Source: a virus
Length of the DNA stretch: 31,083 nucleotides
IMG/VR virus record: IMGVR_UViG_3300002334_000133
Coordinates: 1-31,083 of that record
Direction: 5' to 3' (one strand)
This document shows, piece after piece, positions 1-31,083 of this stretch. Numbering within the stretch: the stretch's first letter is position 1; the number at the start of each line of letters is the position of its first letter. The notes under the pieces were generated by a model that had not been told where the DNA came from, did not search any database, and worked only from the letters and a program-made list of their open reading frames with translations. The position numbers were made by a program, and so were the translations under genes.

Positions 1-94
1 AGTCAACTAAAAGTAACCGCGTAAAACGAGCCGGTTTATTCGCGGCGCGCTATCGTAATCCCGCTCCTGATCTTTTCGAAATCGGGTCCGCGTA

Positions 95-616
95 ATGGGC
101 TCCGGACGTAAGCCAAAACCGACCGCTCTTAAGAAAGCCCAGGGCAACCCAGGCAAGCGGAAGCTCCGAGAGAATGAACCGTCGCCACCTGGGGCGCGCC
201 GTCTCCGAATCCCGACGGCTCCAGCATTCCTGGGGCAACATGGGAAACGGGAATGGGGTCGACTCGGCCGCATCCTGGCGAACCTGGGGCTCCTGACCGA
301 CTCGGACCTTAAGTCGTTCGCCGCGTATTGTGCGGCCTGGGATCAGTTCGTCCGTGCCGAGCTCGCACTCAAGCGATCGGGCGATGTGATCCTGCTCCCC
401 AGTGGCCGTCGTGTCGCCTCTCCCTACATAGCGATCCGGAACCGCGCGGACGACCGGCTCCGCTCCTGGGGGAGTGACTTCGGCCTAACCCCAGCGGCTC
501 GATCGAGGCTCCACATCTCCGCCAGTGGTGATTCCCCAGGCGCTTCGCCGACGTCGGACACTGAACGTATCTCGAAATGGCTGTTCGAGGATCACCCAGG
601 CCAGGAGACGGGATAG
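95..616 (+). CDS. terS: Phage terminase small subunit, P27 family
   Basis: The protein has 173 residues. It recognises the viral DNA and hands it to the large terminase at the start of packaging. The N-terminus (residues 1-25) has the GRKPKPTALK...GNPGKR signature typical of P27-type small terminases. A helical DNA-binding/oligomerisation core follows at about 50-130, with a Ser/Pro-rich linker before the C-terminus. The length is normal for the family. The ATG at 95 is the first in frame; its ribosome binding site is poor. The stop TAG (614-616) shares its last base with the GTG start of the large subunit, so the two are probably translationally coupled. Assignment rests on the N-terminal signature and on position next to terL. 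Confidence 0.9.
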   Translation: MGSGRKPKPTALKKAQGNPGKRKLRENEPSPPGARRLRIPTAPAFLGQHGKREWGRLGRILANLGLLTDSDLKSFAAYCAAWDQFVRAELALKRSGDVILLPSGRRVASPYIAIRNRADDRLRSWGSDFGLTPAARSRLHISASGDSPGASPTSDTERISKWLFEDHPGQETG

Positions 617-2256
617 TGGGCGACCTGGTTCTGTTCGACTATCCGTCGTCCAAGTGGATCGAGCTCGCTCGGGAACGCCAGGCTCGCGATCTAGTCGACG
701 GCCCGAAACGCGGGCTCCACTGGGTCCCGGCTCGAGGCTGGCGGGTCGTGAAATTCTTCGAACTCTGCCACCACTACAAGGGACCGCTCGCCGGGAAACC
801 GTTCAAGCTCGAGAAATGGCAGATCGACGACGTAATACTCCCGCTGTTTTCCTGGATACGCGACGACGGGACGCGCCGGTTCCGAGAGGCCTGGATTGAG
901 TGGGCGAGAAAATCAGGCAAGAGCGCGTTCGCTGGTGTGATCGGTTTATATCTCACTATCGCCGATATGGAACCAGGAGCCGAGGTCTACACCCTGGCGA
1001 CCAAAAAAGAACAGGCGAAACTCGTGTGGGACGACGCCGATACGTTCGTCGCCGAGTCGCCGTATCTAAATCAGTTCGTCCAGCGGTTCCGGACGTCGCT
1101 ATATGTCCCCAGGACCCGTTCGGTTATGCGCTACCTCGGCCGGAATTCGAAAACGACCGACGGCCTCAATGTCCACGGCTATATCGCCGACGAGGTTCAC
1201 GAGTGGAGGGACCGGGCCCTGTGGGACAAAATGGACACGGCGAAAGGTGCGCGATCCCAGCCGCTCGGAGTGGCAATAACGACAGCAGGCGTATACCGGC
1301 CCGAGGCTATCGGCTGGATTCAACACGAGCGAGCTGTCGCCGTCCTGGAGGGCATTCTCGACGACGACGAGCTGTTCGTTTCGATCGCCGCCGCCGAGCC
1401 GACGGACGATTTTTCGCTCCCGTCAACATGGGCGAAAGCTAATCCGAACATGGACGTAACTATTTCGTCGGAATACTTAGCGGCGCAATATCAGAAAGCC
1501 GTAACCCAGCCCGGTTTTTACAACACGTTCGCCCGGCTCCACCTGAACATCTGGGTCCAGTCGGTCGAACGGATAATCGACCTCGATATCTGGGACCAGG
1601 GACCGAAAGTCGCCAAAGAGTCCGACCTGTTAGGCCAGCGAGCATACGGCGGACTTGATATCGCCACGATCTCCGACCTGGCGTCGTTCGAGCTCGTATT
1701 TCCAGACCCGGCCGGATCGTCTCACCCTTACGACGTAATCTCGACGTTCTGGTGTCCCGAGGACACGATAGCCGAGCGGACCGAGCGGGATCGGGTCCCG
1801 TATTCCGACTGGGTACGCCAGGGCCTAATCCGGGCGACTCCAGGCGGGACGATCGACCAGGATGTGATCGTTCGGGATATTCTCGAGCTCTGCCAGAAAT
1901 ACAACGTCCAGGAGATCGGTTACGACCCGTTCAACGCGAGCGCCCTGGTTAAGAAATTGGCCGACGAGGGCCTAACAATGGTCCAGGTACGCCAGGGATT
2001 CCTAACCCTCTCCCCAGCGACGAAACAATTTCTAATAGACTACAAACAGAATCGCATCGCTCACGGTGGACACGCGATTCTCCGCTGGAATGCGGCGAAC
2101 CTGGCGGTCGAGCGGGACGCCTCGGACAATATCAAGCCAAGCAAAAAAGAAGCGACCGAGAAAATCGACGGCATTGTGGCGCTAATCATCGCGATCGAGC
2201 GAATGGTTTCCGCCGAGGCCGCTAATGTCTCGGACGGGGAGTTAACTCTCGTATGA
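616..2256 (+). CDS. terL: Phage terminase large subunit (ATPase and nuclease)
   Basis: This is the packaging motor, which pumps DNA into the prohead and cuts the concatemer. I place the start at GTG 616, not at an upstream ATG at 577, because AGGAG at 603-607 is well spaced and the start overlaps the terS stop (TAGTG). This gives 546 residues. Visible motifs are Walker A ARKSGKSA (97-104), Walker B YIADEVH with D192 and E193, and an RNase H-like nuclease domain with GGLDIA (D348), GYDPF (D437) and KIDG (D518) as metal-binding acidic residues. The length and motif spacing match HK97/P27-associated large terminases. The stop overlaps the next gene (ATGA). Confidence 0.95.
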   Translation: MGDLVLFDYPSSKWIELARERQARDLVDGPKRGLHWVPARGWRVVKFFELCHHYKGPLAGKPFKLEKWQIDDVILPLFSWIRDDGTRRFREAWIEWARKSGKSAFAGVIGLYLTIADMEPGAEVYTLATKKEQAKLVWDDADTFVAESPYLNQFVQRFRTSLYVPRTRSVMRYLGRNSKTTDGLNVHGYIADEVHEWRDRALWDKMDTAKGARSQPLGVAITTAGVYRPEAIGWIQHERAVAVLEGILDDDELFVSIAAAEPTDDFSLPSTWAKANPNMDVTISSEYLAAQYQKAVTQPGFYNTFARLHLNIWVQSVERIIDLDIWDQGPKVAKESDLLGQRAYGGLDIATISDLASFELVFPDPAGSSHPYDVISTFWCPEDTIAERTERDRVPYSDWVRQGLIRATPGGTIDQDVIVRDILELCQKYNVQEIGYDPFNASALVKKLADEGLTMVQVRQGFLTLSPATKQFLIDYKQNRIAHGGHAILRWNAANLAVERDASDNIKPSKKEATEKIDGIVALIIAIERMVSAEAANVSDGELTLV

Positions 2257-2459
2257 TCGACCTCAGACGCCGGATATCAAAAATCACGCCACCAGCTCCG
2301 CCGCTCCCGGACCTTTCGGACGCCATGACCTGGGCCGGAGTCGTTCTGGTGGCTATTGGTGTCGGCCTGGTCCACATACCGGCCGGAATCATTACCGCGG
2401 GCTTGATCCTGTTATTCTTCGCCTGGGTATTGGATAACTCGACTCCTGGGGGAGCTTAA
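2253..2459 (+). CDS. Small two-helix membrane protein, unknown function
   Basis: This 68-residue protein overlaps the terL stop by four bases (ATGA) and ends directly before the portal start. Residues 1-25 are polar and Pro-rich. Two hydrophobic stretches, about 27-42 and 45-60, separated by HIPAG, look like a membrane hairpin. Small hydrophobic genes between terminase and portal occur in many siphoviruses without known function. I do not recognise a family. It could be a holin-like or head-associated protein; position alone does not decide. It is likely a real gene because of the tight coupling on both sides. Confidence 0.7.
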   Translation: MIDLRRRISKITPPAPPLPDLSDAMTWAGVVLVAIGVGLVHIPAGIITAGLILLFFAWVLDNSTPGGA

Positions 2460-4529
2460 ATGTCGCTAATGAAACGAGCCGCGGAATCCCGAGCGGTTTC
2501 CAACCTGGCCAACCCGACGAGCTGGCTCCTGGACGCCCTGGGAGCTGGTGGCGGAGCCGCTTCCGGGATCGCCGTAACCCAGCGAGCGGCCGAGAGCTAT
2601 ACGGCGTTCGGTGCGGCCGTGAATGTGATCGCCCAGGACGTCTCGACGCTCCCGCTCCTGGCGTATTCGAATCTCCAAGGCGGCGGAAAGCAACGGGAGC
2701 CCGACTCCTATATGTGGAAGCTACTCCACGACCGCGCTAACCCGGAAATCACGAACCAGCGCCTCTGGTATCTCTCACTCCGGGACACCCTCGTAACCGG
2801 GAATATGTTCCTCGAGGTCGTACGCGACGCCGGAGGTCGACCCGTCGAGCTCTGGTATCTCCCGAACACTTCGACCGTGTTCCGCGTGGACGACCAGCGA
2901 TGGCTCGGCGTCGAGACGCCCAGCGGCCATTCTGTAAAGCTCAAACTCGGCCCAGGTGGCCAGGCGATCCAGGTAATGGGCGACGGCGGGAACACATTCG
3001 GCGGACAATCCGTCGTCGGTCAATATCGAGAGTCGATCGGACTCGGCCTGGCGACCGAACGGTTCGGCGCTCGGTTTTTCGGCTCCGGTTCTCGGCCGAG
3101 TGGCCATATCGAATACGACGGCACATTCTCAGACCCGGCCGCTCGAGAATCGTTCCGTCGCCAGTGGTCCGAGGCCCAGGCTGGGCTCTCCAACTCTCAC
3201 CGCGTCGCGATCCTGAATAAAGGAATGAAATTCATCCCGTCGTCAATCCCGCCGGACGACGCCCAGTTCCTCGAGACTCGGAAATTCCAGACGACAGAAA
3301 TGGCCCGGATATTCCGGCTCCCGCCGCACAAAATCCAGGACCTCGAGAAAGCCACCTACACAAATATCGAGGAACAACAGCTCGACTATGTGACCGAGAC
3401 GTTACGAGCTCGCCTGGTAGCGCTAGAACAGGTCCTAAATTACGACCTGGTTCCCGCTCCAGACCGTCGCCGTATCTATGTCGAATTCTTGATCGACGGG
3501 CTACTCCGAGGCAACACGACCGCCCGATTCGCCGCCTACAACGTGGCGCGTATGGGCGGCTGGATGAACGCCGACGAAATACGAGCTCGGGAGAATATGA
3601 ATCCACTCCCGGACGGCCAGGGCCAGGTCTACTGGGTCCCGCTGAACATGGCCAACGCCCAGCAACTAACCGAGCTGGACGAATCGACCGACGAGGGCGT
3701 TCGAACGATCACTGTCGAGGGCCGTCGGTGGCTGGGCGATCGCCTGGGCCAGCGAGCGCTCCCGGAACCAGGCGCTCGGAAGATCGCCACTCCAGGAGCT
3801 CTCCAACGGTCCGTAAAGGGACGCCATCGGCTCCAGCGCCGGTTCGTGGCCACATTCGAGGACGCTATCGGTCGGACTGTAACCAGGGAGACGGATCGCG
3901 TCGCCAGTATCGCTAGGAAACAGCTCAACGACGGCGGATCGGTTACTGGATTCCTGGTCGAGATCGGGGATTTTTACCGGAAGCATTCGACATATACGGA
4001 GCGAGCAATCGGACCCGTCGTCGAGTCCTACGCCGCGGCCGTGTGGGCCGATGCGGCCGAGGAAGTCGGAAGCGATCCGGAAATGGGCTCCGAGGGAGAG
4101 GAATTAGCTCGCGACCTGGCCAGGACGATCGGCGTCCGGGCCGCTGTGAGCTCCGAGGGCCAGCTCCGGAAGATCGTAACCGAGACTCCGGACGACGACG
4201 TTATCGACGCCGTGGAAACCAGGCTCTCCCAATGGTCCGAGACGAAAGCTGGCAAAATGTCCAGGCGGGAAACCGTCCAGGCTGGGGCCACGATAGCGAA
4301 ACAGGCCTGGGTCGCCGCCGGTATAACCGAGCTAGTGTGGCGGACCGTCGGGGATAATTGCCCGATGTGCGACGAGTTGGACGGGGCCGTGGTCGGGATC
4401 GAGCGCGAGGCGTTCGTCCAGGCTGGCGAGTCGGTCGAGAATCCGGACGGGACGAACATCACTCCGACCCGGAACGTCCTTACTCCGCCGCTCCATGAGG
4501 GATGCGATTGTTCGGTAACGCCAGGGTAA
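2460..4529 (+). CDS. Portal protein (HK97 type) fused to a MuF-like minor head domain
   Basis: The protein has 689 residues. The first ~400 are an HK97-family portal, the dodecameric ring at the capsid vertex through which DNA passes: a polar start, a Thr/Ser-rich segment, the long clip/stem/crown core with RLPPHKI near 285 and helices typical of phage portals, then DADEIR-type residues near 375. Ordinary portals of this type end at about 400-480. Here the chain continues with a helical region (about 450-620) and a C-terminus typical of Mu gpF-like minor head proteins: GDNCPMCDELDG with C634 and C637, then PPLHEGCDC with H679, C682 and C684. The fusion is unbroken in frame. GGAG just upstream supports ATG 2460. 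Confidence 0.9.
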   Translation: MSLMKRAAESRAVSNLANPTSWLLDALGAGGGAASGIAVTQRAAESYTAFGAAVNVIAQDVSTLPLLAYSNLQGGGKQREPDSYMWKLLHDRANPEITNQRLWYLSLRDTLVTGNMFLEVVRDAGGRPVELWYLPNTSTVFRVDDQRWLGVETPSGHSVKLKLGPGGQAIQVMGDGGNTFGGQSVVGQYRESIGLGLATERFGARFFGSGSRPSGHIEYDGTFSDPAARESFRRQWSEAQAGLSNSHRVAILNKGMKFIPSSIPPDDAQFLETRKFQTTEMARIFRLPPHKIQDLEKATYTNIEEQQLDYVTETLRARLVALEQVLNYDLVPAPDRRRIYVEFLIDGLLRGNTTARFAAYNVARMGGWMNADEIRARENMNPLPDGQGQVYWVPLNMANAQQLTELDESTDEGVRTITVEGRRWLGDRLGQRALPEPGARKIATPGALQRSVKGRHRLQRRFVATFEDAIGRTVTRETDRVASIARKQLNDGGSVTGFLVEIGDFYRKHSTYTERAIGPVVESYAAAVWADAAEEVGSDPEMGSEGEELARDLARTIGVRAAVSSEGQLRKIVTETPDDDVIDAVETRLSQWSETKAGKMSRRETVQAGATIAKQAWVAAGITELVWRTVGDNCPMCDELDGAVVGIEREAFVQAGESVENPDGTNITPTRNVLTPPLHEGCDCSVTPG

Positions 4530-4570
4530 AAAGATCAGATCATAAACGGATCTGAACTAACTAATCTTTT
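4529..4570. promoter_or_regulatory. Nested inverted repeat before the prohead protease gene
   Basis: The 53-base gap between portal and protease is unusually A+T-rich. It contains TCAGATC (4535-4541), a 7-base loop and GATCTGA (4549-4555). Around this lies an outer pair, AAAAGAT (4529-4535) and ATCTTTT (4564-4570). The hairpin with A-rich 5' and T-rich 3' flanks resembles a weak terminator or attenuator, or an operator. The protease ribosome binding site GAGGT (4572-4576) follows immediately, so the structure may also affect translation. Function is inferred. Confidence 0.45.
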
Positions 4571-4582
4571 CGAGGTAAAAAA

Positions 4583-5383
4583 ATGCGATCGACACCACAA
4601 AAAACAGACCGACGAATGACATTTACGGCGAACCTACGGGCCGAGGCCGAGGGCGAGTCCAGGACTGTTACTGGCCACGCCGCGATCTGGGACACCCTCT
4701 CCGAACCGCTCGGCGGATTCCGAGAGAAGATCGAGAAGGGCGCGTTTACCAGGGCGATTAAAGAGGACGACGTTCGAGCCCTCTGGAATCACGACCCGAG
4801 CCTAATAATGGCCAGGTCGAAAGCTGGGGAGGGAACTCTAAAGCTCTCCGAGGACTCGACCGGGCTCCGGAGCGAGTGGGAAATGCCCGAGGGTCCCCAG
4901 GGCGACTGGTGGCTCGACGCGATCCGCCGTGGCGACGTTAATCAGATGTCTTTTAACTTCATTCCGAAAGTGGTCGAGTGGGAACACATCGACGGCGAGG
5001 ATTCGATCGCTACGGTCCGAGAGGCCGAGCTGTTCGACGTCTCCCCGGTGACATATCCCGCCTACCTGGAGACGGATATCCAGGCCCGGAATCTAAAGCG
5101 CTCACTCCGGGACGACGGGGGAGCCGCTGTCGCTGATCCGGAAGTCGAAACCGACGAGGACCAGGACGACGACGAGCTAACCGACGACGAGCTCGCCGCC
5201 GCCGAGGTCGAGGCCCAGGAAGCGGCCGACCAGGACCTGGCGACCGAGCTGGAGATCGAACTCGAGGAAGCTCTCGCCGAGGTCGATCGAATCACGGCGG
5301 AAATCGAGGCCGACGCCGATCCGGATAACGAGATCGAGCTCGACGAGGACGACGAGGAAGTGGACGACCAGGCCGCGGATTAG
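4583..5383 (+). CDS. HK97-family prohead protease with acidic C-terminal extension
   Basis: This 266-residue serine protease (peptidase S78/U35 family) trims the capsid delta domain during head maturation. Residues 12-175 form the protease: TGHAAIWD near 30-37, WNHDPSLIMAR with probable catalytic H70, and NQMSFNF with probable nucleophile S123, followed by DVSPVTYPAY, the usual end of the core. Residues 180-266 are extremely rich in Asp and Glu and predicted helical or coiled, much longer and more acidic than in HK97 gp4. This tail may act as an internal scaffold, since no separate scaffold gene is present. GAGGT six bases before ATG 4583 supports the start. It lies between portal and capsid as expected. 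Confidence 0.9.
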   Translation: MRSTPQKTDRRMTFTANLRAEAEGESRTVTGHAAIWDTLSEPLGGFREKIEKGAFTRAIKEDDVRALWNHDPSLIMARSKAGEGTLKLSEDSTGLRSEWEMPEGPQGDWWLDAIRRGDVNQMSFNFIPKVVEWEHIDGEDSIATVREAELFDVSPVTYPAYLETDIQARNLKRSLRDDGGAAVADPEVETDEDQDDDELTDDELAAAEVEAQEAADQDLATELEIELEEALAEVDRITAEIEADADPDNEIELDEDDEEVDDQAAD

Positions 5384-5411
5384 GTAATCTGTACGGGACC
5401 TGATCGGAGCC

Positions 5412-5436
5412 GCCGACGCCCAGCTGGGCCGACGCC
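5412..5436. repeat. 9-bp direct repeat around a 12-bp palindrome, protease-capsid gap
   Basis: The 181-base gap between protease and capsid has no convincing gene. It contains GCCGACGCC twice (5412-5420 and 5428-5436), overlapping the perfect palindrome GCCCAGCTGGGC at 5418-5429. The inner CCCAGCTGGG also occurs in the promoter region before the HNH gene (21528-21537). This could be a regulatory site or an mRNA structure near the most highly expressed gene; nothing more can be said. Confidence 0.35.
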
Positions 5437-5564
5437 AACCGACGAACGTAGTCAAGCGATCCAGTAGGGCGCGGGAACTGCGAGGCCAGTTATTACTAAT
5501 TGGCGTCGTGGAGCTCGCGCCCTTTCGCGTGGACCTCTCCGGCGCATTTACGGAGAATTATTCG

Positions 5565-7040
5565 ATGCGAAAATCGACTATGAGATGGCTCCACCAGGTA
5601 TTCCTACTTATGGCCCTGGCCATGTTTGCGGCTATCCCTACCGAGGGCGGAGCCGCTGGAACCGTTACCGAAAAGAAGATGAACCGAGAGGAACGTCGAG
5701 CGGAGATCGCCAAGCTCCAGCGCGCGGGCCACGTCCCAGGCGCACAGACCACACTCTCGATCGCTGAACAGCGTCTCCACGCTGTAACCGAGGCCCGATC
5801 GCTGGGTACTCGAGACGATAAAACCGGGGTTACTACATTTACCGACGAGGAACGCCGCCAGGCGCGCCTATGGCTCGGAGAGTCCCAGGACCTACGATCG
5901 GAAGCTAGCGACTCACGTCTAACCGACAAGATCAATCGAGAGATGGAATATCTCGAGGATCGCGACGATCGACTGTCGTCCGGCGAGACAATCGACGGCC
6001 GAGGCGAGCGAATTAGCCGAGACGTCCAGATGACATTCGGCCAGTTTGCGAAACCAGCCGATCCGGATTACGAGAAAGCGTTCCGATACGCATTACTCGC
6101 CGGAGCTTCCCGAGCTATGGTCCACGCCGAACACGGTCCGCATATCCAGCGAGCGCTCGATAACACGACCGATATCGGCGGCGGCTACCTGGTAGCTCCG
6201 CAACAGTTCACGGCCTCACTACTTAAGCTCGTGGACGACGCGGTGTTCGTTCGACAACATGCGACCGTTACTCGTCTCAATTCCGGCGATTCGATCGGCC
6301 GTCCGTCTATGGACTCCCGGTTCTCGAATCCAGCCTGGACGGCGGAGATCGAAGCGGCTCCGGCCGACACGACTACGCCATTCGGTAAACGCGAGCTCGA
6401 GCCTCACCCACTTTCGAAGCTGGTCAAGGTGTCGAATAAGCTACTCCGCTCGGCCGCTCTCCCGATCGACCAGATCGTTCGAAACGAGCTGAAATATGTT
6501 GTCGGGATCACGGAAGAAAACGCATTTATGAACGGCTCCGGAGTGGAACAGCCGCTCGGAATGTTCGTGGCGTCGCCCGATGGAATCTCGACCGCTCGAG
6601 ATATGATTACCGGCAACACCACCACGGCTCCGACGTTTATCGGACTCAAGCGCGCCAAGTACTCCGTTAAGGTCCAGTACTGGCCTCGGTCCCGGTGGAT
6701 TTTCCATCGAACCGTCGCCCTGTTGCTGGCTCTCGAACAGGACGATAACGGGAAATTTATCTGGGAGGAAAACGTAAAGGAAACCGAGCAGCCTCGACTC
6801 CTGGCGAATCCTGTGGATATGTCCGAGTACGCGCCGGACACGATAGCCGTCTCGGCCTACGTCGGAATCTTTGGAGATATCTCGAACTACTGGATCGCTG
6901 ATTCTCTCCAGGTGCAAATCCAGGTACTCCAGGAGCTCTACGCCCTGACGAACCAGGTCGGCTACATTGTGAGAAAAGAAACGGACGGAATGCCAGTCCT
7001 CGAGGAAGCATTCGCCCGCGTACAGTTAGCCGCTTCTTAA
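5565..7040 (+). CDS. Major capsid protein, HK97 fold, with hydrophobic N-terminus
   Basis: This 491-residue capsid protein builds the icosahedral head. GGAGA at 5552-5556, eight bases before ATG 5565, decides the start; a GTG at 5508 in the same frame has no ribosome binding site. Residues about 35-170 are charged and helical, as expected for a delta (scaffold) domain removed by the protease. The mature part begins near GGGYLVAPQQF (about 205) and shows the phage_capsid pattern: N-arm, TAEIEAAPADTTTPFGKREL (E-loop/spine region), NGSGVEQPLG, then the A-domain and P-domain strands to the end. Odd: residues 1-30 look like a secretion signal (MRKSTMRW, hydrophobic HQVFLLMALAMFAAI, then small residues), unusual for a capsid protein. 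A start at ATG 5679 would omit it but lacks a clear ribosome binding site. Confidence 0.92.
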   Translation: MRKSTMRWLHQVFLLMALAMFAAIPTEGGAAGTVTEKKMNREERRAEIAKLQRAGHVPGAQTTLSIAEQRLHAVTEARSLGTRDDKTGVTTFTDEERRQARLWLGESQDLRSEASDSRLTDKINREMEYLEDRDDRLSSGETIDGRGERISRDVQMTFGQFAKPADPDYEKAFRYALLAGASRAMVHAEHGPHIQRALDNTTDIGGGYLVAPQQFTASLLKLVDDAVFVRQHATVTRLNSGDSIGRPSMDSRFSNPAWTAEIEAAPADTTTPFGKRELEPHPLSKLVKVSNKLLRSAALPIDQIVRNELKYVVGITEENAFMNGSGVEQPLGMFVASPDGISTARDMITGNTTTAPTFIGLKRAKYSVKVQYWPRSRWIFHRTVALLLALEQDDNGKFIWEENVKETEQPRLLANPVDMSEYAPDTIAVSAYVGIFGDISNYWIADSLQVQIQVLQELYALTNQVGYIVRKETDGMPVLEEAFARVQLAAS

Positions 7041-7064
7041 TCGACGGCTAGTGCGAGAAACCGC

Positions 7065-7103
7065 GCGACGGGAGTCCAGGAATTGACCTGGGCTCGCCGT
7101 CGC
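7065..7103 (+). terminator. Long hairpin directly after the major capsid gene
   Basis: In the 84-base gap after the capsid gene, bases 7065-7080 pair with 7087-7103 around the loop AATTGA. Only one bulge and one G-U pair interrupt about fifteen base pairs. TAAATAG, not a T-run, follows. It may be a partial terminator, an RNase-resistant 3' end that stabilises capsid mRNA, or an attenuator that lets some transcription reach the next gene. Confidence 0.55.
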
Positions 7104-7124
7104 TAAATAGAATCGAGTTCGGGT

Positions 7125-7559
7125 GTGAACCTAAACGAAAACATGCTAATAACCCAGGCGATTACTCACCTGGCAGGAGCGGCCGACACGGCCGATATCG
7201 AGGGCGCGATCTGGGACGCCCAGAATTACAAGGACGTTCTCGTTCTATGTAACTTCGGCGTTATCACTGTTACCGGAGTCCAGGGAGTTCTACTCCAGGA
7301 CGGCGACGCGTCCAACCTTTCGGACGCGGCCACGATCGCCGGAACGTCTGTCACTGTGGCGGACGACGACGACGAAAAGACGGTAGCGATTACCGTCCAC
7401 AAGCTCCGCAAGCGCTACGGGCGAATCCACGTCGACCGCGCCACGGCGGACGCGGTGGTCGGTGGTGCTATGTACGTCCAGACGAACGGCCGGAAAGGTC
7501 CCGAGGCATCACCAGCCGGAACGGGAATGCTCTCCCTAACTAGGGTCGTCGGATCGTAA
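7125..7559 (+). CDS. Probable capsid decoration/stabilisation protein
   Basis: The protein has 144 residues and probably starts at GTG 7125; ATG 7143 is the alternative, and neither has a strong ribosome binding site. It is Val/Ala/Gly/Asp-rich and looks all-beta: alternating strands at VLVLCNFGVITVTGVQGV, TSVTVADDDDEKTVAITVHK and a final SLTRVVGS. I recognise no named family. The place immediately after the major capsid gene, small size and beta-rich composition fit a head decoration or fibre protein that binds the capsid lattice. It is flanked by hairpins on both sides, so it may be transcribed at its own level. Function is inferred from context. Confidence 0.6.
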   Translation: MNLNENMLITQAITHLAGAADTADIEGAIWDAQNYKDVLVLCNFGVITVTGVQGVLLQDGDASNLSDAATIAGTSVTVADDDDEKTVAITVHKLRKRYGRIHVDRATADAVVGGAMYVQTNGRKGPEASPAGTGMLSLTRVVGS

Positions 7560-7581
7560 GGTCCAGCGAGTAAGTAAATCG

Positions 7582-7620
7582 AATCGGTCGCCTGGGGGTG
7601 TTTCTCCTGGGCGACCGATT
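7582..7620 (+). terminator. Strong terminator-like hairpin after the decoration gene
   Basis: AATCGGTCGCC (7582-7592) is perfectly complementary to GGCGACCGATT (7610-7620). The interior can extend the stem through G-C and G-U pairs to the small loop TGTTT (7599-7603). Only a short TT follows the right arm. This is likely a transcription terminator or attenuator between the head and neck genes. The next gene begins 58 bases downstream. Confidence 0.6.
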
Positions 7621-7677
7621 TCGCGTAAGCTATGCGACGGCGAACTATTCACCACCAACACCCTCGAGGGGGGATTT

Positions 7678-8250
7678 ATGACGAGAGTACGATTTATTCG
7701 AACCTACGCTGGACCGGCCGGAACATGGGTCGGCGGGACCGAGGCCGACATTCCCGACGACCTGGCGACAGCACTCCTGGAGGGCGGGACTGTCGTCGAC
7801 GTCGCGGCTCCAGTAGATATCGACAATCTCCAGATGCCCGACACTCCGTTCGATCGGAAAATGGCGTTCCTGGAAACGATCCAGGATCGCGACGAACTGA
7901 AAGGAATCCTCGACGCCGCCAGTGTTGAATACAACACCCGCGCCGTTATCGGGACGCTCCGGAAATTGATCCTCGCGAGCCCGACCGCTATGGCTCTAAT
8001 CGAGGACCCTCTCGATCCGACCGAGCTCGAGGATTTAGAGAACGAACAACTAATAGCGAAAGCGGCCCTATCCGGGATCGACATATCCGGACTGATCGGC
8101 GACGAGGGCCTGGACCGGGAGGTTCTGATAAGTGAAATCCGAGCGAAAGCAGACGGAACCAGTACCTCGGAAACCGGCGCGGAATCCGGCTCCGAGGGGT
8201 CCGAGGGTTCCGAATCCGGCACGGACCAAACGCCTCGAGACCGCGATTAA
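7678..8250 (+). CDS. Neck-region assembly protein, unknown function
   Basis: The protein has 190 residues. A Gly-rich GAGGGGGG stretch four bases before ATG 7678 is a strong ribosome binding site. The N-terminus (1-45: MTRVRFIRTYAGPAGTWVGG, then ADIPDDLATALLEGGTVVDV) is the short beta module seen at the start of many phage head-tail proteins. Residues 60-155 are helical, with two similar segments, roughly DELKGILDAASVEY and EQLIAKAALSGIDI, that resemble small HeH/LEM-type helical motifs. The tail (155-190) is a low-complexity Ser/Gly/Glu linker. It sits between head and connector genes. The exact role is unknown; a head-closure or scaffold-like function is possible. Confidence 0.65.
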   Translation: MTRVRFIRTYAGPAGTWVGGTEADIPDDLATALLEGGTVVDVAAPVDIDNLQMPDTPFDRKMAFLETIQDRDELKGILDAASVEYNTRAVIGTLRKLILASPTAMALIEDPLDPTELEDLENEQLIAKAALSGIDISGLIGDEGLDREVLISEIRAKADGTSTSETGAESGSEGSEGSESGTDQTPRDRD

Positions 8251-8263
8251 GCGAGCTCGAAGT

Positions 8264-8276
8264 ATTCCGACGGAAT
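8264..8276. promoter_or_regulatory. 13-bp palindrome ATTCCGACGGAAT, site 1 of 4
   Basis: Perfect palindrome around a central A/T base, in the 111-base gap between the neck gene and the gp6-like adaptor. The same word occurs at 11135, 22627 and 27875, always between genes. It stands six bases before a strong hairpin (8283-8306), an arrangement mirrored at site 4. Likely a protein-binding site. Confidence 0.6.
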
Positions 8277-8282
8277 GAAATA

Positions 8283-8306
8283 GGCCCAGGGCTCCGGCCC
8301 TGGGCC
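8283..8306 (+). terminator. Terminator-like hairpin, 10-bp perfect stem
   Basis: GGCCCAGGGC (8283-8292), loop TCCG and GCCCTGGGCC (8297-8306) form a perfect G+C-rich stem of ten pairs with a tetraloop. GTGTAATAAT follows, so a T-run is missing. Probably a terminator or attenuator before the connector genes, next to palindrome site 1. Confidence 0.6.
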
Positions 8307-8361
8307 GTGTAATAATGGCGAGAGGTCGACAGATTTACCGCCTACTCTGCGAGGTTTGATT

Positions 8362-9003
8362 ATGGCCATAGATAGCGCTTACGCGACCGCCGCCAACTAT
8401 CGGAAAGCGATTAAGAAGTCCGACCCAGGCGACGATCCTCGAATTTTGATCGACCTGGGAATCGTCTCCCGCTTCCTGGATGTGAGACTCCGCCGCCTGG
8501 CGGGATTTGCCCAGGACACGTCCGCCGTCGCTCGGATATTTGAGGTCGGAGCTCGTGGCCACGTCGGCCCAGGTGGCCAGCGAATCCTCGACGTCGACGA
8601 TCTGGTTTCGATAACCTCGATCAAGGTCGACCAGTCGATCGTCGGGAATTTCACGGACTCGAGCGTAGTAACCGCCGCCTCGACTGATTACGAACTACTC
8701 CCCAGGAACGCTACCCTCGGACCGACGTCGAAACCCTACGACGCGATCCGCTGGACACCCTGGGGCGATATCGGTCCGCTCCAACAGGGAGCCCGAGTCG
8801 AGATAACGGCGAAATATGGCTGGCCGTCCGTCCCAGGGCCGATCGAGAGAGCTTGTATCGAGCTAACTGGCATTCTCCGCCTCGAGACTCCCAGGGCGAC
8901 CGTTACGGTCCCGGAAGATATGAACGGCGTCGTCCAACAGTCACCCGTCGCCCAGCAGATAATCTGGAACCTCGCGACCTCATTCGAAAAGCCGGTTTAC
9001 TAA
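8362..9003 (+). CDS. Head-tail connector/adaptor, gp6-like
   Basis: This 213-residue protein matches the HK97 gp6 type, a ring docked under the portal that extends the DNA channel to the tail. Helical N-terminal part: DPRILIDLGIVSRFLDVRLRRLAGF near 25-50. Then the characteristic beta part ILDVDDLVSITSIKVD (about 75-90), where these proteins describe a hairpin, followed by a YELLPRN segment and PYDAIRW (about 110-130), and a helical end. GAGGT at 8351-8355 supports ATG 8362 over the in-frame TTG at 8356. The stop is followed immediately by the next start at 9004, with no gap. Confidence 0.8.
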   Translation: MAIDSAYATAANYRKAIKKSDPGDDPRILIDLGIVSRFLDVRLRRLAGFAQDTSAVARIFEVGARGHVGPGGQRILDVDDLVSITSIKVDQSIVGNFTDSSVVTAASTDYELLPRNATLGPTSKPYDAIRWTPWGDIGPLQQGARVEITAKYGWPSVPGPIERACIELTGILRLETPRATVTVPEDMNGVVQQSPVAQQIIWNLATSFEKPVY

Positions 9004-9456
9004 ATGATCTCGGTAACTGTGAAAGCCTCGAAAGGCCTCAAATTCTTAACCACACCCTGGCGAGACTTGATCGCCGAGCCCCAGCGCGAGCTCCTAACGA
9101 CAGCCATCGGATACGCCCTAACGAACGTCCAGAAGTTAGCCGGGCCGCGCCATCGGTCGGCGTTCAAGTCCGACGTACTGGCCACAACAGCCGCCGTCCG
9201 ATCGAACTTAGGTCCAGCTCTATCGAACGTCCTCGAGGTCGGTCGAACTCCTGGAGCAACAGGTCCGCCGCCCGAGGCTGTTATGCGCTACGCATTCGAT
9301 CCCCAGGACACGTTCGCTATCTCTCGAGCGATCTCCGAACGTGGATCGAAAGGTCGGTTTTTCCGGAAACGGACGATCGAGGGCCTGGAGCGCTCGATCC
9401 CAGGATGGCTTAAGAAAATGGGACATAAAATCGAAGTCGAATTCGATAGGAAATAA
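9004..9456 (+). CDS. HK97 gp10-like head-tail joining / tail completion protein
   Basis: The protein has 150 residues and starts directly after the preceding stop, so it is co-translated with the adaptor. The pattern of a beta start (ISVTVKASKG), a long amphipathic helix (residues 20-48), then GRTPGATGPPPEAVMRYA (about 82-99) and a basic end fits the gp10/neck family that joins head and tail. Similarity is of overall pattern and order, not of a diagnostic motif, so the family name is moderately sure and the neck role is more secure than the name. Confidence 0.7.
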   Translation: MISVTVKASKGLKFLTTPWRDLIAEPQRELLTTAIGYALTNVQKLAGPRHRSAFKSDVLATTAAVRSNLGPALSNVLEVGRTPGATGPPPEAVMRYAFDPQDTFAISRAISERGSKGRFFRKRTIEGLERSIPGWLKKMGHKIEVEFDRK

Positions 9457-9462
9457 TCCAGG

Positions 9463-9918
9463 ATGCCAGCGAAAACGATTCGAGCCGTACTCGATCACCT
9501 AATCACAATCCAGAAAGCGCTAACGATCGACGAGCCCCAGGAGGTCGAGGTCGTGGCGGCGTATAAATTCGTCCCGGAAGCAATCCAGGCGGACGCCGAT
9601 AATTCCTGGTTTCAAAACGAGGTAACACTCGCTCCGATCGAACGCGGTGTGAACCTGTTAATCCAGACCTGGACGATTCACACCCAGTATTTATTCCGGG
9701 ACGCCGATCGAGCGATCGCCCTCGACGTCGCTGGGGCTATGCTCGACGAATACATGGACGCCCTGAATACCGATATCGACCTGGGCGGAACTGTTACTCG
9801 GCACGATTTCCAGGGCGGGAGTCCGACCCTGGCGACGATCCGAGTCGGGAATATCCCATTCCAGGGATTCGACGTTATTCAAATCGTAGAACTGAAGGAA
9901 GGAACGATATTCGCATGA
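9463..9918 (+). CDS. Probable tail terminator protein
   Basis: The protein has 151 residues. Order in siphoviruses places the tail terminator between the gp10-like protein and the tail tube, and the size and alternating alpha/beta pattern fit (helix at 3-20, strands at about 28-33, 66-75 and 103-110, 128-150). It would cap the tail tube and dock it to the head. No unique signature residue is visible, so this is mainly a positional call. The stop overlaps the next start as ATGA (9915-9918). Confidence 0.6.
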   Translation: MPAKTIRAVLDHLITIQKALTIDEPQEVEVVAAYKFVPEAIQADADNSWFQNEVTLAPIERGVNLLIQTWTIHTQYLFRDADRAIALDVAGAMLDEYMDALNTDIDLGGTVTRHDFQGGSPTLATIRVGNIPFQGFDVIQIVELKEGTIFA

Positions 9919-10094
9919 GCGATTCATTTACCTACCAGGGCGACGGGGTGTTCCTACCAGGAGTCCCGGCCCAGGACCTCGACGCCAAGGCATTCGCCGC
10001 GCTGTCGGAGTCGAACCAGGAAGCGGTCCGGGAGTCGGACCTATATAAAACCGTCGAGGCGACAGCGCCGAAGCGAAAACGAGCGGGAGCTTAA
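9915..10094 (+). CDS. Small 59-residue protein between tail terminator and tail tube
   Basis: The ATG at 9915 overlaps the preceding stop as ATGA. The product begins MSDSFTYQGDGVFLPGVPAQ and continues with a helical, Glu/Ala-rich part (residues 21-45) and a basic end (PKRKRAGA). The gene ends three bases before the ATG of the tail tube gene, which uses the GGGAG near 10085 inside it as ribosome binding site. Both junctions and the same codon use as its neighbours argue that it is real. Small genes in this position exist in many tailed phages without known role. I do not recognise a family. Confidence 0.65.
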   Translation: MSDSFTYQGDGVFLPGVPAQDLDAKAFAALSESNQEAVRESDLYKTVEATAPKRKRAGA

Positions 10095-10097
10095 GTT

Positions 10098-11132
10098 ATG
10101 ACCAACGCAATTAAGGCGGCGACCCAGCTCGCCGTCGGAGTGGAGTCCACCAGGGGGACCGCAGTAGCGGCAGCTCGTCGGATTGTGACTAAGGACGCCT
10201 CGATAGCTTACGAGGACGTCTCCGAGGCCCACGCGGACCAGATGGCCGGGCTCCTCTCCAGGACGGCGATCGCTCCGACGAATACTCGGAACGGTTCCGT
10301 AATCTCGATAACGAACGACCTGGATTTCCAGCAGATTCTCCTATTCCTAATGTCTGGAATTAAGGGTGGAATATCTGGCGTCGGTGGCGCGGCCGATAAG
10401 ACCTGGACGTTCGATCCAGCTCCAACAGCCGACCCGATCCCGGATACGTTTACGGTCGAATATGCGGAGTCCGATTTCGCGGCGAGTCCTAATCGGATAA
10501 TGCGGGAAATGGCGTACTGTTTCACGACTGCGCTTAATATCCAGGGCGGGATCGACGCTCTCCCTCAGATCGTCGCCGAAATGGTCGGGCGAAAGCCGTC
10601 CAGTACCACGCTAACGTCCCTCGGGCTCCCGTCTAACGAGTACATCGGGAATCTACGCTGGGCGCTCTACATGGACGACTCCTGGGCCAACCTGGGGAAC
10701 ACACAGATAACCGGCCAGGTCTACGGTTTCGACTGGGGACTCCAGACTGGTCTAACGGCCGAGTATTTCCTGGACAACCGATCCGCGCTGGATTTCTCCG
10801 CCTACAAGTACGATAAACGCATGGTCGACCTAGCTGTGGAGATAGCAGTCGACCCAGCGACCGGCGGCCTGGCGTTAGACGAGGCGACCGATAAAACCAG
10901 CCGCTCGAAACGGTTCGTCCGGCTCGAAATAACTGGAGCTGTCGTCGGTGGCGGTGTCTACACGGTCCGCCTGGACGGCTGTTACTACCACGCCGACGAC
11001 TCTCTCCAGGATCGCGGCGGAGATAGGGACGGGAACCAGATCGTAAATCTCCACCTGGAGAGCGCGTACGATTCAGTATCGGCCAAGGATATCGAGGTCG
11101 TCGTAATAAACGACCTGGCGAGCTTCGGCTAA
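10098..11132 (+). CDS. Major tail (tube) protein
   Basis: This 344-residue protein probably forms the tail tube. The start fits the phage tail tube pattern: MTNAIKAATQLAVGVESTRGTAVAA (a beta hairpin and insertion loop) then TKDASIAYEDV. The region 70-130 contains DLDFQQILLFLMSGIKGG and the strand DTFTVEYAES; 180-215 has the Trp-rich LYMDDSWANLG. These features fit large actinophage-like tail tube proteins of 300-350 residues. Position directly before the G/GT chaperones and tape measure supports this. Ribosome binding site GGGAG at 10085-10089. A palindrome site follows the stop. Confidence 0.85.
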   Translation: MTNAIKAATQLAVGVESTRGTAVAAARRIVTKDASIAYEDVSEAHADQMAGLLSRTAIAPTNTRNGSVISITNDLDFQQILLFLMSGIKGGISGVGGAADKTWTFDPAPTADPIPDTFTVEYAESDFAASPNRIMREMAYCFTTALNIQGGIDALPQIVAEMVGRKPSSTTLTSLGLPSNEYIGNLRWALYMDDSWANLGNTQITGQVYGFDWGLQTGLTAEYFLDNRSALDFSAYKYDKRMVDLAVEIAVDPATGGLALDEATDKTSRSKRFVRLEITGAVVGGGVYTVRLDGCYYHADDSLQDRGGDRDGNQIVNLHLESAYDSVSAKDIEVVVINDLASFG

Positions 11133-11134
11133 TC

Positions 11135-11147
11135 ATTCCGACGGAAT
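11135..11147. promoter_or_regulatory. 13-bp palindrome ATTCCGACGGAAT, site 2 of 4
   Basis: Lies in the 44-base gap between tail tube and the G chaperone gene. The palindrome extends to 15 bases (C...G, 11134-11148). No clear hairpin terminator or promoter boxes are next to it, unlike sites 1 and 4. Identical core to site 1. Confidence 0.6.
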
Positions 11148-11176
11148 GAATTCACCACAAAACAGCAGGGGACGAA

Positions 11177-11533
11177 ATGGCAGTAATCACCACCAAAACA
11201 GAATCGACACCACTCAAGCATCCACGAGAGGAAGGGGTCGAATTCTGGGTTAAGCCGATAACGAACGCGGTTCTCTTGAAAGCCAAGGACCTCGGGGATG
11301 GCTCCACGTCGGAGTCGATGAATTACATCCTCGTCGAAGCGCTCGAGAAATGGTCGTATGAGGATGAATTAAACGCCGAGAACATAGGGAACCTGGACGC
11401 CTATACGTCGAACTTCCTATTCGTCTCGATCGTTCGAGATAACGCATACGATCCGGACGAAGTAAAAAACTCCGGGGCCAGCTCCGACGGTTCTACGACA
11501 GTCGGACCCGAGGACGCTGGCCAGAAGAATTAG
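11177..11533 (+). CDS. Tail assembly chaperone, G-like (unshifted product)
   Basis: This 118-residue product lies between tail tube and tape measure, the standard place of the lambda G-type chaperone, which binds the tape measure during tail assembly. Residues 10-85 contain KHPREEGVEFWVKPITNAVL and a helical core; the C-terminal 25 residues (NSGASSDGSTTVG...) are low complexity and look like an unshifted tail that is not conserved in function. The slippery site at 11464-11470 lies 21 codons before the stop. Ribosome binding site: GGGGA, about 6 bases before ATG 11177. Confidence 0.8.
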   Translation: MAVITTKTESTPLKHPREEGVEFWVKPITNAVLLKAKDLGDGSTSESMNYILVEALEKWSYEDELNAENIGNLDAYTSNFLFVSIVRDNAYDPDEVKNSGASSDGSTTVGPEDAGQKN

Positions 11534-11706
11534 GGAACACGATCCCGCTGATGAAATGGCTCCGGATCGGGTACTGGGAGCTCGAGGCCTTACCGGCGAA
11601 ACTTCGCCAACAGGCCGAGATCGCTATGTCGGCCGAGAGTGAGGTCCGGGCCGAGGAAGCGGCCAGGGCGAAAGTAGCAGCGATAGCCGCTGGGAGTAAG
11701 GGATAA
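11177..11706 (+). CDS. Tail assembly chaperone, GT-like fusion made by -1 frameshift
   Basis: A -1 slip at A-AAA-AAC (11464-11470) joins the first ~97 residues of the G-like protein to a frame that is open from 11443 to the stop at 11704-11706, giving about 176 residues. The shifted part runs KKLRGQLRRFYDSR, then PEELGNTIPLMKWLRIGYWE and a long helical Glu/Ala-rich end. Tail chaperones of siphoviruses are normally made as G and GT in this way, and GT recruits tape measure and tail tube. The tape measure ATG follows the stop with no gap. A separate start at ATG 11551 without a ribosome binding site would make a 51-residue protein and is the less likely reading. Confidence 0.75.
11464..11470 (+). 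other. Programmed -1 frameshift site A-AAA-AAC
   Basis: The heptamer is in the correct phase relative to the G-like gene (GTA-AAA-AAC) and leads into the only long open -1 frame. It is the classical X-XXY-YYZ form. A small hairpin can form just downstream (11473-11477 with 11482-11486), and another around 11484-11505; neither is decisive. Confidence 0.75.
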
Positions 11707-13341
11707 ATGGCACAACTCGACATACTCGTAAAGGCGACCGATAAGGCGTCGAAAACAATGGCGAAAGTCGGGAAGTCGACGGCCAAAGCTGGGGAGATGG
11801 CGGGGAAGCATTGGAAAGGTGCGACCCTGGCCCTGGGCGGAGCCGCCGCTGGTATCGAAGCGCTGGCCAGGGGGACCGCAGAACAGGAAAAAGCGATCGC
11901 CAGGCTGTCGGCTCAGACCGGGCTCTCGAGTAAGGAAATGCGGGATTTCACGAACTCACTTTCGAACGTGACATTCCCGCTCGAGGACGTAACCGGGCTC
12001 CTGGAGCTCGCCCACAAACAGGGCATTCGAGGGACCGAGGCCCTGGCCGAATATGCGAACTTCTGGGATACGGTCGGCGATGCTACTGGACTCGCCTCGA
12101 CCGAGCTAGCGAAAGCAACGGGAGCATTAAAGGCCGTCGGGATCGACGCCACGAACACGACCGACGCGATGGCGGCGTTCGGATTCATTACCGAGAACAC
12201 GTCGATCGACGTTAAGGACTTCCTCGGATTTATCGAGAAAGGCGCATTCGACCTTAAAGCTATGGGCCTCTCGATCGACCAGACCGCCGGACTCCTGGGC
12301 CTTATGGAATCCGAGCTCGGCCTAGTAGGGAAAGCGGCGAAAGCGGAATTCGCGGCGGCGGCAGCTACGGCAGACGGCGAGCTCGGAAAGCTCCTGGAAA
12401 CACTGGGACTAACCGAGGAACAGCTCGGCGAGTACACGGCGAAAGTCCAGGAGAGCTCCGGAGTAATCCAGCGGAACGCCGATATCCACGCCGACAGTTT
12501 TACTCCGCTCCAGAAATTCCAACACCAAATAAAGGAACTGACTAACTCGTATGGCGGAGTAATCAAAACCGCCGCCGAGTTCGCTCCGCTCCTGATGGCG
12601 GCAGGTCCGGCGATGAAAGTCGCCAGCCTCGGGATTAAGGCGATCACGATAGCGAATGCGTCGTCCGCCATATCGTTCGCGGCCCTGGGGACCGCCGCTC
12701 GAGTCGCCTGGCTCGCCGTTACAGGCCCGATCGGTCTAATCGTCCTGGCGATCGCTGGTGTCGTAACCGCCGGAGTACTCCTGGTTAAGAACTGGGACAA
12801 AATCAAAGCCGGAGCGATCTCGGCATTCGGCGGAGTCCAGACTTTCGTCCGTGGAGTGGTCGATAAAATCGTCGGTTATTTCCAGAAAATCCCGGATCGG
12901 CTAGTCGCCCTGGCGAAAACAGTGGCCAAAGTTATTACGTTCCCATATCGAATGGCGTTCGAGGGATTCCGGACCGTGGCTAACCTGGTGATCGACGCCC
13001 TGAATTCGATCCCTGATTTCTCGGTTCCGAGCTGGGTCCCTGGAATCGGTGGCCAGAACTTCGGAATCCCGGATATTCCGAAAATTCCGCAGCTCCCGAG
13101 CTTCGCTGGCGGTGGAACTGTCCCTGGAATGATCGGCCAGCCGGTCCTAGCGGTCGTCCACGGTGGCGAGCAAATCCGAACGCCAGGCGGATCGTTCGGT
13201 TCGAGTGGTGGTCGCCCGGTCCTCGAGGTCCATTTCCATTTCGGAAACTTCGTCGGGACGCCAGCGGACCTTAAGCGCGAGATGTTGGGAGCCCTGGTCG
13301 AGCTCGAACAGACCGGAAGCATCGCGAGGATTACGGCCTAA
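11707..13341 (+). CDS. Tail tape measure protein
   Basis: This 544-residue protein sets tail length and is ejected with the DNA. Residues 1-60 are Lys/Ala-rich helix (MAQLDILVKATDKASKTMAK). The region 60-240 resembles a TP901/phage-related minor tail domain (SAQTGLSSKEMRDFTNSLS, AFGFITENTS, GLLGLMESELG). Strongly hydrophobic segments at about 300-365 (SAISFAALGTA, GPIGLIVLAIAGVVTAGVLL) are the usual membrane-active part. A Gly/Pro-rich region at 440-500 and a conserved-looking end PVLEVHFHFG follow. It is short for the family: by the usual ~0.15 nm per residue this predicts a tail of about 80 nm. Its stop overlaps the next start (TAATG). Confidence 0.93.
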   Translation: MAQLDILVKATDKASKTMAKVGKSTAKAGEMAGKHWKGATLALGGAAAGIEALARGTAEQEKAIARLSAQTGLSSKEMRDFTNSLSNVTFPLEDVTGLLELAHKQGIRGTEALAEYANFWDTVGDATGLASTELAKATGALKAVGIDATNTTDAMAAFGFITENTSIDVKDFLGFIEKGAFDLKAMGLSIDQTAGLLGLMESELGLVGKAAKAEFAAAAATADGELGKLLETLGLTEEQLGEYTAKVQESSGVIQRNADIHADSFTPLQKFQHQIKELTNSYGGVIKTAAEFAPLLMAAGPAMKVASLGIKAITIANASSAISFAALGTAARVAWLAVTGPIGLIVLAIAGVVTAGVLLVKNWDKIKAGAISAFGGVQTFVRGVVDKIVGYFQKIPDRLVALAKTVAKVITFPYRMAFEGFRTVANLVIDALNSIPDFSVPSWVPGIGGQNFGIPDIPKIPQLPSFAGGGTVPGMIGQPVLAVVHGGEQIRTPGGSFGSSGGRPVLEVHFHFGNFVGTPADLKREMLGALVELEQTGSIARITA

Positions 13342-14771
13342 TGACCGAATTACCTGTTTACGACATAGATATCGACACGGCCGAGGACGACTCCTGGGCG
13401 CTCGATATTCACGGCGACATATTCGCTCTCTCGCCTGGCGTCGTGATAACCCGAGGCCTCGAGCTGGTCCGGATTACGTCGCCGCTCGCCGCTTCGACTA
13501 TGAAACTCCAGCTAAACAATCGAGCCGGGACGTATGACCCAGGCGGAGCCGTCTCTAAAGGGCTCCCGATCCGCGCCAGGTGTGTCTATAACTCGATTAC
13601 CTACGACCTATTCCGAGGTTTCCTGGAGCAACCTCTCCAGGACCCGGCAGAGTGGGACCCTCGGGCCGATTTTACGTCCCTGGGCGGACTGAATAAGTTC
13701 GTCGGAAACAAGATATCGACCCAGCTCTATTCCAATATCAGGACCGACGAGGCAATAACCCACATCCTGGACGCTATGGGGTGGCCAGCCGGGGACCGCG
13801 ATCTCGATACTGGGCTAACGACCCTCGACTGGTGGTGGCTGGACGACGAGGACGCGTTCGAAGCGCTCCGGAAGTTGACCGTATCCGAGGGACCTGGCGC
13901 ACACATTCGCGACAACGCCGACGGCCAGTTTATTTTCGACAATCGACACAAGCTCTTAACCGCCACGACGTCGAACACGGTCCAGGAAACATTCCAACAG
14001 TTGACGAGTCCGTTTTACGCCGCTCCCGAGGGCCTGCTAACCGACTCCCAGCGAGAGGTCTTTAACGAATGCGTGATAACCGTCCGGCGCCGGAGCGCTA
14101 AATCCAGCTCCACGATCTGGACCCTGGGCGAGACGGTCGTTCTCTCGGCTAACGAGGCGATATCGTTCGTCGCCAGGGACGCGGACGGGAATCCATTCCA
14201 GACGGCGATCGCTCCGGTGAACGTGACCGACTACAACATAACCGCCGGAGCTCTTACGTCTGTCGTCCTGGACCGAACGTCCGGAGCCTCGGCGACGATC
14301 ACCCTCACGGCGACCGCGGCCGGGTGTACGTTCGACACTCTCGGAATGCGAGCCGACCTGGTGTCCGTCGATTCCGAAACCGAGATTCGAAACACCCTGG
14401 CCCCAGCTCCGACCGAGCCGAAAACATACGACCTCGAGGTAATCCAGGAGATACCGCTGGCGACGGCCCAGGATTTCTGTAACGCGATCGTGTCGTTCTA
14501 TCAATCCGGCCGACCGAAATTCTCGATCGAGGTCCGGAACTTCGACGCGACGAGCCTGGTCGCCGCCCTCTCCCTGGAGCTCGATAATCGAATCCAGGTG
14601 GATCACCCGAGCCTAGACGGCGGCTCGATCGAGGGGTGGGTCCTGGAAATCGAGGACCGAATCTCCCAGGGCGAGCACAGGCGACGTCTAAGATGTGAAC
14701 AAGCGACGGCCGGAAACCTATTCGGCGTATGGGGGACGGCTACCTGGGACGTCTCACTGTGGGGATTTTAG
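13341..14771 (+). CDS. Distal tail / tail-tip hub protein
   Basis: The protein has 476 residues. Residues 40-95 follow a pattern common in tail-tip proteins: a strand of alternating hydrophobic residues, LNNRAGTYDPG (compare the LDNRDGRFSP type), and PIRARCVYNSITYDLFRGFLEQP, where a property statement is followed by an F-x-G turn. Residues 140-230 are Trp-rich and mixed, 260-360 beta-rich (possibly an inserted Ig-like domain with TITLTATAAG), and the end (WGTATWDVSLWGF) has repeated aromatic residues. It follows the tape measure gene and overlaps its stop. It probably nucleates the tail tip and may carry the receptor-binding machinery. The family name is not certain. Confidence 0.7.
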   Translation: MTELPVYDIDIDTAEDDSWALDIHGDIFALSPGVVITRGLELVRITSPLAASTMKLQLNNRAGTYDPGGAVSKGLPIRARCVYNSITYDLFRGFLEQPLQDPAEWDPRADFTSLGGLNKFVGNKISTQLYSNIRTDEAITHILDAMGWPAGDRDLDTGLTTLDWWWLDDEDAFEALRKLTVSEGPGAHIRDNADGQFIFDNRHKLLTATTSNTVQETFQQLTSPFYAAPEGLLTDSQREVFNECVITVRRRSAKSSSTIWTLGETVVLSANEAISFVARDADGNPFQTAIAPVNVTDYNITAGALTSVVLDRTSGASATITLTATAAGCTFDTLGMRADLVSVDSETEIRNTLAPAPTEPKTYDLEVIQEIPLATAQDFCNAIVSFYQSGRPKFSIEVRNFDATSLVAALSLELDNRIQVDHPSLDGGSIEGWVLEIEDRISQGEHRRRLRCEQATAGNLFGVWGTATWDVSLWGF

Positions 14772-14773
14772 AT

Positions 14774-15226
14774 ATGGCATTCGAAGCGATCGGGCCGCTG
14801 TACGGCGAGCGAACATTCGGCGCGAGTTACGTCGATTTCACAATCGGCCGACCTGGTGTCCGTGGACCACTGTCTGTCGCCGCCTATAAATCCGGCGTCG
14901 AAATCCTCGATCCCAGGGACCCGGAGAATATCGTCCCGGCGTCGGAGCTGGAGCTGGTCGCCCACGTTCGACAGAACTGGATCGTCGTCGAATCGAATCA
15001 GTCCAGGGACCACTCCCTGGTCTGGGCGGATTTCATGCTCTATTTAGACCCGGACACCTGGAACGCCGATTACGACGGGAAATATATTCGCGTGATACTC
15101 CCGCCGGATTTCGAAGCGATCGCCGTCGAGCTCAGAAAGCGGAACGACGTATCGAAACGAGCTCTCGCTCCTGGCGAAACACTCGCCGATATCCAGGTCG
15201 AAAACCTCTTGAAAGGACTTAAGTAG
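14774..15226 (+). CDS. Tail-tip associated protein, unknown function
   Basis: The protein has 150 residues. ATG 14774, three bases after the hub stop, is preferred over an upstream in-frame ATG (14729) because GGGGA at about 14760 is spaced well and the upstream ATG lies within the previous gene. The product is mixed alpha/beta, with HVRQNWIVVESNQSRDHSLVW around 75-95 and a charged C-terminal helix ending ENLLKGLK. It has no family signature that I recognise. The context (between hub and fibre-like gene, two bases to the next start) makes a tail-tip or baseplate role likely. Confidence 0.6.
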   Translation: MAFEAIGPLYGERTFGASYVDFTIGRPGVRGPLSVAAYKSGVEILDPRDPENIVPASELELVAHVRQNWIVVESNQSRDHSLVWADFMLYLDPDTWNADYDGKYIRVILPPDFEAIAVELRKRNDVSKRALAPGETLADIQVENLLKGLK

Positions 15227-15228
15227 CT

Positions 15229-17169
15229 ATGGCCTGGGGACTTCCGATCATTCCAATAACCGGCGCTGTGATCCAGGCGAGCTGGGGTGTCGCCGTTCGC
15301 GATAACCAGATCGAACTCCAGGACCACATCCATTCCGGCGTCGCGGGCCAGGGAGCGAAAAACCTGGTCCTCGGTTCTGGTGGTGGTGTACTCGCTGGCG
15401 TAGCGGTAGCGGTAGCGGCTGGCGGAACCGCGGGCCTGTTGAACCAGGTCGTCGGTGTGGATACTGTTTCCTACGTGTTCAGTGTGGCCGGTTTCAATAC
15501 CGGAGCCGGGAATCATCCACAGGTTCGATTCCTGAAATCGGCGAACGCTACTCCTGGATCGTTTACGGCTGTTAGTTCGACCGAAACCCTGGGCTCGATT
15601 CGCGTCTACGCCGACGACGGGACGGATTACGCGACTCTCGCCGCCGAGATCAAATTTAAGGCGAACGGGTCCGTCGCGGCTGGCCAGGTCCCAGGGAAAA
15701 TCGAGTTCGCCGTCGCTGATTCTGGCGGGTCGCTCGGAATAATGGTCCACATCCGGGCGACGGATATCGAATTCCCGCTAACGACTGACGCCACGAGCTC
15801 GACGGCTGGAGCTCTCCTGGTTACTGGTGGTGTGGCCGTAGCTAAAAAAATATACGCGGGCGATCGAATCCACGTCCAAACAGGCCGAGGATCGACGGCC
15901 TACCGGATCGAGAACACGACCGACTCGAACACCTGGTCGTTAATCCCACAAGAGGATTACCTGGTCCTGGATCACTCGAAATCCCTCACCACCTGGCACA
16001 CAGACGGATCGGTAAAAGTCGGAACGAATATCGGGGCCGCTGTCACTAACTGGGACTATGATTTTCAGGTGTTCTCGTCGGACGAAACACTGGCCCGGCT
16101 CTATCGCTCGACGAGTACCCAGGGGAACCGAGTAGCGCTGGCGTTCGGAGCGAATAACTCCGCCGCGGCTGTTACTACTTACGCCGAAATCCGGATGAGA
16201 ATTCGAACAAATACGGCGAGCTCCGAGGATGGGTCGATCGAGTTCCGAGTACTCCGGGACGGCTCCTGGTCCGAGGCTATAAATATCGAGGCGCTCCTGG
16301 ATACGGTTTCGATATCAGCGGATTATAAATTCGTGGTGAGTAACACAACCGAGGCCAGCTCGGGGACCGGAGCTATCGACGTCGCTGGTGGAATTCATGC
16401 GGATAAATCTATCCACGCCTCGATCACTGTCGCGGCTGGCGACGCGGCTGGATTTGACATAAATAAACCAGTCTCCGGGCGCGCTAACCTCGGAGCGACA
16501 GCATCGGCTAATCCTGGATCGACGTTCTACATAACCGCTACGCCCTCGGCGTCGTTTGGAATTGTCCAGTCTCTATACGTCCAGGGCTCGATCGTTACAT
16601 ATACAACCGCCGGAACGACCGATGGCCAGTACTCTCTAAATATCGACGCGCCGACCACTGTCTCGAGTACTCGAACACTTAACCACCTGGCCACGGTCCG
16701 GATCGGAGCGGAGAGTTCGGACGGTGGCGGAGCTGCTACGAATAACATGGGCGCTCTATGGGTCCGAACCGGCGGGATCACGGTCGGAAATCTCCCGACC
16801 GGGAACACCAAAGGGACCGGGACGATCAACGTCTCCGCCGATATCTACAAAAACAACAGCGCTTACACGAATCCGGACTACGTGTTCGAGTTCGCGTTTA
16901 CCGGGAACATCGAAAAATTCATACTGAACGACGGCGCTCGGGCCTACCTGGCCGCTGGTGGCCTGGGAACACTGGTCGACGTCGAGCTCTACGCCAGGCG
17001 CGAGCTCCGGCTCCCTCACCTGGGGAGCTCGGTCGAGGGTGTGGGCATATTCGAGAGGGCCGATTCTGTACTCCTGCACATGGAACAGGTTTATCTATTC
17101 TTATTCGACCACGAGCGCCGGATAAAGGACCTGGAGCGCGAGCTCGAGGGACTAAAACAAGCGGCCTAA
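15229..17169 (+). CDS. Tail fibre / minor tail protein with C-terminal coiled coil
   Basis: This 646-residue protein is rich in Thr, Ser, Ala and Gly and largely beta. Near 190-210 it has TSSTAGALLVTGGVAVAKKI and near 375-390 TGAIDVAGGI: these are the 'GAL-V-GG' repeats known from phage fibre and tailspike proteins. The last 30 residues (EQVYLFLFDHERRIKDLERE) form a trimer-like coiled coil, and the preceding segment resembles the end of a fibre protein; a full peptidase S74 self-cleaving domain cannot be identified. It follows the hub gene by two bases. It likely projects from the tail tip and touches the host. Confidence 0.75.
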   Translation: MAWGLPIIPITGAVIQASWGVAVRDNQIELQDHIHSGVAGQGAKNLVLGSGGGVLAGVAVAVAAGGTAGLLNQVVGVDTVSYVFSVAGFNTGAGNHPQVRFLKSANATPGSFTAVSSTETLGSIRVYADDGTDYATLAAEIKFKANGSVAAGQVPGKIEFAVADSGGSLGIMVHIRATDIEFPLTTDATSSTAGALLVTGGVAVAKKIYAGDRIHVQTGRGSTAYRIENTTDSNTWSLIPQEDYLVLDHSKSLTTWHTDGSVKVGTNIGAAVTNWDYDFQVFSSDETLARLYRSTSTQGNRVALAFGANNSAAAVTTYAEIRMRIRTNTASSEDGSIEFRVLRDGSWSEAINIEALLDTVSISADYKFVVSNTTEASSGTGAIDVAGGIHADKSIHASITVAAGDAAGFDINKPVSGRANLGATASANPGSTFYITATPSASFGIVQSLYVQGSIVTYTTAGTTDGQYSLNIDAPTTVSSTRTLNHLATVRIGAESSDGGGAATNNMGALWVRTGGITVGNLPTGNTKGTGTINVSADIYKNNSAYTNPDYVFEFAFTGNIEKFILNDGARAYLAAGGLGTLVDVELYARRELRLPHLGSSVEGVGIFERADSVLLHMEQVYLFLFDHERRIKDLERELEGLKQAA

Positions 17170-17191
17170 CGGCCCGAAAGGATTGGCGATT

Positions 17192-17524
17192 ATGCCAGTA
17201 AAAGCTACGGACGGCCGTCCGATCGACGCCAGGGAAGTCGACGAATGGCGGATCGCAAATTTCGACGTCCTGATGGATAGGGACGACGACGGGAAAGTAA
17301 CCAGCGCCCAGGCGCGCTGTTACCTGGAGTTCGGGAGTAACGACTCCGGCGAATTTGTAGTCCTGGAGAAACGCGTCGAGACTCACGACATAACCGCACA
17401 GATGGCCGAGACGGCTCCGGACCTAACGACCACGCTCCACGACTGGATTAAGGACCTTCTATACGGCGTACTCCAGGCCGCCGGATCGTTCCCAGCTCGA
17501 GGCGCTGGAATCACCCTGGAATAA
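17192..17524 (+). CDS. Small tail-end protein with an EF-hand-like loop
   Basis: The protein has 110 residues. AAAGGA (about 17177-17182) supports ATG 17192, rather than an in-frame TTG at 17183. Residues 25-45 contain DRDDDGKVTSAQ, a D-x-D-x-D-G-x-V pattern as in EF-hand loops (with Gln at the last position instead of Glu), so calcium binding is possible. The second half (ETHDITAQMAETAPDLTTTL and a Trp/Leu helix) is helical. The gene follows the fibre gene and might be a fibre chaperone or accessory structural protein. The family is not recognised. Confidence 0.6.
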   Translation: MPVKATDGRPIDAREVDEWRIANFDVLMDRDDDGKVTSAQARCYLEFGSNDSGEFVVLEKRVETHDITAQMAETAPDLTTTLHDWIKDLLYGVLQAAGSFPARGAGITLE

Positions 17525-17530
17525 TCCAGG

Positions 17531-18058
17531 GTGTCGCAATCACCACAACGGACCAGACGCCGATCGCTAGCTCGTGATCTTCGAAAGGCCCGGAAACGAG
17601 GACACTTGAAATACGTTATCGAGGCCCAGCTCGAGGGCCGGAAGTCGCTCCCGATTATTGTCGCCGACCCGGACGGGAATCCGATCGAACTCACCACACG
17701 AGGGCTATTCCGTAACGCCGTCGACTGGCCACTCCCTCGAGAGTCGAACACATTGGCCAATGCCCGGACCCTGGGGAAAGTACTCGACGTTATCGAGGCC
17801 TGGGACGACGAATCCGACGCCGGGAATCCGCCGGTATATCTCGAGCTGGACGACGCCTGGCTCCAGCTCGCCAGGTCCCAGGCGGAGTTATTCATGTTGA
17901 ACGCCACAATCGCCGAGGACGCCCTGGGCGGTCGGCCGTTAGTTCTCCAGGCCGGGCCGATCCTGGACCACCTGGAGACGTTGACGACAGACGAGCCGCC
18001 CGGCGACGAAGTAAACTCCGGGAATGACGAATCCAAATCCGACGACGAGAGTCCATAG
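17531..18058 (+). CDS. Hypothetical protein, 175 residues
   Basis: The start is GTG 17531; the ribosome binding site is weak. Residues 1-30 are strongly basic (RTRRRSLARDLRKARKRGH), 35-60 form strands (LPIIVADPDGNPIELTTRG), then a helical central part (70-145) and an acidic Ser/Asp tail (GNDESKSDDESP). The basic start and acidic end suggest binding to another protein or to nucleic acid, but I recognise no family. The last 35 bases overlap the start of the lipoprotein gene in another frame. It could be the last structural gene or the first of the lysis-like group. Confidence 0.55.
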   Translation: MSQSPQRTRRRSLARDLRKARKRGHLKYVIEAQLEGRKSLPIIVADPDGNPIELTTRGLFRNAVDWPLPRESNTLANARTLGKVLDVIEAWDDESDAGNPPVYLELDDAWLQLARSQAELFMLNATIAEDALGGRPLVLQAGPILDHLETLTTDEPPGDEVNSGNDESKSDDESP

Positions 18059-18395
18059 CTCCGCCGTTCTAGTCCTGGCCGTTCTGCTCGTCTCGCTGAT
18101 ATTGACCGCCTGTAATACGGCGTCGGCGAACGAGCTTTTCGGCCACGACGGCGAGGTGTTGTTTATTGAGCTCCCAGTACCGACCGCCACAGTGGTTCCG
18201 ACAGCTACTCCAGCTCCGACAGCGACTCCAGCTCCGCCGCCTACTCCAGTCCCCACGGCTACGCCTCACGCTCACCCGGGCGGCGAGCTCACTCCGGAAC
18301 AAATCTGGGACGCTATTAAAGATTCTTGCCAACGGGCGAACATTTACGGCGTCCTGGTCTGTCTATTCACTCCACCACACGAGGACGGCGATTAG
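18024..18395 (+). CDS. Lipoprotein with proline-rich linker, possible outer-membrane spanin-like protein
   Basis: The protein has 123 residues. Residues 1-30 are a lipoprotein signal: MTNPNPTTR, hydrophobic VLVLAVLLVSLI, lipobox LTAC with lipid-bearing C30. Residues 50-85 are a repeated Pro/Thr/Ala linker (PTATVVPTATPAP...). A short folded part with two Cys (C104 and C115) follows. Proline-rich phage lipoproteins next to small membrane genes are typical of Rz1-like outer-membrane spanins, but no Rz-like partner is recognised, so this may instead be a surface-exclusion or superinfection-immunity lipoprotein. The ATG 18024 overlaps the previous gene by 35 bases. Confidence 0.7.
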   Translation: MTNPNPTTRVHSSAVLVLAVLLVSLILTACNTASANELFGHDGEVLFIELPVPTATVVPTATPAPTATPAPPPTPVPTATPHAHPGGELTPEQIWDAIKDSCQRANIYGVLVCLFTPPHEDGD

Positions 18396-18645
18396 GCCGT
18401 TCGCGTCCTGGTCCTGGCGGGAGCTCGTTAGCCCGGCATACTTGAAATTCGTCGACGTCGCCGGGCCGAAGATATACGCCGGGATCGCGTTGTCGGTCGC
18501 TTATGTCTCCCTGGTCGAAGCGGCCAGCGTATTTCCCTCGATCGCCGACTGGGCGAACATCAGTTTCGAAAACTGGATAGCCTATGGCGATAATTTGAGG
18601 GCTCAAACCGCACACCACGAGGCGCACATATCGAATGGCAGATAA
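18391..18645 (+). CDS. Small one-helix membrane protein (start uncertain)
   Basis: An open frame codes for about 84 residues: FASWSWRELVSPAYLKFV, then one hydrophobic segment (PKIYAGIALSVAYVSLVEAA) and an amphipathic Trp-rich end. There is no ATG or GTG in the right place. ATT 18391 lies five bases after GAGGA (18381-18385) and overlaps the lipoprotein stop, which makes a rare ATT start likely. TTG 18442 is the alternative but has no close ribosome binding site and would yield about 67 residues. The next gene starts inside this one. The location fits a holin or anti-holin. The frame is supported by its length and membrane segment, not by family similarity. Confidence 0.5.
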   Translation: MRPFASWSWRELVSPAYLKFVDVAGPKIYAGIALSVAYVSLVEAASVFPSIADWANISFENWIAYGDNLRAQTAHHEAHISNGR

Positions 18646-18982
18646 CGACAACAACGGCAACGGGACCGACTCCCTGGCCCAGCTCTCGATCGACGTCGCC
18701 AGGATAGCGACGGCGCTCAACGGGTACGACGGCGAGTCCGGGCTAATCCACCAGCTCCGAGATATGGCCCGAGCCCAGGCTACCCAGCTCCAGGAGTCCC
18801 GCCAGGGCCGGTCCGACGTCTACCAGAAGTTCGAGGCCCTGGAGAAACGCGTCGAGTCGGAGCTCTCGAGTGTTCGGGACCTGGCGATAACGGCCCACAC
18901 CTGGGCGCGAGCTCTCTCCTGGTTCGTCGGGATCGCTGGGACCGTCGGCGGCGGAGCGGTGATCGCCCGGTTATTCGTCTAA
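18635..18982 (+). CDS. XhlA-like protein with coiled coil and C-terminal membrane helix (holin-like)
   Basis: The protein has 115 residues. Residues 1-15 are Asn/Asp-rich and polar, 15-85 form a long coiled coil (QLSIDVARIATAL, YQKFEALEKRVESELSSV), and residues 92-113 (LSWFVGIAGTVGGGAVIARL) are one membrane helix at the C-terminus. This architecture is that of XhlA/hemolysin-type phage proteins, which act in holin systems. It could equally be an inner-membrane spanin-like protein. It overlaps the preceding gene by eleven bases. No endolysin follows. This is the last rightward gene of the late block. Confidence 0.6.
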   Translation: MADNDNNGNGTDSLAQLSIDVARIATALNGYDGESGLIHQLRDMARAQATQLQESRQGRSDVYQKFEALEKRVESELSSVRDLAITAHTWARALSWFVGIAGTVGGGAVIARLFV

Positions 18983-19020
18983 CGAATCCACGAGATAACA
19001 GAGGATCCCGAGTCGCGTCG

Positions 19021-19050
19021 ATCTTTTGAACTGGAGAGCTCCGAAAAGAT
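19021..19050. promoter_or_regulatory. Inverted repeat ATCTTTT...AAAAGAT with promoter-like boxes
   Basis: Between the convergent genes ending at 18982 and 19076, ATCTTTT (19021-19027) and AAAAGAT (19044-19050) flank 16 bases containing GGAGAGCTCC. TTGAAC at about 19026-19031 and GATAAG at 19048-19053, separated by 16 bases, could be rightward promoter boxes, but nothing in that direction is downstream except the antisense of the next gene. The same words occur before the protease and HNH genes. Likely a control element; direction unclear. Confidence 0.35.
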
Positions 19051-19075
19051 AAGCTCGATCGGATCTTGAGTTGAT

Positions 19076-19588
19076 CTAATCTTTTACGAGTGAGAGGTCC
19101 AGGATCGTCGCCTCGATACGCTTCCGTACACCCGAGCTCGAGGGCGTCTCCAGGAGCGGCGGCATATTCGCCAGGACTGTCTCGAGACGTCGCTCCAGCT
19201 CCAGCGCGGTCGTAATGCTCTCTCTCCCTGGGAGTTTGTAGTCCTGGCGGTGGATCATCTGGGCCACCTGGACGAACTCTCGAGCGATCGACACGGCTCC
19301 GAGCTGGGCGACCCGACGCCCTTCCATATCCTCGAAAGCCTCTCTCGCCATCGGCTCGAGCTGGACCAGGATCGCTCGGAGCTTCCGGGCGTTCCGGTAT
19401 CCCCAGGCGGTCCACCAGATAATCCTCGGGATGAACCGGATCAGGGTTCCCAGGCGTCCCTCTCCCTGGGCTCGGTCGGCGTCGATTACGGCGTCGATTG
19501 TGTCCATGTGGAGCGACTGGAATAAGCGGGAAACATGGTGATCCTGGGCGCTTCGATTGTCGGTGTTATTCATGTTCGATTCGGTCAT
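19076..19588 (-). CDS. Lone leftward gene, unknown function
   Basis: The product has 170 residues if it begins at ATG 19588, which has AGGT eight bases upstream; a longer reading to 19669 lacks support, and an ATG nine bases or so inside is also possible. It is mostly helical: DTIDAVIDADRAQ, a short hydrophobic Trp patch FIPRIIWWTAWGY (about 60-72), then amphipathic helices to the end. No DNA-binding motif is obvious. It is the only leftward gene between 95 and 27787 and faces away from the DUF3850 operon, an arrangement often seen for regulators and lysogeny or exclusion genes. Function unknown. Confidence 0.65.
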   Translation of the reverse strand: MTESNMNNTDNRSAQDHHVSRLFQSLHMDTIDAVIDADRAQGEGRLGTLIRFIPRIIWWTAWGYRNARKLRAILVQLEPMAREAFEDMEGRRVAQLGAVSIAREFVQVAQMIHRQDYKLPGRESITTALELERRLETVLANMPPLLETPSSSGVRKRIEATILDLSLVKD

Positions 19589-19626
19589 ATTTGATACCTG
19601 CAGCGAGATTGTGTGGTGGTCGTCCA

Positions 19627-19670
19627 GGTGGCCTCGAGGATTTGATTTGTGTTGTTGTCGCGAGGCCACC
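19627..19670. promoter_or_regulatory. Inverted repeat in the divergent gap
   Basis: GGTGGCCTCG (19627-19636) and CGAGGCCACC (19661-19670), perfect complements, surround a 24-base T+G-rich loop. It lies in the 182-base gap between the divergent genes at 19588 and 19771, the natural place for promoters of both and an operator. A TATACT box at 19706-19711 has no good -35 partner. A CAC/ACC trinucleotide run lies at about 19735-19755. Confidence 0.4.
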
Positions 19671-19770
19671 AGGACGCCCGAAGTCTACGCCACCAGCTCG
19701 TCGGCTATACTCACCAGGCCGGGGATCGCTCACTCTCACCACCACCACCACTCCGGCGGGAGCTCTATCT

Positions 19771-20103
19771 ATGTCCACCACGCACCAGCTCAAAACCTGG
19801 CCGATGTATTTCCAGGCGATACAACAGGCCTCGAAAAACTTCGAGCTCCGACGTAACGATCGAAATTTCCAGGTCGGCGACGTCCTCGAGCTCCAGGAGT
19901 GGGACCCGACGGGCGAGACATACACGGGCCAGTCCGTTCTCCGCCTGGTTACTTACATCCTGTTCGGTCCATTCGACGGCCTGGAGAAAGGTTTCGTCTG
20001 TATGTCGACCTGGCCAGCGGAGCGCCGTCCAGCCGATCGCGCTATCCCGCCGAGGCCTGGGACCGCCAAAGCCGACCGAGCCGACCGACGGGCTCGCTCG
20101 TGA
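19771..20103 (+). CDS. DUF3850 (ASCH/PUA-like) domain protein
   Basis: This 110-residue protein begins MSTTHQLKTWPMYFQAIQ and continues with NFELRRNDRNFQVGDVLEL and EWDPTGETYTGQS, which is the DUF3850 pattern (LKTWP-YF-I, FE-R-NDR-F-VGD-L). This family is related to ASCH/PUA RNA-binding folds and is common in phages, with no settled function. The first 75 residues are the domain; the remaining ~35 (PAERRPADRAIPPRPGTAK...) are basic and may be disordered. GGGAG eight bases before ATG 19771 supports the start. The stop overlaps the methyltransferase start (TGATG). Confidence 0.85.
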   Translation: MSTTHQLKTWPMYFQAIQQASKNFELRRNDRNFQVGDVLELQEWDPTGETYTGQSVLRLVTYILFGPFDGLEKGFVCMSTWPAERRPADRAIPPRPGTAKADRADRRARS

Positions 20104-20747
20104 TGGTAAAAGCATCGGACCTGGAGTACTGGAGCTCCGGGATTCGCCACCACCACAACTCGGGAGAGGTAGTCGCCGAGCTCCTGGACGCCCTGGGTAA
20201 TCCCGGCCACGTTCTCGACCTCACGTTCGGCCAGGGTGTGTTCTGGAATACGAAGCGGCCGGAACACCTGACGGCGAACGACCTGTATTCCGGCCGAGCT
20301 GAATTCCAGCAGGATTTCCGGGCGACGTACTGGCCGTCCGAGGCGTTCGAGCTGGTCGTATTCGATCCGCCGTTTACAGCCGCCGGGCGACCGAGCGACG
20401 GGACTCCAGGGATGGCTCGATATGGCGCGGAACGACACCAGGCCGGAGCTCCCCAAAACGTCCACCAGGTCCGAGAGCTCCTGGTCGGAGGGATCGCCGA
20501 GGCTTGTCGCCTCTCGAGTCGCTGGGTCCTGGTGAAAACCCAGGATGTGGTCGAGGGCGGTCCACTGTGGCCGAACGTGATCCTCGCGCTTAATACCCTC
20601 GTAACGCATGGATTCAACATTCGCGCCGAGAGGGCGTTCTCTCCGAGCCGTCGGCCCCAGCCAAGCGGACAACGTGTAACCGGCCTGGGCGGTCGGCCGA
20701 GTGTATTTATCCTGGCGGAAATCGACCAGGGAAACGGGAGTTCTTGA
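20103..20747 (+). CDS. Orphan DNA methyltransferase (DPPF motif)
   Basis: The 214-residue protein shows a methyltransferase SAM-binding motif I, VLDLTFGQGVFW (residues 37-48), and catalytic motif IV VVFDPPF (85-91), with ANDLYSG between them. DPPF indicates an amino-methyltransferase (N6-adenine or N4-cytosine); sequence alone does not separate these. It lacks a large target-recognition domain, and no restriction endonuclease is beside it, so it is a small orphan enzyme, probably protecting the phage DNA or methylating it for regulation. ATG 20103 overlaps the DUF3850 stop by one base. Target site unknown. Confidence 0.8.
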   Translation: MVKASDLEYWSSGIRHHHNSGEVVAELLDALGNPGHVLDLTFGQGVFWNTKRPEHLTANDLYSGRAEFQQDFRATYWPSEAFELVVFDPPFTAAGRPSDGTPGMARYGAERHQAGAPQNVHQVRELLVGGIAEACRLSSRWVLVKTQDVVEGGPLWPNVILALNTLVTHGFNIRAERAFSPSRRPQPSGQRVTGLGGRPSVFILAEIDQGNGSS

Positions 20748-20748
20748 A

Positions 20749-21006
20749 ATGGTGAAAGTAGACAATCTGGCCGGAGTCGAATTCTACGAACTCGACGAGG
20801 TAGAGGTCCGGGAATTCCACGAGCTCCCGGACGGCCAGGGCGAGCCGACACAGGTCCACCTAAACGTCCGGCTAAAGGGATTCCCGGCGGCGTTCGTGCT
20901 TCGATTCAAGTCCGGCCGTCCGATCGACGAGCTGATCGTCGCCCTGATTACCCACAGGAAACGGGTATTCGGAGCGACGACCTACGACGACGGGGGCGGG
21001 AAATGA
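20749..21006 (+). CDS. Small hypothetical protein in the methyltransferase operon
   Basis: The product has 85 residues. GGGAG at 20736-20740 supports ATG 20749, one base after the preceding stop. It has a beta-strand pattern (VEFYELDEVEVREF, THVHLNVRL-like, FVLRFKSGRP) then a helix (DELIVALITHRKRVF), an alpha/beta architecture without a signature. It could be a small regulator or inhibitor. Its stop overlaps the next start (ATGA). Confidence 0.55.
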   Translation: MVKVDNLAGVEFYELDEVEVREFHELPDGQGEPTQVHLNVRLKGFPAAFVLRFKSGRPIDELIVALITHRKRVFGATTYDDGGGK

Positions 21007-21143
21007 GCACGAACACAGTCGAATTACGAGGGTGCGACAATCCCTGGGATTTGTCGTGTACGTGTGAGCTATACGACGAGGCCCAGCCGGGCGTCTGTCG
21101 GTGTACTCATGGCCGCTGGTTCCACGAATACGAGGCGTCATAA
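21003..21143 (+). CDS. Cys-rich 46-residue protein, possible zinc-binding
   Basis: ATG 21003 overlaps the previous stop as ATGA, and its own TAA overlaps the next ATG as TAATG (21143), so it is translationally coupled on both sides. The product has Cys at 11, 19, 21, 32 and 34 with His 36 and 41, arranged as C-x-C ... C-x-C-x-H (SCTCELYDE and VCRCTHGRW), suggesting a small zinc knuckle. No family is known to me. The coupling at both ends makes a random open frame unlikely. Confidence 0.6.
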   Translation: MSTNTVELRGCDNPWDLSCTCELYDEAQPGVCRCTHGRWFHEYEAS

Positions 21144-21463
21144 TGTCGAGATTGAACTGGTGTCCTGGCGTCGATATGGCGTGTCTGTTCGATATCGAGA
21201 CTCGCCGCCCGGTCTGTTTGGTGTGCGGTGATAAACGTCGGCCGCTGATTCGCGACGGCGTACACGGCCCGATCGCAATAGCGGACCGACACGAATTCCC
21301 GTTCCACAGGATGAGGACCTTTAATAACCTGGCCGCTCTCCCGGATCACCTGTACGGCCTGGTCCTTTCAATGATGGATTCTGGACCACATAGAATGCTC
21401 CGGCCGAGACGCCACGGAGCGGAGTATTTACGTCGCCACCAGGGACCGCCGATCCGGTTCTAA
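21143..21463 (+). CDS. Hypothetical protein with Cys pair
   Basis: The protein has 106 residues, starting MSRLNWCPGVDMACLFDIET with C7 and C14, followed by VCLVCGDK (a C-x-x-C pair at about 25-28), RRPLIRDGVHG, and a His/Arg-rich second half (HRMRTFNNLAAL, PRRHGAEYLRRH). The four Cys may bind zinc. It is coupled to the preceding small gene. Its stop (TAA) is inside the operator-like palindrome at 21460-21477. Confidence 0.55.
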   Translation: MSRLNWCPGVDMACLFDIETRRPVCLVCGDKRRPLIRDGVHGPIAIADRHEFPFHRMRTFNNLAALPDHLYGLVLSMMDSGPHRMLRPRRHGAEYLRRHQGPPIRF

Positions 21464-21477
21464 TGTCGGGACATTAG
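21460..21477. promoter_or_regulatory. Operator-like palindrome, copy A
   Basis: CTAATGTCGGGACATTAG is a perfect 18-bp inverted repeat with central GG. Its core ATGTC-GG-GACAT recurs as ATGTC-CC-GACAT at 22478. Each copy lies some 55-65 bases before a similar TATAGC promoter-like element. Good candidate for a repressor site. Confidence 0.6.
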
Positions 21478-21478
21478 C

Positions 21479-21498
21479 GAGCGATCGCTCCGACGTCG
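21479..21498. repeat. Two adjacent palindromes next to copy A
   Basis: GAGCGATCGCTC (21479-21490, perfect 12-bp palindrome) is followed directly by CGACGTCG (21491-21498, perfect 8-bp palindrome). With the operator-like palindrome just before, three palindromes follow each other in 39 bases. The second copy of the module (22490-22510) retains only part of the first. Confidence 0.5.
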
Positions 21499-21514
21499 AC
21501 AATCGGCCGCAGAT

Positions 21515-21545
21515 TTGAACTAGAGAGCCCAGCTGGGATTATAGC
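21515..21545 (+). promoter_or_regulatory. Promoter-like sequence before the HNH gene
   Basis: TTGAAC (21515-21520) and TTATAG/TATAGC (21539-21545) are separated by 18-19 bases. CCCAGCTGGG lies between. ATG of the HNH gene at 21558 begins only about six bases after the expected start of transcription, so the mRNA would have almost no leader. A related copy lies at 22533-22560. Confidence 0.45.
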
Positions 21546-21557
21546 GACGGACCATAA

Positions 21558-22052
21558 ATGGCAATCCTGAAAACATGCACAGTAAAACAGCCTCGAGCGC
21601 CCAGGGGGAAACGGAAAACATGCTGGAATGTCGGCTGTCAGAATCTCCGCCAGGGCCGAGCTCGTAAGTGGTGTCCGGAACACTTTTTCGGATCGACGTA
21701 TTACACGGAACACCACTGGGGGACCGCCAGGCTAATCGCCATTTATGCCGCGTGTGAGCTCGAACATCGACGCCACTACCTGGACGTCTGTCGGCCGACG
21801 TGCGCGATCTGTGGCGAGCCGACGGCGAAACCAGAAGTCGACCACCTGGACCCGATGAAAGGCGACGACCGCTCCGGAGAGGATTGTCGACACCACCAGG
21901 CGAATCTCCGGGTCCTATGCCACGACGACCACGCCCTGGTTACAGCGAACCAGGCGAGAGCTCGAGCGGCGCGGAAGGGACCGCCGCCCAGGAAAGCCGC
22001 CAGGCTAATAAACCAGGAGCGCCGGGCCGAAGCTCGGGCGGCTCGCCGGTAA
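21558..22052 (+). CDS. HNH endonuclease with extra N-terminal zinc motif
   Basis: The 164-residue protein has a complete HNH nuclease: CAIC (C82, C85), EVDHLDP with H96 as catalytic His, N116, and LCHDDH with C121 and H125. A second Cys/His set lies before this (TCWNVGC with C22 and C27, KWCPEH with C39 and H42), perhaps an additional zinc site for DNA binding. The last 35 residues are basic and helical. Free-standing HNH enzymes in phages are either homing endonucleases or packaging-related nucleases; here the enzyme is far from the terminase, favouring a mobile role. It is coupled to the next gene (TAATG). Confidence 0.85.
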   Translation: MAILKTCTVKQPRAPRGKRKTCWNVGCQNLRQGRARKWCPEHFFGSTYYTEHHWGTARLIAIYAACELEHRRHYLDVCRPTCAICGEPTAKPEVDHLDPMKGDDRSGEDCRHHQANLRVLCHDDHALVTANQARARAARKGPPPRKAARLINQERRAEARAARR

Positions 22053-22402
22053 TGTTCGGCGCTATTTCCAGCCTCAACTACGACGCCGATCCTAACGATC
22101 GAGGACCAGCTCCGGAACCAGGCGACGAGCTCCTGGTCTGGTCGGTATCGCTCCGGAGCTTCCGCGCTTACGTCGTTCGATCCTCGAGGCGAGTTAACTC
22201 GGAAGTTAATCCGGCCAGGTGGAATCTCCGACTAATGAGAATCCCGGTCGACCAGCTCCACGAGGGCTACCAGGACGTCTATCGCTACACGGCAAAATCC
22301 CGACAACGGACCCGGCTCCAGCAAGCCTGGCGACGAGCTGGCCGTCCTGGTGAATTCGACGCCTGGGTATCGGATCAACATAACCAGGCGTCGGGGAACT
22401 GA
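22052..22402 (+). CDS. Hypothetical partner of the HNH endonuclease
   Basis: The protein has 116 residues, begins one base before the end of the HNH stop and is certainly co-translated. Pattern: MFGAISSLNYDADPN, then beta strands (GDELLVWSVSLRSFRAYVVR, RWNLRLMRIP), then a basic helix (AKSRQRTRLQQAWRRAG). It may be a DNA-binding partner, but there is no signature. The small size, basic C-terminus and coupling argue for function with the nuclease. The pair is framed by the two operator/promoter modules. Confidence 0.55.
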   Translation: MFGAISSLNYDADPNDRGPAPEPGDELLVWSVSLRSFRAYVVRSSRRVNSEVNPARWNLRLMRIPVDQLHEGYQDVYRYTAKSRQRTRLQQAWRRAGRPGEFDAWVSDQHNQASGN

Positions 22403-22477
22403 AATCCGAGCTACTTAAGTAACTCCGGCCCTCGAGCTCGAGCTGTCCGTCGACTCCAGGTATGCTCTCCGGGTGAA

Positions 22478-22489
22478 ATGTCCCGACAT
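22478..22489. promoter_or_regulatory. Operator-like palindrome, copy B
   Basis: ATGTCCCGACAT, the reverse complement of the core in copy A. It is in the 301-base gap 22403-22703, which holds no gene but is filled with control-like sequences: this palindrome, the TATAGC copy, an AAGATCAT/ATGATCTT inverted repeat and palindrome site 3. Confidence 0.55.
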
Positions 22490-22532
22490 AACGGGGGCGA
22501 TCGTCAAATCGAATTATTCTCCAGTTCAGAAT

Positions 22533-22560
22533 CCCAGCTCGATTTATAGCGCACGCCATA
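22533..22560 (+). promoter_or_regulatory. Second copy of the promoter-like element
   Basis: CCCAGCT, then TATAGC after the same 12-base offset as in copy A (22533 to 22545; 21528 to 21540), followed by CCATAAAT in both. In copy A this last word runs into the start codon of the HNH gene; here the ATG is ATC, so the start codon is lost and the element stands alone, about 150 bases upstream of the next gene. Confidence 0.5.
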
Positions 22561-22577
22561 AATCACGATCGTTTTCG

Positions 22578-22613
22578 AAGATCATCACGACGCCGGCAGT
22601 TCGTAATGATCTT
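22578..22613. promoter_or_regulatory. Inverted repeat AAGATCAT...ATGATCTT
   Basis: Eight-base arms at 22578-22585 and 22606-22613 are perfect complements with a 20-base loop. The right arm runs into TT and CC. The words GATCTTTT resemble those before the protease (4564-4570) and after the lysis-like genes (19021-19027). Terminator or operator; undecided. Confidence 0.4.
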
Positions 22614-22626
22614 TTCCGGCCTCGGT

Positions 22627-22639
22627 ATTCCGTCGGAAT
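22627..22639. promoter_or_regulatory. 13-bp palindrome ATTCCGTCGGAAT, site 3 of 4
   Basis: Has central T instead of A. It stands 65 bases before ATG 22704. A TATCAT box at 22661-22666 is 21 bases after it, so the palindrome would cover a -35 region, a good position for a repressor. Confidence 0.6.
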
Positions 22640-22703
22640 GAATCTCCAGCCTGGTTCGCGTATCATGTGCGGGACTCGCTTCCACAGGAAAGGCCCTGGA
22701 CAC

Positions 22704-23642
22704 ATGAAAACCGCCCGACACCCGAACGTCCCATTCCGCCGACTAGCTCTCTCCGACGAACGTCGAGAGGTCCAGATCGGCCGGGGGCTATACACAACCC
22801 AGGGAGGCGAACGGCTCGCTCTCCCGTTCGACGAGCTGGGCGTTCCCCAGGTATTTCTCGATCGTAAACTCTGGCGGGAATCCGACGACGGAATCCACAG
22901 GCCCGGAGCGGACTTCCGGACGCCGAATCTCAATCCCTGGCAACAGCGCGTAATCGCCGCCATTCGGGATAATCTGTGGAACGACTTTCCGGCGTTCTGG
23001 TACAAGCTCACACTCGGCCACGATCTCCACGTCTCGACCTATGGCAATCTCTACGGAAAGCATTTCCATACCGGCTGGGCGAATCCATTTCACCCGGAGT
23101 TAATCGACGCTCCGCTCGATCCCTGGTTCCTCTCACACCCGGACCAGGCGAAACTCCACAAGCTCCACGGCGAGATCGCCGGGCTCTCCGGAATCGACGT
23201 GGCGAACGCCTGGCTAGCAACCCAGCCACGGCCGACAGCTCCCGCCGGATTCGTCGAGAATCTAGGCTGGTTATCTGGAGCGAAAGTTACGACAGCGTTC
23301 GTCTCTAAGGAAATCGCCGAGCTCGTGGCAGCTTCCGAGTATCACGATTTCGACCACCACGAGGTCGGGACGTCGGCGAACGCCGAGGCGAACTCCGAAA
23401 CCGCCCTGGTGGCCACGACCTCGATCTCTCGAGTGGCTGGGTCGCCAACCGACTCGGACCCGATATATCAGTCGGTCGCTACGATCACGGCGGACACGAC
23501 CGAGGATTTCGAGGAACACGGAATTTTCAACAACACGACCGGGCCGACAATGATGGATCGAAACGTAACCGGGGGCCAGTCGGTCGTCTCCGGAAATCAG
23601 GTCCAGTACACCTACCAGCTCACGAAAAACCCGGAGGCTTAA
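22704..23642 (+). CDS. Phage structural protein, unknown role
   Basis: I choose ATG 22704 (312 residues) because it has AGGAAAGG upstream and the region before it is full of regulatory palindromes; the frame stays open further to 22473, but that part has regulatory words. Residues 75-140 contain a Trp/His-rich part (DFPAFWYKLTLGHDLHVSTY, HTGWANPFHPEL). Residues 225-312 match a pattern common in phage structural proteins: TTSISRVAGSPTDS, VATITADTTEDFEEHGIF, MMDRNV, YTYQLTKNP, a beta sandwich domain. It begins the second virion-gene block. Confidence 0.6.
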   Translation: MKTARHPNVPFRRLALSDERREVQIGRGLYTTQGGERLALPFDELGVPQVFLDRKLWRESDDGIHRPGADFRTPNLNPWQQRVIAAIRDNLWNDFPAFWYKLTLGHDLHVSTYGNLYGKHFHTGWANPFHPELIDAPLDPWFLSHPDQAKLHKLHGEIAGLSGIDVANAWLATQPRPTAPAGFVENLGWLSGAKVTTAFVSKEIAELVAASEYHDFDHHEVGTSANAEANSETALVATTSISRVAGSPTDSDPIYQSVATITADTTEDFEEHGIFNNTTGPTMMDRNVTGGQSVVSGNQVQYTYQLTKNPEA

Positions 23643-23649
23643 AACCACT

Positions 23650-24012
23650 ATGCAAATCACACACGAGGGACACGATTACGCCCTGTTCGGAGACGACCTG
23701 GTAACTCGCCCAGTACTGGTCCCAGGCGAGCCGAAACCCACCTGGGAGAAAGCCGACTCCGACGAGGTTCCGGAAGCTGTCCAGGACGCTCTCCTGGCGA
23801 AACATAATGTCGACCTGAAACGGGCCGACGTCCAGGCCGTCGCCGGAGTGGCGAATATCCAGGAAGCGATCTCCGCCCTATCAGCTCTGGACGATCCAGA
23901 GCTCGAGCCCGAGGACGCCCAGGCGCTCGTCGACGCCCTGGCGAACGCCTCGGCCACACTCGGCGGGGACCAGGGATCGGCCAGTGGTGAGGTTTCGGCG
24001 GAGAGGGTTTAA
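23650..24012 (+). CDS. Small hypothetical protein
   Basis: The protein has 120 residues. GGAGG (23634-23638) lies eleven bases before ATG 23650. Residues 1-30 form strands (ITHEGHDYALFGDDLVTRPV), then Ala/Asp/Glu-rich helices (VQAVAGVANIQEAI, DDPELEPEDAQALVDALANA). It resembles small accessory proteins placed before fibre genes. No recognised family. Confidence 0.5.
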   Translation: MQITHEGHDYALFGDDLVTRPVLVPGEPKPTWEKADSDEVPEAVQDALLAKHNVDLKRADVQAVAGVANIQEAISALSALDDPELEPEDAQALVDALANASATLGGDQGSASGEVSAERV

Positions 24013-24015
24013 GCG

Positions 24016-25101
24016 ATGGCGTTTGGAGTACCTAACGAGGCGGACGTCGCCGACGGCGCACAGGCCCAGCCGGACGCGGTCGACTGGGAGATTATCCAGC
24101 GAGCGATCCACGGCGACGGCGTGTGGGAGGTTGGAGACGATCTCGAAGTTACCGCCCAGGGGACGCCGGATAACACGGTCGCCGTCGCCGAGGGAGTTGT
24201 AAAAATCAACGGCGAATTATTCCAGGTCGACGCCGCCAATACTGGCGCGTTTTCCGTGAACTCTGGAGTCGGTGATCGGTTCGACCTTGTGGTGATTACA
24301 TCGGCCGGAGCGATCGCAATTCGCGAGGGAGCGGAACACGCATCGAATCCAGTATTTCCAGCCCTCACGGCTGGCGATATCGTCCTGGCCGCGTGTCTGA
24401 TCCAGTCGACCGAAACCGCCGACGTTGATGTGGTGGCCGGGGACATTATCGACAAGCGAATGTTCGTCCCGGTCGAGTACGGGAATACTCGAGTCCAGTA
24501 CGCCGCACCACAGACGAACGAAATCCTCTCTATGACTGACTGGCTCGGGAACTCTGCGATCTATTCGTCCACGGCCCAGGACGACGACGCTCCATATGGA
24601 ATTCCGATCTACCTACAAAACGAGGTTACGGTCGATCGAATAGTGTTCCACGTCCAGACCCGGTTAGATTCTGGAGCCGACGGCGACTCTCCAGTTATTC
24701 GATCGGCGCTGTATCGCGCTGGAGCCGATAACTTACCCGAGAAACTAATCGTCGAATCGTCGACGCTCGTCGACATATCCGACGCCACTGGGTCGAACAG
24801 TACGAAGCTCGCCGTTATAACCTCGACGACTCTAAAACCTGGGCTCTATTTCATAATGTTAAAACAAGAAAACATTACGAACTCGACGCAACAGGTAAAG
24901 CTCTACACAGCGGAAGCACCACGCGACGCGATCGCCCACTGGGACGACGACGTTAGCTCCTGGGGCAACGGGACCAGCTTCTCCTACCGGATCGTCGCTA
25001 GCGATATCTCCGGGGCGTTCCCGGACCCGATCTCGGCTGGCGTAAACACCCATACAAGCTCGGCCGGTATGACCTGGCTATTCGGATTGAGGTCCGCTTA
25101 A
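24016..25101 (+). CDS. Tail fibre/baseplate-type protein
   Basis: The 361-residue protein starts with DVDWEII-like (residues 23-29: VDWEIIQ) and the region WEVGDDLEVTAQGTPDNTVAVAEGVVKINGELFQVD (about 37-73), the pattern of phage baseplate/fibre N-terminal attachment modules. Residues 75-150 include a Val-rich strand domain with DRFDLVVITSAG and DIVLAACLIQS. The remainder (165-361) is a beta-rich domain with Ser/Thr and aromatic residues (SALYRAGADNLPEKLI, GLYFIMLKQENITN), lectin-like in appearance. It probably forms the receptor-binding part. It is followed by the next ATG after one base. Confidence 0.65.
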   Translation: MAFGVPNEADVADGAQAQPDAVDWEIIQRAIHGDGVWEVGDDLEVTAQGTPDNTVAVAEGVVKINGELFQVDAANTGAFSVNSGVGDRFDLVVITSAGAIAIREGAEHASNPVFPALTAGDIVLAACLIQSTETADVDVVAGDIIDKRMFVPVEYGNTRVQYAAPQTNEILSMTDWLGNSAIYSSTAQDDDAPYGIPIYLQNEVTVDRIVFHVQTRLDSGADGDSPVIRSALYRAGADNLPEKLIVESSTLVDISDATGSNSTKLAVITSTTLKPGLYFIMLKQENITNSTQQVKLYTAEAPRDAIAHWDDDVSSWGNGTSFSYRIVASDISGAFPDPISAGVNTHTSSAGMTWLFGLRSA

Positions 25102-25102
25102 T

Positions 25103-25453
25103 ATGGAACTATTTCACGTCGAGGATTTCGACTCGAAAGGTGAGTCGATCCAGACCGCATCCGAGGATATGGGCGGTCGAATCAAGTGGCGCGTATACAA
25201 GGGAAAGCCACGAGTACTCGAGTCCGAGGCGGACGCTACCGAGGCCCAGGTCGAGACTCATAATCGAACGACCGAACTCCAGGCCCAGGCCGCGGCGGTG
25301 GACACGCTGAAAACCGATCCAGGCTGGTTCGAGCGAGAGGCGGATAAGACTCCGTTTTTCGGACTAGCCGAAATCCGGGCGTCGTATGAGGAAACTCTCC
25401 GACGGCTGGCCACGATCGCCCAGTCGATCGGTGTATTCGACCAGGGGGAATAA
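25103..25453 (+). CDS. Small hypothetical protein between fibre-type genes
   Basis: The protein has 116 residues and starts one base after the preceding stop. Residues 1-40 are beta-like (MELFHVEDFDSKGE, IKWRVYKGKPRVL), 40-75 a helix with many Ala/Gln (VETHNRTTELQAQAAAVDTL) and the end another helix (ASYEETLRRLATIAQSIGV). The coiled-coil character and position suggest a fibre chaperone or linking protein. The family is not recognised. Its stop is directly before ATG 25454. Confidence 0.5.
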   Translation: MELFHVEDFDSKGESIQTASEDMGGRIKWRVYKGKPRVLESEADATEAQVETHNRTTELQAQAAAVDTLKTDPGWFEREADKTPFFGLAEIRASYEETLRRLATIAQSIGVFDQGE

Positions 25454-27406
25454 ATGCTCCTGTACCTGGGGCCACGTCCCGCCGCTGTCGAAGTGGAGCC
25501 GGGCGAGTGGTTTTTCGATATGTGGCCAGGGACGACGGGCGTCCTCGATCTCCGGACGATCGCCGAGCGCGAGTCTCACGAGGTCTTAACAAATCATTGC
25601 ATCTGGTCGAGCTCGAGCCCTCTCTCTAATCCGAATCTGGTACTCCTGGGCGAGCGCGGCGACCGGCTAACTCCAGGCGTCCGGGCGTCCCTGGAATCCG
25701 AGTTCGCTATCGGGGAGCGCATTGTTTCCGACGGCCTGGTTCAAGGGATCGGGGAGGTTCTGAATCGCCACGGTTCAGTTACCGACGAAACCTGGTCGCC
25801 TATTATTTCGAACGACCGACGCTGGGTCGAAATGTGGCTGGCCGGGCGCGTTATGCTCCAGGAGCGGTTCGACCCAGTTAAGCATCCCTGGGTATACGAA
25901 ATGGAACAGCAGATATACCGGGCCGTTAAAGCCCAGGCGGACGACCCGGCGTCCCGGATGCCAGCGGACCAGCACCTAAAAACCCTGGACTATACGCGGG
26001 ATAAATACCGCCTCAAAAACGACCAGGCGCTCGAGTTGTTGAAAGCTCCCGAGGCTCCCGACCAGGGATTTCGCCCACACGGAACAGACTTCGACGACGA
26101 CTTTAATCGGAGCGACGAAGCTCTCGAGGCGGACGCCAACTGGAACGAACCGAACGGCTCGAGCTGGGAGGTTCTAAGTAACCAGGCGAAAGTCTCGTCC
26201 TCGGGCGGGTACGCTTACTGGCAAACTCCCTACGCTTACGAAACTATGGAATCGACTCTTACATGGGTAAGCCAAACCCGTATTAGTGGTGGTGTCACAG
26301 CCGGGCCAGCCGTCAAGAATGAGAACAATTCGTCGCGGCATATGCACTACTACATTCACGACGACAATTTCGGCGGGAACACTTACCTAATCGAGCGGAC
26401 TGGTGGAAGTTCCTCGGCGTTCGCGTCAACGACTGGAACATTCACGACGTTAGACGTTATGCGGATTCGCCACGCCGCCAGTAAGTTCGATTGTTTCCTA
26501 AACGGTGTTCCCCACCTGGCGGGAATGGATACCTCTCACGCCACACACGGCCACTTAACGACGGGTATGTATGGCTCCTGTTCGAACGGGACTGTAATCG
26601 TCGAGGACTGGTCGTCGACCGACTCACTGGTTACGCCGTCGCCGCCGCTGATCTCGAGAGCTGACGACAGCGCTAACACGATTCGCGGTGCGACTCGATA
26701 CACAGTCCGCGGAGCTGGGACGCCAGGCGGTGGTCTAGTCGAGGTCGACCTGGCCGGAGCCCAACCGGCCTCGACCGGCGTCCTCTCCCTGGTGAAATAT
26801 CTACTCGCCGTCGCTGGAGCCCAGCCCGCGCCCTCGGGAGCTCTCTCCCTGATCCAGTACCAGATCGCTCTCGCTGGAAACCAGCCTGGAGCCGCCGGAG
26901 CTCTCTCCCTGATCCGTTACCTGGTGACACTGGCCGGAGCCCAACCGGCCTCGACCGGCGAGCTCTCCCTGGTGAAATACTTCCTCTCCCTAGCTGGGAA
27001 CCAGGCCGCCCCAGCCGGGACGATCGCTGGAGCTCTGACGATATTCGCCTCGATCGCTGGGAACCAGGGAGCGCCGTCCGGAGCCCTCTCCCTCGTGAAG
27101 TACCTCATATCGACCGCTGGAGCCCAGGGAGCGCCGTCGGGATCGTTGAACCTGGTTCGCTACCTGATCTCTCTAGCGGGAGCCCAGGCCGCGCCGAGTG
27201 GAACCGCTCGATCCCTGGAATATGTAACCCTGGCCGGGAACCAACCGGCCTCGGCTGGGACGATTGCGTTCGCTACGGCCGTCCTGATGTACTTCGACTT
27301 ATTGGCCAGATATGCTCCGAACCTGGGAGTCGACGCCGCGTTCGCGATCGCGCTGGACGCCGCCGCCAGGAGAAACAAATATCTCGAGGGAGAGGCCTCG
27401 ATTTAG
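25454..27406 (+). CDS. Multidomain fibre-like protein with lectin domain and nine short repeats
   Basis: This 650-residue protein has three parts. Residues 1-210 are mixed and unidentified. Residues ~214-400 form a concanavalin/LamG-like domain: DDDFNRSDEALEADANW (the F-x-R-x-x-G/A-x-L-x-x-x-W start), then strands to VIVEDWSSTD. Residues ~433-612 consist of nine copies of a 20-21 residue repeat, AG-x-Q-P/G-A-x-x-G-x-L-S-L-V-K-Y-L. The last 40 residues are helical. Repeated AG-Q-GA-type units are expected to fold as a beta solenoid or stacked sheet, forming a stalk. GGGGGA just before ATG 25454 supports the start. It may bind glycans on the host surface. Confidence 0.65.
   Translation: MLLYLGPRPAAVEVEPGEWFFDMWPGTTGVLDLRTIAERESHEVLTNHCIWSSSSPLSNPNLVLLGERGDRLTPGVRASLESEFAIGERIVSDGLVQGIGEVLNRHGSVTDETWSPIISNDRRWVEMWLAGRVMLQERFDPVKHPWVYEMEQQIYRAVKAQADDPASRMPADQHLKTLDYTRDKYRLKNDQALELLKAPEAPDQGFRPHGTDFDDDFNRSDEALEADANWNEPNGSSWEVLSNQAKVSSSGGYAYWQTPYAYETMESTLTWVSQTRISGGVTAGPAVKNENNSSRHMHYYIHDDNFGGNTYLIERTGGSSSAFASTTGTFTTLDVMRIRHAASKFDCFLNGVPHLAGMDTSHATHGHLTTGMYGSCSNGTVIVEDWSSTDSLVTPSPPLISRADDSANTIRGATRYTVRGAGTPGGGLVEVDLAGAQPASTGVLSLVKYLLAVAGAQPAPSGALSLIQYQIALAGNQPGAAGALSLIRYLVTLAGAQPASTGELSLVKYFLSLAGNQAAPAGTIAGALTIFASIAGNQGAPSGALSLVKYLISTAGAQGAPSGSLNLVRYLISLAGAQAAPSGTARSLEYVTLAGNQPASAGTIAFATAVLMYFDLLARYAPNLGVDAAFAIALDAAARRNKYLEGEASI
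26750..27295 (+). repeat. Nine tandem 60-63 bp coding repeats
   Basis: Each unit codes for about 20 residues starting AGAQPAS/AGNQPAS and ending LSLVKYLL. The units at about 26750 and 26930 are nearly identical over some 50 bases, while units 5, 8 and 9 are diverged (e.g. GTIAGALTIFASI). The pattern suggests repeated expansion and drift of a structural module. Confidence 0.85.
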
Positions 27407-27418
27407 AGGGAAATAAAA

Positions 27419-27787
27419 ATGGGCGCAAAAGAAAAAAACATAGCAGTCGACGAACACTGGTTTAAGGGTGAGAATCGGACGTTCCGTTATCCGTGTGTCG
27501 ACGGGGCCGATCCGCCGGTCGCCCTGGATATCTCGGCATTCGGTTTAATCTGGGAGCTGAAAACCTCACTCGAGGCCACGACAGCGATCCTCTCCCGATC
27601 GACCGCCGCTAGCGAGATCACGTTCGACACAAACGGGACCCGAGCCCTGGTGGCCATAACTGGGGCGATCACCCTGGCGATCGACGCCCGGCCATACGTC
27701 CACTTACTCCGGCGAATCGACTCCGGCCAGGTAATGGTCCTGGGGTTTGGGAACGCCACACTCCAGGACGCCGGGACGATCACGTAA
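27419..27787 (+). CDS. BppU-like baseplate/fibre attachment domain protein
   Basis: The protein has 122 residues, with an Ig-like beta pattern: WFKGENRTFRY, ALDISAFGLIWELKTS, ITFDTNGTRALVAITGAI, ARPYVHLLRRIDSG, VLGFGNATLQDAG. This is the arrangement found in BppU-type N-terminal domains of baseplate upper proteins, which attach fibres or bind other tip proteins. AGAGGGA eight bases before ATG 27419 is a strong ribosome binding site. It is the last gene of the rightward block; a terminator hairpin follows. Confidence 0.6.
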   Translation: MGAKEKNIAVDEHWFKGENRTFRYPCVDGADPPVALDISAFGLIWELKTSLEATTAILSRSTAASEITFDTNGTRALVAITGAITLAIDARPYVHLLRRIDSGQVMVLGFGNATLQDAGTIT

Positions 27788-27836
27788 GAATCTCGCTCGA
27801 GCTATCTCTCCGCCAGGCTGTACGCCTAACGCGGAA

Positions 27837-27865
27837 AGGCCCTGGGATTGGTGGTCCCAGGGCCT
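27837..27865. terminator. Bidirectional terminator-like hairpin between converging genes
   Basis: AGGCCCTGGGA (27837-27847) pairs perfectly with TCCCAGGGCCT (27855-27865), loop TTGGTGG. It lies between the rightward block (ends 27787) and the leftward block (ends at 27891), an ideal terminator place. Its core resembles the hairpin at 8283-8306, and like that one it is beside a 13-bp palindrome. Confidence 0.7.
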
Positions 27866-27874
27866 CTCTCTATC

Positions 27875-27887
27875 ATTCCGTCGGAAT
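27875..27887. promoter_or_regulatory. 13-bp palindrome ATTCCGTCGGAAT, site 4 of 4
   Basis: Situated nine bases after the terminator hairpin and three bases before the stop of the small leftward gene. Extends to a 15-bp palindrome (C...G). No promoter is expected here between converging genes, which argues against a simple operator and for a partition-type or stoperator-type site. Confidence 0.6.
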
Positions 27888-27890
27888 GGT

Positions 27891-27986
27891 TTAGCGCTTA
27901 TTTCCTGTGGATTGTCCGAGTGCTACTCCGACGCCCAGGAAGATTAGGGCCACAACCCAGTCGATCTCCCGGCCGAATATCTCCAC
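27891..27986 (-). CDS. 31-residue one-helix membrane protein
   Basis: GTG at 27986 overlaps the stop of the preceding (right-hand) leftward gene as TAGTG, exactly like terS/terL. The product starts MEIFGREID, has one hydrophobic stretch (WVVALIFLGVGVALG, residues 10-24) and ends in a polar tail (QSTGNKR). GAGG about ten bases before GTG may serve as ribosome binding site. It is too short to judge by family, but the coupling and the membrane segment make it credible. It could be a toxin-like or signalling micropeptide, or a simple membrane anchor. Confidence 0.5.
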   Translation of the reverse strand: MEIFGREIDWVVALIFLGVGVALGQSTGNKR

Positions 27987-28321
27987 TACTCCAGGACCTC
28001 GCGACACTCGGCCCGGAACCTCTCGACCTTATCGCCGAAATCGAACGTCGCCGGGTCGAAGTCGATCACGGTCGAGCCGTCGGAGAATTGCTGGGCGAGC
28101 TCTCGATCGACCCAGACCGGGACCTCGGGGGCGTGTTTGTTGATCGGGACCGACGTCTCCGCTCCCTGGGTCCTGGCCAATCGCTCCAGGCTGTCGCCGA
28201 TCCGTCGCATAGCCGCGACGTCGGAGAATACCTGGGAGAATTCGTCGATCTCGAGTGGGCCGGTCGCCGTGGCGATTACGGCCTGTTCGATCTTGTATTC
28301 CATTTCGGTTAGTTCTGGCAT
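27986..28321 (-). CDS. Small hypothetical protein coupled to the ParB-like gene
   Basis: The product has 111 residues. ATG 28321 overlaps the ParB-like stop as TAATG and has AGGAAG seven bases upstream; the frame is open further upstream but that part runs inside the ParB-like gene. Residues 1-45 are helical (EMEYKIEQAVIATA, EIDEFSQVFSDVAAM), the middle has GDSLERLARTQG, and the end is an acidic/hydrophobic stretch (STVIDFDPATFDFG) and a helix. No family is recognised. It is probably a partner in the same process as the ParB-like protein. Confidence 0.6.
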   Translation of the reverse strand: MPELTEMEYKIEQAVIATATGPLEIDEFSQVFSDVAAMRRIGDSLERLARTQGAETSVPINKHAPEVPVWVDRELAQQFSDGSTVIDFDPATFDFGDKVERFRAECREVLE

Positions 28322-30663
28322 TAGAGAGCTTCCTTTCCGTCGAAAACCACATCCTCGTCGATTTCGGCGTTCTGTATGTATTTCGGCATAGCGTCCAGGG
28401 TGTGAGTCGAGCGGCAGACCATGAGCTCGAGACTCGGCCCCAGCTCCGGCTCCGGAATCAACCACTCCCGCTCGGTCCACCTGGCCATCGTTTTCGGAGC
28501 TACACCCTCGACCAGCTCGCCGGTATCGGTGAACCACTCCGACGGGAGCCCGACCCAGGCCACGGCCTGTTCGCGATCCTCGTCGGCGATAGAGGGGGAG
28601 GGGGGGGTGTCTCGCTTTTCTGGGGCGAATTCGGCGTCCTCAGATTCGGTCCCTTTCAGGATCGGAGAGCACACCTGGAGAATTTTCGCCAGGGCCTCGT
28701 CGGTGAAAAACGCCGCTTTCCCTGGGTCCATTCTCGATCCGACCATGAACTCGAACGCCAGGAGCTCCACGGACCGATCGTCCAGGGTGTCGATCTCGAC
28801 CTCGAGTCGGTCCCAGTCGACGTCCGGGCCGTTCCACGCGCCGTTCGGCCATGTAACAGCTTCCTCGATAATCGACAGCGCTCCGGCCAGCGCGTGTCCG
28901 ACGAACGCCGTCGGGAAATTCTCCGAGCCTCGGTGGCGTCGTTCGTTTTCCTCGGCGACGATCCCGTAGTTCTCAAGGCCTAGCGGGACCTCTCCCTCTC
29001 CGCCGACTAACACGGCCAGGAGAGCCGTAGCGGGTCCTCGGCCGATTGTGAAGTACTTCGACGCCTCGGCCGTTACGGCGATCGCTTCCTCGCGTCGGAG
29101 CTCTCCCTGGGCGTCCAGTTTGTCGGCTTTCTTGACGAGCTGTTCGGCCAGCCATTCCATATCGGTTACGACGTCGATCGCCTTATTCGAATCGGAGTCG
29201 ATTAGCTGGGTAGCGACAGCGCGCCGAGCTGGGTTTTCGAAACCGCTCTCGTCGGCGACAGCGCCTCGGACGGATTTCCAGTCGACCAGGTGGACGTCGC
29301 CGTGGACGCCTACCAGCTCGGCTCGCTTGTTTTCGTACCCTGGAATCCTGGCCAGGGCGTCGGTTACAGCGTCCGGGAGCGACCACATTCCGGAGCCCAG
29401 GGAGTAGCCGTATTTCGTCGAGACGTCCAGGACGGCGATCGGGACGCCGAATTTCTTCTCGAGCTCCTGGGATCGTTTGACGGCGGCGGCTCGTTTGGCG
29501 GCGGCGTTAGTCGGAGAGCTCTCGCCCTCGGATTTTTTAGCGGTCGATTTTCCTCCGCTCTTATCCTGGTCGCGCTTGAATTTGTTCCGGTTCCCGTCCC
29601 ACTTTCGGTTCTGGAAAGTCCAGCGGCCGAAACCCTTACCGAAATCCCGGATCGTCTCCGGGTCGACACCCTCTCCGAGTACTTCCCAGGACGGGAGCTC
29701 CATAAGCTCTCGAGCTACCAAGGACGCCCGGAACATTTTCCCGGATACGTCGTCCAGTGGACGCCACACCAGGCGCGGCTCGGGTCGTCCGGAGCGCTTA
29801 CCGCCCAGGCGATCCGTTAGGGCCTCGACGACCTGGATAATCCCGACGACCTGGGGCCGTTTGGAGTGTTCCTCGAGCTGGATCGAATCCGGGAGCGCGT
29901 TGTCGATCACGTTCTCGATCTCTCCGACCAGTGAGGCCCGGTGTCCTGGGTCCTCGGTCTGTCGTGGATCGAACGCCAGGAGCGGCCGGGTAGCGTTCAA
30001 CGTGAACAGGCCCGACTCGACGAGCTCGAGGACCGACTGGGGGAGTATGTCGATCGCTCGGATAGCGTTCGCGACGGCTGGCTGGGAGCGGCCGAGAATC
30101 GACTGGATTTCCGGACCCTTTAATCCCTCGGTCTGGAATCGTTTCGCCGCCCTGGCCAGCTCGAGAGGCGTTAGGTCCTTTCGGGCCTGGTTCTCCCCCA
30201 TGACGATTCGCGCCGCCTGGGCGTCGTCCACCTGGTCGATCAATGCCAGGACCGTCGGCCGCGCCGCTCCGAATTCCAGGGTGTCGAAGAAATGCGACTG
30301 GGCCTCGTGTTTTTTACGCTCGCCCTGGCCCTTTATGTAGTCCCAGGATCGAGGCGCGAAATCCGTGTCCGAATCCTTTCGAATCTTGTGGTCGCCCTCG
30401 AGCTTCGCGGCGGCGACTCGACGGTGGCCGTGTAGCAGTTCGAACCGTCCGTCGACGATCCGGACCGACACTGGGACCGCCTGGCCGTTCTGGTCCATGC
30501 TCTCTCGGAGCTCCACCAGGTCGCCCAGGTCGACGCGTGGCTGGAATGGACTCGAGTCGATTTTATCGACCGGGATAGTCCAGATTCCCGAGTCGTCGTC
30601 TACTGTCGCTCCGGCTATCCTGGCGAGCTGGAGTGGGTGGTTTTTGTTGGTGTTTTTTGCCAT
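28321..30663 (-). CDS. Large ParB-like partition protein (780 residues)
   Basis: N-terminal domain is a ParB/Srx fold (residues ~30-92) with PFQPR (39-43), VELRESMDQNGQAVPVSVR and GHRRVAAAKL (79-88), the nucleotide-binding box usually written GERR. After a longer than usual linker comes ENQARKDLTPLE (157-168) and a helix-turn-helix (LKGPEIQSILGRSQPAVANA, ~181-200) that in ParB reads the parS site. Ordinary ParB proteins have about 300 residues; the remaining ~500 (Lys/Glu-rich linker 355-400, then unidentified helical domains) are an extension. It could be a plasmid-phage partition protein, a DNA-binding regulator, or a ParB/sulfiredoxin-like nuclease. No ParA is in the window. Start: ATG 30663, GGAGA about 11 bases upstream. 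Confidence 0.85.
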   Translation of the reverse strand: MAKNTNKNHPLQLARIAGATVDDDSGIWTIPVDKIDSSPFQPRVDLGDLVELRESMDQNGQAVPVSVRIVDGRFELLHGHRRVAAAKLEGDHKIRKDSDTDFAPRSWDYIKGQGERKKHEAQSHFFDTLEFGAARPTVLALIDQVDDAQAARIVMGENQARKDLTPLELARAAKRFQTEGLKGPEIQSILGRSQPAVANAIRAIDILPQSVLELVESGLFTLNATRPLLAFDPRQTEDPGHRASLVGEIENVIDNALPDSIQLEEHSKRPQVVGIIQVVEALTDRLGGKRSGRPEPRLVWRPLDDVSGKMFRASLVARELMELPSWEVLGEGVDPETIRDFGKGFGRWTFQNRKWDGNRNKFKRDQDKSGGKSTAKKSEGESSPTNAAAKRAAAVKRSQELEKKFGVPIAVLDVSTKYGYSLGSGMWSLPDAVTDALARIPGYENKRAELVGVHGDVHLVDWKSVRGAVADESGFENPARRAVATQLIDSDSNKAIDVVTDMEWLAEQLVKKADKLDAQGELRREEAIAVTAEASKYFTIGRGPATALLAVLVGGEGEVPLGLENYGIVAEENERRHRGSENFPTAFVGHALAGALSIIEEAVTWPNGAWNGPDVDWDRLEVEIDTLDDRSVELLAFEFMVGSRMDPGKAAFFTDEALAKILQVCSPILKGTESEDAEFAPEKRDTPPSPSIADEDREQAVAWVGLPSEWFTDTGELVEGVAPKTMARWTEREWLIPEPELGPSLELMVCRSTHTLDAMPKYIQNAEIDEDVVFDGKEAL
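28600..28607 (-). repeat. Eight-base G (C on coding strand) homopolymer inside the ParB-like gene
   Basis: GGGGGGGG at 28600-28607, with a further G5 at 28594-28598. On the coding strand it is CCCCCCCC and encodes Thr-Pro-Pro near residue 690. The reading frame is intact here. Such runs slip easily in replication or sequencing. Confidence 0.8.
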
Positions 30664-30717
30664 TACTAATTCGATCTCCGGCGTACTTAATGAATTCGGT
30701 CTATTTGTGCGTATTAC

Positions 30718-31083
30718 TTAACTCGACGGCGATGTTAAGTTATCGAGCTCGTCGGGTAGCGTCTCCGGGTCGAGGTCGACCTCGGGGATTCCGGTTAGAG
30801 CCTGTATGTGGTCTGTCCGGTTGAATTCGGAACAGTCTCTCGCGTGAGTTGGGACCTCTCCCTCGGGCCATTCGGTCCCGCAGTCGCTACAACAAACCAC
30901 GCCGTCCACTAGGTAGGTTTTACCGACCTCGACGTTCGCCGTCCTGGTTTCGCGCTGATCCTCGGGTGTCGAGTAGTACTCGATTACGGCGGCGTCCTCG
31001 GATTGACCCATAGCAAATCCGAGCATTTTCTCGAGCTGTTGATTCAGGAGAAAAATGTCCTCGGTCGAGAGCTCCAGGGAGAC
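30718..31083 (-). CDS. Cys-containing hypothetical protein, 5' end beyond the window
   Basis: The frame is open to the right edge of the window, and the residues before the first internal ATG (31026) look like protein (LELSTEDIFLLNQQLEK), so the true start probably lies outside. At least 121 residues are visible. The middle holds VVCCSDCGTEWPEGEVPTH and ARDC: a C-x-x-C plus H/C arrangement as in small zinc ribbons. The end is acidic (PETLPDELDNL). It lies 54 bases before the ParB-like gene and probably belongs to the same leftward transcript. Confidence 0.6.
   Translation of the reverse strand, partial: VSLELSTEDIFLLNQQLEKMLGFAMGQSEDAAVIEYYSTPEDQRETRTANVEVGKTYLVDGVVCCSDCGTEWPEGEVPTHARDCSEFNRTDHIQALTGIPEVDLDPETLPDELDNLTSPSS

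Follow-up and report, generated by a model that had tools for sequence, protein, structure and literature searches.

Two putative promoter-operator regions flank an HNH endonuclease gene pair in a tailed phage

The window, that is, the whole stretch of 31,083 bases analyzed here, is an IMG/VR virus record that belongs to a tailed phage. On the plus strand, profile matches revealed genes for the small and large terminase, portal, protease, major head protein, and tape measure. Small genes occupy 17–22.4 kb, followed by a second block of probable virion genes at 22.7–27.8 kb, and a ParB-like gene lies on the minus strand at the right end. Replication, repressor, and integrase genes were not found among the proteins scanned in the window, and the genome is therefore probably incomplete.

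Several elements outside the locus of interest were recorded. The ParB-like protein (28321-30663, minus strand, 780 aa) combines ParB N-terminal and ParB HTH domains with a long C-terminal part without assignment; no ParA was seen in the window to accompany it. A 650-aa ORF (25454-27406) ends in an array of ~20-aa repeats in a 60-nt register with AGAQPA/AGNQ motifs, and may encode a fibre or adhesion protein. Between the plus-strand gene ending at 27787 and the minus-strand genes, a very strong hairpin was predicted at 27834-27868 (AGGCCCTGGGA...TCCCAGGGCCT, z -4.3), likely a terminator between convergent units. The elements GATCTTTT/AAAAGATC occur at only four sites (69, 4529, 19020-19085, and 22608), all at or in non-coding gaps. 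Some of these sites are inverted repeats, as in the gap between the two convergent genes that end at 18982 and 19076, and they are candidates for a second common intergenic element or a terminator family.

The following features were assigned at the locus itself:

21462..21476, plus strand, copy 1 palindrome AATGTCGGGACATTA, putative operator (sequence)
21528..21559, plus strand, copy 1 core CCCAGCT-GGGA-TTATAGCG-ACGGA-CCATAAAT, putative promoter core (sequence)
21558..22052, plus strand, HNH endonuclease, 164 aa (PHROG 144, E 5.2e-9)
22052..22402, plus strand, partner ORF, 116 aa, no family (sequence)
22357..22393, plus strand, strong RNA hairpin CGACGCCTGGGT...AACCAGGCGTCG spanning the 3' end of the partner gene (folding)
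22477..22491, plus strand, copy 2 palindrome AATGTCCCGACATAA, 5+2+5, putative operator (sequence)
22533..22563, plus strand, copy 2 core CCCAGCT-CGAT-TTATAGCG-CACG-CCATAAAT (sequence)
22578..22613, plus strand, second hairpin, 12 of 13 bp, ending in ...GATCTTTTCC (folding)
22707..23642, plus strand, probable virion protein, first gene behind copy 2 (codon-frame scan)

The HNH protein carries the motifs CxxC, VDH, and NLRVLCHDDH, with the catalytic VDH...N...H in its sequence, and both profile match and catalytic motif identify it as an HNH endonuclease. It also matches 13 further PHROG families, nearly all of them HNH endonucleases, and shows weak similarity to HNH proteins of Gordonia phages; no Pfam match was obtained at E 0.1. 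The partner ORF gave no match above the curated cut-off in Pfam or PHROGs, and none in phages or in the PDB. Its start overlaps the HNH stop codon (TAATG), so that the pair is probably translated together. The HNH gene has no clear ribosome-binding site; several other genes of the phage have one. Both GC content (0.60–0.62) and codon index (0.69–0.73) of the unit are like those of the rest of the phage. The hairpin at 22357-22393 is predicted with an MFE of -23.8 kcal/mol (z -4.7, 0 of 200 shuffles) and has no U-tract. It likely represents the 3' end or a stabilizer of the HNH-partner mRNA.

As described in the earlier note, the HNH gene is preceded and the partner ORF followed by the same four words, in unchanged order and orientation, and their positions were confirmed: ATGTC-NN-GACAT at 21463 (copy 1) and 22478 (copy 2), CCCAGCT at 21528 and 22533, TTATAGCG at 21539 and 22544, and CCATAAAT at 21552 and 22556, the last without any other site in the window. 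The palindrome ATGTCNNGACAT occurs exactly twice in the window (21463-21474 and 22478-22489) versus 0.03 occurrences expected. Similarly, CCCAGCT-N4-TTATAGCG occurs exactly twice, the next-best site having three mismatches, and CCCAGCTNNNNTTATAGCG was found at the copy 1 and copy 2 sites only. The palindrome is longer in copy 1, where it sits within a perfect 8+2+8 repeat (CTAATGTC-GG-GACATTAG), than in copy 2 (5+2+5). Its first base in copy 1 falls inside the stop codon of the upstream gene, and the copy 1 core overlaps the HNH start codon (21558). From the palindrome to CCCAGCT there are 53 nt in copy 1; in copy 2 this gap is exactly 10 bp shorter (43 nt). Both copies lie in non-coding gaps in the same orientation, each ahead of a gene on the same strand, and the same operator-like and core words precede two putative transcription units.

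No gene remnant was found behind copy 2, and the next gene starts ~80–145 nt further on. The ATC in copy 2 had been taken for a changed start codon. It is followed by 15 codons unrelated to HNH and then a stop, and hence there is no sign of a lost start. The ORF at 22707-23642 is open from 22473, with a codon signal from ~22700 and alternative starts at 22641 and 22665; its product matches PHROG 5417 only at E 0.006.

The string TTTGAACT(A/G)GAGAGC is common to the 19.0-kb intergenic region (19025) and the copy 1 spacer (21514). A third copy of the module near 19025 was considered and rejected, as the site has one word only in common with the module and lies between convergent genes.

The similarity of the two copies was compared part by part. 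The spacers between palindrome and core are no more similar to each other than random genome pairs (p = 0.21), and no similarity was found downstream of the module (p = 0.47). Leftward of the palindrome, a marginal similarity (p = 0.015) extends into the 3' end of the upstream gene. The full alignment covers 138 columns with 64% identity. Had the target been duplicated recently, the repeats around the insert would be nearly identical. The proposal that the HNH unit was inserted with duplication of the target control region therefore found no support, the words alone being conserved. Conserved words separated by freely varying spacers are typical of protein-binding sites rather than of a fresh target duplication, which supports a pair of promoters. 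The 10-bp spacer difference, the common orientation, the same-strand genes, the hairpin at the unit end, and the phage-like composition point in the same direction. We consider it fairly probable that the repeat represents two promoter-operator regions recognized by the same machinery. Against this, neither copy has a recognizable consensus promoter, the HNH gene lacks a clear ribosome-binding site, and the helical phasing comes from a single pair, so that chance would, by our estimate, produce it in about a fifth of cases; furthermore, there are two copies in one phage without relatives, and the record holds no recognized replication or repressor region. The earlier suggestion of a unit with its own promoter, under a regulator common with the next genes, fits best and is strengthened by the strong hairpin at the 3' end of the unit. 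That regulator may be a repressor or an activator.

From the words, with their order, spacing, and position in non-coding DNA, and from the hairpin predictions and the order of the genes, we infer promoter activity, dimer binding, activation, and coregulation as follows. A dimeric DNA-binding protein would recognize the palindrome ATGTC-NN-GACAT. Its first base lies 55 or 65 bp ahead of the core CCCAGCT-N4-TTATAGCG-N4/5-CCATAAAT, and the core would contain the RNA polymerase contact. If TATAGC serves as the -10 box, transcription would start near 21552 and 22557, the palindromes would be centred near -84 and -74, positions that differ by one helical turn, and the HNH leader would comprise only about six bases. 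Such a one-turn offset would be expected for an activator acting from the same helix face; a repressor is possible. Copy 1 would drive the probably translationally coupled HNH-partner pair, with the transcript ending or being stabilized at the 22357-22393 hairpin, and copy 2 would drive the structural gene cluster from 22707 on. A sigma-70 promoter (TTGACA-N16-18-TATAAT-like) was not found in the scan of 21500-21560 or 22500-22565. The mismatch of both copies with sigma-70 suggests dependence on an activator, or a non-standard polymerase or sigma factor. Sigma-54, archaeal TATA, and T4-late readings were compared by eye and rejected for wrong spacing or a start inside the HNH gene. Two sites and one inferred regulator offer a testable handle on gene control.

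The lineage of the phage is nearly without relatives in the collections searched. Neither the HNH and partner genes nor the upstream and downstream genes led to a usable relative in IMG/VR and INPHARED, and protein, DNA, and pattern searches yielded no relative covering the region and none with a single copy at an empty site. The only close relatives, two IMG/VR fragments (3300002334), are 100% identical and miss the region; some of their ends carry apparent Illumina adapter sequence, an assembly artefact. More distant relatives by TerL have only terminase, portal, and protease genes and one weak capsid match in common with the phage, the region lying outside. A portal-based genome scan returned one distant MAG contig without host clue. 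No match resulted from the search for a right-end extension, from distant blastn of both gaps, or from Rfam. The whole-module pattern had 0 matches in IMG/VR, and neither IMG/VR nor INPHARED yielded another exact copy of the module. Half-module patterns matched 41 other viral loci exactly, none with the ATGTC palindrome upstream, and these look like chance matches.

An ancient segmental duplication is possible, if unlikely. The HNH pair would have entered a single control region, or the region would have been duplicated together with the pair, and the copies would since have diverged everywhere except at the functional sites. The leftward similarity (CGTCG..CCAGG..TCCGG), on a side where copy 2 has no gene, would be explained in this way, but residual similarity is missing from both the spacers and the downstream sequence, the HNH unit shows no compositional difference, and no empty site came to light. 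An old duplication, if true, would leave the functional reading unchanged.

Rather improbable, in our judgment, is a phage-specific class of promoters that would control the HNH pair and the structural block jointly: the core would be bipartite and unlike that of sigma-70 promoters, a phage activator would read the palindrome upstream, and an attenuator hairpin at copy 2 would add an antitermination-like switch. That copy 2 by itself is an antitermination-type late switch, with a promoter and then a terminator within ~50 nt, appears improbable. Transcripts would then remain short unless a phage antiterminator carried them on to the structural genes downstream; copy 1 would lack the attenuation. 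The position of the structural genes agrees with this, as does the hairpin at 22578-22613, which starts ~15 nt after copy 2, ends in TTTTCC, and has no comparable counterpart after copy 1. However, its U-tract is short, the fold of 22570-22622 (MFE -13.9 kcal/mol) reaches a z of only -1.3, the terminator scan missed it, and no antiterminator is known. The hairpin may be a weak terminator-like or leader structure.

A highly improbable alternative is that the regions serve not as promoters but in recombination, partition, or replication of the DNA, on either side of a mobile HNH cassette; the ParB-like protein (28321-30663) would be one candidate to bind them. The palindromes match in size those that ParB HTH proteins bind, the phage encodes such a protein, and a nuclease unit is flanked by the sites; yet there is no palindrome copy near the ParB gene, the direct repeats are placed upstream of genes, and no recombinase was found among the proteins scanned.

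Genome-wide, the repeat is less extreme than it first appears. Comparable three-word chains are not unusual (six in the real genome versus ~0.5 per shuffle), and the full 138-column alignment ranks only 11th among the matches of the genome to itself; the others are mostly from coding sequence. Nevertheless, chance similarity is hardly credible, since the local alignment of the two gaps scores 19 versus a shuffle mean of 9.1 (sd 1.36), a score reached in 0 of 3000 dinucleotide shuffles, and since the core is accompanied by an identical, perfect palindrome upstream, in order, in both adjacent non-coding gaps beside one gene pair.

Among known systems, the extended start-associated sequences (SAS/ESAS) of Cluster K mycobacteriophages are the closest described arrangement to the promoter pair proposed here. 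SAS are short conserved words (GGGATAGGAGCCC) immediately upstream of gene starts, with many copies per genome, and about half of them have an inverted repeat upstream (17-bp IRs with a 4–13 bp spacer, adjoining the SAS); function and binding factor were left undetermined in that study (PMC3203893). Intragenomic repeats, a word at a gene start, and an upstream inverted repeat are found in both cases. In contrast to Cluster K, this phage has two copies only, a 12-bp palindrome located 43–53 bp upstream of the core, and a copy 2 that is not at a start codon. The words differ as well, and a GGGATAGGAGCCC-like word at the starts with an adjoining 17-bp inverted repeat was not found.

In P2/P4 late promoters, the activator Ogr/Delta recognizes a dyad near -55, and one activator serves several operons. 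By analogy, P2-type late promoters work in the proposed way, with an upstream dyad and a poor core promoter ahead of late genes. Their dyad, unlike that of this phage, is of the TGT..ACA type and closer to the start, and no Ogr-like zinc-finger activator was recognized here. In phiC31 and in L5/Bxb1-type phages, a repressor binds repeated intergenic sites, many per genome. The likeness lies in one phage regulator acting at repeated intergenic sites; the number of sites and their sequences differ, and no repressor was seen in this window.

Morons are genes inserted among those of a phage, with a promoter and a terminator of their own. Like them, the HNH pair has a putative control region of its own upstream and a strong 3' hairpin, the latter without a U-tract. 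Unlike morons, its composition is normal rather than atypical (the GC and codon values given above), and its control is apparently common rather than independent; a relative lacking the pair is not known. The repeat suggests a unit wired into the phage programme rather than an independent passenger. Phages are well known to use one regulator for repeated operator-promoter modules, and the present finding is a fresh instance.
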